Source of the DNA: a virus | Virus record (IMG/VR): IMGVR_UViG_3300015374_000025 | Span: 1-39,383 of that record | Reading direction: 5' to 3' (one strand) | Length of the DNA stretch: 39,383 nucleotides | In this document: positions 1 to 39,383 of the stretch, piece after piece | How the letters are laid out: each line of letters opens with the position of its first letter | How positions within the stretch are numbered: position 1 is the first letter of the stretch | The notes under the pieces: model-generated | The model's database searches: none | Told to the model about the DNA's origin: nothing | The model's input: only the letters and a program-made list of their open reading frames with translations | Translations under genes and position numbers: made by a program

Positions 1-18
1 GGGGCCGGGTAGGGGGGA
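1..18. repeat. 18-bp terminal direct repeat, left copy
   Basis: The first 18 bases (GGGGCCGGGTAGGGGGGA) are identical to the last 18 of the window. This is either the overlap left when a circular assembly is opened, or real terminal sequence at or near the packaging (cos) site. The position between an HNH gene and the small terminase gene is where cos lies in many HK97-like phages. The joined sequence is a run of G tracts. Confidence 0.9.
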
Positions 19-24
19 GGGGGA

Positions 25-40
25 GGGGGTGCTCACCCCC
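25..40. other. 7-bp perfect inverted repeat over the HNH stop codon
   Basis: GGGGGTG at 25-31 and CACCCCC at 34-40 are perfect complements around a 2-base centre, and they contain the HNH stop codon. There is no T run on either side, so it is not a standard terminator. It may be part of the cos/packaging region. Confidence 0.4.
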
Positions 41-371
41 GTCCTGATCGAGCCTCTCGCTGCGTCTTGATGTTGTGGCAAGGGGCGCAGAGGCCCTGAT
101 GATTGGACAGGTCTTCGCCACCACCTGCACCGAGGTTGACGATGTGGTCGTCCTCGGTTGATGGTCGCGTGCATCCGTCCGGCGTGCAGCGCCGGCAACC
201 CGGGCAGCGGCAGATGGGATCACGCTCGAGGACAAGCTCGCGTGTTCGTCGAGACGCACGGGTCGGTCCGGGTCGTGTGCTCGTCTGCCACTTCGGCTTG
301 CAGCTGGGGCAGAACGTCACGCCCACCACCCGGGTGTCGCAGCGTGCGCACTTCTTCGGAGCTCGGGGCAT
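33..371 (-). CDS. HNH endonuclease next to the genome end
   Basis: The protein has about 112 residues. It starts with a CxxC...CxxC zinc-ribbon pair (CARC, CPSC), and its C-terminal part carries an HNH nuclease core: the DDH motif, a central Asn (the LSNH segment), then CAPCHNIK. Once the map is closed into a circle, this gene lies just before the small terminase gene on the same strand. In HK97-like cos phages an HNH protein in that place works with terminase in cutting packaging ends; that role is inferred here. The ATG at 371 has a GTGAGG-type ribosome site; a GTG at 383 is an alternative start. It is the last gene of the early operon or the first of the late one. Confidence 0.85.
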   Translation of the reverse strand: MPRAPKKCARCDTRVVGVTFCPSCKPKWQTSTRPGPTRASRRTRELVLERDPICRCPGCRRCTPDGCTRPSTEDDHIVNLGAGGGEDLSNHQGLCAPCHNIKTQREARSGRG

Positions 372-441
372 CTTGAGCCTCACCGGTTCCGGGCGTGCTT
401 CGCCAACAGTTTCGCTGGACAGGGGAAAGATAGCACGGCGC

Positions 442-1386
442 TCACGTCATCGTCCTGCTCTTGGCCTGGGCCAGAGTGTCGAGCACATCGCCGAGGCGAT
501 ACACCCGCATTGGCCGGCCCATCACGTACCGGACGCCGTAGTCGTCAATGACTCCCCGCTGCACCCACTTGTTCAGTCGCTCGGTGAGCCGGCGCACAGA
601 CGGCTCACCGTCGAGCAGGGTGACCACAGCGCTCGCAATCACAGGCACTGGGAGGAGGGAGTCTCGCGCTGCTTCGATCAGGATGTGGCGCCGCTCGGAG
701 ACCCGCCACTGGGAGCTGCAGGCTGGGCACTTGACGTAGGTCGATCCGGGTTGGGCATAGAGGTCGCGATCGCAATAGACCGCCTCGATCGTGTCGTACT
801 CGCGGCCGCACCCGCCCTCGATGCTGCACGGCAAATCGCTGCCGTGGCACTCGCACACGCAGGAGCGCTCGTCGTGAGGCCGTTCCGGCTGCAGCTCGGC
901 GCTGCACACCCCGGCGTACCACAGACCACGGCTTCGCTCGATGATCCTGCGCAGGCGCTTCTCGAAGCGAACGGATTCTCGAGCGACCTCGCCAGCCCAC
1001 TCGAGGGTTGCGATGGTCGGTAGGTGGTGCGCCACGAATGCAGCCAGGCTCTTGACGGTGTCATCGGGCAGCTCGAGCTGCGGTCGGTCATCCACCAGAA
1101 CGCGCGCCCATCCCACGAGCATGGTCTTGGTGGCAGCCGCGGCTTGGTCCGGTGCATCCCTTTCCCGGGTCAACGAATCTTCGCGGGCTACTGCTGTCCC
1201 GGTCGGATCCGAGATCGAGCCGGCCGATCGGCTCAACCTGAGCGTCTCGCCACCCAGGCTCAACAGATCGGCGTGATAGGACGCCACGTTGCCCAGAGCC
1301 ATCCTCACCGTGGTCCGGCATCGCTTGCACAGCACCGTCCCGTTGGTGCTGTCGGCGTTGCAGTACATGCACTTCAAGCCGGTCAT
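442..1386 (-). CDS. Zinc-ribbon, winged-helix-like DNA-binding protein
   Basis: This 314-residue protein is not assigned to a named family. The N terminus has two CxxC pairs (CMYC, CKRC), and a second Cys-rich region lies in the middle (CVCECHG, CSIEGGC, then CPAC). The last ~70 residues (SAVVTLLDG...RLTERLNKWVQRGVIDDYG) look like a helix-turn-helix or winged-helix module, which suggests DNA binding. The start chosen is the ATG at 1386, preceded by GAGGGAG at good spacing. Another ATG at 1410 would overlap the polymerase stop codon by 4 bp (ATGA). It follows the replication polyprotein in the same operon, so a role in replication or in switching to late expression is possible but not shown. 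Confidence 0.7.
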   Translation of the reverse strand: MTGLKCMYCNADSTNGTVLCKRCRTTVRMALGNVASYHADLLSLGGETLRLSRSAGSISDPTGTAVAREDSLTRERDAPDQAAAATKTMLVGWARVLVDDRPQLELPDDTVKSLAAFVAHHLPTIATLEWAGEVARESVRFEKRLRRIIERSRGLWYAGVCSAELQPERPHDERSCVCECHGSDLPCSIEGGCGREYDTIEAVYCDRDLYAQPGSTYVKCPACSSQWRVSERRHILIEAARDSLLPVPVIASAVVTLLDGEPSVRRLTERLNKWVQRGVIDDYGVRYVMGRPMRVYRLGDVLDTLAQAKSRTMT

Positions 1387-1406
1387 CACGTACTCCCTCG
1401 TGGTGG

Positions 1407-4400
1407 TCATGCTGAATCCCGCCAGGCGAAGCTGGGCTCGCTGGCTTCGGCGATGATCTGGACGCCGTGCAGCTCGCTGGTCATGCACTCGACCAGCGCG
1501 GCCGTGGCCTCCTCGGCCTCGTCCTCGGGCACGTGGACCACGAGCTCGTCGTGCACCGGCAGCAGCGTGGCGTCGCCCCACCTGGTGCCGGACCACCGCA
1601 TCAGCGAGTCGATCAGTAGCTCGCGTGCGGTGCCTTGGATGCAGTAGTTGGGGGCGGCGTAGCCGCGATCCTTGGGCATGTAGATCGTTCGGCCTGAGTA
1701 GGCCTGGAACTCAGAGCGGCCGCTCTCCACGGCGTCGGCCACCTGTCGGGACCACTCGGTCAGACCCGGGGTCATGTGGTCCATCGCGTCGATGATCGCC
1801 CTGGCAATCGGCTCGCTTACTGGTGGATCGGACGTGATGAGTCCGTTGAGCCCGGAGCCGTAGAGACGGCCGAAGACTTTGCGCTTGGCCTGGTAGCGCT
1901 CGGGCTTGCCGGCGCCCGGGCCCCACACCAGCTGTGCGATCTCGCGGTGGATGTCCCGATCAGGGTCGGCCACGATCGCCTTGAGGTTCGCGTCCTGGCT
2001 CAAGGCCGCCGCCACCCGCAGCTCGACGCCAGAGAAGTCGGCCGAGATCAGCAGGTGCCCGGGATCCGCGGTGATGCAGGCCCGGAAGCCGCCCTCACGT
2101 GGCACCTGCTGCAGGTTGGGCCGGACGCAGGACATGCGCCCGGTGTCGGCAGCCAACGTGTAGATCGTTGGCCGCGCCCTGCCATCACCGCGTTCGATCA
2201 GCTCGGTGTACTGGTCGAGGAACAGGCCCAGCCGGTTCTCCGCCACCTGGTAGGCCAGCCGGGCGCGCACCAGGTCGCCAAGCTCGCCGTCGGCCTTTGC
2301 GTACCGGTCGATCGCGCCCTTGGCCACGCTGGCCCGTCCGGTCTTGGTGCGCGGCAGCTCGGCTCCGAGTCGCTCGAGCACAGTGGCCACCTGCTGGTCG
2401 CTGCCTGGGTTCTCGATGCCATAGGCGTGCAGCTGTTGGGCGGCCGCTGCGAGGTCGGCGGTCTGCTCGGCGTGCAGCCGGGCGGTGTGCTCGGGGTCCA
2501 GGCGCAGCCCGCGATCCGCGACCCGGGCTGTCATCTGGTGGGCAGCGCGCTCGCGTTCGAGCAGGGCCGGCTCGGGCTGGGGAAGGAGCTCGGCGATCGC
2601 GGCATCGTCGAGCACGTCGCTCGCCGCGTAGCGGATCATCGTCTCGCTGGTGGCCGGGACGTTGGCCCAGCCGGATCGTTCGATCGGTGTGGTCGGCTTC
2701 ACCTCGGTCAGCCACTTGCCGGCCTTGAACAGCGCCGCCCTGGCCTCGTCGGCCGCCGGTGCGGTCGCCTCCTCGCCGAGCATCGCCTGGGCGATCTTCT
2801 TCAGACCTTGGTCCGAGCCGGTGGACTGCGGGTCCGCAAGCTTGGCCAGCACCACGGTGTCGTGCATCCGAGCCCACGCTTCCTCGAGGTCGAGCAGGTC
2901 TGCATGGGACAGCGGCACCAGATCGGCGGTCGCCGAGTGGGCGTGGAGCTTCGCCGCAGTCGCCAGGTGCTGGGCGGCCACTGCAGCATGCTCGGGGTTG
3001 CCGCGATCGAGCACCACGGCGAAGTGCTTGTTGCCGAGCTGGATCGTGCGCAGCGCGAAGTCGCGGTGTCCCACCGGGTAGCCGGTGTGCTCGACGTCAA
3101 CCGTGAGGGCGCCGGCTGTCGAGGTGATCGTGCTGAGCAGCTCGCTGGCGTCGTGAACGCTGACCGGTGTCACAGTGCCGTCGCGGGTCACGATCGCCGG
3201 CAGCTCGATGGTCGCGCCGGCGGCTTCGGCTATCGCCGCCAGCCGCTTCTCCTCACGCTTCGCGGCCGCCTTCTCCTTGGCTGCAGGAGTCTGCTCGCGC
3301 TTGGGCTTCGGCGTGGAGGGTTGAGGATCAGCGTTTTCGCTGGTCAGGTCGAGTCCGGCCAGTTCCGGGTGGAGGGTTTGAGGTTTCTGGGTATCGCCGC
3401 CTCCTGTGCGCGCCTGCGCGTGCGTATGCGCGTAGTTACCCCCTGAAAACCCTCCACACCCTCCACCAATTTGGGATTGACTGGGGTTGACCTGCGGAAA
3501 CACCGGTGGAGGGTTGGTGTTCAAACCCTCCACAAACCCTCCACTTTCGGGGCTCAACCCTCCACCGATGGCCTGTGTCGAGGTCGGCGGAGTCGAATTC
3601 ATGCCCGGAAGGAAGCCGCCGGTGTGGACCCGCAGGAGCCGAACGTTGTGCTTGTTCGTCTTGATCGGCGGGTAGCCGAGACGGACCAATGCGCGCCCCC
3701 ACCTGGTCTCGGTGGGTACGGCGTCGGCTCGGAGTCCGGACCGTCGGCAGGAGGCCACGAAGGCCTGGTAGAGCTCACGGCTGGGGGTGCCGGTCTCGCT
3801 GGGTTCGGTCTCCTCCTCGACCCACACACGGATCGGGTCCTGCTCGGCTCCGAGGTTCTCGGCCAGGTAGCGAAGGTGCTCGGGAGCCGCCGTCACGAGC
3901 CCGGTGGTCGGGTCCTCGAGCCAACCTGCGGCCTCGGCCATCATCTGTGCCAGGACGCCGGGAGCCTCGGCCCGCCACGCATCGCTCGAGGTATGGCCGA
4001 TCGCCGATCGGGTCAGCCGTACGAGCTCGGGATCTCCGTCGCAGGGGATGAGCCGTGCCCGGGCCCGGATCGCCGGATCGGTGAGCACCGGCTCGTCATT
4101 GGTGGTCAGCACCAGGGTGTGAGTCGGCCGGAACGTGATCGGGTTCTGGTTCATCTGGTTGGCCGTGAGCTCGCCGCCACCGGTCAGCTGCTTGAGCCGC
4201 TCTTGGGCGAATCGGCCCTCGCGCGGACCCTCATCTATGAATGAGAGCCGGCGGCCCTTGAGGGCGAACACGATCGACTGGTGGGCCTTGGCACCCTCGA
4301 CGCCGAGCAGCCTCGGGTCGGCGGCGTGGGCGTACGAGCCGAGCACCGACATCAGCAGGCTGATGACCTGGGTCTTGCCGCGGCCGGTGTCACCGATGAG

Positions 4401-6101
4401 GATCGGCAGCGCGCGGTCGGCGTACCCGGTCAGCGCGATCGACAGGACCCGCAGGGCCCACCGTCGGGTGCCCGGGTTGGGCCAGACGGCCTCGAGGAAG
4501 GCGTCCCACAGGGGAGTGGGCACGCGCTCGGGAGTGACGCCCGCGGTGTGCAGGTGCGGGGTGCTCGGGTCGATGCGGGCCAGCCAGTGCTCGATCGGAT
4601 CGTCCTCGTGGCAAGCGGCCAGGTCCCACGGGTATCCGCCGGCCCAGAGGATGTGCGGCTGGCTGTCCAGATCGGACAGCTGCACGGCAGCCGGGTGCAG
4701 CCCCGCGGCGACCAGGGCACCCATCTTGCCGGCGATGGCCTTGGCGCCGGCCTGGGTGTGGAAGCGGGCACGTCGCGACGACCGGCCTTTCTCCTCGCCG
4801 TCCTTGTCGCCGTCGGGATCCCCGATCGGCATGAGCTTGGCGACCTCGGCGACGCACCAGTCACGCAGGTCCTTGCTGAGCTCCCAGCGGTCCGGGAGCC
4901 GCAACAGCCAGCCGCCGGAGTCCGAGGCGTAACGGACGACGGGGTACATGCGCTCGAGCACGGCCTGGGCCAGCGGCTGGTCCAGCTGCGCGACTGGGTC
5001 GAACAGGTGAGTTCCGATGACCTCGCGGACGCTGAACATCCGCGGTGGCGCGATCGCCTCGAGGGGCTGGCCGTCGGCGTCCTCGGGAGCCGACGCGAAG
5101 ACAGCGAACTCGTCCTCCCGCAGGCATGGGTCGCGCACGACCTGGTGCACGCCGACGAGTGTCACGGCCTTTCGGGCGCTGGTCAGCAGCATCCGCTCGA
5201 ACTCCTCGCCGCGATCCTCGCCGGCGGTCAGGATGTCCCAGGCGTTGCGCATCTCCTGCAGAGCCCAAGCCGCGCCCTGGTGGCCCTGAGCGGCGGACTG
5301 CACGAGCCCGTGCACGCGCCCGGTCATGGTGTCGTGGCGGCTGCCGGCATCGGCCTTGTTGACGTCGATGACGGCCTGCATGCGGCTGTTGGTGATGTGC
5401 GCACACTCGGGCCGCCAGTCATCGCGCAGCTGGTCCAGCAGGCGCCAGCCCTCGCTGGCGCTCGAAGACGCCGGCGACGCGGCCGCTGCTCCCTCAGACA
5501 GCGCCGCGGCCCAGGCTGCGGGCAGCTCTGCCAGGTCGAACGGGCTGGGCACCTTGGCGCTCGGCAAGCCCTCGGGGGCGTACCAGGTGTAGGTGCCGCC
5601 GACCTCGTGCACGCTCGGCGCGACGACGGCATACCGATGGTGACGCTGGATGATCTCGACGTCGGGGAACTTCGTCACGTAGCGCTGTGCAGGGGCACGG
5701 AACAGCAGGATCCGGCTCGGGCCAGGGCCGTGGAGAGTGCCCCTCGAGGTCGATGTCCAGGTGGCCGGCAGCGTGCCCCATGCCTGCTCGAGCTCGGCGA
5801 GCGTGTCGTTGCCCCGTTTGGTGACGACCTTGGTCGAGCCATCCGGCTGCGTCACGGCCTTGTCGTAGTGGTCGACGTCGATGCCGATCACGCCGTCCGG
5901 CAGCCGCAGGGCGATCGAGCTGTAGGCGTGCGACCCGGCCCAGGCGACGAGCTGCAGCGGGTTGGTGTCCAGGCCCTCGGCGCCCGTGAAGCCGACCGGA
6001 GGCGGGCTCTTCTCGAGCGGGGGCACGGGCAGGATGCAGGGCCAGCCGGCCTGGGCGTAGTCCGCCACGTGGTCGGCATAGGTGCGGGGTGCGGCATTCA
6101 T
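1407..6101 (-). CDS. Prim-pol / helicase / 3'-5' exonuclease / family A DNA polymerase fusion
   Basis: One 1564-residue protein combines a replisome's main activities. Residues ~10-200 resemble an archaeo-eukaryotic-type primase-polymerase domain with the DxD pair D75/D77. Residues ~380-750 form a D5/VapE-like superfamily 3 helicase: Walker A G570-T577 (GDTGRGKT), Walker B D623-E624, and sensor TTND at 666-669. Residues ~830-960 are a Gly/Pro/Lys-rich linker. Residues ~995-1165 are a DnaQ-like exonuclease (D1002, E1004, D1060, Y1158, D1162). Residues ~1180-1564 are a Pol I-type polymerase: motif A D1355, O-helix K1406/F1410/Y1414, and motif C H1517-D1518-E1519. All catalytic motifs seem present. 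It would prime, unwind and copy phage DNA. The ORF has no internal stop, so fusion by a sequencing error is unlikely but should be checked. Confidence 0.93.
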   Translation of the reverse strand: MNAAPRTYADHVADYAQAGWPCILPVPPLEKSPPPVGFTGAEGLDTNPLQLVAWAGSHAYSSIALRLPDGVIGIDVDHYDKAVTQPDGSTKVVTKRGNDTLAELEQAWGTLPATWTSTSRGTLHGPGPSRILLFRAPAQRYVTKFPDVEIIQRHHRYAVVAPSVHEVGGTYTWYAPEGLPSAKVPSPFDLAELPAAWAAALSEGAAAASPASSSASEGWRLLDQLRDDWRPECAHITNSRMQAVIDVNKADAGSRHDTMTGRVHGLVQSAAQGHQGAAWALQEMRNAWDILTAGEDRGEEFERMLLTSARKAVTLVGVHQVVRDPCLREDEFAVFASAPEDADGQPLEAIAPPRMFSVREVIGTHLFDPVAQLDQPLAQAVLERMYPVVRYASDSGGWLLRLPDRWELSKDLRDWCVAEVAKLMPIGDPDGDKDGEEKGRSSRRARFHTQAGAKAIAGKMGALVAAGLHPAAVQLSDLDSQPHILWAGGYPWDLAACHEDDPIEHWLARIDPSTPHLHTAGVTPERVPTPLWDAFLEAVWPNPGTRRWALRVLSIALTGYADRALPILIGDTGRGKTQVISLLMSVLGSYAHAADPRLLGVEGAKAHQSIVFALKGRRLSFIDEGPREGRFAQERLKQLTGGGELTANQMNQNPITFRPTHTLVLTTNDEPVLTDPAIRARARLIPCDGDPELVRLTRSAIGHTSSDAWRAEAPGVLAQMMAEAAGWLEDPTTGLVTAAPEHLRYLAENLGAEQDPIRVWVEEETEPSETGTPSRELYQAFVASCRRSGLRADAVPTETRWGRALVRLGYPPIKTNKHNVRLLRVHTGGFLPGMNSTPPTSTQAIGGGLSPESGGFVEGLNTNPPPVFPQVNPSQSQIGGGCGGFSGGNYAHTHAQARTGGGDTQKPQTLHPELAGLDLTSENADPQPSTPKPKREQTPAAKEKAAAKREEKRLAAIAEAAGATIELPAIVTRDGTVTPVSVHDASELLSTITSTAGALTVDVEHTGYPVGHRDFALRTIQLGNKHFAVVLDRGNPEHAAVAAQHLATAAKLHAHSATADLVPLSHADLLDLEEAWARMHDTVVLAKLADPQSTGSDQGLKKIAQAMLGEEATAPAADEARAALFKAGKWLTEVKPTTPIERSGWANVPATSETMIRYAASDVLDDAAIAELLPQPEPALLERERAAHQMTARVADRGLRLDPEHTARLHAEQTADLAAAAQQLHAYGIENPGSDQQVATVLERLGAELPRTKTGRASVAKGAIDRYAKADGELGDLVRARLAYQVAENRLGLFLDQYTELIERGDGRARPTIYTLAADTGRMSCVRPNLQQVPREGGFRACITADPGHLLISADFSGVELRVAAALSQDANLKAIVADPDRDIHREIAQLVWGPGAGKPERYQAKRKVFGRLYGSGLNGLITSDPPVSEPIARAIIDAMDHMTPGLTEWSRQVADAVESGRSEFQAYSGRTIYMPKDRGYAAPNYCIQGTARELLIDSLMRWSGTRWGDATLLPVHDELVVHVPEDEAEEATAALVECMTSELHGVQIIAEASEPSFAWRDSA
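3313..3565. repeat. Cluster of eight GTGGAGGGTT repeats; candidate replication origin
   Basis: The plus strand has GTGGAGGGTT at 3313, 3369 and 3506. The inverse AACCCTCCAC is at 3448, 3524, 3535 and 3556, and a 9/10 match abuts the first at 3457-3466. The cluster lies within the DNA coding the linker between the helicase and polymerase halves (residues ~846-930). The repeats fall in different codon frames (read as GGGL, as VEGL and as GGF), so the conservation seems to be at DNA level. Clustered repeats of this kind are typical iterons to which replication proteins bind. No origin function has been shown. Confidence 0.6.
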
Positions 6102-6125
6102 GAGGTGGGGAAGGCTCCTCGAGCT

Positions 6126-6446
6126 CTAGTTCTGGTGGTGGTTGATGTAGGCCTCGACGAGCTCGGCTCCGAGGCGGCCGCGTTGCGCAGTCGTGAGACC
6201 GTGCTTGAGCGCCCAGGCGCGTACGGTCTTGGCAGTGACTCCGCGGGCCTTGAGCTCCTGATCGACGCGGTTGCCGTGGATCGCCCGGCGTTCGGCCTTG
6301 ATCGCGGCCGTCAGCTTCTTGTCGAGTCGGTCCAGGCGCGCGACGGCAAAACTCTCGCCGCGGCGCACAGCGCTGGCCTTCTCGTGCTGGGTTCGGCGCT
6401 GAAGAGATTCGAGGCGCTCGAGCCGAGTGCCGGTGCGAATGGGCAT
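6126..6446 (-). CDS. Lsr2-like DNA-binding domain protein
   Basis: The protein is 106 residues long. The C-terminal ~40 residues (TVRAWALKHGL...RGRLGAELVEAY) match the C-terminal DNA-binding domain of Lsr2, the actinobacterial H-NS-like nucleoid protein; the RGR motif inserts into AT-rich minor groove in Lsr2. The N-terminal part is basic and helical, and differs from the usual Lsr2 dimerisation domain. It lies just before the polymerase fusion gene (24-bp gap). It could organise phage DNA, compete with host Lsr2 or help at the origin; none of these is shown. The gene upstream ends 3 bases before its start. Confidence 0.75.
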   Translation of the reverse strand: MPIRTGTRLERLESLQRRTQHEKASAVRRGESFAVARLDRLDKKLTAAIKAERRAIHGNRVDQELKARGVTAKTVRAWALKHGLTTAQRGRLGAELVEAYINHHQN

Positions 6447-6449
6447 GGA

Positions 6450-6668
6450 TCAGGCCTTTGTCTCTGCGACGGCCCGCGCGTAGTCCTCGGGGTAGTGCTT
6501 GGCGTACGCCTTGCGGATCCGCTCTCGAGCGGCCCCTGACTTCGCCGACGGGTACGGACCGACCTCCTTGAGGAAGGCCATGAAGGTGCGGACCTCGTCG
6601 GCGTCCTCGGGACTGATCCGGCCATCGGCCTGCATCAGCTCAAGCTGCTGCTCAGACGCGATGATCAT
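6450..6668 (-). CDS. Small acidic/helical protein of unknown function
   Basis: I do not recognise this 72-residue protein. It is mostly predicted helix, with no membrane segment or Cys motif. The ATG at 6668 overlaps the stop codon of the preceding membrane-protein gene by 4 bp (ATGA), which supports this start over a TTG at 6683. It is co-transcribed with the Lsr2-like and polymerase genes. Confidence 0.65.
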   Translation of the reverse strand: MIIASEQQLELMQADGRISPEDADEVRTFMAFLKEVGPYPSAKSGAARERIRKAYAKHYPEDYARAVAETKA

Positions 6669-6820
6669 GGACGTCGACCCCAACGACGCCAGCCGACGTA
6701 CGCCGCCGTTGCGCCGCCACAGACCGCCCAGCCCGGGACGACCAGCAGGGCCAGCGTTGCGAGAACGGCGCCCGCGACCAGCCCGATCAGGCTCAGCACG
6801 ACAGCCAGGACGACGGTCAT
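6665..6820 (-). CDS. Small membrane protein, two hydrophobic segments
   Basis: A 51-residue protein, largely hydrophobic: one segment at about residues 2-26 (VVLAVVLSLIGLVAGAVLAT) runs into a second near 27-42, followed by a basic tail (WRRWGRRP). The function is unknown. The start at 6820 touches the stop of the upstream gene, and its stop overlaps the next ATG by 4 bp, so it is translated as part of the chain. Confidence 0.6.
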   Translation of the reverse strand: MTVVLAVVLSLIGLVAGAVLATLALLVVPGWAVCGGATAAYVGWRRWGRRP

Positions 6821-7095
6821 CAGTTCTTGCTCCGGCGTGGATCGCGGCCGTGGGTGTCTCGATCCCACGTCCCGTCGAGCTTGCGGACGTAGATCTCGCA
6901 CGAGCCGCTGCGGTTCCAGTGGGCCGCGATCACCTTGGCCAGCGCCGCAGCCATGTGCCAGGCCTCGAGCTTGGTGTCCTCGACGGCGAACACCCTCTTG
7001 GGGTCGCCGCCGAAGTGGCGGACAACCCAGGCGTCTCGCTCGGGGTCATGCAGGACCTCGAGGTCGATGTCGTTCCTGCGCTTCAGGATCTTCAT
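6820..7095 (-). CDS. Conserved-type small phage protein, unknown function
   Basis: This 91-residue protein starts MKILKRRNDIDLEVLHDPERDAWVVRHFG. It looks like a small mixed alpha/beta fold and has no motif I can assign. The start is the ATG at 7095, with GGAGA 6 bases upstream; the ATG at 7107 has poor spacing. Its start overlaps the stop of the RuvC-like gene by 4 bp. Confidence 0.65.
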   Translation of the reverse strand: MKILKRRNDIDLEVLHDPERDAWVVRHFGGDPKRVFAVEDTKLEAWHMAAALAKVIAAHWNRSGSCEIYVRKLDGTWDRDTHGRDPRRSKN

Positions 7096-7574
7096 GCTGT
7101 TCTCCATTCCTTGCTGAGTGGGTCGGGTTGGTTGGCCTCCGCGACTGCGCAGAAGAGCGCGTGCCGGGCGGCGTCCTTGGCGTGGCGCATGCCCTTGGTG
7201 GCCTCGAGCAGGCCGGCTGTCTCGAGGCGCTCGTCACTGGCCCACGTCTTCACGCGGCTGGCGGTCTGTAGGCCGACGGGAATCAGGAAGCCCTGGCACG
7301 TCTGCTGGAGCGAGCCGATGAGCTCGCGGGTCTGCTGGCCGGCCTTGGGCGTGCTCGAGCGGGACGAGCGCCGGCTGACCACGAAGTTCTCGACCTGCAC
7401 CAGGGTCAGGTCCTCGCCTCCGCCGCCACGCAGCAGCGTGCTCAGCAGCACCGGCGCCAAGTGATGGCTGCACTGGAGGATGTCGACGTCGAGCAGCACC
7501 CGGTTGACGAACTGCAGCCCGACGATGCCCGGCACTGGTCCGGGGTCGATGCCAACGACGTAGACGCTGCTCAT
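7092..7574 (-). CDS. RuvC-like Holliday junction resolvase
   Basis: A 160-residue protein with an RNase H-like fold signature: GIDPGP near the N terminus gives the first catalytic Asp (D9), VQVENF the middle Glu, and KDAARHALF near the C terminus the last Asp with the usual basic helix. This arrangement fits the compact RuvC-like resolvases of actinophages, which cut branched recombination or replication intermediates before packaging. It is coupled by 4-bp overlaps to both neighbours, and the SNF2, nuclease and SSB-like genes lie close upstream. Confidence 0.75.
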   Translation of the reverse strand: MSSVYVVGIDPGPVPGIVGLQFVNRVLLDVDILQCSHHLAPVLLSTLLRGGGGEDLTLVQVENFVVSRRSSRSSTPKAGQQTRELIGSLQQTCQGFLIPVGLQTASRVKTWASDERLETAGLLEATKGMRHAKDAARHALFCAVAEANQPDPLSKEWRTA

Positions 7575-8092
7575 GCGGCTCGCCGTGACCGGTACTGCGA
7601 TTCGGAGTGACGGATCTCGGTCGACCACTTGTCCTTGTAGACCTTGACCGCCAGCTCGTTTTCGAGCGGCTCGAACGGGATGACCCAGACGCCCTTGTAG
7701 GCGAGCGACCAGACCTGACCCGAGCGCTCGACGTACTCGCGGATCGGGACTTCCCGCAGGCTGCCGCTGTCTCCGTCGACGTATGTCTCGCCCGTCTCCA
7801 CGAGTTGCTTCCACGTGACCGTGGCACCGACGTCCAGGCCGGTTGGCTCGAAGGGCTTGGTCTGCCTCGGCGTGTAGCCGGCGGGCTTGAGCTTCGGCAG
7901 CTTGGTCAGAGCGATCGTGACGCCGCCCCGGTGGACAACCTTCATGTGCTTCTCGAAGGCGGCAGCGTCTCTGCTCTCGAACGAGCACGGCTCGGTGAGC
8001 AACGTCTGCGGGTCGTACTTCCGCTTGTCGTCGCGGGACACCTGACCGTGCGTCTTGCGGCAGACGTACGCGGCGGGCTTGAGGTCCTTCAT
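7571..8092 (-). CDS. Unknown early protein with possible zinc-finger N terminus
   Basis: I cannot name this 173-residue protein. The N-terminal third has spaced Cys and His residues (VCRKTHG, then PCSFESRD, then FEKHMKVVH), which may bind one zinc ion in a C2H2-like way. The middle is basic and rich in Pro and Lys. The C-terminal half looks beta-rich. Its start overlaps the SNF2 helicase stop by 4 bp, and its end overlaps the resolvase start, which places it in the recombination/replication block. Confidence 0.6.
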   Translation of the reverse strand: MKDLKPAAYVCRKTHGQVSRDDKRKYDPQTLLTEPCSFESRDAAAFEKHMKVVHRGGVTIALTKLPKLKPAGYTPRQTKPFEPTGLDVGATVTWKQLVETGETYVDGDSGSLREVPIREYVERSGQVWSLAYKGVWVIPFEPLENELAVKVYKDKWSTEIRHSESQYRSRRAA

Positions 8093-9999
8093 GCTGACTT
8101 CCTCTCGTGGGTGACGGATGAGCCGCCGAGCAGCTCGGAGACGATGCGGGGGTCCTGCACCAGGTCGGCCAGCTGGCCGGCGCGCTCGCGCAGAACGGCG
8201 CGGATGCGGGTCTCGATGGTGTTGCGGGCGACGATGTCGATGACTTCGATCGCCTCGTGCTTCTCCGACCCGATGCGGTGACAGCGGTCCTCAGCCTGGA
8301 TCGACTCGACGATCGACCAAGGGCGCTGCAGGAACACGACGGTGCTGGCCGCGGTGAGGGTGATGCCGACGCCGCCGGCGGACGTCGTGACGCAGATGAC
8401 GTCCAGCGCACCGCCCTGGAACTCGTCCACGTTGCGCGTGCGCTCGGCCGGCGTCTGGCCGCCGATGATGTAGCCGACCTTGAGCCCGGCCTCGGCCGCC
8501 TTCTCGCCGGCGAGCATGACCAGCTGTCGCGACGGCGCGAACACGACGACGGGCTGGCCCGGGCGCTCGGCCAGCACCTCCAAGAGGGCGTCGACCTTCC
8601 AGCTCGGGTGCTTGAGGTTCAGGTGCACGTGGCGCTTCGGCTCGCCCGTGAGCTTGTCCAGGTCAGGGCCGTACGTGATCTCGACATCGGCGGCCGCGGA
8701 GGCCAGGCGCGTGAGGTGGCCGAAGACCGACATCATGTCGAAGACCGCGAGCTCGGTGCCGTCGGGCAGCTCGGCCAGCATCTGGCCCTCGAAGTCGTCG
8801 TAGACCTTGCGCCACTTCGCCGGCAGGTCGACCGTGCGCACGCTGTAGGTCTTCGGCGGCAGCTGCGTCAGCACGTCGGCCTTGGCCACACGACGGTGCT
8901 GGCCCAGCAGGGTGAGCCGGAACTCGGCCTCGCGCCACGGGGCCAGTCCCAGGTTGATCTCCTGGTAGTCCTCGGTGGTGACGAGCTGGCAGTAGCGGGC
9001 GACCCAGCGCTCCTTGCTCGGCCAGGCGTCGGGCATCAGGCACGCGAGGGCCTGCCAGAGGTCGCCGGGGTTGTGGGTGATCGGGGTGCCCGACAGCGCG
9101 ATGATCGCGCCACCTCGACGGGCCGCGATCGAGGCCAGTCGCTCGACAGACTTGGACCGCTCGGCTGTCGGGTTCTTGATGAGGTGACACTCGTCGATGA
9201 CCAGGTGCGCGGCGCCCAGCTTGCGCAGGGGGCTCGGCTTGGCCAGCACGGGAGTGTCAGCCCGCGCGAGGTCGTAGCTCACGACGTAGACGTCAGCGGT
9301 GCCTGCGAGCGCGTGCCGCTTCTTGGGGCTGCCGCGCCAGGCCACGGCGCGAACGTGCGGGGCCCAGGCCTGCCAGGCGTCGACCCACGGATCGACGACG
9401 GAAGCCGGACAGACGACGATGACGGGCGGTGACGCGCTGACGTGCCACGAGAGGTGCTTGACGTAGGCCTCGTGCAGCGACGGCTGAGCGATCCCCTCGG
9501 GGCCCCAGCCGCACTCGCAGATGGCGTCGGGCTTGCCGACCCAGTCATGGCCGCGGTGCAGGTGCTCGACGACGCCGAGGATTGCGGTGATGGTCTTGCC
9601 AGTGCCGGGCTCGTCGGTGAACAGGCCTTGGCCGGTGGCGGCGACCATGCGGGCGCCCTCGCTCTGCCACGGGAACGGCTTGAGGCCGGGCGTCATTGGG
9701 GTGTAGCTGAGCGCGTGCGCCGCGCTGTTGGTGCGTGCTGCGGCCTGCTCGTTGATCCACGCCTGCAGGTGAGGCCCCGGGTGCCAGTAGTCGCCGAACG
9801 CGGCGGACAGCTGCACGACAGCAGGCCAGGTCGCCGGTGTCATCAGCCCGCCGGGCGGGTCCGTCTTGCTGAACAGCGGCGTGAGGGTGTGCAGGAGCCT
9901 GGCCGCTGCGGCCATGTCCTGAGGAGTGTCGGCTGCACCGCCGGCGACAAGCACGATGTGCTCGCCGCCGACGGTCAGCTCGGCGTGGACAGCAACCAT
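8089..9999 (-). CDS. SNF2-family DEAD/DECH-box helicase
   Basis: A 636-residue superfamily 2 ATPase. It has Walker A (DEPGTGKT, ending at T136), DECH at 269-272, SGTPITHN at about 303-310, and C-terminal motifs TTSAGGVGITLT near 538-549 and QAEDRCHRIG at 568-577. These are Swi2/Snf2 signatures. Such enzymes move along duplex DNA and remodel bound proteins; in phages they usually sit with replication and recombination genes, as here. An N-terminal ~100 residues and a Cys-containing insert (CECGW, about 161) are extra. The start at 9999 overlaps the end of the SSB-like gene. Confidence 0.9.
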   Translation of the reverse strand: MVAVHAELTVGGEHIVLVAGGAADTPQDMAAAARLLHTLTPLFSKTDPPGGLMTPATWPAVVQLSAAFGDYWHPGPHLQAWINEQAAARTNSAAHALSYTPMTPGLKPFPWQSEGARMVAATGQGLFTDEPGTGKTITAILGVVEHLHRGHDWVGKPDAICECGWGPEGIAQPSLHEAYVKHLSWHVSASPPVIVVCPASVVDPWVDAWQAWAPHVRAVAWRGSPKKRHALAGTADVYVVSYDLARADTPVLAKPSPLRKLGAAHLVIDECHLIKNPTAERSKSVERLASIAARRGGAIIALSGTPITHNPGDLWQALACLMPDAWPSKERWVARYCQLVTTEDYQEINLGLAPWREAEFRLTLLGQHRRVAKADVLTQLPPKTYSVRTVDLPAKWRKVYDDFEGQMLAELPDGTELAVFDMMSVFGHLTRLASAAADVEITYGPDLDKLTGEPKRHVHLNLKHPSWKVDALLEVLAERPGQPVVVFAPSRQLVMLAGEKAAEAGLKVGYIIGGQTPAERTRNVDEFQGGALDVICVTTSAGGVGITLTAASTVVFLQRPWSIVESIQAEDRCHRIGSEKHEAIEVIDIVARNTIETRIRAVLRERAGQLADLVQDPRIVSELLGGSSVTHERKSA

Positions 10000-10874
10000 C
10001 AGGCCGGCTGCGCCTGCTGCTGTCCGGTCAGCCGTGCCAACAGCGCCTGCTGCTCCGCGTTGAAGTCCACCGGCGCCTGGGGCGGGGCGGGCTGTGCGGG
10101 AGCCTGCTGCTGGATGGGCTGAGACACCTGCTGCACGGGCGGCTGGAACTGCGGCTGCACGGGCTGCTGGGGTGCCTGCTGGACGAACTGCTGTTGCGGC
10201 ACCTGGGGTGCCTGCTGCTCGATCGGGGCCTGCTGGACCGGCTGCTGAGCGGGAGCCGGGGAAGCGACCCCCGCGCCCGCCGGCGGCTGGTACTGGATCG
10301 CGAACTGGTTGGCCGGAATGGCCCCCGTGTTCCGCTTTCCAGCCAGCTGCACGACGATCGTCGCGCCTGCCTTGGGAGCGCCTGTGGCACCCGCCTCGCT
10401 CATGGCACGAACGAGCTCGTCCCGCATCTGGCCGCGAACGAACAGCGTGGCCTCGCCCTCGGGGAAGTCCACACTGGGCTCCACCTTGAGCGGCACCTTC
10501 ATGACGAACTGCGGACGACCGTCGCGGTAGAACTTCGGCTGCTTCGTCTGCGGGTCCGTCTGCTGCTGGATGTCCGCGTCGGTGACGTCGCGAGCGACGA
10601 CTCCGGCGTACCAGTGCCCGATGGGCTTGTCCTTCCAGCTGATCGACGGGCCACCGCCAGCACTGGGCTGGCCGTAGTAGTCGTCGAGGGAGCCGGTCGC
10701 CAGAGGCGCGGCCGGTTGCTGGGGCGGAGCCTGGTAGCCCTGCGGCGGGAACTGCTGCTGCGGGTACTGGGGCGCCTGCGGGTATGCCGGATACTGCGGC
10801 TGGATCGGAGGCTGCGGAACCTGCTGCTGGGGCGGGTAGGGAGCCTGCGGATAGCCGGGACCTGGATAGTTCAT
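9999..10874 (-). CDS. Probable single-stranded DNA-binding protein with Pro/Gln-rich arms
   Basis: A 291-residue protein. A core of about 130 residues (from GGGPSISWKDKPIGHWYAG to NQFAIQYQPP) looks like the OB-fold SSB-like proteins of actinophages. It lies between long low-complexity arms rich in Pro, Gln and Tyr (N-terminal ~65 residues and C-terminal ~85). Disordered Gln/Pro tails are common in SSBs and recruit partners or drive condensation. The assignment is from pattern and context (SNF2 helicase, RecB-like nuclease, polymerase), not a firm family match. The ribosome site is weak. Confidence 0.6.
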   Translation of the reverse strand: MNYPGPGYPQAPYPPQQQVPQPPIQPQYPAYPQAPQYPQQQFPPQGYQAPPQQPAAPLATGSLDDYYGQPSAGGGPSISWKDKPIGHWYAGVVARDVTDADIQQQTDPQTKQPKFYRDGRPQFVMKVPLKVEPSVDFPEGEATLFVRGQMRDELVRAMSEAGATGAPKAGATIVVQLAGKRNTGAIPANQFAIQYQPPAGAGVASPAPAQQPVQQAPIEQQAPQVPQQQFVQQAPQQPVQPQFQPPVQQVSQPIQQQAPAQPAPPQAPVDFNAEQQALLARLTGQQQAQPA

Positions 10875-10911
10875 TTCGATTCTCGATTCACTGGTGATGG
10901 ATGGCTGCCGC

Positions 10912-11757
10912 TCACGTGGTGCGAGTGGCAGCGGCCGTCCCGGGGCAACCCGGGCCGGAGTCTTTGGCGGCCTGCGGCCGGTAGAACGGGCAGAAGAAGC
11001 ACTCGTCGCTGTCGGGGTCCATCGGGACGTCCTCGATGCGGAGCTGCTGCGCGAGCACCTGGTCGGCGAGCTGACGCCGGCGGGCGGTCTGAGCGAAGAC
11101 CTCGGCCAGCAGCGCCTCGACTTCGGCCAGCACGTGGCCGTGCTCGTCGGTGAACTCGAGGTCCGAGACGTAGAGGCCGTCCAGGCTGGCCGCGGTGGCC
11201 GGGTAGGCCGCGAGCACGACCTTCTTGACCGGCAGGCCCAGCAGCCAGTAGCCGAGCGCGTAGAGCAGCAGCTGCACCTTGTACTTGCGGGGCCAGCCCT
11301 TGCGGACCTTGGCCATGCTCGACTCGCCCAGGAACTTGTGGTCGACCACGACCTGCTCGAGCGCGTCGTACAGGTCGGCGGTGCCCGGGTGGTCCGGGTG
11401 CGGCGTCACCTTCTGCTCGGTGACCCAGCGCAGCAGGGCGCGCCTCACGTTGTCCTCGTCGAAGGCGTCGGCCGCCCAGGCGTGCAGGGCGGTCCCGCGG
11501 ATCGACGGCCACGGGTCCACCACGTGGTTGGTGACTGGCAGCGCCGCGAACTTGCCGACGACCTGGCGATCGCATGCCACGCCGATCTCGCTCGGGCCGA
11601 GGTGCTGCTGCAGCGTGCGGGGAGCGCGAGCCGCGTGCTCGAGGAACACCCGCCGCAGCTCGTTGGCGTACCTGGTGGCCCACGGGCTGCTGCCGGTGAC
11701 GCTCTTGGGCGCCGCTGACATGAACTCCGTCGGCGACTGCGTCGGGAAGGCGGTCAC
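10912..11757 (-). CDS. Cas4/RecB-like PD-(D/E)XK nuclease with Fe-S cysteines
   Basis: About 281 residues. The motifs are those of RecB/Cas4-type exonucleases: an N-terminal Cys (EIGVACDRQ), GTALHAW, GTADLYD and VVVDHKF for the metal-binding Asp and Lys, YKVQLLLYALGY for the QxxxY motif, and C-terminal cysteines (ECFFCPFY, PGCPG) that with the first Cys can hold a 4Fe-4S cluster. It probably resects DNA ends for recombination with the SSB-like protein. The start is uncertain. I chose a GTG at 11757, which overlaps the upstream stop (GTGA); an ATG at 11721 with GGAG close by and an ATG at 11784 are alternatives. Confidence 0.8.
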   Translation of the reverse strand: MTAFPTQSPTEFMSAAPKSVTGSSPWATRYANELRRVFLEHAARAPRTLQQHLGPSEIGVACDRQVVGKFAALPVTNHVVDPWPSIRGTALHAWAADAFDEDNVRRALLRWVTEQKVTPHPDHPGTADLYDALEQVVVDHKFLGESSMAKVRKGWPRKYKVQLLLYALGYWLLGLPVKKVVLAAYPATAASLDGLYVSDLEFTDEHGHVLAEVEALLAEVFAQTARRRQLADQVLAQQLRIEDVPMDPDSDECFFCPFYRPQAAKDSGPGCPGTAAATRTT

Positions 11758-12200
11758 TCGGGGCACCGCCACTGATGAGTGCATTCCTTGAGCGGTCGTC
11801 CGTCAGCGGTCCAGTTGCCCACGTAGAACAGCGGGCAGGGCCAGGTGTGCTCAGCGCGCTCGGGCACCGTGTCCGATGCCGTCGTCGAAATCGCGTCGGC
11901 GCCATCCTCGGACCGGTAGTGATGCGATCGGCCCACAGGCGGCTCAGCCAGCACGTAGAACGGCATGACTCCGCCGAGGAACGTGAGCCACACAGGCTCG
12001 CCGGCTGTCAGCCGTGCCAGGTCGTCATCCTCGAGCTCGACGCGGAACGAGTAGCGGGGGGCCTCGACATCGTCCGTCCTCCAGACCATGGCCTCAGCCG
12101 CGCGGATGTCGCCAGTGACGTCGTGACCAGGCGGCGGGCCGACGACGATCCGCTTGCCGATCGGTAAGACCTCGTCGTCGGGGATTGCGGTGACGATCAT
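11754..12200 (-). CDS. Unknown early protein
   Basis: I do not recognise this 148-residue protein. It looks beta-rich (VWLTFLGGVMPFYVLAEPP) and ends with a Cys/His-containing tail (WPCPLFYVGNW...ECTHQWRCPE) that might bind a metal. It overlaps both neighbours by 4 bp, so it is a true member of the operon. There is no evidence for a specific role. Confidence 0.6.
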   Translation of the reverse strand: MIVTAIPDDEVLPIGKRIVVGPPPGHDVTGDIRAAEAMVWRTDDVEAPRYSFRVELEDDDLARLTAGEPVWLTFLGGVMPFYVLAEPPVGRSHHYRSEDGADAISTTASDTVPERAEHTWPCPLFYVGNWTADGRPLKECTHQWRCPE

Positions 12201-12391
12201 TCCGGCACCACCTTCGGAGCCGGGACCTCACGCGCGACGACCTCGAGCAGGTCGCCCAGGCGGCGACTGTCGCGAGCTGCTTCGGCGTCCTCGTAGGTCT
12301 CGAAGCGCCCGACGGTCTCGGAGTGCCGGCGCTCGCGCAGCGGCACGGTGTCGAGGAAGCGGAAGGCGTAGAACGTCGCGGACTCGGTCAT
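12197..12391 (-). CDS. Small unknown protein
   Basis: A 64-residue protein beginning MTESATFYAFRFLDTVPLRERRHSE. It has no recognisable motif. The pattern of aromatic residues and a central helix (YEDAEAARDSRRL) fits a small globular protein. The start and end both lie in 4-bp overlaps with neighbouring genes. Confidence 0.55.
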   Translation of the reverse strand: MTESATFYAFRFLDTVPLRERRHSETVGRFETYEDAEAARDSRRLGDLLEVVAREVPAPKVVPE

Positions 12392-12669
12392 GGCTTGATC
12401 CGCTCGAGCCGCAGGACGTAATCACGCACGACCACCTGGTCCGTTTTGCAGACGGTGCAGAACGCCTTGCCGCCGTTCACCACGTACAGGTAGTGCGGCC
12501 GGCAGATCAGCTTCGTGTGGACCTTGTCCTTGTCGCAGTGCTTGCGCAGCACCAGCACCCACTCAGCGACCTGGTCGCACGGCTCGGTGCGCGTCTTGAT
12601 GTCACAGGGGAGCGCGAACTCGAAGTCAGTCATGTCGAGCTTCTCGGTGGTCCCGATGGACGTGCTCAT
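12388..12669 (-). CDS. Small Cys-rich protein, likely zinc-binding
   Basis: A 93-residue protein with Cys residues at regular spacing: ALPCDIK, EPCDQ, KHCDK, LICRPHYL and FCTVCK. The last CxxC resembles a zinc knuckle, and the layout suggests one or two zinc sites. The function is unknown. The chosen ATG (12669) overlaps the stop codon of the deoxyribosyltransferase-like gene by 4 bp; an internal ATG at 12633 is possible. Confidence 0.6.
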   Translation of the reverse strand: MSTSIGTTEKLDMTDFEFALPCDIKTRTEPCDQVAEWVLVLRKHCDKDKVHTKLICRPHYLYVVNGGKAFCTVCKTDQVVVRDYVLRLERIKP

Positions 12670-13217
12670 GCGGACGCCTGCCCGACTCCGTCGACGCACT
12701 CGCTGCAGAGGTCGGCCTCGACCCAGAAGCAGCCGGCACGGCAGGCGTTGTCGTCGGTGCACGAGCAGACCCGGCAGCGGCGCACGTCGAACAGCGGCTG
12801 GATGGCGACCCGGGCGCGCAGCTGCGCGATCGCCTCGCCCATGGTCGGGCAGACAGTGACTGCGTCGGTCATGCGATGGAAGACGTTCTCCGGCTGCCCG
12901 ACGACAATGATCGGGACGCCGTGCGCGAGCGCCCAGCCCGTCTCCACGTGCCGGCCGCCTCCGCCCTCGATGCCGACGAACGCCGCGGTGAACAGGATCA
13001 GGAGGTCCGACCGCACGACGTCGTTGAGATCCATGCGGGCGTGCGCCAGGACGACCTCGTCGGACAGGTCAGCGGCCGCGCCCTCCGTGCCAGGCGTGAT
13101 GTCGTGGTCCTCGTCCAGCCAAGAGCTGGTGACCTCGCAGTCTGCAGCGCGCACCAGGTCGGCGTACGTGCGGAGCTTGTCGCGGGAGCCGTAGGGGCCG
13201 GCCAGGTAGACCCTCAC
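12666..13217 (-). CDS. Nucleoside 2-deoxyribosyltransferase-like protein with zinc-ribbon tail
   Basis: A 183-residue protein. The N-terminal ~120 residues match the deoxyribosyltransferase/DUF4406 fold: RVYLAGPYGSR at the start, a mid-domain SDLLILF strand and the RHVETGWALAHGVPIIVVG segment, whose Glu is where that family has its catalytic Glu. The C-terminal ~40 residues are Cys-rich (CRVCSC, C, C, CSEC), like a zinc ribbon. Relatives move the deoxyribose between bases or clear modified nucleotides. A role in the phage nucleotide pool or base modification is inference. The start is a GTG overlapping the upstream stop (GTGA). Confidence 0.7.
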   Translation of the reverse strand: MRVYLAGPYGSRDKLRTYADLVRAADCEVTSSWLDEDHDITPGTEGAAADLSDEVVLAHARMDLNDVVRSDLLILFTAAFVGIEGGGGRHVETGWALAHGVPIIVVGQPENVFHRMTDAVTVCPTMGEAIAQLRARVAIQPLFDVRRCRVCSCTDDNACRAGCFWVEADLCSECVDGVGQASA

Positions 13218-13582
13218 GCGGACTCACCCGCCTGCGGCTTGTCAGCCGTGAGCCGCCACGACACGCTCTTGGTCGCGAACCGGACGTAGGTCTCGGGGTC
13301 CTCGCGCTTGAGCTTCTTGGAGTCCACGCGCCAGCTCTCGGTCTGCACCAGGCGCAGGGGAGGGCCGGCCGGACCGGTGAGCGCGATGCGGGTGGACTCT
13401 GGGGCCGCGGTCTGCAGCTCGACCTTGATCGCGTCGGTGATCAGCTTCAGCTGCTCGTTCGCCTGGTCGGCTGCGGCCTTGGCGTCGGTGTACGACGCGT
13501 GCAGCTGCTTCAGCCGCCTCGACGCGGTGTCCTTCACCGGCGTGTACGGCTGCTCGACTTCGATGTTCGGTGCCTCGGTCAT
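13214..13582 (-). CDS. Coiled-coil-containing small protein, unknown function
   Basis: A 122-residue protein. Residues ~18-55 form a clear helical/coiled-coil stretch (RRLKQLHASYTDAKAAADQANEQLKLI). The C-terminal half is basic with several Trp and Lys residues (SWRVDSKKLKREDPETYVRF). I cannot assign a family. It is coupled by 4-bp overlaps at both ends. Confidence 0.6.
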   Translation of the reverse strand: MTEAPNIEVEQPYTPVKDTASRRLKQLHASYTDAKAAADQANEQLKLITDAIKVELQTAAPESTRIALTGPAGPPLRLVQTESWRVDSKKLKREDPETYVRFATKSVSWRLTADKPQAGESA

Positions 13583-14697
13583 GATGCTTGCTCCTGTTCG
13601 GTCTTGCGGTAGCGCTGGGAGTGGAGTCCGGTGACCCGCTCCAGCTCGTTGAGGGGCCGGCCTGAGTTGCGCCAGCGACGGGCGAGCTCGTGCTTCTCGG
13701 GCTTCGTGAGCGCGACGCTCTTGTCGCCGGCCATGCGTCGCTCGATAGCGACCTCATCCAGGTCGGCGTCTTCGGGGCTGCTCTCGTCGACGTCCTCGAG
13801 CGCCAGAGGCGGCAGCCAGCCAGCAGCGGCCGCGTAGTTGAGGGCTCGTGAGTAGGCGATGCGGTCTCGGTGCTCGGTGTGCGGCGGGATCATCATCGAG
13901 AGCTCGTCGTACAGAGCCTCGATCTTGTCGACCATGCCGCGGGACAACGTCCGTCCGTCACGGATGATGGGGATGAAGTTGCCGCGCTCCACCTCGAGGC
14001 GAGCCGCGAGCTTCGACTGGGACCAGCCGAGGGCGACCAGGGCACGGAGGTGGAGTTTCGCCAGAGGCGTGCGCTCATGGTCAGCCACGCCGGCGCTCAG
14101 GTTCTGCGGGATCGCCTCGACGGCGTAGATCCGCTCAGCCGTCGTACGCAGCACCCGACGGGCGGGTCCGCGGAGCAGGTCGCCGTTGCCCTTGCAGCCC
14201 TTGTGAGGGCCCTCGGCGGGGCCGTAGAGGCCGTACCAGATCTTGGTGAGCGAGCCATTGGAGACACCGGACAGCCGGCCGACCTGCTTGAGCCCGATGC
14301 CGTACTCCTTGAGCTCGGCCAGATGCAGCCGGACCGGGTAGGCGTCGACGTACTTGTGATAGCGGCCGTACGCCTTCATGCGCTCCCGCTCGTTCTCAGC
14401 AGCCGCGTTCGCCTTCGAGCACGGAATGCAGCGGCAGGCGTCCAGCACGTAGGTGGCGCGCTGGCCGTGCTGGTGGTTCGCCTTCTTGTGGAGGCAGGGC
14501 TGCGGGGTGCGGTCGATCGCTTCCTCGCGGATCGCAGCCATGACCTCGCGCAGCATCAAGCGCTCGCGCTTCTGGCAGGAGTGCTTGCTAAACCAGTGCC
14601 GCGCCTCCTTCACCGTTGCGGCGGGGTAGGCGGCCTGGAATCCGCAACGAGCGCAGCGGTAGGAACGCTCGACGCGTCGAGCTCGGCGGGTGCTCAT
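13579..14697 (-). CDS. Multi-helix-turn-helix DNA-binding protein with N-terminal zinc finger
   Basis: A 372-residue protein. The start has CARCGF...HSC, a C2-H-C-like finger, and a second Cys/His group follows (PCLHKK, CRCIPCS). At least two helix-turn-helix-like stretches are seen: GLKQVGRLSGVSNGSLTKIW near the middle, and GWSQSKLAARLEVERGNFIPI after it. The C terminus (RWRNSGRPLNELERVTGLH) could be a third. It is probably a transcription regulator or a protein that recognises specific phage sites. Its place in the early operon suggests control of early or middle expression. Confidence 0.7.
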   Translation of the reverse strand: MSTRRARRVERSYRCARCGFQAAYPAATVKEARHWFSKHSCQKRERLMLREVMAAIREEAIDRTPQPCLHKKANHQHGQRATYVLDACRCIPCSKANAAAENERERMKAYGRYHKYVDAYPVRLHLAELKEYGIGLKQVGRLSGVSNGSLTKIWYGLYGPAEGPHKGCKGNGDLLRGPARRVLRTTAERIYAVEAIPQNLSAGVADHERTPLAKLHLRALVALGWSQSKLAARLEVERGNFIPIIRDGRTLSRGMVDKIEALYDELSMMIPPHTEHRDRIAYSRALNYAAAAGWLPPLALEDVDESSPEDADLDEVAIERRMAGDKSVALTKPEKHELARRWRNSGRPLNELERVTGLHSQRYRKTEQEQAS

Positions 14698-15122
14698 GCC
14701 GGCACCGACTTCCGGGCGCCTGGCTTGGACCAGCGGTAGAGGTTGCCCGTGATGGAGTTGCAGCGGCCGCACGCCGGGCGGATGTTGTTCCGTCGGTAGG
14801 TGCCGCCCTTGTCGCCCGGGATGATGCGATCAGCAGTGACCTGGCAGGCGACGAGAAGACGTCCACATCGGTAGCACCTACAGGCCGGCTCACGCTTGAC
14901 GCTGGCGACCGCCTCCATGCGTTCGAAGTCGCGGATCAGGGCTTCGATCTCGTCGTTGTCCTTTGGCTCCCAGAACGTCTGCTCGTTGGTGTTGTCCCAC
15001 ACGATGACCACCACGTCGACGTCTGCGCGGAAGGTCTCGACCATCCACTGCTTGCGACGCCGGCGCGCTGCAGAGTTGCCCGAGCAGTTGCCGTTCGAGG
15101 TGCCGCGCGGCTGAGCAGTCAT
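14694..15122 (-). CDS. HNH endonuclease (second copy type)
   Basis: A 142-residue protein. The C-terminal half has a CxC..C zinc-type pattern (CRCYRCG), then DRIIPG with a basic loop, NNIRPACGRCN and a final Asn. This is a Cys-bearing HNH nuclease core in which the usual His of the first motif is replaced by Arg-Ile; activity is therefore less certain. The N terminus is basic and unstructured. It is inside the early operon, away from terminase, so it may be a homing-type or recombination nuclease and not a packaging one. Confidence 0.7.
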   Translation of the reverse strand: MTAQPRGTSNGNCSGNSAARRRRKQWMVETFRADVDVVVIVWDNTNEQTFWEPKDNDEIEALIRDFERMEAVASVKREPACRCYRCGRLLVACQVTADRIIPGDKGGTYRRNNIRPACGRCNSITGNLYRWSKPGARKSVPA

Positions 15123-15217
15123 CGCAGCTCACCGCGTTCGCGGAGATCTCGGCAAATGAGGCCGACGGCAGTCCAGAGCACGGTCGCCGCCCCCGCGCTG
15201 ACGATGAGCGCAGTCAT
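15119..15217 (-). CDS. 32-residue membrane peptide
   Basis: A very short gene: an N-terminal hydrophobic helix (TALIVSAGAATVLWTAVGLIC) followed by a charged tail (RDLRERGELR). Both ends overlap neighbours by 4 bp (the stop lies in the ATGA of the HNH gene), which argues that it is real. The function is unknown; small membrane peptides in early phage operons often modify the host envelope or signalling. Confidence 0.5.
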   Translation of the reverse strand: MTALIVSAGAATVLWTAVGLICRDLRERGELR

Positions 15218-15393
15218 GAGGACGCCCCCTCGAGCGCAGGCATCCCGACAGTGGCGAGTGGAGCGTGGCCGAAGCCGAAGATGCAGGGCTGGCAAGCACA
15301 GTGCTTCGGCGCGATGGTGCTGCGCCCGCCCGACTTCGCCACGGTCCGTGCATGCCGAGGCTCCGGCTCGACGACGGCAAAACCGATGGTCAT
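15214..15393 (-). CDS. Short Cys-containing protein
   Basis: A 59-residue protein read from the ATG at 15393. It has a HCACQPC motif, possibly a metal site. Both the start and stop lie in 4-bp overlaps with neighbours. No family is recognised. Confidence 0.5.
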   Translation of the reverse strand: MTIGFAVVEPEPRHARTVAKSGGRSTIAPKHCACQPCIFGFGHAPLATVGMPALEGASS

Positions 15394-15668
15394 GACGAGA
15401 GGCCCAGCCGCTCGACCACGGCCACGGCGACTGTCTCGGACGCGTCATCACCAGCGCCGGCGGCGTAGAGGTCACGCCAGGCGTCCGGACCCAGCGCCAG
15501 CACGGCGATCAGGTTGGCGGTGCGAAGCTCCTCGGCCACCGAGTCGGCCGGCGGAGGCGTCGGGGGAGTGAACTCGGGAGAATCAGTCGACACCTCCGCC
15601 GGGGTCTTGGGGGCAGCGGCTTTCTTGGCCGCCGGCTTGGCTGCTGACTTCTTGGCGGCGTTGGTCAT
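15390..15668 (-). CDS. Histone-H1-like Ala/Lys/Pro-rich small protein
   Basis: A 92-residue protein. The first ~40 residues are an AAKK/PAAKK repeat, basic and disordered, like histone H1 tails and the C-terminal tails of actinobacterial nucleoid proteins. Residues ~40-92 are acidic-helical. It may coat DNA or bridge to a partner, but the function is not known. It starts 4 bp inside the preceding gene's end. Confidence 0.6.
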   Translation of the reverse strand: MTNAAKKSAAKPAAKKAAAPKTPAEVSTDSPEFTPPTPPPADSVAEELRTANLIAVLALGPDAWRDLYAAGAGDDASETVAVAVVERLGLSS

Positions 15669-15844
15669 CGCGCACCGCCTCGAGCCGTGAGGAACGCTCG
15701 GCGTGCGGCGATCCGGCGGTGCAGCTCCTGGCGCTTGGCGGCCTTGTGACGCTGCCAGGCGTTGGCGTTGCCGACCAGCAGGAGGGCCACGACCGGAGCG
15801 GCGATCGCCGCGAGGATCAGATGACCGTCGATGAAGGTGAACAC
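15665..15844 (-). CDS. 59-residue membrane protein, GTG start
   Basis: It has an N-terminal hydrophobic stretch (about residues 8-25, including LAAIAAPVVALLLVG) and a basic helical tail (QRHKAAKRQELHRRIAARRAF). The GTG start at 15844 has AAGGAG at ideal spacing, the best ribosome site in this part of the operon. This, with the 4-bp overlap at its end, supports a real gene. The function is unknown. Confidence 0.6.
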   Translation of the reverse strand: MFTFIDGHLILAAIAAPVVALLLVGNANAWQRHKAAKRQELHRRIAARRAFLTARGGAR

Positions 15845-15914
15845 GGATAGACTCCTTGTTGTTGGTGGAGCCCGGGCGATTGGTGCGCTCGGGTTTCGCT
15901 TTGCGAGGGGAAAC

Positions 15915-16118
15915 TCAGGTGGTCTGGCGTTCGATGAACGCCGCGACCTCGTGCTCGTAGACCCGGGTTTTCGGACGCGTGTTGCCGGCGACCCGGATGT
16001 CGACCGAGCGCAGCTGGCCGCTGGCGATGAGCCGGTAGATGTAGCTGCGCGAGCAACCCAGACGGCGCGCCGCGTCAGGCATCGAGAGCAACGTGGCTGC
16101 GGTCTGCTCCGTGGTCAT
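15915..16118 (-). CDS. Excisionase-like / MerR-type helix-turn-helix protein
   Basis: A 67-residue protein with the classic small wHTH layout: SMPDAARRLGCSRSYIYRLIASGQL, then a wing and VYEHEVAAFIERQ. This is the excisionase/MerR fold used by phage Xis and some regulators. As the second gene of the leftward operon, with a 4-bp overlap to the Cro-like gene, it would be made early in induction, which fits an excisionase acting with the integrase. It may also be a transcription regulator. Confidence 0.7.
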   Translation of the reverse strand: MTTEQTAATLLSMPDAARRLGCSRSYIYRLIASGQLRSVDIRVAGNTRPKTRVYEHEVAAFIERQTT

Positions 16119-16354
16119 GCCGACACCGCCGTAGCCCGCACGAGCCAGTCCGTGAACGGCACCCCAAGCCACTCCGCGACCACGGAGATCTCGTCCAGCG
16201 ACACGTCCATCTCGCCGTTGAAGCGCCGTGACGCCGCCGACTGACTGATCTGGAGTAGGCTGGCCAAGTCGTTGACCGTCTTCCGCTGTCGTGCCATCTC
16301 GGCTCGGAGTTCGGCGGCGACGGCTTCGCGGTAGGTGCTGGGACTTGTAACCAT
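16115..16354 (-). CDS. Cro-like XRE-family regulator
   Basis: A 79-residue protein with an HTH_XRE domain (TVNDLASLLQISQSAASRRFNGEMDVSLDEISVVAEWLG) covering most of it. It is divergent from the repressor and is the first gene of the leftward early operon, so a Cro-like role is likely. The ATG at 16354 is 6 bases after a good -10 (TACTGT on this strand), so the mRNA is probably leaderless; an upstream GTG is unnecessary. Confidence 0.8.
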   Translation of the reverse strand: MVTSPSTYREAVAAELRAEMARQRKTVNDLASLLQISQSAASRRFNGEMDVSLDEISVVAEWLGVPFTDWLVRATAVSA

Positions 16355-16390
16355 GTGGGTACAGTAGGCAGGCCTCGGGTACAAATGCAA
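16355..16390 (-). promoter_or_regulatory. Leftward early promoter, leaderless
   Basis: On the minus strand a -35 TTGCAT (16385-16390) and -10 TACTGT (16361-16366) are separated by 18 bp. The -10 is followed by exactly 6 bases, then the start codon of the Cro-like gene. This geometry puts the transcription start at or beside the ATG. Confidence 0.65.
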
Positions 16391-16424
16391 GCACCTAATG
16401 ACATTCCGTCGGTATACGGGTACA
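16357..16424. promoter_or_regulatory. Three GGGTACA operator half-sites in the switch region
   Basis: GGGTACA occurs at 16357-16363, 16377-16383 and 16418-16424. Start-to-start spacings are 20 and 41 bp, about two and four helical turns, so the sites lie on one face of DNA. The first overlaps the leftward -10, the second lies in its spacer, and the third overlaps the repressor -10. The third extends to CGGGTACATTCCCG, with dyad-like ends. These are the natural candidates for repressor and Cro binding. Confidence 0.6.
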
Positions 16425-16432
16425 TTCCCGGT
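16398..16432 (+). promoter_or_regulatory. Repressor promoter, leaderless
   Basis: A -35 ATGACA (16398-16403, 5/6 match to TTGACA), a 17-bp spacer, and -10 TACATT (16421-16426) lead, after six bases, to the repressor ATG at 16433. The -10 overlaps an operator, suggesting that the repressor controls its own synthesis. Confidence 0.65.
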
Positions 16433-16804
16433 ATGAAGTACTCATCTGGAACCACGTCCGTACTTGGGCGCGCCATCTCAGCGGAGGTTCGAGGCCGACT
16501 TGCAGCAGAGCGGCTGAACCTTCGCGAGTTCTCCCAGGCAGCCGGTTTCGCGTCGCACAACTACCCGGCAATCCGGCTGCGCGACGAACGTCCTTTCACT
16601 GCGGACGACGTCCAGTTGATCGCCAACTACTTCGAAGAGGACCCTCACGAGTTCGTGAAGAAGGCGTGGCAAAACCACAGCGAACGTCTCTACGACGAGC
16701 TGCTATTTGACCGCGACAACGTCACCCAACTGCCCACGCCCAAAGCGCCGGCCGAGCTGGTCAAGCGTGCTGCGCGCAAGACAACGAAGCCCAAGAAGCC
16801 GTGA
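16433..16804 (+). CDS. Lysogeny repressor (HTH protein)
   Basis: A 123-residue protein with an HTH-like region at residues ~10-60 (ISAEVRGRLAAERLNLREFSQAAGFASHNYPAIRLRDERPFTADDVQLIANYFEEDP). The C terminus is Lys/Pro-rich (AARKTTKPKKP). It is first in the rightward operon with ImmA/IrrE and the integrase, and divergent from the Cro-like gene, so it is very likely the immunity repressor. It lacks a LexA-like self-cleavage domain, which fits control by the neighbouring peptidase. The ATG chosen follows a leaderless promoter. Confidence 0.75.
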   Translation: MKYSSGTTSVLGRAISAEVRGRLAAERLNLREFSQAAGFASHNYPAIRLRDERPFTADDVQLIANYFEEDPHEFVKKAWQNHSERLYDELLFDRDNVTQLPTPKAPAELVKRAARKTTKPKKP

Positions 16805-17262
16805 GTGTCGCAACCGCCACCTACGGTCAGAGCATGACCCTGCCTCACCCGTGGCGCCGCCTTCGTGAGCTGCCGGAGATCACGCTCGAGTGGCATGACG
16901 GCGGAGATGCGGGTTGGTACGACTTCGCCACGCAGACGATCAGCCTGCGGCGGGGGATGTGCCAGGCCGAACGTCGCTCAACCTTGCGTCACGAGCTCGA
17001 GCATCACTACCGAGGCACGTTCCTCGAGAGCCTGCTCGAGCGCGAGGAGGCCGCCTGCGAGCTCGCAGCTGCTCGGGACCTGATCGACATCCGCAAGCTG
17101 GGGGAGGCGCTCGCCTGGTCTCTGGACCTCAACGTGGTGGCCGACGAGCTGTGGGTGGATCCGGCCCTGGTGGAGATTCGATGCCGGCGACTGCACCCGG
17201 CCGAGCGCGCCTACCTGCGTGAGCGCCTCGTGCACTGGGGCGACGTTGAGGAGCAGGGCTGA
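16801..17262 (+). CDS. ImmA/IrrE-family metallopeptidase
   Basis: A 153-residue protein with HELEHH (the HExxH zinc motif) followed by EREEAACELAAARDLI, which gives the downstream Glu ligand typical of ImmA/IrrE peptidases. In ICEBs1 ImmA cuts the repressor ImmR; here the gene is right behind the repressor with a GTGA overlap, so the repressor is the likely substrate and lysis would be induced through it. An ATG at 16834 is another start. Confidence 0.8.
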   Translation: MSVATATYGQSMTLPHPWRRLRELPEITLEWHDGGDAGWYDFATQTISLRRGMCQAERRSTLRHELEHHYRGTFLESLLEREEAACELAAARDLIDIRKLGEALAWSLDLNVVADELWVDPALVEIRCRRLHPAERAYLRERLVHWGDVEEQG

Positions 17263-17780
17263 TGGCTACCGAGACCGAAGAACTTCAGACACTGATGCTG
17301 CAGATTCAGGCGGGCATCGTGTTGCTCGAGGAGATCATGGATCGCGAGGTCGGGGGGGATTGGGTTAAGCCGACCCGGGGGTCGAGTGTTGCCGGTCGTT
17401 ACGCCTGGGGTCAGCTGTCCATGGCGTGGCTCAATCTCGGCTCGATGCTCATGCGCGATCCAGACTTTCAGGCCTGGACCATTCCACCGCTCGTATCGCG
17501 GAGCTCGAAAGGTGAGACCACTTCACTTGAGTTTGCTCAGGACGGCACCGTAGAGATCAATCCAGTCGAGGCAATGGACCTGGATCTCAACCAGGTGCCG
17601 CGCGAGGTTCTCAGGGTCATCGACAAGCCGACAGAGCCGCGATACACGCTCGACGAGGCGCGTGCACTCCTCGAGATCTGTCAGCAGCACCAGTGGGTGG
17701 TCGACGTAGACGAACACGGGCGACCTCGGGGCGTCAAATGTTCGACCGAAGGTTGCGGCGAACGGCGGCCTCTCCGATGA
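17262..17780 (+). CDS. Unknown protein of the lysogeny operon
   Basis: A 172-residue protein with a helical N-terminal part and C-terminal DEARALLEICQQHQWVVDVDEHGRP. There is a Cys pair near the end (KCSTEGCGERR). I do not recognise the family. It starts with a 1-base overlap with the peptidase stop (TGATG) and lies before the integrase, so it is made in lysogens. Superinfection exclusion, host defence or a helper for the repressor are options without evidence yet. Confidence 0.65.
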   Translation: MATETEELQTLMLQIQAGIVLLEEIMDREVGGDWVKPTRGSSVAGRYAWGQLSMAWLNLGSMLMRDPDFQAWTIPPLVSRSSKGETTSLEFAQDGTVEINPVEAMDLDLNQVPREVLRVIDKPTEPRYTLDEARALLEICQQHQWVVDVDEHGRPRGVKCSTEGCGERRPLR

Positions 17781-17799
17781 CGCCGGGCGGAGCATAGGC

Positions 17800-19038
17800 A
17801 TGGCCACCTTCGACAAGCTCCCGTCAGGGAAGTGGCAGGCCTCCGTCGTCACGCCGATCAGGCTGGCCAACGGACGGCACAAGCGGATCACCAAGACCCA
17901 CGCGCTCAAGCGCGTTGTCGAGGACTGGGCGGACATCCAGGAGGGTGCGATCGCCGCCGGCACCTGGACAAGCCGTACGGCCTCGAATGCGAAGCGCGAC
18001 CTGACGCTGGGGGAGTACCGCGAGCTGTGGGTCAAGACCCGCATCGCCGACGGCGCGACCTCGGCCAAGAACGAGTCGCAGTGGCGAACGCACATCGAGC
18101 CGGTGTGGGCCGGCCATCCGCTGAGCCTCATCACGCGCCAGGAGATCAAGGCCTGGGTGCACCGGATGCACACCGAGCAGTGCCCCGGCTGCAGGGCGTA
18201 CCCCGGTACGACTCAGACGGGCGTCCTGCGGCGCCACAAGCGGCCCTCTGGCACGATCTGCTCGCGGGCGGGCGCCGCGCCCGGCCTGGGCGCTTGGACC
18301 GTGCAGGGAGCCGCGGCGCACCTGTCCGGTCTGCTGTCGGCTGCGGTCGAGGACGGCCTGCTGGACGCCAGCCCGGCCACGCAACTGAACCTGCCGACGG
18401 CCGCGCCCAAGCCGATCTTCTACTGGACCCGCGAGGAAGCCTCCGCCCTGCTGCTCGAGCTCGGCGGCAGCGACGCCTTGGCGGTCGACCTGAACATGCA
18501 CATCGGTCTGCGCCCGGGCGAGCTGTTCGGCATGCGCCGGCAGTACGTCGACACGTCGGCCTGGCTGATCCACGTGCACGGCGTCGCGACCAGGCGAGGC
18601 TGGCGGCCGTACGCCAAGACGACCATGAGCCACCGCGCCGTGCCGATCCCACGGCACCTCCGCGAGCCGATGCTGGCTCACGTGCTCGACCTCGGGCCGG
18701 ATGACCTGGTGTTCCCCGGCCCGCAGGGCGGCTTGCAGAACGATCGCAACTACGCGCAGCGGGTGTTCGAGCCCGCACTGAAGCGCGCCAAGGTCCGGCC
18801 GGGCACGCCATACGACATGCGCCACACTGCGGCGTCCTGGCTCGTGCAGCTCGGCGTCGACCTGCTGCGCGTACAGGAGCTGCTCGGCCACGAGAAGTAC
18901 TCGACGACGCTGCGCTACTCGCACCTGCGGCCCGGCCAGTTCGGCGAGGTCATCGACGCCTGGGGAAGCGAGCCGCTGGATCCGCGGGGCAATCCTGCGT
19001 CCCCATCACGTCCCCATACGTCGATCGAGCCGCGCTGA
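17800..19038 (+). CDS. int: Tyrosine site-specific integrase
   Basis: A 412-residue protein with an N-terminal arm/core-binding part. The catalytic domain shows GLRPGELFG (Arg), the DMRHTAASW motif (H-x-x-R region), LLGHEKYSTTLRYSHL (final His and nucleophile Tyr). An insertion with Cys residues (QCPGCRA...TICSRAGAAPG) lies between the core-binding and catalytic parts and is also seen in other actinobacterial integrases. It follows a GGAG ribosome site. attP lies just downstream, and one arm site is within its 3' end. Confidence 0.95.
   Translation: MATFDKLPSGKWQASVVTPIRLANGRHKRITKTHALKRVVEDWADIQEGAIAAGTWTSRTASNAKRDLTLGEYRELWVKTRIADGATSAKNESQWRTHIEPVWAGHPLSLITRQEIKAWVHRMHTEQCPGCRAYPGTTQTGVLRRHKRPSGTICSRAGAAPGLGAWTVQGAAAHLSGLLSAAVEDGLLDASPATQLNLPTAAPKPIFYWTREEASALLLELGGSDALAVDLNMHIGLRPGELFGMRRQYVDTSAWLIHVHGVATRRGWRPYAKTTMSHRAVPIPRHLREPMLAHVLDLGPDDLVFPGPQGGLQNDRNYAQRVFEPALKRAKVRPGTPYDMRHTAASWLVQLGVDLLRVQELLGHEKYSTTLRYSHLRPGQFGEVIDAWGSEPLDPRGNPASPSRPHTSIEPR
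18996..19016 (+). repeat. attP arm-type repeat pair, int side
   Basis: CGTCCCCAT occurs at 18998-19006 and again at 19009-19017 (11-bp step) in the 3' end of the integrase gene. The whole 21-bp segment differs by one base from the segment at 19235-19255 on the other side of the tRNA core. It is likely an integrase arm-binding site. Confidence 0.65.
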
Positions 19039-19053
19039 GTCTGTCGCCAGAAC

Positions 19054-19092
19054 GACGAAAAGCCCCCGGGATCTGTTGGGATTCCGGGGGCT
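19054..19092 (-). terminator. Rho-independent terminator, minus strand, downstream of the tRNA-derived core
   Basis: AGCCCCCGG at 19061-19069 pairs with CCGGGGGCT at 19084-19092; on the minus strand the stem is followed by TTTT. It starts 8 bases past the 3' end of the tRNA-Val sequence on its strand, so after integration it would stand right behind the rebuilt tRNA gene. It may also weakly stop the integrase mRNA on the plus strand. Confidence 0.75.
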
Positions 19093-19100
19093 ATTCCTTG

Positions 19101-19145
19101 TGGGCGATACAGGACTTGAACCTGTGACCTCTTCCGTGTCAGGGA
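19101..19145 (-). other. attP: attP core: 3' half of tRNA-Val(GAC)
   Basis: On the minus strand this reads anticodon loop CTGACAC (19136-19142, anticodon GAC), 3' anticodon stem GGAAG, variable AGGTC, T arm ACAGG-TTCAAGT-CCTGT (19109-19125), 3' acceptor strand ATCGCCC (19102-19108) and discriminator A. The 5' half is absent: the five bases before the loop are CATCC where CTTCC would be needed. This is the usual form of a phage attachment core that restores a host tRNA gene on integration. No CCA is encoded. Confidence 0.85.
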
Positions 19146-19234
19146 TGAAGAATGCGCAGGTCAGCAGTTGTCGGCGCTGCGATACCGGGCTTTTTAGTGT
19201 TCATTTTGTCCAGAATGTCCCGTTCGATACCGTG

Positions 19235-19255
19235 TGCGTCCCCATGACGTCCCCA
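19235..19255 (+). repeat. attP arm-type repeat pair, far side
   Basis: CGTCCCCAT at 19237-19245 and CGTCCCCA at 19248-19255 repeat the int-side pair with the same 11-bp step. The position, about 90 bp beyond the core, is typical of the second attP arm. Confidence 0.65.
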
Positions 19256-19296
19256 CGAGCGAGGCTCTGTCGGTGCCGGTGGCTACGGTGGAGCGC

Positions 19297-19545
19297 ATGA
19301 AGGACGAGCTCACAGACCGCGACCGCGAGATGCTCGCGCTCGAGCGGCTGTGGTGGCAGTACTCGGGTGCCAAGGCAAACGAGATCCGCAAGAGGTTCGA
19401 CCTGTCGGACACGCAGTACTACCAGCAGCTCAACGCCCTGCTCGACCGCGAGGCCGCGCTGGCTCACGACCCGCTCTTGGTGAAGCGGTTGCGCCGGCTG
19501 CGCGAGCAGCGTCAGCGATCGCGGTCAGCACGGCGACTCGGTTAG
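19297..19545 (+). CDS. DUF3263-family protein
   Basis: An 82-residue protein (LTDRDREMLALERLWWQYSGAKANEIRKRFDLSDTQYYQQLNALLDREAALAHDPLLVKRLRRLREQRQ) that closely follows the pattern of DUF3263, a small actinobacterial HTH-like family found in host genomes and phages. The function is not known; the fold suggests DNA binding. It lies just past attP, where cargo or captured host genes are often found. Its stop overlaps the stop of the convergent gene by two bases. Confidence 0.75.
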   Translation: MKDELTDRDREMLALERLWWQYSGAKANEIRKRFDLSDTQYYQQLNALLDREAALAHDPLLVKRLRRLREQRQRSRSARRLG

Positions 19546-19832
19546 CGCCGCTGCACGTCGCGAGCTCTAACCCAGAGGTACGGGGTGATCAGGCGCGAGT
19601 CATTGACGACGACGCAGACGTGGGATCTGTTCCATCGGATCGCCACTCCCTCGAGGTGTTCGACGCCGGCCTCGGCGAACTCCACGCGGACGATGACCTC
19701 GAGCTGCTTGTCGTCGGGCTGGTCCTTGAGCGTCCGAGCGTCGGCTGGCCAGGACTCGTTCAGGATCTTGGGACGGGTGTGCTTGGCGCGCGGGTCGCGG
19801 AATGAGTGGTCGGCGCCAGGGCCTTCGGGCAT
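19542..19832 (-). CDS. Unknown small protein
   Basis: A 96-residue protein, not recognised. The N-terminal half is charged (PKILNESWPADARTLKDQPDDKQLEVIVRVEFAEAG), and the C-terminal half looks beta-rich (VAIRWNRSHVCVVVNDSRLITPYLWVRA). It lies after the late terminator and convergent with the DUF3263 gene, so it probably has its own promoter. The ATG at 19832 is a guess; a further upstream start runs into the terminator. Confidence 0.5.
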   Translation of the reverse strand: MPEGPGADHSFRDPRAKHTRPKILNESWPADARTLKDQPDDKQLEVIVRVEFAEAGVEHLEGVAIRWNRSHVCVVVNDSRLITPYLWVRARDVQRR

Positions 19833-19857
19833 GCGCCGAGCGTACGTCCGGGGAACG

Positions 19858-19891
19858 ACGAAAAGCCCCACCACCTGTGAGGTGATGGGGC
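19858..19891 (-). terminator. Late-operon terminator
   Basis: GCCCCACCACCT (19865-19876) pairs with AGGTGATGGGGC (19880-19891) with one mismatch; on the minus strand TTTT follows. It lies at the end of the late gene block. Seventeen bases at its T-run side (19853-19869) are identical to those at the attP terminator (19050-19066). Confidence 0.8.
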
Positions 19892-19928
19892 GTTCGTGAC
19901 CGTGCCGCGGGGATGTCGGCGCGGGCGT

Positions 19929-20090
19929 CTACTTGCGCGGGTCGAACGACTGCGCAGGCAGCCGCACCAGTCGCCAGCGCCGGAGCTCGTCCCACAAGAG
20001 GCCGAAGACGACCCGGTGCATGTCCACCAGGCCGAGCACAAGGTCGGCGGGGAGGTGGCGCAGGGACTCGTACGGTGCGTGGTGGCTCAT
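19929..20090 (-). CDS. 53-residue protein in the lysis cassette
   Basis: Begins MSHHAPYESLRHLPADLVLGLVDMHRVVFGLLWDELRRW. It has an amphipathic, partly hydrophobic middle and a basic C terminus. The start overlaps the preceding peptide's stop by 4 bp. It is the last gene of the late operon; a role in lysis is possible from position only. Confidence 0.5.
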   Translation of the reverse strand: MSHHAPYESLRHLPADLVLGLVDMHRVVFGLLWDELRRWRLVRLPAQSFDPRK

Positions 20091-20191
20091 GAGGTCCACC
20101 GGCCGGCCAAGAACGCCAGGGCAGGCGCCCAGGCGGGCGACGTGACGACGAGAGCCGCCCACCCGAGGGCGGCGGCCTGCTCGCGCCTCAT
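20087..20191 (-). CDS. 34-residue membrane peptide
   Basis: A tiny gene: MRREQAAAL followed by a hydrophobic helix (GWAALVVTSPAWAPALAFLAG) and RWTS. It starts 4 bases after the holin-like gene's stop and ends with a 4-bp overlap with the next gene. It might be a small holin partner or antiholin. The evidence is spacing and hydrophobicity. Confidence 0.45.
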   Translation of the reverse strand: MRREQAAALGWAALVVTSPAWAPALAFLAGRWTS

Positions 20192-20195
20192 GGAC

Positions 20196-20378
20196 TTACT
20201 CGGCGTTCTTCGGTGCCACGTAGACGAACCCTCCGCCGACAACGAGACCGGCGCCGAAAGCGATCCAGGCCTCCTTGCTGGTGAAGTCGCCGTCAGCCAT
20301 GGCGGTTCCGGCCGAGACCGCGATAGCGCCGACGGCGCCTGCGACGGCCTTGCTGATGGGTGCGAATGCGTTCTTCAT
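20196..20378 (-). CDS. Holin-like small membrane protein
   Basis: A 60-residue protein: MKNAFAPISK, a first hydrophobic helix (AVAGAVGAIAVSAGTAMA), a short polar turn, a second helix (AWIAFGAGLVVGGGFVYVA) and a charged end. Two membrane segments and the position right after the endolysin fit a class II-type holin. The ribosome site AAGGAG is well placed. It could also be a structural or host-modifying membrane protein. Confidence 0.6.
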   Translation of the reverse strand: MKNAFAPISKAVAGAVGAIAVSAGTAMADGDFTSKEAWIAFGAGLVVGGGFVYVAPKNAE

Positions 20379-20395
20379 GATGGTGCTCCTTCGGT

Positions 20396-22081
20396 TTACG
20401 TGAGAGTCAGCACGAACTGCAGCGGGTAGTGGTCCGAGAGGTTGACGCCGGCTTCGTTCGCCCGGCCCCACCTGCGCACCCTGACGTTCGCTGCCTTGTG
20501 CGCGAGCACCCCGTCCAGGTGCTTGCCGGTGCGGAAGGTCGAGACAGTGCGATCGCCCTTCTCCTCGAAGTTGTAGGCGTCGAGAGCGTGGAACGGGTTG
20601 TCCGTGGTCGAGCCGTCCCAATTGAGGTCACCGGTGACGACCCGGTTCGTGTCCTTGATGCCGAGCTCGTCGCAGTCCGAGCGCCACTGGGCGAAGATCG
20701 AGCGCAGCTGCTTGGCCTGCTTGGCGGCGTCCCGGTAGTCGGTGTGCACCTCGAGGAACGAGAACGGAATGCCCCCCTTCTCGGCGAAGATCGCGGCGCC
20801 CCACTTCGTGTTGTCGAGGTAGGCGTACAGCGTGTCCTTGTAGGCCTTGCGCGGCGCGGTCTTGGTGATCGAGGTCTTGTGCCAGATCGCCTTGGCGCGC
20901 TCCTCCCAGGGGAACAGGTCACCGATGACGTAGTTCATCCCGGCGCGCAGATCGTCCTGGCTCGCCTCGCACGTCACGAACGCCTCGAAGCCGATCGCCA
21001 GCGCCCACCGGGCGACGTCGTCACCACGGGTCGCGTTCTCGGCTTTGTAGCCGCTGCTGACGTTCGACCCGGCGATGTTCCAGTGCAGGCCGGTGACGGA
21101 CGTAGGCGGTGGCGGTGGCGCGCTGTCGAGCTTGGCGAACGTCTGCGCGCCGGGAAACCCGTCTGATGCGCCTCCGACCTTGACGGCATCCCCGCTCGAG
21201 CCGAAGCCCCAGGCCACCTGCAGGTTGGACAGGTCGTTGCGCTCTGTCGAGCTGAACACGTCGTCGGGGGTCCACGTGGGGAAGCCCAGCGCTTCGTTCC
21301 AGACGTTGATGCGCTCGCCGAGCTTGAGCACGTCGGGCGACTGCGCGCCCAGCTTCCACGTCGACGCCTGGCCCCACACGGGCCCAGCGGGCACGGGGGT
21401 CGGCGTCGGGTCAGTGACGGGCTCAGGCGTTGGCGTCACCGCGCCCGTGGCGAGCTGCACCAGCTTGGCGATCGGGAACGCCCCAGGGTCGCCGTGCGCG
21501 TTCTCAGGCACATGCTGGTGGCCCACGATGCCGTAGTTGGCCTGCCACTCCGAGAAGCTCATGCGGTACTTGCTCGCGCCGTACGACGAGGGGTATCCGC
21601 CCCATCCACGCGGTGCGCCGTCCTTGAGCTGGAACTTCGGCCAGCTGACGTCGAACCACCTGAGCAGCTCGGCGATGCCGGCGAGGAACCAGTCAGGCGC
21701 CGCCGGCATGTAGATGTAGTCGACACCGGCCTTGTAGGTGCGGCCGTTGACGGTCCAGGTGTCACGGTGTGCGTAGTCGCAGGTGCCGACGAGCTCGAGC
21801 TGCACGCAGCCCAGCGTGTTCGTCTCGACGCCTCCGCCCAAGTTGACCAGGGCCCGCGCTGAGCGGTTGGCGGCGAAGTGCTGGCGCACCTTGACCGTCC
21901 TGGTCGCGAAGTCCGGCCGCAGGGTGAAGTGCGGAGCAACCGCGCCGCCGGAGTAGCCCGGCCAGGTCATGCCCTCCGTCGAGTGCAGGACGATGTTGTT
22001 GGCGTCCATCAGCGAGCCGACGTACAGCCCGCCGAACCACTGGGACGCGCGGTCAGCGCCTGGGTAGATGGTCGTGCTCAT
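20396..22081 (-). CDS. Endolysin: amidase + peptidoglycan-binding-like domain + EEP nuclease/phosphatase domain
   Basis: A 561-residue protein in three parts. Residues ~1-210 are an N-acetylmuramoyl-L-alanine amidase (amidase_2/PGRP type) with likely zinc ligands H33, H188 or H190 and D198. After a Pro/Thr linker, residues ~240-320 resemble a wall- or peptidoglycan-binding domain ending in DGFPGAQTFAKL. After a PPPPP linker, residues ~328-561 carry the endonuclease/exonuclease/phosphatase fold with its full signature: N335, E372, H446, D485 and N487 (GDLN), D523, and D550-H551 (SDH). The first two parts cut the cell wall. The third would hydrolyse phosphodiesters or phospho-groups; the target is unknown. 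The ribosome site CAGGAG is strong, and holin-like genes follow. Confidence 0.88.
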   Translation of the reverse strand: MSTTIYPGADRASQWFGGLYVGSLMDANNIVLHSTEGMTWPGYSGGAVAPHFTLRPDFATRTVKVRQHFAANRSARALVNLGGGVETNTLGCVQLELVGTCDYAHRDTWTVNGRTYKAGVDYIYMPAAPDWFLAGIAELLRWFDVSWPKFQLKDGAPRGWGGYPSSYGASKYRMSFSEWQANYGIVGHQHVPENAHGDPGAFPIAKLVQLATGAVTPTPEPVTDPTPTPVPAGPVWGQASTWKLGAQSPDVLKLGERINVWNEALGFPTWTPDDVFSSTERNDLSNLQVAWGFGSSGDAVKVGGASDGFPGAQTFAKLDSAPPPPPTSVTGLHWNIAGSNVSSGYKAENATRGDDVARWALAIGFEAFVTCEASQDDLRAGMNYVIGDLFPWEERAKAIWHKTSITKTAPRKAYKDTLYAYLDNTKWGAAIFAEKGGIPFSFLEVHTDYRDAAKQAKQLRSIFAQWRSDCDELGIKDTNRVVTGDLNWDGSTTDNPFHALDAYNFEEKGDRTVSTFRTGKHLDGVLAHKAANVRVRRWGRANEAGVNLSDHYPLQFVLTLT

Positions 22082-22139
22082 AGCGATCTCCTGAGGGGTC
22101 GACAAGATGCCCGCGCGACGGCGGGCGATGAAATGGTGG

Positions 22140-22583
22140 TTAGCGGCCGAGAAGACCGGTGGCGCGGCGGTACTGGCGGTAGAACCACCAGCCGACGCCT
22201 TCGTGATCACGGATCTGGGCTGCGAGCAGCACCCAGGTGCGCATGAGCATGGACGACCAGGTCAAGCCGACCCAGACGGTGACGAGCCAGTCCTTGCCCC
22301 AGAACAGCGGGCCGATGATCCTGACCAAGCCGGCGGCGATGATCACGGACAGGACCGCGAACGCCAGCAGCAGCAGCGATGTCCCGAACCAGTGCCGGTG
22401 CGGGTGTTCAGGGATGTAGGCGACGATGAACAGGACCGTCACCGGCATGGTCGCGAGGATCGTCCACAGCTGGGTGTCATGGAACCCGAACACGAACTGT
22501 CCGAGCAGGCACAGGATGATGACGGGGATCACGCCGGCGGCGACCTTCCTCATGCTGTGCAGCCAGCCGGTGATGCCCCTCAT
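22140..22583 (-). CDS. Multi-pass membrane protein, holin candidate
   Basis: A 147-residue protein with about four hydrophobic helices: VAAGVIPVIILCLLGQFVFG, LWTILATMPVTVLFIVAYI, LLLLAFAVLSVIIAAGLVRIIG and LVTVWVGLTWSSMLMRTWVLL. The C-terminal tail is charged (WFYRQYRRATGLLGR). It lies between small tail-related genes and the endolysin, so it may be a holin. The start overlaps the coiled-coil gene's stop by 4 bp; an ATG at 22553 is possible. Confidence 0.65.
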   Translation of the reverse strand: MRGITGWLHSMRKVAAGVIPVIILCLLGQFVFGFHDTQLWTILATMPVTVLFIVAYIPEHPHRHWFGTSLLLLAFAVLSVIIAAGLVRIIGPLFWGKDWLVTVWVGLTWSSMLMRTWVLLAAQIRDHEGVGWWFYRQYRRATGLLGR

Positions 22584-22783
22584 GCGTGTCTCCCTCGCAG
22601 CGTGTTCAAGAACCTGTCGGTGAGGTGGTTCTCCCGGACCGTTTCCTCTGCCCAGCGAGCCGTGGCGTGCGCCTCCGGTGCGCGGGCCCTGACAGCTTGG
22701 AGACGCTGCTCAGCGGCAGCCTCGGCCTGCTTGGCCTGCTCGAGCGCCTCGTGATCGCGTCGCCACCCGCTGAACAGGCCCAT
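22580..22783 (-). CDS. Small coiled-coil protein
   Basis: A 67-residue, almost wholly helical and charged protein (RRDHEALEQAKQAEAAAEQRLQAVRARAPEAHATARWAEETVRENHLTDRF). Similar short coiled-coil proteins are common just before the lysis genes of actinophages (the DUF7620-like group, from memory). Its function is unknown. Confidence 0.65.
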   Translation of the reverse strand: MGLFSGWRRDHEALEQAKQAEAAAEQRLQAVRARAPEAHATARWAEETVRENHLTDRFLNTLRGRHA

Positions 22784-22784
22784 G

Positions 22785-23024
22785 TCAGGTGCCTTCCTCG
22801 AAGACCCTACGGACGGGCTCCAGCGCCTTCTGCTCGACGCCGCGCTGCGCGATCGTCTCGGCGTGCGCAGTCTGCTCGTTCTGAAAGGCCGCCTTCCAGG
22901 AGGCGATCTCCGCGTCCTTGGCCTTGACCACCGTGTAGGGCACCAGCCGGCCGAACAGGATGAGGAGCACAACCAGCCCCAGCAGGCCCTCAGGGGTGTA
23001 GTCCAGGACCGGCAGCCCGTCCAT
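22785..23024 (-). CDS. Single-pass membrane protein with coiled coil
   Basis: A 79-residue protein: a membrane segment near residues 13-32 (LLGLVVLLILFGRLVPYTVV) and then a helical coil (KAKDAEIASWKAAFQNEQTAHAETIAQRGVEQKAL). It could be a holin or spanin-like accessory. It starts at the last base of the tail fibre gene's stop codon. Confidence 0.6.
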   Translation of the reverse strand: MDGLPVLDYTPEGLLGLVVLLILFGRLVPYTVVKAKDAEIASWKAAFQNEQTAHAETIAQRGVEQKALEPVRRVFEEGT

Positions 23025-23821
23025 CAGGCCTTCCCCTCGAGCGCGTCCAGGCGCTTGGTCAGGGCAGCGATCTGGTCGGCCTGCACGTCGAGCTGCTTCT
23101 GCTGGGACTTCGCGAGCTCGAGCAACGCAACTGAGATCCTGTCGGTCTCGATCGAGTCGGGCTGGCCGTCCTCGTCGACGTTGACGAACTGCCGCATCGA
23201 CGGGATCTCGTAGAGCTCCTCAGCCACGAACCCGACGAAGCGCCGTTCGGTGTCCGCGTCGGGGTCCATGCCCTCGACGTCGGCGCGCTGCCGCCACGTG
23301 CGGCCTTGAATCTTGAGCACGTCGGCCGGGTCGATTGCGGCTGGCTTGATGTCTTGCTTGTAGCGGGCCGACGACGTCGACCTGGACACGACGCCCGTGA
23401 CAGCGTCGAGCACGGCGTTCGCAGCTGCGGCGGTGGTGAAGTGCTCGACGCTGATGCGGCCCGTCGTCGACAGCAGTTGCATCCTGGTGTTCGCGTCGTC
23501 CCACTTGACCCGGCCGAACCCGTTGAGATCGCCGACGAGCAGCGTGCCAGGGTCAATGCTGGTGAACGGGGGCGTGATGCCCGTCGGCGTACCGTCGAGC
23601 GTGTAGACGCTGAACGACCCGGGCGCGAGCGTCAGCAGCCGACCGACCTTGTCGGTGACGACGAGACCGCCACCATCCTGGATCGTGATGCCACCGGCGC
23701 CGATGATTGCCGAGAACAACTTGTGAGCGCCGCGGAGATTGTCGATCTGCCGTTGCTGGTCCTTCAGGATCTGCCGGAACCCGGCCTCACCGGTCGGCCG
23801 ATGCTGGTAGCCGTCTGCCAT
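23024..23821 (-). CDS. Tail fibre protein with S74 intramolecular chaperone domain
   Basis: A 265-residue protein. The N-terminal part is a short helix followed by beta-rich fibre sequence. Residues ~150-265 match the S74 endosialidase-type chaperone: S-S-A-R-Y-K (S150, R153, K155), then the long ADVLKIQGRTW / RFVGFVAEELYEIP region and a coiled C terminus (LDVQADQIAALTKRLDALEG). In this family the domain helps trimer assembly and cuts itself off at the Ser/Lys dyad. Cell-surface attachment is the likely role. Confidence 0.85.
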   Translation of the reverse strand: MADGYQHRPTGEAGFRQILKDQQRQIDNLRGAHKLFSAIIGAGGITIQDGGGLVVTDKVGRLLTLAPGSFSVYTLDGTPTGITPPFTSIDPGTLLVGDLNGFGRVKWDDANTRMQLLSTTGRISVEHFTTAAAANAVLDAVTGVVSRSTSSARYKQDIKPAAIDPADVLKIQGRTWRQRADVEGMDPDADTERRFVGFVAEELYEIPSMRQFVNVDEDGQPDSIETDRISVALLELAKSQQKQLDVQADQIAALTKRLDALEGKA

Positions 23822-24975
23822 CAGAACTCCCCGAGTCGTTCGGACATGGTCAGCGTGACGGCATCCCCTTCGCCGCCGGCCATGTTGAGGATGCGCATCG
23901 GGTAAGTGCCGTCGTACAGATATGCGTGGTCCCGGACAACGACCTCGGCCCAGTCGCCTGGGCGGTACTGTCCGACGTTGGGTCGGCCGTCACGCGAGAC
24001 GGTGAGGACCCACGACTCGATCGGGGTCTGGGAGTAGGCCAGCGCTGACGTGGCGTAGTCGGTCAGCGTGGCGTTCGTGGTGACGTTGTCCGTCGCCTGT
24101 ACCTCTGACTCCAGGAGCGCGAAACCGAGATCCGTGAGGGTGGGATCGTCCACGTAGGCGATCGGCCGGCCCTCGGCCTCGCCCTGACCGGCGGCCCACT
24201 GGCGCGAGGCCACGCGGGTGCCGTCTGAGTCCACGCTGATCGCTCGGACCGGGGACTTCTTGACAGTCCGGTCGAACACCCAGTCAGGGCCCGTCTGTGT
24301 GAGCAACATCGACGGGGCAACTCCGATGCGCATCACCCACTCGATGAACCGGGGGTCGCTGGTCTTGCGTCGGGGGACGAACTGGATCTCCGGACCGCCC
24401 TCGACCTCGGACAGCTGCTTGAGACGCTCACCGACCCAGGCGAGCTCGTAGCCCGGATAGGTGCGTGTGTGGTCGACGCCAGCGCCGCCGAGGTCCACGT
24501 CCGCCGGGAGGATGATCGGGAGGTTACCGCCTGTGTGGGTCTGCGCGAGCTCAACCAGGCGTTTGGCGATGAGGCCCAGCTGGGCGCCCGTGTAGGTCAC
24601 GGTGGCGATCGCCGGGTTGTCACCAGGTGCCAGCACTGGGATTACCTTGCGGTGGTCTAAGTAGGAGCCGAGGCCAGCGGCGCCGATCTGAAGAACGCCA
24701 GTGGTGTCGTCGAACTTCGACTTCCAGATCGGGCCGCCTTCGATGAACGTCTCGTTGCCGTTTGCGTCTACGTAGGCGACGGCCAGGAAGCACTTCGCTG
24801 CAGCTGCGTCCGACCGTGCGGTGGACCAGTCACTGGACCGCAAGGGGAAGGAGCCTTCCAGCGTGCCGACGTCGGTGAACGGGACTGACCAGGTCGTTGG
24901 GGTGAGATCGACCTGCCGGTAGATCTTGCCGGTGCGCAGGTCGCCTACGCACCACCGGTAGCCAGGAGTGAGCAC
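23821..24975 (-). CDS. Minor tail / baseplate protein
   Basis: About 384 residues. The beginning (LTPGYRWCVGDLRTGKIYRQVDLTPTTWSVPFTDVGTLEGSFPL) and the whole length fit the minor tail protein that follows Dit in actinophage siphoviruses (ReqiPepy6 Gp37-like family, from memory). It probably makes part of the tail tip. The GTG at 24975 is chosen: it is 4 bases after the previous stop, with GAGG upstream. An upstream start is not open in a useful frame beyond the preceding gene. Confidence 0.7.
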   Translation of the reverse strand: MLTPGYRWCVGDLRTGKIYRQVDLTPTTWSVPFTDVGTLEGSFPLRSSDWSTARSDAAAAKCFLAVAYVDANGNETFIEGGPIWKSKFDDTTGVLQIGAAGLGSYLDHRKVIPVLAPGDNPAIATVTYTGAQLGLIAKRLVELAQTHTGGNLPIILPADVDLGGAGVDHTRTYPGYELAWVGERLKQLSEVEGGPEIQFVPRRKTSDPRFIEWVMRIGVAPSMLLTQTGPDWVFDRTVKKSPVRAISVDSDGTRVASRQWAAGQGEAEGRPIAYVDDPTLTDLGFALLESEVQATDNVTTNATLTDYATSALAYSQTPIESWVLTVSRDGRPNVGQYRPGDWAEVVVRDHAYLYDGTYPMRILNMAGGEGDAVTLTMSERLGEF

Positions 24976-24979
24976 GAGC

Positions 24980-26005
24980 TCAGGCCTCGCGGTACTGGAT
25001 GATGCCCATGATCTGGTCGGGCGCGGCCCAGACCCACGGCGCACCCACTCCGGCGTAGGCGACGATTCCGCCAGCAGGCTCGTACGCACACTGGAACGTG
25101 TTGACGGTGCCCAGACGCGCATACGCGTGTCGCTCGTTGCCGCTGCTGTTGTCGTAGAGCGCGATGCCGCCCAGGTTGGTTCTCAGCACTGACGCAGCGT
25201 TCGTCGGCAGCGAGACCGTGATGTTTGCGGTGACCACGTTGGTCAGGGTGATGTTGTACTCGACCGTGATCAGCTTGCCGTTGCGGATGTAGCGGCAGTC
25301 CAGCGTCGGCGCAGCGGTGCCTGTGACCACCGGCACGAATGTGCGCCAGGACGGATCCCACTGTGCTGACTGGCTGTTGTATCGCTGGATGAGTCGGTCG
25401 GTCAGGTGGTTGACCAGCAGCCCGTCGAACACGGTGAGCGCGTTGCGGTCGGTGTCGTCACGCACCGGGATCGGTGCACCCGCAGCCGCCGTCCAGTTGT
25501 GGGTCTGGGAGATCGTCAGCGCGCTGGTCTGCGTGACGCCAACACCGACTGTGGCCCTTGCGAGCTCGACCGCGCCCGTCGGGATCGCGGGCGCCACGGG
25601 CACCGCAGCGACGGCGCCCTGGGTGCAGCCGAACTCAGCGATCACGTCGGTGTCTGCGCCGCCGTCAGCGGCGACCAGGTGCTGGCGTACCCACACGATG
25701 TCGATGCGGGAGTTGGACCCGGGCGCGGCCGTCGTGGGGACGAGGAGCGCCGCATCGTTCGCGAGCATGATCGGCCCCTGCGTGGCGCTCGGCATGACGA
25801 CGCAGACGCAGGCCCGGATCGAGTAGTTCATGCTGGCGACGCCCGTCACGACCGAGCCGCCGCCGTCCCACATGACGCCCTTGCGAACGTCGATGCCGGT
25901 GGTCTGCTTCGCCAGGCCGCCGCCGTTGGCGAGTCGGAACCCCTTGGGTGTGGTGCCGTTGCTTGCGCCGTCGCGCGAGACGGCGAGGCCGGTCTGTCCA
26001 GTCAT
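24980..26005 (-). CDS. Tail fibre / receptor-binding-type structural protein
   Basis: A 341-residue, Gly/Thr/Ala-rich, beta-type protein (GFRLANGGGLAKQTTG..., and a C-terminal RYIRNGKLITVEYNITLTNVVTANITVSLP that looks like a fibre or lectin-like module). There are no enzymatic motifs. Its location between Dit and the minor tail protein, not after it, is a little unusual. The first part resembles baseplate proteins of actinophages, so it may be the baseplate upper or a receptor-binding protein. Confidence 0.65.
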   Translation of the reverse strand: MTGQTGLAVSRDGASNGTTPKGFRLANGGGLAKQTTGIDVRKGVMWDGGGSVVTGVASMNYSIRACVCVVMPSATQGPIMLANDAALLVPTTAAPGSNSRIDIVWVRQHLVAADGGADTDVIAEFGCTQGAVAAVPVAPAIPTGAVELARATVGVGVTQTSALTISQTHNWTAAAGAPIPVRDDTDRNALTVFDGLLVNHLTDRLIQRYNSQSAQWDPSWRTFVPVVTGTAAPTLDCRYIRNGKLITVEYNITLTNVVTANITVSLPTNAASVLRTNLGGIALYDNSSGNERHAYARLGTVNTFQCAYEPAGGIVAYAGVGAPWVWAAPDQIMGIIQYREA

Positions 26006-26015
26006 CTTGGGATCC

Positions 26016-26894
26016 TCACCAGTAGGTTGCGATGCACTCGGCGGTCAGAACGGAAGCCGTCGCGGTACCGAGTGCTGTGAACGTGAAATCACGGGACGTC
26101 CCCTTGGGCACCGTCGGCCAGGCCTGGACGATCGTGTCGCCGAGCCGATCAGCCGTGCCGTCGATCACGACCGACCCGTCCGACCCGTCGAGCACCAGCA
26201 CCGACCCGGCCGGCACGGCCCCAAGGTAGGTGATCGTCTTCCCGGTCGAGGCGTCGGTGATGACGAATCCACCGGTGGGCGTCGGCCCGGTGACGGTGAA
26301 CTTGACCGCCGCCTCCGCGCTGCCGGGGTTGCTGATCGTGACGGAGCCCGTGGTGCCTTGTGGGCCGAAGTCCAACGTCGAGGGGGCGGGGAATAGGTTG
26401 AACACCAGGCCGGCACCTACGGGCGCCACTCCGAAGCCAGTGGTCGCGCTCGAGGTGGCGCCGTACTTGTACGGGTCGGAGGCCAAGAGCTGGAGCTGGA
26501 AGCGGCACCGGAGTCCGGTGTCGTCCCATGCCAGGTCGGGGGTGTCAAGCAGCTGAACCGGGACCCAGCGGGCCCCTAGGTTCGCGTCGGTGAACGTGAA
26601 GATCGAGCTGGAACCGTCGGCCATGAGCGACGCGAGAGAGTCCACGGCCGCCGCCACGAGTCCTCTGTCGTCGTCGTACACCCACCCGGAGAGGGTGATA
26701 GCGCGGCCGCCGCGGTGCCCTGGCTGAAAGAACTGCCCGTGAGACACCACGCGCTGTGTCTGGTCGACCTGGACGGAGGCCCCGTCGTGCCAGCCGTCGA
26801 TCGCGTTGAGCGCCCACTCGACACCGTTGGCGTCAACAGCGTTGAACGTCAGACCGCCGACGCTCGCGACACCGGGGCTCGTCAGGGTGCTCAT
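26016..26894 (-). CDS. Distal tail (Dit)-like protein
   Basis: A 292-residue protein. The N-terminal ~130 residues (VASVGGLTFNAVDANGVEWALNAIDGWHDG...RAITLSGWVYDDDRG) match the siphovirus Dit fold. The C-terminal ~150 residues are beta-rich (GSVTISNPGSAEAAVKFTVTG) and may be a carbohydrate-binding or Ig-like module. It forms the tail-end hub. The ATG at 26894 overlaps the tape measure stop (4 bp); an in-frame GTG upstream is not needed. Confidence 0.8.
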   Translation of the reverse strand: MSTLTSPGVASVGGLTFNAVDANGVEWALNAIDGWHDGASVQVDQTQRVVSHGQFFQPGHRGGRAITLSGWVYDDDRGLVAAAVDSLASLMADGSSSIFTFTDANLGARWVPVQLLDTPDLAWDDTGLRCRFQLQLLASDPYKYGATSSATTGFGVAPVGAGLVFNLFPAPSTLDFGPQGTTGSVTISNPGSAEAAVKFTVTGPTPTGGFVITDASTGKTITYLGAVPAGSVLVLDGSDGSVVIDGTADRLGDTIVQAWPTVPKGTSRDFTFTALGTATASVLTAECIATYW

Positions 26895-28771
26895 CCTGCT
26901 GCCTCCAGTGCCCACAGCAACCGGTTCGCGGAGGTGCGGCCGATCTCAGCCTCGGACTGCTGCACCGACGGGTTGATGATCTGAGTGACGGAAGCGCCGG
27001 AGCCGCCGGCAGCCGCTGGCCCGTCCGACAGACGCGCGCCGGCGGGCAGCGCCACGCTGCTGTTCAACGAGCTCGTCAGTCCGCCGAGGCTGGACTGCAC
27101 GTTGTCGTAGCGCGACTCGAGACCTGTGATGAACCCGTCGATGACGAGCCGGCCCGACTTCTGAAGGATGACCCTGTCGAGCGACTCTGGCCCCTTCCAG
27201 CTGGTGAGCTTGCCGGTGAGGTTGCCGAGGGTGTTCTTGACGTCGCCGAACTTCGAGGTGATGCCCTTAATCAGGCCGCCGATCAGTTCCTTGCCGGCGT
27301 TCAGGAGGGTGCTGCCCAGGTTGCCGACGGCGTCCTTGATCTTGCCTGGCATGGCCTTCGCAAACGCGACCGCGTCACCGATCTTGTCGCGCACGCCGGA
27401 GCCGAGCCGGCTGAAGAACCCGATCACGGCCGAGACCAGAGAGGAGGTGGCGCTCTTGATCTGGGACCAGTGGCGGACGATGAATAGCACGGCCAGGCCG
27501 ATCGGGCCGGTGATGATCGCGAGCAGCAGTGGCCAGTTCCGCTTCAGCCAGCCGAACACAGCCTGGGCGGCGTTCGTGATGAACCCCATCGCGGCCTTCC
27601 AGATCGTCTGGAAGAACTTGGTCTTGGTCGCGACCAGCACGATGATCGCGATGAGCCCAATGATGGCGATCACGATCAGGGCGATCGGGTTGGCTGACAT
27701 GGCCACGTTCAGGAGCCACTGGGTGGCCGCCGCTACCTTGGTGGCGATCGACATGGCGTTGACCACCAGGGCGTAGGCCAGCCAGGCTGCGGTGAGCGCG
27801 ACGGTGGACGCCAACTGCGCGATGAACGCGAAGGTCACCGCGACCACGGTCGGCAGCACCGCTGCGGCGAGCACGGCGGCGAGAATCTTGAACGTCGTCG
27901 AGTTGGATCGGACGAAGTCCCCGGCTGACCGAACCCCGCTCGCGAAGTTGGTGATACCGGGCAACAGCTGGTTGTTCACGAAGACGGCGAGCTTGGTCAG
28001 GATCGGCAGGAGGGCAGCGCCGACAGTGGCCTTCATGTTGCCGAACTGGGCCGCGAGGATCCGCTGCTGGTTGGCCAAGCCGCCAGACGTGCGCGCGAAG
28101 TCGCCCTGCGCAGTCTTGGTCTGGGCCATGATCAGCGCCTGCGCTGCGAGCGCCTTCGTCTGAGGCGTCATCGCTTCCTTGGTCGTCTTGATCAGCCCGA
28201 GCTTCAGCGCCTGGGCCTTCAAGGTGGCGTCGTTCATGTTGACGCCGAACCGCTTGAGGGGCTCCGTCTCGCCGGTCAGTCCAGACTGGATCGCCTGGAG
28301 CGCCTCTTCGGGGGAGACGTTGTTGAAGGACGCGAGGTCGCCGGCGAGCTTAACCATCTGCTGGGACATGCCAGCGGCCTTCTTCGGCGCAATGTCCAAG
28401 GACACCAGGAGGTTGCCGAGCGAGCCGGTCGCCTCGAGGTAGGCCGCCTTGGTCAGACCCATAGCGGTGGCGGACGTCTTGGACGCCTTGAAGATTGCGC
28501 CGGCCTGGTCTCCGAAGACCACATTGACCTTCGATGCGGCCTCCGACAGGTCCGAGGCGTCTGCCACAGCGCCCTTGAGGAATCCGCCGAGAGCCACAAC
28601 CCCTAGGCCTGCCAGCAGGGGACCGACAGCGCTCTTGAAGGCGCCGCCGAACCGACTGCCGCCCCTCTTGCCGGCGGCGTCAAGCTGAGGGTCGATCTCC
28701 TTGGAGAGCCTGGATCCGAATCCTCGTCCGGAGGGAAGGACGGAGACGAACGCTGCGCCGACTTCGGCCAT
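26891..28771 (-). CDS. Tape measure protein
   Basis: A 626-residue protein with a TP901-type N terminus (long Ala-rich helices, ALQAIQSGLTGETEPLKRFGVNMNDATLKAQAL) and three or four hydrophobic stretches near the middle (LAAVLAAAVLPTVVAVTFAF, IALIVIAIIGLIAIIVLVAT, LLLAIITGPIGLAVLFIV). By the usual 0.15 nm per residue rule the tail would be about 94 nm. The start at 28771 is the ATG; a GTG at 28780 is also possible. Confidence 0.93.
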   Translation of the reverse strand: MAEVGAAFVSVLPSGRGFGSRLSKEIDPQLDAAGKRGGSRFGGAFKSAVGPLLAGLGVVALGGFLKGAVADASDLSEAASKVNVVFGDQAGAIFKASKTSATAMGLTKAAYLEATGSLGNLLVSLDIAPKKAAGMSQQMVKLAGDLASFNNVSPEEALQAIQSGLTGETEPLKRFGVNMNDATLKAQALKLGLIKTTKEAMTPQTKALAAQALIMAQTKTAQGDFARTSGGLANQQRILAAQFGNMKATVGAALLPILTKLAVFVNNQLLPGITNFASGVRSAGDFVRSNSTTFKILAAVLAAAVLPTVVAVTFAFIAQLASTVALTAAWLAYALVVNAMSIATKVAAATQWLLNVAMSANPIALIVIAIIGLIAIIVLVATKTKFFQTIWKAAMGFITNAAQAVFGWLKRNWPLLLAIITGPIGLAVLFIVRHWSQIKSATSSLVSAVIGFFSRLGSGVRDKIGDAVAFAKAMPGKIKDAVGNLGSTLLNAGKELIGGLIKGITSKFGDVKNTLGNLTGKLTSWKGPESLDRVILQKSGRLVIDGFITGLESRYDNVQSSLGGLTSSLNSSVALPAGARLSDGPAAAGGSGASVTQIINPSVQQSEAEIGRTSANRLLWALEAAG

Positions 28772-28799
28772 TGACGGCACCGCCCTTCTCAGATTCGGT

Positions 28800-28811
28800 T
28801 AGCATCGCGGG
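28800..28811 (+). promoter_or_regulatory. Leaderless promoter of the lipoprotein gene
   Basis: TAGCAT (28800-28805, TANNNT type) is followed by exactly 6 bases and then the ATG at 28812. TTGACG is at 28771-28776 but the spacing (23 bp) is too long for a normal -35. Actinobacterial promoters often rely on the -10 alone. Confidence 0.45.
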
Positions 28812-29228
28812 ATGATGACTCGGGCGGCCGCCGTTGTTGCGGCCCTTGTTCTTGTTGGCGGCTGCAGTAGCGGATCGGACAGCGCGGGCGACAAGCCAGC
28901 GGCCAAGGAGCCCAAGGAGCAGACGAAGAAGTCACGCTGTGTCGAGGTGAACCAGGCGACGATTGACGCGATCGCCGAGCGGGTCGAGGGCGGCATCACC
29001 AAGGCCGCGGCCGTGAAGTCGAAGGACTTCAAGAATGTCTACATGGTGGCCGGCAAGATCGCCGGCGGCAACGGCGTGTGGGCCACGAATGACGACCCCA
29101 CCGATGCCACCTTCCAGGGGGCCGTGCAGGCAGTGGACGGTTTCGCCAAGGAGTTCTCCACGTGGCCGAAGGCCGACGCTGACATCACGAGCGACGGCGC
29201 CGAAGACGCCGTCGACTGCTTGTCCTAG
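28812..29228 (+). CDS. Lipoprotein, probable lysogenic-conversion (moron) gene
   Basis: A 138-residue protein with a signal peptide and lipobox: residues 1-17 hydrophobic, VGG-C with the lipidated Cys at 18. A Ser/Ala/Lys/Pro-rich spacer (19-42) follows, then a folded domain with two Cys (43 and 136) that could form one disulfide. It is anchored to the outer face of the membrane. It is the only plus-strand gene inside the late operon, with its own promoter, so it is likely made in the lysogen. Superinfection exclusion is a good guess by analogy; it is not shown. The stop codon shares CTAG with the convergent gene. Confidence 0.8.
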   Translation: MMTRAAAVVAALVLVGGCSSGSDSAGDKPAAKEPKEQTKKSRCVEVNQATIDAIAERVEGGITKAAAVKSKDFKNVYMVAGKIAGGNGVWATNDDPTDATFQGAVQAVDGFAKEFSTWPKADADITSDGAEDAVDCLS

Positions 29229-29958
29229 GAGTCCCGCACGAATCGGCCGCGCGAGTCACGAGGCTGCGGTGGCCGCGTCACGGTCACGGATGCCTTGATG
29301 GCCTCGTACTCGGCGATCGAGACGCTGGTGCCCTTGCCGATCTGCTTCGGCTGAGGATCCCAGGGGCGTGGGTACGGCTTCGGCTTGCGCCTGGACTTCG
29401 ATCGGTGCTGCAGGTCGTACAGGTCTCGCAACGTGAGCTCAGCCCTGGTCACCGGATACGCCCAGCCGGCCACTGCGGCCGCGAGCTGCGAAGACGGGTC
29501 GGCGATCAGGATCTCCATCAGGCGCCACGCTTCGCCGTAGCTCATGTCGCCTGGGACGACGTCGAGGCTGAGGTGGAAGCGGGTTCGCCAGTCGTACTCG
29601 AACGCTCCTCGGTGCTGCTCGTACAGCTCGAGGAGCGTGGTTATTTCCCCAGGCTCGCCCCGTCGCCGTCGCCGAACTCGCCCCAGGCCTTCAGGACGTC
29701 GAGCGTGTCCTCTTGGGGCATGGAGTACAGGGCGTTGAGGGCCTTCTCGCCCGGTTCAGCGGCCTCGAGCGCCTTGAAAAGGTAGGACAGCTGTCCGGCC
29801 TCGCCGCCGACCGCGGCGTCGCGGAGGTCGCGACCTGACAGCTTGCTCTTGGCGGCCTCGACCAGGGGGAGCTTGTACTCCTTGCCGTCGGCGCCGGTGA
29901 ACGGGAACGACGTCGCCTTCTTCGGCTGACGGTCTTGGGGCTGGCGTGGTGCGGACAT
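29225..29958 (-). CDS. Tail assembly chaperone, frameshifted G-T product
   Basis: A -1 frameshift at the slippery GGGGAAA (29644-29650 on the plus coordinates, minus strand sequence) joins the G frame to the T frame. The T part continues as ITTLLELYEQHRGAFEYDWRTRFHLSLDVVPGDMSYGEAWRLMEILIADPSSQ, open to the stop at 29225. This pattern (YEQHRGAFEYDWRTRF, SYGEAWRL) is typical of the T part in actinophages. The full product has about 244 residues and aids tape measure folding and tail tube assembly. It is the longer, rarer product. Confidence 0.85.
29641..29958 (-). CDS. Tail assembly chaperone, G product
   Basis: A 105-residue helical, acidic-ended protein (SFPFTGADGKEYKLPLVEAAKSKLSGRDLRDAAVGGEAGQLSYLFKALEAAEPGEKALNALYSMPQEDTLDVLKAWGEFG). 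It ends at the TAA right after the slippery site. It works with the G-T product in tail assembly, between the tail tube and tape measure genes. The lipoprotein gene is inserted after it. Confidence 0.85.
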   Translation of the reverse strand: MSAPRQPQDRQPKKATSFPFTGADGKEYKLPLVEAAKSKLSGRDLRDAAVGGEAGQLSYLFKALEAAEPGEKALNALYSMPQEDTLDVLKAWGEFGDGDGASLGK

Positions 29959-30006
29959 GCGCGGATCTCTCTTTCATCTGGCGGATTTGCGCGGATTGGT
30001 GTGAGG

Positions 30007-30043
30007 CACGGGGCGGGCGTCCGCGCAGAGCACCCGCCCCGTG
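30007..30043. other. Perfect 11-bp inverted repeat after the tail tube gene
   Basis: CACGGGGCGGG (30007-30017) and CCCGCCCCGTG (30033-30043) pair perfectly round a 15-base loop, right after the tail tube stop codon. There is no T run. It may stabilise the tail tube mRNA or attenuate reading into the chaperone genes. Confidence 0.55.
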
Positions 30044-30050
30044 GACTGGG

Positions 30051-30581
30051 TCAGCTCTTCAGAGCCGTGTCGAACACGACCGGGTTGGTGTAGCAGGTGA
30101 TCGTGATCTCCTGACCGATCGGCTCGCCCGACGCGTAGACCGTGTCGCCGCGCTCGGTGATCTCACCCTCAGCGACGTAGATCCGCTTCAGGTTGACGCC
30201 GTCGATGATGTGGAACACGAACGCCTTGCGGCCGCCGGTCGCAGCCGGGTCGATGGTGTAGGTGCCCATCGGCACGGTCTGGGTGACCGTGGTGGCCTTG
30301 CCGAACTCGATTGTGTTCTTGTTGGTCTGGATCAGGGTGAACTGGTAGCTCACCTTGGCGCCAGTGATGACCGAACGCACGATCTTCGCGTTCTGCCAGG
30401 CGGTGAGGTCGTCGACCGACAGGTCGTACGTCTCGGTGATGCCGTCCTCGCTGACGTACCCCATGCCGAGGAACGCGGCGTTGAGCGCCGTGGTGGCGTC
30501 GACGGGGGCAGCGGTTCCGGTCGGGGCGACACTGATCTCGCCACTGACCGCAACCCTGACCTCTGAAGTGGTGAGGGCCAT
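30051..30581 (-). CDS. Major tail tube protein
   Basis: A 176-residue protein. The pattern (MALTTSEVRVAVSGEISVAPTGTAAPVDATTALNAAFLGMGYVSEDGITETYDLSVDDLTAWQNAKIVRSVITGAKVSYQF) is the usual siphovirus tail tube fold of actinophages: an N-terminal beta region and the helix/beta sandwich. It forms the tail tube by hexamer stacking. Position before the chaperones and tape measure supports this. The hairpin behind it may help its high expression. Confidence 0.9.
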   Translation of the reverse strand: MALTTSEVRVAVSGEISVAPTGTAAPVDATTALNAAFLGMGYVSEDGITETYDLSVDDLTAWQNAKIVRSVITGAKVSYQFTLIQTNKNTIEFGKATTVTQTVPMGTYTIDPAATGGRKAFVFHIIDGVNLKRIYVAEGEITERGDTVYASGEPIGQEITITCYTNPVVFDTALKS

Positions 30582-30648
30582 GGTGATCTCCTAGGGTGTG
30601 GCGACGTCGCCGCCGTGGTGGTGGGAGCCATGTGCGCGCATGACGAGA

Positions 30649-30661
30649 CACCCGCCCCGTG
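30649..30661. repeat. Second CACCCGCCCCGTG 13-mer, upstream of the tail tube gene
   Basis: This 13-base sequence is identical to the one at 30031-30043, on the other side of the tail tube gene. Here it is part of a different small hairpin (CGCCC-CGTGT-GGGCG). It lies in the 105-bp gap before the tail tube start. Confidence 0.5.
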
Positions 30662-30686
30662 TGGGCGAGTGCCTGACTGTGGGGTG

Positions 30687-30947
30687 CTACTTGTTGTCGT
30701 CGGCCTCGAGCGCGGCGACCAGGTCGGCCTTCACGCCAGTGGCCGGGATGAGGTCTGCCTCGTCGCGGCCCTCGTTGCGGCTGTCGATCTCCGCCTTGAG
30801 GTCATCGACCCTTTGGTCGGCGTACCCCTTCGGGACGTCCGGGGCCTTCTCGGACCAGCCGGACTGCAGGTAAGCCTGCTCGTGGTCGGCGTTGACGGTG
30901 ACCGGCTGGCTCGGGTCGTCGGGGTGGTAGAGCGTCTTCGTCTTCAT
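30687..30947 (-). CDS. Small protein before the tail tube, with C-terminal helix-loop-helix
   Basis: An 86-residue protein (MKTKTLYHPDDPSQPVTVNADHEQAYLQSGWSEKAPDVPKGYADQRVDDLKAEIDSRNEG...GVKADLVAALEADD). The N-terminal part looks like a small beta module, and the C terminus resembles a HeH/SAP-like segment. Proteins like this are usual between tail terminator and tail tube in actinophages; the function is unknown. The start overlaps the upstream stop (4 bp). Confidence 0.7.
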   Translation of the reverse strand: MKTKTLYHPDDPSQPVTVNADHEQAYLQSGWSEKAPDVPKGYADQRVDDLKAEIDSRNEGRDEADLIPATGVKADLVAALEADDNK

Positions 30948-31354
30948 GCGTCGTCTCTTCCTTTCGTGATGAGCTCGGCGGTGATGTACCGCAGCTCCTG
31001 TCCGGAGTCGTCTGGCACGGCGTACGGGCCGCCGGTGATGGTGACCTTGGCGACGGGGTCGCCGTCAGGGGATGCCCACAGCAGCGCCGCTACTAGGCGG
31101 GCGAGGTCGTTGGCTTCCTGCTTCTCCGTCGACCACACCCGCACGCCGAGCCGAGGCGCCTCGCGAGCGGCGTCCAGTCGGCCGCCACCGTCGCGCCTGA
31201 CGATGACCATGCGGTCACGCCGGGGGTTCGGGACCTCGTTGCTGACGAACACGTCGTCGGCGTACGTCTCGTCCCGTGCTGCGAGGAGGGCACGGAGCGT
31301 ATCAGTGGCCCAGAGCTCGATGTCGTCGAAGATGACGACAGGCAGAAGGGTCAT
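30944..31354 (-). CDS. Tail terminator-like protein
   Basis: A 136-residue protein (MTLLPVVIFDDIELWATDTLRALLAARDETYADDVFVSNEVPNPRRDRMVIVRRDGGGRLDAAREAPRLGVRVWSTEKQEANDLARLVAALLW). It matches the small alpha/beta tail terminator proteins in position and pattern. It would close the tail tube next to the head. The start overlaps the gene before it by 4 bp. Confidence 0.7.
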   Translation of the reverse strand: MTLLPVVIFDDIELWATDTLRALLAARDETYADDVFVSNEVPNPRRDRMVIVRRDGGGRLDAAREAPRLGVRVWSTEKQEANDLARLVAALLWASPDGDPVAKVTITGGPYAVPDDSGQELRYITAELITKGRDDA

Positions 31355-31632
31355 GAGCCGGCCGCCGCATCCAGTGCCCGGGCCAGGATGCCGTACCGGG
31401 CCTCGAGGATGTGGCCCTTCCAGTCGCCGGAGACTACACGGACGACCGCCCGGTCGGTGGTGTGCTGCTCGATGTGCAGGCCCTCCTCGTAGGCGCCTGT
31501 GTCGTCGTGGGGGTCGGCCTTGGCAGCGGCGAGGATCCGCTGCGCCTTGACGGTGCAAAGCGCGCGCACCTCACCGCTGTTGAGCAGCTCCTTCATGCCG
31601 GCGCCACTCAGGGCAACCTTCGCCCGAGCCAT
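31351..31632 (-). CDS. HK97 gp10-like head-tail connector
   Basis: A 93-residue protein, helical N terminus (LSGAGMKELLNSGEVRALCTVKAQRILAAAKADPHDDTGAYEEGLHI) and a beta-rich C terminus (AVVRVVSGDWKGHILEARYGILARAL). This is the usual small neck protein pattern of HK97-like phages. It overlaps the downstream gene by 4 bp. Confidence 0.7.
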   Translation of the reverse strand: MARAKVALSGAGMKELLNSGEVRALCTVKAQRILAAAKADPHDDTGAYEEGLHIEQHTTDRAVVRVVSGDWKGHILEARYGILARALDAAAGS

Positions 31633-31796
31633 CAGCGAAGGCCCTTGCGCAACGCGGCGCGGATGTCGCGCTCGCTCGGGGTCTTCACCTTGCCGCGGAC
31701 AACCTTCACGTCCACCACGACATTGCCGAGGTGCACCGCGGTCTTGCCGACACCGGCGATGATTGGAATCGTCATCGTCCCTGTTGCCTTGGCCAT
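31632..31796 (-). CDS. Short head-tail connector-region protein
   Basis: A 54-residue protein (MAKATGTMTIPIIAGVGKTAVHLGNVVVDVKVVRGKVKTPSERDIRAALRKGLR). Mixed beta/helix, basic C terminus. The function is unknown, but it lies between head closure and gp10-like genes with one- and few-base overlaps, so it is probably a minor neck component. Confidence 0.6.
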   Translation of the reverse strand: MAKATGTMTIPIIAGVGKTAVHLGNVVVDVKVVRGKVKTPSERDIRAALRKGLR

Positions 31797-32143
31797 CAGC
31801 CCTCCCCGACGTTTGCGAAGATTTCCATGCCGGGCTCGCCACCGGTGAACGGGTTGTGCGGAGTCGAAGGTCGCCCGACGATCGTGCACTCGAGCCCCCG
31901 TACGACCAAGCGATCAGTCGCAATCACGTCGTACTGTTCGTCGGGCCAGATCACGAAGTCAGTCACCACCGCCGTGCGGTTCGTGTCGTTGATCTCGCGC
32001 GTCTTGCTGTCATCGACGGCGCACCTGGGGATCACGAGCTCGACGACCTCGGACCAGTCCAGGCCCGTCATCTCTTGCGAGTAGGGATCCAGGATCGGCG
32101 TGGCTCGAAGCCGTGAGACCTCCTCGCCGTGCACGTGCCGCAT
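31796..32143 (-). CDS. Head closure protein (Gp9/Gp16-like)
   Basis: A 115-residue beta-rich protein (LDWSEVVELVIPRCAVDDSKTREINDTNRTAVVTDFVIWPDEQYDVIATDRLVVRGLECTIVGRPS...). This is the pattern of head closure proteins. It would seal the connector after packaging. The start meets the head-tail adaptor's stop at one base. Confidence 0.75.
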   Translation of the reverse strand: MRHVHGEEVSRLRATPILDPYSQEMTGLDWSEVVELVIPRCAVDDSKTREINDTNRTAVVTDFVIWPDEQYDVIATDRLVVRGLECTIVGRPSTPHNPFTGGEPGMEIFANVGEG

Positions 32144-32754
32144 CAGATGACCGCTCCGTCGGGGAAGCCCGAGTATGGAGCCGGCGCGGAAGGCACCCAG
32201 ACTGTCGGCACCTTCAGTCGGTACGACAGCGCGAACTTGTCGTCATCGGGAGCCAGCATCGTCTGCCCACCGATCGCCCACGTCGCGTAGGTTTCGGTGT
32301 CGGTGAACGGCCCCGTGGTGGTCGTCCCCTGGGTGATGCCGGCGCGAGCTTTCGGGCTGATGGACAGCACCTTGGCGGCGATCTCCGCGATGCAGAGCCG
32401 CACCAAGTCGGGAACCTCCTCGGCGCCGTGCGAGTAGGTGACCCTCACAAACCGATGAGACGAGAGGCAAGTCGTCAGCCACTGGCCGAAAAGCGTGTGC
32501 TCGATCGCGTTCCCGTCGTCGTCGGTCACCGAGTCGACCGACACGACGGGACGCTGCGGCAGGTAGACCTTGCCGCCATTGACCTTGAGCCGCACCAGCG
32601 ACGTGCCGGGCGTGAACTGCTGACCCGAGCGTCGACGGAACAGCTCAGAGGCCTTGTCGAGGATTGCCCCGACGCGAGCCTCCTCGTCGGAGGTCAGGTC
32701 ACGGCCGAGCGCCTCTGCGACGTCCGTAGAGCTCGCGAGCTGCACAACGGCCAT
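32143..32754 (-). CDS. Head-tail adaptor (HK97 gp6-like)
   Basis: A 203-residue protein. The N-terminal helices (STDVAEALGRDLTSDEEARVGAILDKASELFRRRSGQQFTPGTSLVRLKVNGGKVYLPQRPVVSVDSVTDDDGN) are the typical adaptor start. It links the portal to head closure. It is the first gene after the capsid gene. Confidence 0.82.
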   Translation of the reverse strand: MAVVQLASSTDVAEALGRDLTSDEEARVGAILDKASELFRRRSGQQFTPGTSLVRLKVNGGKVYLPQRPVVSVDSVTDDDGNAIEHTLFGQWLTTCLSSHRFVRVTYSHGAEEVPDLVRLCIAEIAAKVLSISPKARAGITQGTTTTGPFTDTETYATWAIGGQTMLAPDDDKFALSYRLKVPTVWVPSAPAPYSGFPDGAVI

Positions 32755-32784
32755 GACCTAACCTCCTTCGAGTTGGGAACTGCG

Positions 32785-34062
32785 TCAGACCGCGGTGACC
32801 GTGACCGACGGCGTGGTGCCACCAGTCAGGTTGTTGTCGGACAGAGCGAGGGTGACTCGCTCGTCCAACGTCACGGTCTTGGTGTTGCCGGGGAACGTGC
32901 CACCCGATGCCTCGGCTCCGGCGACGCCGGACACCTTGTTGATGGCGTCGGCGAGAGCCGCGTTGCTCGCGTTGTACGCGATCGCGTCGGTCTCGGTGCC
33001 GTCGACCAGCAGCGAGAAGGTGCCGCCCGTGGGCGTACCGGTGACTGCGACGGTGTAGGCCGCCGAGCCGTTGCCGCTGTCCGTGCCGCCCACCGGAACG
33101 AAGATGACCTTGATGCCGCGCACGAACTCGAACCGCGGATCGTCGCCGTCGAGGATGATTGCGCCGTCAGCGTCCGTCTCGGGGTCGGTCACGACTGTCG
33201 AGCCGGCGAACGAGTGGACGATCGACCGCGACTTGAGGTGATCGCTGTCGTAGTCCCACAGCTGCGTCAGGCCGATGCCGTTCTGGGCCGCCACGCCGCC
33301 GCCCTGGACACCCTGCGGCGGAACCGCGGGGGCGACACTGGCGATCGCGATCGCCGACTCGTGAACGAAGTACGACTCGTCCTCGTCGAGCGCGTCGACC
33401 TCCACCACGATGAAGCCCGAGAGCTTCGTGACGACGCCTTCGCGCACGGCCTCGGGGAGGCCGGAAGTGTCGACGTCGAGCAGCTTGCCGTGGTCGCGGA
33501 TCGCCTCGGCGACAGCGGAGCCGACCAGCCAGTAGCGGCCGCCCGTCGGGACGTGCGCGTCCTGGAACAGCTTGCGTGCACGCGAAGCGACCTTGCGGGG
33601 GTCGGACTGCTTCGCAGCGGCTGCTGTCGACTCGCCGGCGTTCGGGTTGAACGTGACCTCGAAGACGAAGTTCGCGGCGCCCAGGGCGTCGACGACCAGA
33701 TCCTCGTACCAGTCGATCAGCGCGTCGACCTGAGGCTTCTGCACGTCCGTGGCGTAGTCCTCGATGTCGAGGGTGTACTCCTCGGGCGACAGCTCGACGG
33801 CGCTGTAGGGGTGCTTGTTCAGCCGGATCTGGATCTTCGACTGCACGATGCGGTCGAAGACGATGGCGTTGTCGTTGCGCCATCCCTTGTCCCGGGCCCG
33901 GAGCACCGCGGGACGCTTGACGTTGATGACGTCGCCCTCGGAGCCCTTGAAGTCCGTGATGCCGTACCGGGTCTTGAACAGCCCGGCGGCCTTCTGTGTG
34001 CGGCGGAGGAGGGCCAGCGCAACTGCCGCCAGCTTCTCGCCCTTCGCGAAGATGTTCGCCAT
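32785..34062 (-). CDS. Major capsid protein with C-terminal extra domain
   Basis: A 425-residue protein. Residues ~1-335 look like the P22-type or HK97-type coat protein of actinophages: the spine-helix region LSPEEYTLDIEDYATDVQKPQVDALIDWYEDLVVDAL, the middle LVGSAVAEAIRDHG and a C-terminal P-domain-like region. The last ~90 residues (SAAYTVAVTGTPTGGTFSLLVDGTETDAIAYNASNAALADAINKVSGV...LTGGTTPSVTVTAV) resemble Ig-like decoration domains that stand outside the shell in some phages. Such a domain would replace a separate decoration protein, and none is seen here. Confidence 0.9.
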   Translation of the reverse strand: MANIFAKGEKLAAVALALLRRTQKAAGLFKTRYGITDFKGSEGDVINVKRPAVLRARDKGWRNDNAIVFDRIVQSKIQIRLNKHPYSAVELSPEEYTLDIEDYATDVQKPQVDALIDWYEDLVVDALGAANFVFEVTFNPNAGESTAAAAKQSDPRKVASRARKLFQDAHVPTGGRYWLVGSAVAEAIRDHGKLLDVDTSGLPEAVREGVVTKLSGFIVVEVDALDEDESYFVHESAIAIASVAPAVPPQGVQGGGVAAQNGIGLTQLWDYDSDHLKSRSIVHSFAGSTVVTDPETDADGAIILDGDDPRFEFVRGIKVIFVPVGGTDSGNGSAAYTVAVTGTPTGGTFSLLVDGTETDAIAYNASNAALADAINKVSGVAGAEASGGTFPGNTKTVTLDERVTLALSDNNLTGGTTPSVTVTAV

Positions 34063-34127
34063 CTTGATGATCTCCTTGTGAGTCGTGGGTTGAGCCGCTC
34101 CACTCGATGGCGAATGGTGCGGGGTTG

Positions 34128-34649
34128 CTACCGGCTGAGGACCTTCGCAGCGATCTCATCGGCCGACTTTTCGCCGTCACCGCCGACTGGTTCGCCCTGT
34201 TCGCCCTGCCCGTCCGCGGGCGGGGCTGCTGCTGCTGGCTTGACGCCGGCAGCGATGAGCTCGTCGGCGTGCGCCTCGAGCTCTTCCTTCGTGGAACCTC
34301 GGAGGAGGGACGGTGCTAGCTTCTTCGCAGCGCCGACCTCGTCACGGAGTTTCTTCGCAGCCTCAGCGGCGTCGGCTTCGGCCTTCGCCTTCTGGTCCGC
34401 TTCGTCGCGCTCCTTGAGTGCCTTTTCGGCCTTCTCCGCGCGCTCTCGCTCTCGCTCGACCTCGGACTTCGAGGACGCCTCGAGCTCGTCAAGGCGTTTC
34501 GCCTTGTCGGCGTTCTCCGTGGCGCGCTCCTCGTTCTTGCGGGAGAGCGCCTTCCACTTCTCAGCGTCGGCCTCGGCGGCCTTCAGCTTGGTTTCGAGCT
34601 CCTCGGCGCGCTTCTCAGCGGCCAGCTCGGCGTCGGTCTTCTCAGCCAT
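34128..34649 (-). CDS. Scaffolding protein
   Basis: A 173-residue protein with a long coiled coil (about residues 5-100, EKRAEELETKLKAAEADAEKWKALSRKNEERATENADKAKRLDELEASSK) and a disordered, acidic/Gly/Pro middle and a short helical end (SADEIAAKVLSR). This is the usual form of a capsid scaffold, which guides shell assembly and then leaves. Its ribosome site is GGGGAAG, and a paired palindrome stands before it. Confidence 0.85.
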   Translation of the reverse strand: MAEKTDAELAAEKRAEELETKLKAAEADAEKWKALSRKNEERATENADKAKRLDELEASSKSEVERERERAEKAEKALKERDEADQKAKAEADAAEAAKKLRDEVGAAKKLAPSLLRGSTKEELEAHADELIAAGVKPAAAAPPADGQGEQGEPVGGDGEKSADEIAAKVLSR

Positions 34650-34657
34650 GAAACTTC

Positions 34658-34691
34658 CCCGTTTCGGGTTTGGTGGTTGGTCCGTTTCGGA
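34658..34691. repeat. Paired palindrome CCCGAAACGGG upstream of scaffold gene
   Basis: CCCGTTTCGGG at 34658-34668 (plus strand) ends 9 bases before the scaffold ATG, and TCCGTTTCGGA is at 34681-34691, 23 bp apart start to start. On the minus strand the first copy runs straight into the ribosome site. The outer C/G pair of the second copy is replaced by T/A, which keeps the pairing. Confidence 0.7.
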
Positions 34692-34720
34692 CAACCCCGC
34701 CTCGTGCTGAGGCGGGAAAT

Positions 34721-35521
34721 CTATGCGGCCAGATCGTCGGGGCCGGTGAACTTCTGATCACGCCAGGTCAGCGTCGGGCCGTACTCGCCGTGTTCGCGCG
34801 TGACGATCATTTGCCGGTAGTCGGGTGCTCTGCCGCCTGAATCGGAGGCGCCGCCGAACTTCTCAACCTGCTCGTGCGTGTCTCGGAGTAGATCGAGGTC
34901 GAGGGTCTGTTCCTCGGCCCCGTCCTCGAGCTCTTTGACTCCGCAGTTGCAGCCCGGGTGAATGGGCATCAGGTCACCGGACCGGTAGCGCTGGGTCGAA
35001 GCGATGACGCACAGCGCACAGTTCTTGAGACCCGTTAGCACGCGCCCGTAGAACTGGGCGCCTGTCGCAGAGTACGAAGCGGACGCCTGCCTGACCTTCG
35101 CCATCTGCAGATCCATCATGACCAGGTCGCCCAGTCGCGACGCTCCCGCAGCCAGTGCGACATCGAACGTCTTGCCCTTGCTGAGCTCGCGATAGAGCGT
35201 CTTCGCGGGACGGCGATAGACCTCGATGGCCGGGACGCCCCTGCCTCGCGTCACCTCAGGATTCACGGGGACCGGCATGATCCGCTCACCTCGACGAACT
35301 GAGGCGGCAGATGCGATGTAGGCCGATGTCAGGTTGGCGATCTGCAGCTGGCCCGCCTGCACCTTCGGCGCGATCTGCGCAACGATCCGGTCCACGTCGG
35401 AATCGTGATAGGAGCTAGATCCGGACCAGACCAGGTCGGCGTACATCTGCACCCGCGCCCTGACAAGCGCGACGGCCGAGTCGTAGCCGACCAGCACCTG
35501 CTCGGCAGTTGCGGTGGCCAC
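34721..35521 (-). CDS. MuF-like minor head protein
   Basis: A 266-residue protein. The central region (LVMMDLQMAKVRQASASYSATGAQFYGRVLTGLKNCALCVIASTQRYRSGDLMPIHPGCNCGVKEL) has the Cys and HxxCxC ligands of the phage Mu F / SPP1 gp7-like head morphogenesis domain. It sits on the portal and is ejected or aids DNA entry in relatives. It is next to portal with a 3-base gap. Confidence 0.82.
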   Translation of the reverse strand: MATATAEQVLVGYDSAVALVRARVQMYADLVWSGSSSYHDSDVDRIVAQIAPKVQAGQLQIANLTSAYIASAASVRRGERIMPVPVNPEVTRGRGVPAIEVYRRPAKTLYRELSKGKTFDVALAAGASRLGDLVMMDLQMAKVRQASASYSATGAQFYGRVLTGLKNCALCVIASTQRYRSGDLMPIHPGCNCGVKELEDGAEEQTLDLDLLRDTHEQVEKFGGASDSGGRAPDYRQMIVTREHGEYGPTLTWRDQKFTGPDDLAA

Positions 35522-35524
35522 GAG

Positions 35525-36901
35525 CTACGCCACCGGCACGGGCAAAGGTGCCGCTGGCGCGGCCTGCGCCACGAGGATCGCAGCCTCGAGCTGCTCAGCG
35601 GCACGGTCGATGTCGTCCTGCGCGATCTGGTCCGGCGTCATGCCGAGAATGTCACGGCGGATCGTGGTCTGCGCGAGACCGGCGGCCTTGGCCTGGGCGG
35701 CAGCGGCGTACCGCTCCGTCAGACTCACATGCTCCGGCGGCTGGAAGCCGACCTCGACGGTCGCCCCACCTAGGTCGACATTCTCGGCCTGAAGGGCATG
35801 GACGAACACCAGCGCCAGGCTCGCCTCAAGGCGGTCGATCTCGTCCTTGGCCATCAGGATCTGAGCTTCCTTGGCATTCGCTGCGCCCTCGGCCGATTGG
35901 TTCTCGCCCTCCGGCACGAATACCGAGATGGCGGTCTTCGTCGCCGCGGCGAAGTCCCTGGCATCGGTCTTCTCGCCCTCGAGCATCGGCCGAATGTCCG
36001 TCTGCTGGGACTCCCAGATGTCGATGCCCTCGGGAAGGTCCCACAGGGCGCCAGGCGCCGGCTCGAACACCTTCGCGTAGTCGATGTCGTTGTCGTCCTC
36101 GTCCTTGCGCTCGAGGCCGGCGCTGCCCTTCTCGGTCTTCAGCGCGCGCTGACGGAACGCCTGCATCGCTGTAGTGACGAGCCGCTGCAGCTTGCCCTCG
36201 TTGATTCGGTCGATGACGTCCAGGTGAGGCTCGATCAGCCCTTCACCGTCCTTGCGCTCCAGGATCGCGATAGGCGGCGCGCCCTCGTACAGCTCGGGTT
36301 CGCCATCGGACGCCCAGCCGCCGTCGGCAGTCGTGTAATCGCTGCCGTATTCGTTCGTCGAGGAGCGTGAGAACTTCTGCCGTTGGCCCGCGACCCATAC
36401 GAGCGCATAGTCCTTCTTCGCGATCCGGTCGCGCCAGATCTTGATCCCGGCCAGGGCCTTCCACGGCCGCATCGGGTCGGGGGCTGCGTAGAACTGCTCA
36501 GGGCGCTCACGAGTCACTACCGACGTCCCGTCGGGAGCGATCCCGGTCACCATGTAGCCCTTGCCGGTGTCCAGGTAGTCGATGATCGCGTCGGCGAACT
36601 GGACGCTGAGGCGGTTGTCACGCCAGATCCGGCGGGCCGTCACCGCGGCGTCACTCGTCGTCGAGTCACCTACGCGCACCGCGTTCGGCTTGATCCGCAT
36701 CGCGAGGGAGTCGCGCGCCAGGCCACCGAAGTTGGTGCGGGCCTTCTTCTGGAACGCCTGCCACGACGCCTTCACGTTCTTGCCCATTTCGGGCAAGGGC
36801 GCATTGCCGTTGTTGTAGTTCCTGAGCTTGTGGATCCGCGGGAACTCTTGGTCGAGGCGCTTGGCGAGGATGGGCAGCCACTCTTCGGGCGTAGTAGGCA
36901 C
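35525..36901 (-). CDS. Portal protein
   Basis: A 458-residue protein of the SPP1 Gp6-like portal group (WLPILAKRLDQEFPRIHKLRNYNNGNAPLPEMGKNVKASWQAFQKKARTNFGGLARDSLAMRIKPNAVRVG...; ADAIIDYLDTGKGYMVTG...; YERVI and LEASLALVFVHAL helix region). It forms the dodecameric ring through which DNA enters. The start is a GTG at 36901, preceded by AGGTGG. The ORF could be extended upstream, but that would overlap TerL's end. Confidence 0.85.
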   Translation of the reverse strand: MPTTPEEWLPILAKRLDQEFPRIHKLRNYNNGNAPLPEMGKNVKASWQAFQKKARTNFGGLARDSLAMRIKPNAVRVGDSTTSDAAVTARRIWRDNRLSVQFADAIIDYLDTGKGYMVTGIAPDGTSVVTRERPEQFYAAPDPMRPWKALAGIKIWRDRIAKKDYALVWVAGQRQKFSRSSTNEYGSDYTTADGGWASDGEPELYEGAPPIAILERKDGEGLIEPHLDVIDRINEGKLQRLVTTAMQAFRQRALKTEKGSAGLERKDEDDNDIDYAKVFEPAPGALWDLPEGIDIWESQQTDIRPMLEGEKTDARDFAAATKTAISVFVPEGENQSAEGAANAKEAQILMAKDEIDRLEASLALVFVHALQAENVDLGGATVEVGFQPPEHVSLTERYAAAAQAKAAGLAQTTIRRDILGMTPDQIAQDDIDRAAEQLEAAILVAQAAPAAPLPVPVA

Positions 36902-36915
36902 CGGTCGACCACCTC

Positions 36916-38604
36916 TCAGTAGAGTCTGCGCGGCACCTTCTTGGCACGCCGGCGGGGTTTCGCGTTGGTCTTGATCGCCTCGAGATAGGCGGTCCACGAC
37001 AGGACAGAAGCCATCGCGAAGTCGAACTTCAGGTCGTCGCGGCCGTCCTGCTTCTGCAGGACCCACAGCGGCTGACCCTCGTCATCGCGGATCTTCAGGT
37101 TCTTGCGGCCCGCCTGGCCGATGTGGCGCAGCAGGTCTTCGCGCTGCTCATCGGTCCCGCCGTACGAGATCGTTGAGCCGTCGATCGCCTCGACGTAGGA
37201 CCGAAGCGTGTAGGCCATGAGCTTCGGCCGGGCCGTCCACCACTCCTCGACCTGGTCTGGGTACTTCACGGCCCAGTCGCCCATTGGCTCGATCCAGTGA
37301 GGCGGATCGCCGAAGAGCTTCCAGACGTCGAACCGGACCATGATGTCGTCGAGCGCCTCGGAGGCCTCGAGCGGATCAATCTCCCACTCGTCAACGTCCT
37401 TCGGCCGTTCCCACCCGGCTAGCAGCTGCTGCATGCCGGTGCGGATGTCGGTGGCGACGAACCCAGTGGAGTCCTTGAACCGCGCCCCGTCGAACCCGAG
37501 GGTAATGAACGCGCCGTCCGGGATCTGCTCGTCCTGCTTCTCGAGCGCCTTGACCTTCAGGAAGTCGAACGCGACGGAGCCGGATCGGCGCCACCGGTTC
37601 ATCCAGACGCGCTCCAGGTACGCGTGGTCAGCGGTCGGCCGGTCCCAGCGAGATGCGATGTCCTCGAACTGGCCGGGCCCGAACTCGCCTGTTGGTCCGG
37701 TGGCGTCCGCGACAGCCTTGACGCGGTTCTCGAACGCCTGCTCTTTCGTGACCTCGGGTCGGTGCTTCGTCGCCGGCGACGCGACGAGATCGACATGCTC
37801 GTCGCCCGCCCACCGAGAGAAGAAGAATAGCTTCGGGTTGGCTACCTCGCCGCGGTCGATCGACTCGGCCTCGGATCGAAGATCCTCCTGGACCGAGTTC
37901 TGGCCGGGCTGCCCAGCCGTCGACGTGTAGAGCGCCCACGGCTCCTCGAGCGGCCGCTTGGGGAGGTTCGCGTCCATCGTCGTGTGCGTCTCTTTGTGAG
38001 ACGGCAGGATAAGGCGGTGCGGCTCGTCGAAGTGCTGGAACGTGGTCAGCGCACCGTCGCGAGCACCAGGCGCATTCGCCATGGCCTGTGCCTTGCCGTC
38101 GGCTGAACCCGACGGGCCCTTCCGCAGGATCCTGTCGAGCGACGCGTCGAACAACGATGAGTCCGGGCCTTCCTCGACCACGTATTTCAGGACGCTGTAT
38201 GCAAGGTCAGACGCCTGGCCCTCGGTGACGGCCAGCATCGGGATGTACGGGAACTTCACCGGCCTGCCGACCGGACTGCCGTCGGCGTCGAACCCGTCGC
38301 CCCGCACGGGCGCCTCAGGGTGCAGCTCGACGTACGCGATCCACGCCGCGAACTCGGTCTTCGCCAGGCCCTTGCGCACCTCGATCCCGCCGCGCTGGAA
38401 CCGGCGCCGGCTCGCCAGGCGATGCCCTTGGGGGTTGACCTCGTACAGCCGATACAAGATGCCGCGCTGCTCAGCGGTCAGGCGTGCAGGACGACCCGCC
38501 AGTGAGCCGGGCCCGAAGACGGCACGTTCCTCAATGAACTCCGCGATCGCCGGGCCGAGCGTCGGATACGCCAGGTCAAGCTCCGGGACGACGAGTGTCG
38601 ACAC
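36916..38604 (-). CDS. terL: Terminase large subunit
   Basis: A 562-residue protein. The ATPase part has a deviant Walker A (EVRKGLAKTEF) and Walker B with catalytic Glu (TTFQHFDEPHR). The nuclease half has LGFDGARFKDSTGFVATD (first Asp), a mid Asp region (DDIMVRFDVWKLFGDPPHW) and a last Asp (DDLKFDFAMASVLSW). It packages the genome and cuts it. The Walker A deviation is common in actinophages. Confidence 0.93.
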   Translation of the reverse strand: MSTLVVPELDLAYPTLGPAIAEFIEERAVFGPGSLAGRPARLTAEQRGILYRLYEVNPQGHRLASRRRFQRGGIEVRKGLAKTEFAAWIAYVELHPEAPVRGDGFDADGSPVGRPVKFPYIPMLAVTEGQASDLAYSVLKYVVEEGPDSSLFDASLDRILRKGPSGSADGKAQAMANAPGARDGALTTFQHFDEPHRLILPSHKETHTTMDANLPKRPLEEPWALYTSTAGQPGQNSVQEDLRSEAESIDRGEVANPKLFFFSRWAGDEHVDLVASPATKHRPEVTKEQAFENRVKAVADATGPTGEFGPGQFEDIASRWDRPTADHAYLERVWMNRWRRSGSVAFDFLKVKALEKQDEQIPDGAFITLGFDGARFKDSTGFVATDIRTGMQQLLAGWERPKDVDEWEIDPLEASEALDDIMVRFDVWKLFGDPPHWIEPMGDWAVKYPDQVEEWWTARPKLMAYTLRSYVEAIDGSTISYGGTDEQREDLLRHIGQAGRKNLKIRDDEGQPLWVLQKQDGRDDLKFDFAMASVLSWTAYLEAIKTNAKPRRRAKKVPRRLY

Positions 38605-38610
38605 CGCCGG

Positions 38611-39096
38611 CTACTTGACGAGCTCGAGGCGAGGATCGTTGCCCGTCGGCTTGTTGGTCCGGCGACGCTTCTTCGGCGCTCCGTGATCCTGACCTTTGGC
38701 GGCGGCAGCTGCAGCCGCGGCGGCCTCTGCGGCCGGATCGTTCGGGGATCGAAATTCCCACTCGAGCCGACGACGATCGTAGGGCGTGAGTCCGAGAGCA
38801 GCGCGGTGCTGTCGGAACTCGGCGGCCGCCTCCTTCCGCGCCGTCGCGGTGGTCGCGGTCCAGAAGTCATTCAGCAGCATCGCGGTCACCACGACATTCG
38901 CGCGGTCAGAGGCGTGCCATTCGTTCGACATCGGTGCTGACCAGACGCCCTTCCACCACATCCGAACCTGTGCGTGCCACTTGACGCCGGAGGGCATTGC
39001 CGGCACCGGGTACTTCTTGGTCAGGTCGAGCTTGGCGGCGCCGGCGGCCCGGTTGGCCCGGGCCCTGGTGCTGGCTGGCTTCTTGGGCTGCGGCAT
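38611..39096 (-). CDS. terS: Terminase small subunit
   Basis: A 161-residue protein. The pattern (KYPVPAMPSGVKWHAQVRMWWKGVWSAPMSNEWHASDRANVVVTAMLLNDFWTA) and place just before TerL fit TerS. The C terminus is Ala-rich and basic (KKRRRTNKPTG). It would recognise the pac or cos site. The ribosome site is GGGAGG, and its first GGG is the end of a palindromic repeat. Confidence 0.82.
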   Translation of the reverse strand: MPQPKKPASTRARANRAAGAAKLDLTKKYPVPAMPSGVKWHAQVRMWWKGVWSAPMSNEWHASDRANVVVTAMLLNDFWTATTATARKEAAAEFRQHRAALGLTPYDRRRLEWEFRSPNDPAAEAAAAAAAAAKGQDHGAPKKRRRTNKPTGNDPRLELVK

Positions 39097-39106
39097 CGGA
39101 CGTCCT

Positions 39107-39140
39107 CCCGTTTCGGGATCGCGCCGCGGCCCGTTTCGGG
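39107..39140. repeat. Paired palindrome CCCGAAACGGG upstream of TerS
   Basis: CCCGTTTCGGG (plus strand) occurs at 39107-39117 and 39130-39140, again 23 bp apart start to start. The first copy is 10 bases before the TerS ATG and overlaps its ribosome site. This layout is the same as at the scaffold gene. Confidence 0.7.
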
Positions 39141-39158
39141 AAGCGGCGGTCGTGCTGA

Positions 39159-39314
39159 TCAGTCTCGATCTGGGAGGTCGAGCTCTGCTGGAATTTGGGG
39201 AGGAGGGGCAAAACCGACCACGTAGCCGGTCTGGTCCTCGACGTGCTGGGCATCGGCCTCGCCGACGGTCAGCTCGAGCGCGACCCTGCCGAGGATGGAC
39301 AGCTTGATGCGCAT
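39159..39314 (-). CDS. Small protein before TerS
   Basis: A 51-residue protein (MRIKLSILGRVALELTVGEADAQHVEDQTGYVVGFAPPPQIPAELDLPDRD) with a strong GGGAGG ribosome site. It looks like a small beta-hairpin and disordered tail. Similar short proteins lie before terminase in some actinophages. The function is unknown. Confidence 0.6.
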   Translation of the reverse strand: MRIKLSILGRVALELTVGEADAQHVEDQTGYVVGFAPPPQIPAELDLPDRD

Positions 39315-39365
39315 GCGATCGACCCTCCCGGGAACCGTAGGCAGGAAAATCTGCAGCACCTTCCG

Positions 39366-39383
39366 GGGGCCGGGTAGGGGGGA
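39366..39383. repeat. 18-bp terminal direct repeat, right copy
   Basis: Identical to bases 1-18. In the joined circle it is present once. Confidence 0.9.

Follow-up and report, generated by a model that had tools for sequence, protein, structure and literature searches.

Genomic context and domain organization of the fused replicase

The virus record IMGVR_UViG_3300015374_000025 comprises 39,383 bp, and its whole length was analyzed as a single window. PHROGs matches in the window include integrase, tape measure, portal, terminase and endolysin proteins, which together indicate a temperate tailed phage; the temperate lifestyle is probable, resting on the integrase gene. The hosts are likely GC-rich and probably actinobacterial, the actinobacterial link resting on relatives. 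A near-identity search of phage records using positions 1–25000 of the window returned zero matches.

The locus under study is a fusion replicase gene, whose product joins PrimPol, D5/SF3 helicase, winged helix (wHTH), 3'–5' exonuclease-like and DNA polymerase A (PolA) parts in one chain (Table 1). G and P are abundant in the linker following the wHTH. A gene for an Lsr2-like protein (6126–6446) lies immediately upstream of the replicase gene and is encoded on the same strand.

A structure model of residues 530–826 had a mean pLDDT of 72, with the wHTH part mostly at 80–95 and model residues 60–139 poor. A structure search matched this model to ASFV PrimPol, the SaPI5 primase-helicase, NrS-1 and poxvirus D5/E5, SaPI5 Rep being among the D5 helicase matches with a Z-score of 14.0. 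The wHTH superimposed on the P4 origin-binding domain 1ka8 (Z 9.0, 1.8 Å over 71 residues) and on the RFX-DNA complex 1dp7 (Z 8.5, 2.1 Å over 67 residues). Z-scores near 8 to 9 can reflect a common arrangement in small folds; homology of the modeled wHTH to the P4 domain is therefore a possibility that the fold match supports and does not prove. At the domain and fold level, the replicase contains a D5/SF3 helicase with a C-terminal wHTH of origin-binding fold, and iteron binding by it is inferred.

Table 1. Features of the fused replicase gene, its repeat cluster and the integrase gene; positions refer to the window
Feature	Position	Strand	Residues or relation	Basis
Fusion replicase	1407..6101	-	1564 aa	Pfam and PHROGs hits, translation, structure search
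PrimPol part			aa 14-185 of replicase	
D5/SF3 helicase (DUF5906)			aa 568-672 of replicase	
Winged helix (wHTH), proposed iteron-binding domain	3624..3836	-	aa about 756-826	Structure model and P4 domain match
Wing tip	3645..3662	-	aa 814-819; window residues K814, N816, N819	Column scan and held-out test
Linker, coding stretch hosting proposed origin	3267..3623	-	aa about 827-945	
3'-5' exonuclease-like part			aa 986-1163 of replicase	
DNA polymerase A part			aa 1207-1544 of replicase	
Iteron A, GTGGAGGGTT	3556..3565	-		Exact copy and geometry
Iteron B	3535..3544	-	21 bp from A	
Iteron C	3524..3533	-	11 bp from B	
Iteron D	3506..3515	+	Inverted relative to C, 18 bp start to start	
Iteron E, one mismatch (GTGGAGGGTG)	3457..3466	-	49 bp from D	
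Iteron F	3448..3457	-	9 bp from E, one base common to both	
Iteron G	3369..3378	+	79 bp from F	
Iteron H	3313..3322	+	56 bp from G	
Gap between iterons F and G, proposed melting region	3379..3447	.		GC 0.64 vs 0.70 for gene
Alternating purine/pyrimidine tract	3415..3434	.	20 bp, gene's longest (next 12)	
Integrase gene	17800-19038			PHROGs

A repeat cluster in the replicase linker

Within 3313–3565, the linker holds seven exact copies of GTGGAGGGTT, three on the plus strand and four on the minus strand, and one copy with a single mismatch (Table 1). No exact copy was found elsewhere in the whole record, and a control pattern, GTGGAGGGTT read backwards, gave 0 copies. When two mismatches were allowed, the whole-window count (30, with 33.4 expected) showed no excess; the analysis therefore relies on the exact copies, their clustering and synonymous nulls. 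On the gene strand the copies encode GGGL, GFVEGL, GGGCGGF, NPPP, TLHP and PSTP, i.e., they fall in several reading frames. In synonymous-codon nulls, which keep the protein exactly, the window's top 9-mer (8 copies) compared with a maximum of 4 under gene codon usage and 3 with linker codons permuted, and 0 of 400 shuffles in each of the two nulls equalled the cluster.

An earlier note, made from the sequence alone, had described eight copies, three forward and five inverted, in different reading frames of the linker, with the inverted copies at 3524 and 3535 lying 11 bp apart and those at 3448 and 3457 near tandem. These observations held, the count being refined to seven exact copies and one near copy, with spacings of 11 bp for B–C and 9 bp for E–F. 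Its claim of selection at the DNA level is likewise supported by the synonymous nulls in the window and relatives and by the kept geometry described below.

Conservation of the cluster and its geometry in relatives

Protein- and alignment-based scans yielded about forty fused relatives, comprising IMG/VR records and genomes including Nocardioides, Micromonospora and Jatrophihabitans. Loci L080 and L082 belong to prophages of Nocardioides sp. 503 and Micromonospora zingiberis. The linker repeat cluster exceeded every synonymous shuffle in 39 of 41 genes (22/23 including the window and 17/18 further ones), the exceptions being L036, with a degenerate cluster, and L119, without a clear one. The set of 23 genes left out L031, L032 and L034, and held both L035 and L037. 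L039 and L048 were excluded from all but the earliest repeat counts. L009–L012 and most of L092–L116 repeat other loci, and with some loci being near-copies, the counts are not all independent.

The repeat word itself varies: AACCC is followed by GTCAC, GTCAG, GTCAT, TTCAC, TTCAG, TCCAC, TCCAT or TGCAC, and more distant words are CAACTGTCCG, ATCCGTCAC and AACTGGTCAC. In L104, L033 and L136 the variation extends to bases 1–5. The geometry -(21)-(11)-(18)+(49)-(9)-(79)+ is kept though the word changes. In gene orientation, three same-strand sites spaced 21 and 11 bp are followed by an inverted site 18 bp on and then, after 49 bp, by an overlapping pair 8 or 9 bp apart, a gap of 68 to 101 bp (start to start) and opposite-strand sites. 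This core geometry was present in 22/24 loci; B–C spacing was 11 in 19/21, C–D spacing was 18 in 16/22 and 24 to 29 in 4/22, and E–F spacing was 8 or 9 in 22/22. The search demanded the 8- or 9-bp pair together with broad ranges for the other gaps, so that the E–F value was also a search condition and the evidence lies in the narrowness inside the ranges. The count left out L034 (frameshift) and L037 (linker geometry as in L035, taken as a duplicate). Had relatives shared the linker protein without keeping the repeats, the claim of DNA-level selection would have been refuted; the opposite was seen, the linker protein diverging while the cluster stays.

An expanded cluster of about 20 sites, compared with 8 to 13, was observed on a 158-kb contig (L120, 919–1378 after the match start). 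In host chromosomes the repeat word is not unique to the cluster: exact AACCCGTCAC copies lay inside the prophage cluster in 8/9 cases in G001, 9/22 in G003 and 5/18 in G002, and in 0/4 in G004, whose prophage has the TCCAC word.

It could be argued that a low-complexity linker is maintained at the protein level and that the DNA repeats are a by-product. The richness of the linker in G and P favors this explanation. Against it stand the copies in several frames and on both strands, and it is contradicted by the synonymous nulls in both gene sets, which leave it virtually no room.

Other primase/helicase loci

The unfused primase/helicases of the annotated phages BaileyBlu, phiSASD1, Dismas, Samy and Shaeky lacked the cluster (0/5), which indicates that it is not a general feature of primase-helicase phages. 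Among distant chromosomal relatives, 3/24 (L141, L147 and L152) contained a 9-mer at least 6 times within about 1.5 kb downstream; in L152, CGGCACCCG occurs nine times, in both orientations, roughly 0.6 kb past the helicase match.

Of 48 other PrimPol loci scanned, 10 contained a non-simple 9-mer at least five times, L043 and L077 having been set aside as simple repeats. Nine of these ten clusters lie in the tail of the PrimPol gene or within about 260 bp after it, and the tenth (L063) lies in the tail of an ORF that has no Pfam hit. Just downstream of the PrimPol gene, unrelated 9-mers cluster in both orientations at L050:8864-9163, L062:4747-5030, L064:8727-9038, L068:8949-9221, L069:8813-9107, L076:4666-4896 and L078:8837-9121; Pfam identified the D5 domain in L062, L064, L068 and L069, and in L069 and L078 the protein tails are alike and the words slightly different. 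Similar clusters occupy the coding tail of the PrimPol gene itself in L041:8179-8347 and L044:8110-8261, where a RecA-like AAA domain, not D5, is found.

The gap between the two iteron sets

Gap GC was below gene GC in 24/24 scored loci, the lowest value being 0.39 vs 0.72 in L035. In the window the two iteron sets are present, but gap GC is only mildly low and an alternating purine/pyrimidine tract is found instead (Table 1). The gap holds the gene's longest alternating run in 18/24 loci, with lengths of up to 47 bp. In a synonymous null on this run, from which L034 and L037 were left out, 13/22 loci were matched by at most 5 of 500 shuffles, which supports selection on the run in these loci, and the window by 18 of 500. 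Long alternating tracts in the gap encode T/H/A/R-rich peptides of the linker. That the gap is the melting site is inferred.

Wing residues covary with repeat bases

An unbiased scan of 1290 replicase columns against each variable base (23 loci, L033 left out as its word does not align) ranked residue 819 first for base 6. Residues 814 (base 7) and 816 (base 10) lead once the repeat-encoded linker residues 853–883 are set aside, with residue 819 close behind 814 for base 7. All three residues belong to the wing of the winged helix. When the wHTH and linker were left out of tree building, bases 6, 7 and 10 were seen to change at least 8, 11 and 8 times; in phylogenetically independent pairs the agreement was 7:0, 7:0 and 6:0 (one base-7 pair without a difference), with median p values of 0.016, 0.016 and 0.031, respectively.

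A rule linking wing to base was fixed on the 23 loci before further loci were examined. As a proposed code, K/R/W at residue 819 would specify G and N/H would specify T at base 6; at residue 814, H would specify T and K/R would specify C or G at base 7; and at residue 816, K/R/N would specify C, M/T would specify T and E would specify G at base 10. In 17 held-out loci, 39/42 bases were predicted correctly (N6 14/15, N7 10/12, N10 15/15), compared with a shuffled mean of 24.9, and 0/20,000 shuffles were as good. In the eight held-out loci whose combination of word and wing was new relative to training, 12/15 bases were right. The misses were L031 N7 in training, and L117 N6, L118 N7 and L122 N7 in validation.

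Five of the held-out loci were added after the first 12 had been examined, with the rule unchanged, and the tallied words were assigned by the analyst from printed repeats. Left out of the tally were L119, which has no clear word, L121, a truncated version of L120, and base 10 in L166. No N7 prediction exists for P, T, S or D at position 814; L104 and L124 have T at base 7, and L117, L128 and L162 do not. The shuffle value overstates independence, because some of the held-out loci closely resemble training loci or one another: L098 is close to L018, and L109 and L165 are close both to L035 and to each other.

Natural switches between close relatives follow the same positions. The sisters L015 and L016 have helicases 96% identical and differ in the wing by H814R and K819N, plus other wing differences; across nine paired sites, a manual count found N6 and N7 changed in 18/18 cases and the other eight positions in 2/72. 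L016 holds TCCAC and TGCAC words side by side. In each of the pairs L024/L028 and L018/L100, R816 occurs with C and E816 with G. L136 is 81% identical to the window over residues 530–826 and combines wing residues H/K/K with ATCCGTCAC, whereas the window combines K/N/N with AACCCTCCAC. The pairings fit known base preferences (Arg/Lys for guanine, Asn for adenine, Glu for cytosine) on one or the other strand.

Three wing residues are thus shown to covary with three bases of the repeat, and the wHTH wing is the likely reader of the repeats, on the strength of covariation and held-out prediction only; specific binding is inferred. RFX reads the major groove with its wing W1 (PMC2533330), which agrees with the wing position of the covarying residues, at the level of fold resemblance only. 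The earlier note had named the prim-pol N-terminal part and the Lsr2-like protein for binding assays, and this part is corrected: the likely reader is the wHTH (residues about 756–826).

Recognition of the repeats by another phage or host protein, e.g., the Lsr2-like neighbor, is suggested by the adjacency of that gene to the replicase gene. Against this explanation, the replicase's own wing columns track the repeat bases, and Lsr2-type domains are known to favor AT-rich DNA; we consider it practically ruled out.

A stem-loop origin like that of pRN1, recognized by structure instead of iterons, was also considered. Pairing of sites C and D gives a 10-bp stem and an 8-nt loop, the single-strand fold of 3300–3580 has a z of -5.19, and pRN1 has an essential 100-nt stem-loop 3' of its PrimPol-SF3-wHTH gene (PMC4234260). 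However, the direct-orientation spacings B–C and E–F, which have no hairpin meaning, are also conserved (19/21 and 22/22), the C–D spacing departs to 24 to 29 in 4/22, and the wing covariation predicts duplex reading. The pattern expected of pRN1, a single long stem-loop without iterons, does not apply, as iterons are present; local inverted pairs also fold. This alternative is highly improbable.

A putative replication origin enclosed in the replicase gene

We interpret the cluster as a P4/SaPI-type iteron replication origin trapped in the fused replicase gene and read by the replicase's own wing. This is very likely, with a probability of roughly 0.87, in the absence of binding, replication or coverage data, and origin function is inferred. 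Position, geometry, the fold of the protein and the covariation make it the best reading. The computational results show conservation at the DNA level, a fixed geometry and wing-base covariation; binding, melting, ring loading and origin firing are inferred. The proposal of the earlier note that the cluster is a candidate for the phage origin is thus supported as the best reading, without replication or coverage data. Its placement of the site inside the gene of the enzyme that would use it held for position, use by the enzyme being inferred. The cumulative GC skew check that it had suggested gave no support to an origin here (minimum at 1602, near-monotonic rise).

Covariation identifies the reader of the repeats but is silent on the effect of the reading. 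The wHTH-bound repeats might mainly constitute a control element, acting in autorepression, copy control or handcuffing, with the true origin elsewhere. Wing-base covariation would be equally expected in this case, and the P4 satellite carries crr, a second iteron site. Against a control element speak the lack of further exact copies in the window, the low-GC or alternating gap between the iteron sets, and the placement of the origin at this position in related systems; we regard it as unlikely.

Under the origin reading, the wHTH, which directly follows the D5 helicase within one polypeptide, would insert its wing into each 10-bp repeat, and protomers bound on sets A–F and G–H would assemble helicase rings. 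The DNA between the two sets would melt, with priming and extension carried out by the chain's own PrimPol and PolA parts. An ancestral origin located 3' of a primase-helicase gene, as in PICIs, may have been enclosed when that gene fused to polA, in which case the linker must encode the iterons in whatever frame they fall.

A bolder version, towards which we lean only slightly, posits a three-position code: the identity of bases 6, 7 and 10 in every iteron would follow from residues 819, 814 and 816, respectively. Relatives would switch replicon specificity by wing changes, with 8–10 dispersed sites changing in concert within the coding linker at fixed geometry, and a Z-DNA-prone alternating tract would replace the AT-rich melting element in GC-rich phages. 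The concerted change of eight or more dispersed sites stays unexplained, and the L015/L016 pair, one member of which has both word versions, makes this problem concrete.

Comparison with known systems

No description of this case was found in the open-access literature searched, nor was a PrimPol-helicase-PolA fusion with an internal origin found in the relevant sections of PMC5862659. The finding offers a sequence-only way to locate origins in a probably actinobacterial phage group and allows the iteron to be predicted from its initiator. Few substitutions would suffice to test how initiator and origin co-evolve, and the case would be one of an origin that became enclosed through gene fusion and has been retained at the linker protein's expense.

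In PICIs, the origin is located 3' of rep and has a set of iterons on either side of an AT-rich region (PMC6092414); the C-terminal domains of SaPI Rep and of Cch2 bind iterons situated downstream of the respective genes (PMC7581432). With these pri-rep-ori systems (SaPI5 Rep, Cch2 of SCCmec), the window shares a D5-type or related helicase with a C-terminal DNA-binding domain, and iterons directly 3' of the wHTH coding sequence in two sets; the gap between the sets is in the window a proposed melting region, only mildly low in GC (PMC6092414, PMC7581432). In contrast to PICI/SaPI origins, which lie immediately 3' of rep, that of the window would lie inside the reading frame, between wHTH and fused PolA. 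The window further differs in having repeats of both orientations in fixed geometry and a visible recognition code, and it belongs to a tailed phage, whereas PICI/SaPI are satellites.

P4 alpha shares the wHTH matching the origin-binding domain 1ka8 and combines primase, helicase and origin binder in one chain, but it has a bacterial-type primase (PMC4234260) and no PolA; P4 iterons, unlike those of the window, are not known to lie in coding sequence. The pRN1 protein ORF904 likewise joins PrimPol, SF3 helicase and wHTH, and the pRN1 origin is found 3' of the helicase-wHTH part; pRN1 differs in its 100-nt stem-loop and lack of iterons (PMC4234260). Likeness to RFX-type winged helices is limited to the fold (1dp7), RFX proteins being eukaryotic transcription factors. 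The lambda ori has its iterons within the coding sequence of the initiator gene O, and iterons inside the initiator gene are likewise found in the window. Pfam and PHROGs searches gave no hit to an O-type initiator that would recruit a separate DnaB; the replicase has its own D5 helicase, and in contrast to the lambda type, the window's initiator would itself be helicase, primase and polymerase.

Follow-up and report, generated by a model that had tools for sequence, protein, structure and literature searches.

Does the gene at positions 20396..22081 of the window (the whole 39.4 kb virus record analyzed here) encode an endolysin with a complete endonuclease/exonuclease/phosphatase (EEP) domain at its C terminus, as an earlier note on this DNA proposed, and what would such a domain do when the phage lyses its host? 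The record carries genes for integrase, tail, tape-measure, portal, and replication proteins, and its terminase is closest to those of actinophages (60% against Mycobacterium abscessus prophages). The source virus is a temperate actinobacterial phage.

The lysis gene and its amidase half

The gene is a single open frame of 561 codons, running from an ATG at 22081 to a TAA at 20398-20396, with a ribosome-binding-like AGGAG just 5' of the ATG and a steady third-position GC of 0.84-0.98 in every 50-codon block, linker included. The earlier note had the coordinates right, and its strand needs correcting to minus. Immediately upstream lies a gene for a 147-aa holin-like membrane protein (22140..22583, minus strand) with several hydrophobic stretches and a Pfam Phage_holin_2 match below the cut-off (E 4.2e-5). 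Immediately downstream lies one for a 60-aa small membrane protein (20196..20378, minus strand), a possible second holin with a hydrophobic stretch at about residues 37-55 and without a family match. Because the fusion gene is flanked by this weak holin match and by the 60-aa membrane protein, we place it in a lysis cassette, which follows the tail genes in the late block. That the gene sits beside holin-like genes and that its product has no signal peptide had both been claimed before, and both hold: by hydropathy, the lysin has no transmembrane or signal-like stretch. PADLOC and NCBIfam searches with the fusion protein returned no match.

Other features of the record deserve mention in their own right. 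Upstream of the lysis cassette, positions 23024-23821 (minus strand) encode a tail protein with a C-terminal match to Peptidase_S74 (endosialidase chaperone). A lone plus-strand gene amid the minus-strand tail genes (28812-29228) encodes a 138-aa lipoprotein-like product (VLVGGCSSGS) without a Pfam match, for which a role in lysogenic conversion or superinfection exclusion is possible. At 1407-6101 (minus strand), one 1564-aa frame unites Prim-Pol, helicase-like, and family A DNA polymerase domains, which are separate genes in the best-matching Arthrobacter phages; none of the phage records searched had a single place covering 80% of this frame.

Residues 1-320 of the fusion protein are typical of amidase endolysins from actinophages and include a peptidoglycan-binding-like module; lytic activity is predicted for them from sequence. 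They match PHROGs endolysins and 105 phage records, nearly all from Streptomyces and Brevibacterium phages. The amidase, a peptidoglycan hydrolase domain (residues 1-213; 21443..22081, minus strand), matches PHROGs endolysin families and shares with four Streptomyces phage lysins both 48-52% identity and the motifs HxTEG and HQHxPENxHGDxG; from general knowledge of amidases, we take these conserved motifs to be the zinc and active-site residues. The peptidoglycan-binding-like module (residues 235-320; 21122..21379, minus strand) aligns with the C terminus of the Hiyaa lysin (31%) and with a module of a second fusion protein, encoded by virus contig L123, that weakly matches NCBIfam PG_bind_siph. 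These matches and alignments bear out the amidase and wall-binding-like part described in the earlier note.

The Streptomyces phage endolysins Hiyaa gp30, Lika gp26, and Nabi gp26 resemble the window lysin in an amidase about 50% identical, in their place in the lysis cassette, and in a wall-binding C-terminal module. Unlike it, however, they have no EEP domain, and the Hiyaa endolysin stops where the proline linker of the window protein starts. Nabi gp26 (Nb26lys), 50.5% identical to the window amidase, has been expressed and degrades cell-wall material in vitro (PMC11705968).

The C-terminal EEP domain

Residues 328-561 (20399..21100, minus strand) make up the EEP domain. N335, E372, H446, D485, N487, D523, D550, and H551, the eight key positions claimed for it, are each found exactly where they had been placed, and the EEP catalytic set (Asn, Glu, His/Tyr, Asp-x-Asn, Asp, Asp-His) is complete. 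In an EEP alignment of five rows, the catalytic positions line up throughout, and that of H446 is occupied by His or Tyr. Against the domain alone, Pfam Exo_endo_phos (PF03372) aligned over profile positions 2-225 of 225 at E 0.0036, although the score of 17.5 bits lies below the curated cut-off of 24.5 (the L123 domain scores 14.8 bits). Neither the single domain nor a two-lysin profile retrieved any EEP enzyme from the PDB by sequence; when the window and L123 profile was compared by hhalign with three virus-contig EEP proteins, the match had an E value of 1.3e-5 and a probability of 80.5.

Structure prediction, which the earlier note had suggested as a check, retrieved the EEP fold. The two lysin sequences alone gave a poor AF2 model (pLDDT 42, pTM 0.48), for which Foldseek nevertheless ranked EEP enzymes at places 1-49 among 350,542 chains. 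With three stand-alone virus-contig EEPs (L084, L087, and L106) added to the alignment, the model reached a pLDDT of 68.9 and a pTM of 0.75, and all 50 of the PDB matches listed were EEP enzymes (best E 2.5e-9; query TM about 0.5-0.66). Since known EEPs went into the second model, the first makes the cleaner though weaker test. The predicted model has the four-layer alpha/beta fold of the family. Its modeled fold and residues make the C-terminal domain a divergent member of the EEP family, though below the Pfam cut-off. A chance motif match is ruled out by the homologue, fold, and profile evidence.

The domain shares its modeled fold and its catalytic set with DNase I/DNase1L3, TDP2, LINE-1 endonuclease, nocturnin, bacterial sphingomyelinase C, and the Bt3783 mannosyl-6-phosphatase. 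It differs from these known enzymes in being lysin-fused, in falling below the Pfam cut-off, and in an identity of just 11-16% in the fold matches. Many of the Foldseek matches listed, TDP2, LINE-1 endonuclease, and DNase1L3 among them, are nucleic-acid enzymes. A sugar phosphatase (mannosyl-6-phosphatase) and sphingomyelinases also stand among the best matches listed, however, and so the fold by itself does not dictate the substrate. One alignment (A7) gave strong sphingomyelinase C matches, which we traced to its L106 row, itself sphingomyelinase-like.

Contig L123 and the rarity of the combination

The second member of this design lies on L123, a Streptomyces-phage-like IMG/VR contig of 43% GC that encodes a 645-aa lysin-EEP protein, likewise fused in frame. 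Its product comprises an Amidase_2 domain (E 4.5e-10), two LysM, a PG_bind_siph-like module (E 4.4e-6, below the model cut-off), and the EEP domain. Identity between the two proteins is 57% in the EEP domain, 36% in the binding module, and 22% in the amidase, and both retain the eight catalytic EEP positions. The EEP domains have 133 residues in common, 48 of them encoded by the same codon and 85 by different codons (65.7% versus 43.5% GC), which shows purifying selection on the protein. The binding module and EEP domain stand behind two unlike amidases, an arrangement suggesting that they move together as one unit. L123 was found with degenerate patterns from an alignment (A1) with three artificial rows, which are not evidence; three further virus-contig scans, with patterns from real pairs, recovered only L123 again.

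The terminases of L123 and Streptomyces phage RosaAsantewaa share 83% identity. In RosaAsantewaa and RavenPuff, a hydrolase with CW_7 wall-binding repeats is encoded in the slot from the HNH gene to the terminase block, and on these grounds we place the L123 gene at a lysin locus. Despite a terminase so close to those of Streptomyces phages, the L123/L125 contig has a GC content of 41-54%, and the L123 host may be a low-GC actinobacterium.

This second fusion bears directly on whether the window gene is genuine. The earlier note had named a frame error at the PPPPP linker (residues 320-328) as one way in which the fusion could fail; the check found none, and such an error is ruled out by the steady codon pattern together with the in-frame fusion in L123, an unrelated phage contig.

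The combination is also as unusual as the earlier note had supposed, and the search for further fusions, in a set of virus records from which near neighbors of the window record may be absent, yielded L123 as the one other virus record. In tblastn searches, the window EEP domain had no EEP relative among 50,697 phage and 72,556 plasmid records, nor did the L123 domain among the 50,697 phage records; matches at E 3-9, Mycobacterium phage Steamy among them and judged by annotation only, were not counted as homologues. No EEP domain is present in the 105 phage records that match the lysin part. Among 80 related lysins of virus contigs, 78 are 225-400 aa long, one is 425 aa, and one, with repeated PG-binding-like motifs, is 587 aa; the EEP signature motifs are missing from all of the 25 longest, the last two included. 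Virus contigs gave no match to single-sequence queries, and two pattern scans of bacterial genome contigs found no relative. A DNA motif scan of virus contigs, which like our other scans of them used short peptide patterns that lysins with other EEP types could escape, returned at least 120 stretches, mostly not EEP, and yielded the stand-alone EEPs L084, L087, and L106 plus L033. A survey of 250 Streptomyces phage endolysins recorded amidase, CHAP, peptidase, and glycosidase types only and no nuclease class (PMC11705968). We found no report of an EEP domain in an endolysin in published work, mainly that outside subscription journals. The lysin-EEP fusion is a real, rare enzyme design.

EEP proteins do occur, by fold or motifs, in phages related to actinobacterial viruses. 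Streptomyces phage Yosif gp5 (L217 1675-2373), a hypothetical protein by the terminase block, appears by fold match to be a stand-alone EEP; we equated it with the BFVD match by its length of 232 aa and its EEP-like motifs, and other Streptomyces phages have weak relatives annotated as phosphoesterases. On an unrelated virus contig, L033 1835-2710 encodes a protein that looks like an EEP, carrying GDFN, IDG, and SDH motifs; a terminase-like gene follows directly downstream. Unlike the window EEP domain, both proteins come from separate genes beside the terminase and outside lysis cassettes, and no sequence relation was detected between Yosif gp5 and the window domain; the fused domain could still derive from such stand-alone genes. 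The nearest precedent that we found is the hub protein of BtI1, a prophage-like element of Bacillus thuringiensis, which carries a nuclease domain, its role unexplained, in a kind of protein that bears peptidoglycan-cutting peptidase domains (PMC2147016). That protein, however, is a virion protein with a staphylococcal-nuclease fold, whereas the window protein carries an EEP domain in an endolysin of a lysis cassette.

What the EEP domain may do at lysis

The targets proposed in the earlier note (DNA, teichoic acid, phospholipid, or a competitor) are all still candidates. Judging by its sequence, the window protein is a conserved bifunctional endolysin with an intact EEP catalytic set, and our leading, if tentative, reading is that the EEP domain most likely cuts nucleic acid spilled at lysis. 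We rank this substrate first because many of the best-known members of the EEP family, and many of the fold matches, are nucleases, and because the L123 domain is strongly basic (pI 9.85, net +16). It is weakened by the window domain, which is not basic (pI 6.65, net -1). Once the holin opens the membrane, the amidase half would cleave the wall, and the EEP domain, presumably an intact metal-dependent phosphodiesterase, would be released with it, the binding module keeping it close to the wall. There it could cut host chromosome, unpackaged DNA, or RNA, so that the lysate becomes less viscous and virions come free. Phage DNA would be at risk from a cytoplasmic DNase, which argues against a nucleic-acid substrate; before lysis, the domain would have to stay off the phage's own genome. 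Low cytoplasmic Ca2+ would hold back a Ca2+/Mg2+-dependent, DNase I-like enzyme until lysis, and this may supply the timing and gating.

We consider it possible, if less probable, that the EEP domain is instead a second envelope-lysing activity, cutting phosphodiesters of the actinobacterial envelope (teichoic or other anionic wall polymers, or phospholipids) where the amidase acts. This substrate ranks second because both copies follow binding modules, joined in L123 by two LysM, and because phage DNA would be safe from an enzyme whose envelope substrate is absent from the cytoplasm. The sphingomyelinases and mannosyl-6-phosphatase among the fold matches listed point the same way, but the two-lysin profile did not find the sphingomyelinase sequence family, and we know of no EEP enzyme with demonstrated activity on teichoic acid. 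Unlikely, in our judgment, is an action after release on neighbors or surroundings (extracellular DNA, a competing cell, or a superinfecting phage) rather than in lysis itself. The EEP domain is an add-on absent from all checked sister lysins and is therefore not needed for lysis in general, but we recognized neither an entry or delivery module nor an immunity gene beside it. We give very little credence to a catalytically idle domain that only binds phosphate-rich wall polymer: it does occupy the C terminus, the usual place of lysin binding domains, but mere binding would not require that eight catalytic positions be kept in two distant copies. Least credible of all is an artefact that merged two genes through an error of frame or assembly. 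The nearest lysins do stop at about the linker position, but the coding pattern is unbroken across it, and L123 is independently fused in frame to another amidase through another linker.

Whether the substrate is nucleic acid, as we favor, or a wall polymer, we lean slightly toward regarding these proteins as a new class of dual-action lysins, which would join wall hydrolysis to a phosphodiesterase (nucleic-acid clearing or wall-polymer stripping) and whose module and EEP domain would be passed as a cassette between unrelated actinophage lysins. The standard account of an endolysin lists peptidoglycan hydrolases and binding modules. With a second, conserved enzyme of different chemistry, lysis in some phages would include an extra, so far unassayed step. 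If the domain is a nuclease, whether phages clear released DNA at lysis, and guard their own genomes beforehand, becomes testable; if it cuts wall polymers, a new type would be added to the enzymes that act on actinobacterial envelopes. In either case, lysin work gains a new module in the EEP domain.

Follow-up and report, generated by a model that had tools for sequence, protein, structure and literature searches.

A candidate twin-hairpin translational operator in the leaders of terminase small subunit and scaffold genes of actinophages

The units for the terminase small subunit (TerS) and the head scaffolding protein in IMG/VR virus record IMGVR_UViG_3300015374_000025 (39,383 nucleotides, all of which were analysed and are referred to as the window) are each headed by a 5′ leader containing two tandem RNA hairpins, the second of which is fused to the Shine-Dalgarno sequence. 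These twin hairpins probably represent a translational operator and, as such, a previously unreported switch for head-protein production. The proportioning of TerS, scaffold and capsid at the mRNA level is poorly understood in tailed phages. The occurrence of one compact RNA element in phages of Mycobacterium, Gordonia, Microbacterium and Streptomyces renders this question testable in phages of M. smegmatis (TChen, cluster G).

Exact copies of CCCGTTTCGGG were detected at positions 34658-34668, 39107-39117 and 39130-39140 (+ strand), and the variant TCCGTTTCGGA at 34681-34691. Read on the coding (-) strand, the TerS leader has the form CCCGAAACGGG-N12-CCCGAAACGGGAGGACGTCCG-ATG and the scaffold leader the form TCCGAAACGGA-N12-CCCGAAACGGGGAAGTTTC-ATG. 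By a hand calculation from base composition, the window should contain about 0.06 exact copies, so that the presence of three, within two 23-bp pairs, is not due to chance. The earlier note had described such paired palindromes running into the ribosome sites of head genes; both statements were confirmed, the genes being those for TerS (ATG 39096) and scaffold (ATG 34649), both on the - strand and identified by Pfam and PHROG. Copies of CCCGTTTCGGG with two mismatches are at background level (13 observed versus 18.7 expected), and the single one-mismatch copy (CCCATTTCGGG at 36783, within the portal gene) is probably a chance occurrence. The features, read from the sequence unless another basis is given, are as follows:

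39122..39148, - strand: TerS leader, hairpin 1; an outer CGCCGC/GCGGCG stem carries the CCCG-AAA-CGGG core at 39130-39140 (sequence and fold)
39106..39118, - strand: hairpin 2 of the TerS leader, UCCCG-AAA-CGGGA, 3′ arm within the Shine-Dalgarno sequence
39104..39109, - strand: GGGAGG, the Shine-Dalgarno sequence of TerS, which shares bases with the 3′ arm of hairpin 2
34675..34698, - strand: scaffold leader, hairpin 1; a GGUUG/CAACC stem, interrupted by one bulge, carries the UCCG-AAA-CGGA core at 34681-34691 (sequence and fold)
34658..34668, - strand: scaffold leader, hairpin 2; CCCG-AAA-CGGG, merging into the Shine-Dalgarno sequence (sequence and model R1)
34654..34660, - strand: GGGGAAG, the Shine-Dalgarno sequence of the scaffold gene, which shares bases with the 3′ arm of hairpin 2
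34696..34716, - strand: another strong hairpin, CCCGCCUC-AGCAC-GAGGCGGG, adjoining hairpin 1 of the scaffold leader on its upstream side
38611..39096, - strand: TerS gene (Pfam Terminase_7, PF25673, E 4.9e-22)
34128..34649, - strand: gene for the head scaffolding protein, which probably starts at ATG 34649 (match to PHROG head scaffolding at E 4e-13; alignment A5)
36916..38604, - strand: terminase large subunit (TerL) gene, downstream of TerS in the same unit (PHROG 9, E 1e-42; present in 17 of 17 carrier genomes)
33..383, - strand: HNH-type gene, which would be the nearest one upstream of TerS on a circular record (present in 17 of 17 carrier genomes; order as in annotated relatives)

Covariance model R1 matched both leaders, at 39094-39151 for TerS (E 5e-18) and at 34647-34702 for scaffold (E 7.5e-18). 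Hairpins resembling CCCGCCUC-AGCAC-GAGGCGGG are present in several relatives, as judged by eye. The TerS family (window 38611-39096) is named 'minor tail protein' by PHROG 226 and several RefSeq records; Pfam and gene order identify it as terminase small subunit.

The element heads whole units, namely TerS-TerL-portal-MuF and scaffold-capsid, and the gene downstream of it was TerS or scaffold in 254 of 291 cases. In Streptomyces phages an extra gene (MARLQILELPEG...) is located between the element and TerS (L533 3444-4238, L501 10751-11557 and VWB gp31); its copy in L533 yielded no Pfam or PHROG match. Annotated scaffold starts fall within the hairpins themselves (GAA-ATG-GG) in the M. abscessus prophage prophi62-1 (L477 5755, hairpin 2) and the Gordonia phage PhorbesPhlower (L479 3817, hairpin 1), where translation probably begins at the ATGs downstream, with which the model match ends. 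Authentic translation starts are marked by the element, and some of them are probably misannotated.

Pairs at 23 bp, for which the earlier note had proposed a database search, were found by scanning IMG/VR for the core pair at the window spacing in 31 contigs, two of which (L019 and L031) are near-identical fragments of the window's phage and hence not independent. The element precedes TerS and/or scaffold genes in at least several hundred IMG/VR contigs and is kept in distantly related phages. Among the matches listed by a core scan without fixed spacing, the second copy meets a Shine-Dalgarno sequence 7-14 nt before ATG in about 55 distinct leaders, and the genes following these are almost always TerS-like or scaffold-like. 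When homologues were fetched by protein similarity alone, a sense-strand R1 match was obtained for 76 of 80 scaffold loci (E<1e-9 in 66), some contigs of this set having also fed model R1, as compared to 17 of 80 TerS loci; the element is therefore tied more tightly to scaffold. Of 16 carrier genomes searched with model R1, most gave two strong sites. Cultured carriers comprise the Mycobacterium phages TChen and Angel (cluster G; CCCGAACCGGG), DotProduct of cluster F (GAAAU loops before TerS), PhorbesPhlower, Microbacterium phage vB_MoxS-R1 and Streptomyces phage VWB, whose scaffold family is common to SF1 and SF3. Carriers among M. abscessus prophages are prophi62-1, prophiT36-2b, prophiGD11-1 and prophiFSIL01-1, the last with variant stems around the same loop (e.g., GCGCGAAACGCGC and UGCGAAACGCA). 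Apricot, Babsiella and ReT1v possess the TerS family and lack the element; Angel, 62-1, T36 and PhorbesPhlower possess the scaffold site and no Terminase_7 TerS. Whole-genome searches with R1 gave matches in 5 of 299 Microbacteriaceae and in none of about 880 genomes of three other orders, zeros that show little as only 18-19 candidates were scored per genome. Matches from a wide-gap core scan of genome contigs were mostly chance. Searched against phages by tblastn, one scaffold gave no match and another 134 records.

Evidence for structure at the RNA level comes from an alignment of 53 leaders, in which the flanks provide a fair test of pairing since the search had fixed the nine-base core alone. 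Hairpin 1 has a variable stem, about 3-13 bp long, that carries a GNNAC loop. In its six pairs outside the core, 72.4% of cells are paired, versus 44.5 ± 2.7 in shuffled and at most 45.5 in slid controls; both-side changes occur in all six, and the covariation score is 0.665 versus 0.245 (reached in 0 of 500). Hairpin 2 has a 4-6 bp stem, the same loop class as hairpin 1 and a 3′ arm that is the Shine-Dalgarno sequence, with which it is fused 7-14 nt before ATG in all leaders. Its pair adjoining the core is C-G in 40, U-G in 9 and U-A in 3 leaders and is unpaired in none of 52. G-U combinations number 45 versus 43.7 expected by composition and A-C combinations 12 versus 22.8, counts inflated by related sequences; that G-U is kept and A-C halved fits RNA of the coding sense. 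Pairing probability of the Shine-Dalgarno sequence is about 0.8 in folded leaders and 0.40 in the scaffold leader of the window; in the folded TerS leader of the window, four of its bases are paired with a mean probability of 0.97. The ribosome-binding site is thus covered by an RNA hairpin conserved by pairing, as is characteristic of a translational operator. Among the Rfam 15 covariance models, tRNA alone scored above the gathering score in 10 loci including the window, and at E up to 5 the TerS leader gave one chance lncRNA match and nothing else. Both hairpins could further be enclosed by an outer stem, GCTGTA...TACAGC, in leaders of the Streptomyces class (e.g., L533 3400-3440).

The gap between cores ranges from 8 to 18 nt across relatives without helical phasing. 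The 23-bp step emphasized in the earlier note thus holds for both pairs of the window but not as a general rule, and was discarded as a defining feature, being a coincidence of the window's phage. Orientation is fixed: of 64 start-associated pairs, 60 have their A-rich centre on the coding strand and 4 show the opposite arrangement. Covarying stems, unphased spacing, fixed orientation and the preference of G-U over A-C together argue for an RNA structure rather than a DNA operator. They disfavour the late-activator operator considered in the earlier note and support its alternative of paired RNA hairpins, the control of translation by these being suggested by the fusion to the Shine-Dalgarno sequence. 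More broadly, a site on double-stranded DNA for an activator or repressor, or for TerS at cos/pac repeats, would agree with the palindromic core, with one copy lying near the presumed cos region before TerS, and with the fact that TerS proteins bind DNA. Such a site is nevertheless very unlikely: besides variable spacing and biased orientation, the flanks covary freely without conservation of their bases, the second site is located 4-5 kb away before the scaffold gene, and carriers have no DNA-binding regulator in common apart from packaging proteins. The helix-turn-helix proteins proposed in the earlier note as binders (13579-14772 and 442-1596) are absent from most element-carrying genomes.

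The loops fall into two classes, xAA and xCA, i.e. GAAAC and GACAC; loops other than AAA were also seen in the motif-free homologue sets. In a scan with two loop bases free and with the third loop base A and the CCG/CGG arms fixed, the middle loop bases of hairpins 1 and 2 in 69 distinct start-associated leaders were A/A in 43, C/C in 24, U/U in 1 and G/A in 1, and hence equal in 68 of 69 (Fisher 1e-18). Contigs that carry both sites have one and the same class in their TerS and scaffold leaders, except for L508. Class changes number at least 10 on the TerS tree and at least 12 on the scaffold tree, of which strongly supported branches force at least 3 and at least 7, respectively. Since both hairpins switch class in step and repeatedly, a trans-acting reader is implied. 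A pure RNA structure without reader, tuning ribosome access or Shine-Dalgarno exposure at a set rate, would be compatible with a hairpin 2 that is short, overlaps the Shine-Dalgarno sequence and is of modest stability (median -5 kcal/mol by fold prediction); stability alone, however, would not demand conserved loop letters that switch together in both hairpins and usually at both sites, which makes this reading highly improbable. Among cultured phages the C class is the Streptomyces class. Exact-pattern genome searches are in line with this split, with ACA in 2 and AAA in 0 of 192 genomes of the Streptomyces order and ACA in 0 and AAA in 2 of 194 Microbacteriaceae, though these tiny counts are too few to conclude from.

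As to the reader's identity, the genes retrieved from all 17 carriers by iterated HMM searches are those for HNH, TerS, TerL, portal and one further protein of the head-tail region, and neither BLAST nor iterated HMM searches of these 17 genomes disclosed a common dedicated regulator. As no other gene is common to carriers, the reader would be a conserved head or packaging protein or a host RNA-binding factor. Scaffold is no universal reader, as homologues are missing from two carriers with the TerS site only (G005 and W01) in a search that took the window as its starting point. Nor does TerS clearly qualify as the reader, because pairs about 68% identical fall into different loop classes and its N-termini are nearly alike in both classes and in phages without the element. 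The N-terminal basic motif RARRNK of TerS was rejected as loop reader on account of its presence in both classes and in phages without the element; this segment is conserved in many Terminase_7 proteins, element present or absent. No single phage protein stands out, and a host factor is equally possible.

From the predicted structure and its conservation, position and matched loop classes we infer binding of a factor, and repression rather than activation. Each leader would fold into hairpin 1, followed after 8-18 nt between cores by hairpin 2 holding the Shine-Dalgarno sequence. A trans-acting RNA-binding factor would recognize both loops together and, once bound, stabilize the weak hairpin 2 (about -5 kcal/mol), thereby blocking ribosome entry; hairpin 2, being short, may also act without need of a factor. 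The proportions and timing of TerS and scaffold would in this way be matched to the rest of head assembly. Quite possibly, the sites form an RNA regulon of tailed actinophages not described before, in which one loop-reading protein per phage (either a host factor particular to the lineage or a head or packaging protein that plays a second role) binds the twin GNNAC hairpins in TerS and scaffold leaders and sets head-protein synthesis, the GAAAC/GACAC code having switched many times together with its reader. The element points to an RNA-binding reader of repeatedly changed specificity and could become a small expression tool for actinobacteria.

An effect on translation could also be indirect, if the element served mRNA processing, stability or termination (cleavage, end-protection or attenuation). 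Its position at the head of whole units, the extra gene before TerS in Streptomyces phages and the four or more T following hairpin 1 in about 10 of 53 leaders (mostly scaffold, by eye) would suit such a role. We consider it unlikely, as the fusion of hairpin 2 to the Shine-Dalgarno sequence in all leaders is not needed for processing, most leaders lack a T run, and the matched loop switches are not readily explained by a constant host nuclease. At neither site of the window was an intrinsic terminator (GC-rich hairpin plus T run) found.

Several other repeats were noticed in the collected contigs. L062, L075, L099 and L060 (also L068 and L094) contain (T)AACCGAAACGGT(A) in pairs spaced by about 25 bp, which in the first four precede ORFs like MNLTDYAISKGGTAKIGCPV; these pairs look like a different system, perhaps DNA operators. 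Tandem pairs of CCGAAACGGTAGC away from start codons (L001, L002, L009, L022, L023 and L026-L028) form a separate class. Three or four copies of CCGAAACGG at an exact 23-bp period are arranged in an iteron-like manner in L020 (947-1024) and L017 (5202-5256). In L006, L007 and L016 a GTG start is preceded, at a distance of about 30-40 nt, by a further CCGAAACGG pair with an N14 spacer; some copies have CCGAAAGG-like boxes between pair and GTG.

With respect to known systems, the coat-replicase hairpin of MS2/R17 and the T4 operators of regA, gp32 and gp43 are small RNA sites over phage ribosome-binding sites that are read by proteins. The comparison concerns the way of working; the present element consists of tandem hairpins at two sites in tailed actinophages. 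The boxB elements of lambda and P22 are small hairpins with GAAAA or GACAA pentaloops read by N, each phage type having its own reader. The twin hairpins resemble them in size and in their loop classes GAAAC and GACAC, but the final base of the loop is able to pair with the first G, and the element overlies the ribosome-binding site of late genes. An N-like gene was not found, and carriers share no non-structural gene. Synthesis of the P22 scaffolding protein is autoregulated post-transcriptionally, which balances assembly, and we know of no twin-hairpin operator in P22. The open-licence literature searched contained no report of the present element and nothing relevant on RNA motifs of phage scaffold or terminase genes.

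Conserved repeats at the ribosome sites of a subset of actinophage genes are also represented by the start-associated sequences (SAS/ESAS) of cluster K and the start-associated repeat (EF motif) of cluster EF Microbacterium phages (PMC7302621). The SAS is an asymmetric 13-bp sequence (GGGATAGGAGCCC) at ribosome sites of non-structural genes only, in the right genome half, and its authors found little support for hairpins (PMC3203893). The resemblance to cluster K drawn in the earlier note therefore holds in idea only, whereas the twin element, with symmetric hairpins of unrelated sequence before structural genes, does not belong to SAS/ESAS. Single inverted repeats of 17-18 bp shortly before starts characterize clusters EG (Microbacterium) and O (Mycobacterium), those of EG numbering 8-10 per genome and lying 14-22 bp before starts of right-end genes (PMC7302621). 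From these, as described, the element is set apart by its tandem hairpins, its fusion to the Shine-Dalgarno sequence and its link to TerS and scaffold. All these published start-associated repeats of actinophages lie at other genes than the twin element and differ from it in form (PMC3203893, PMC7302621).
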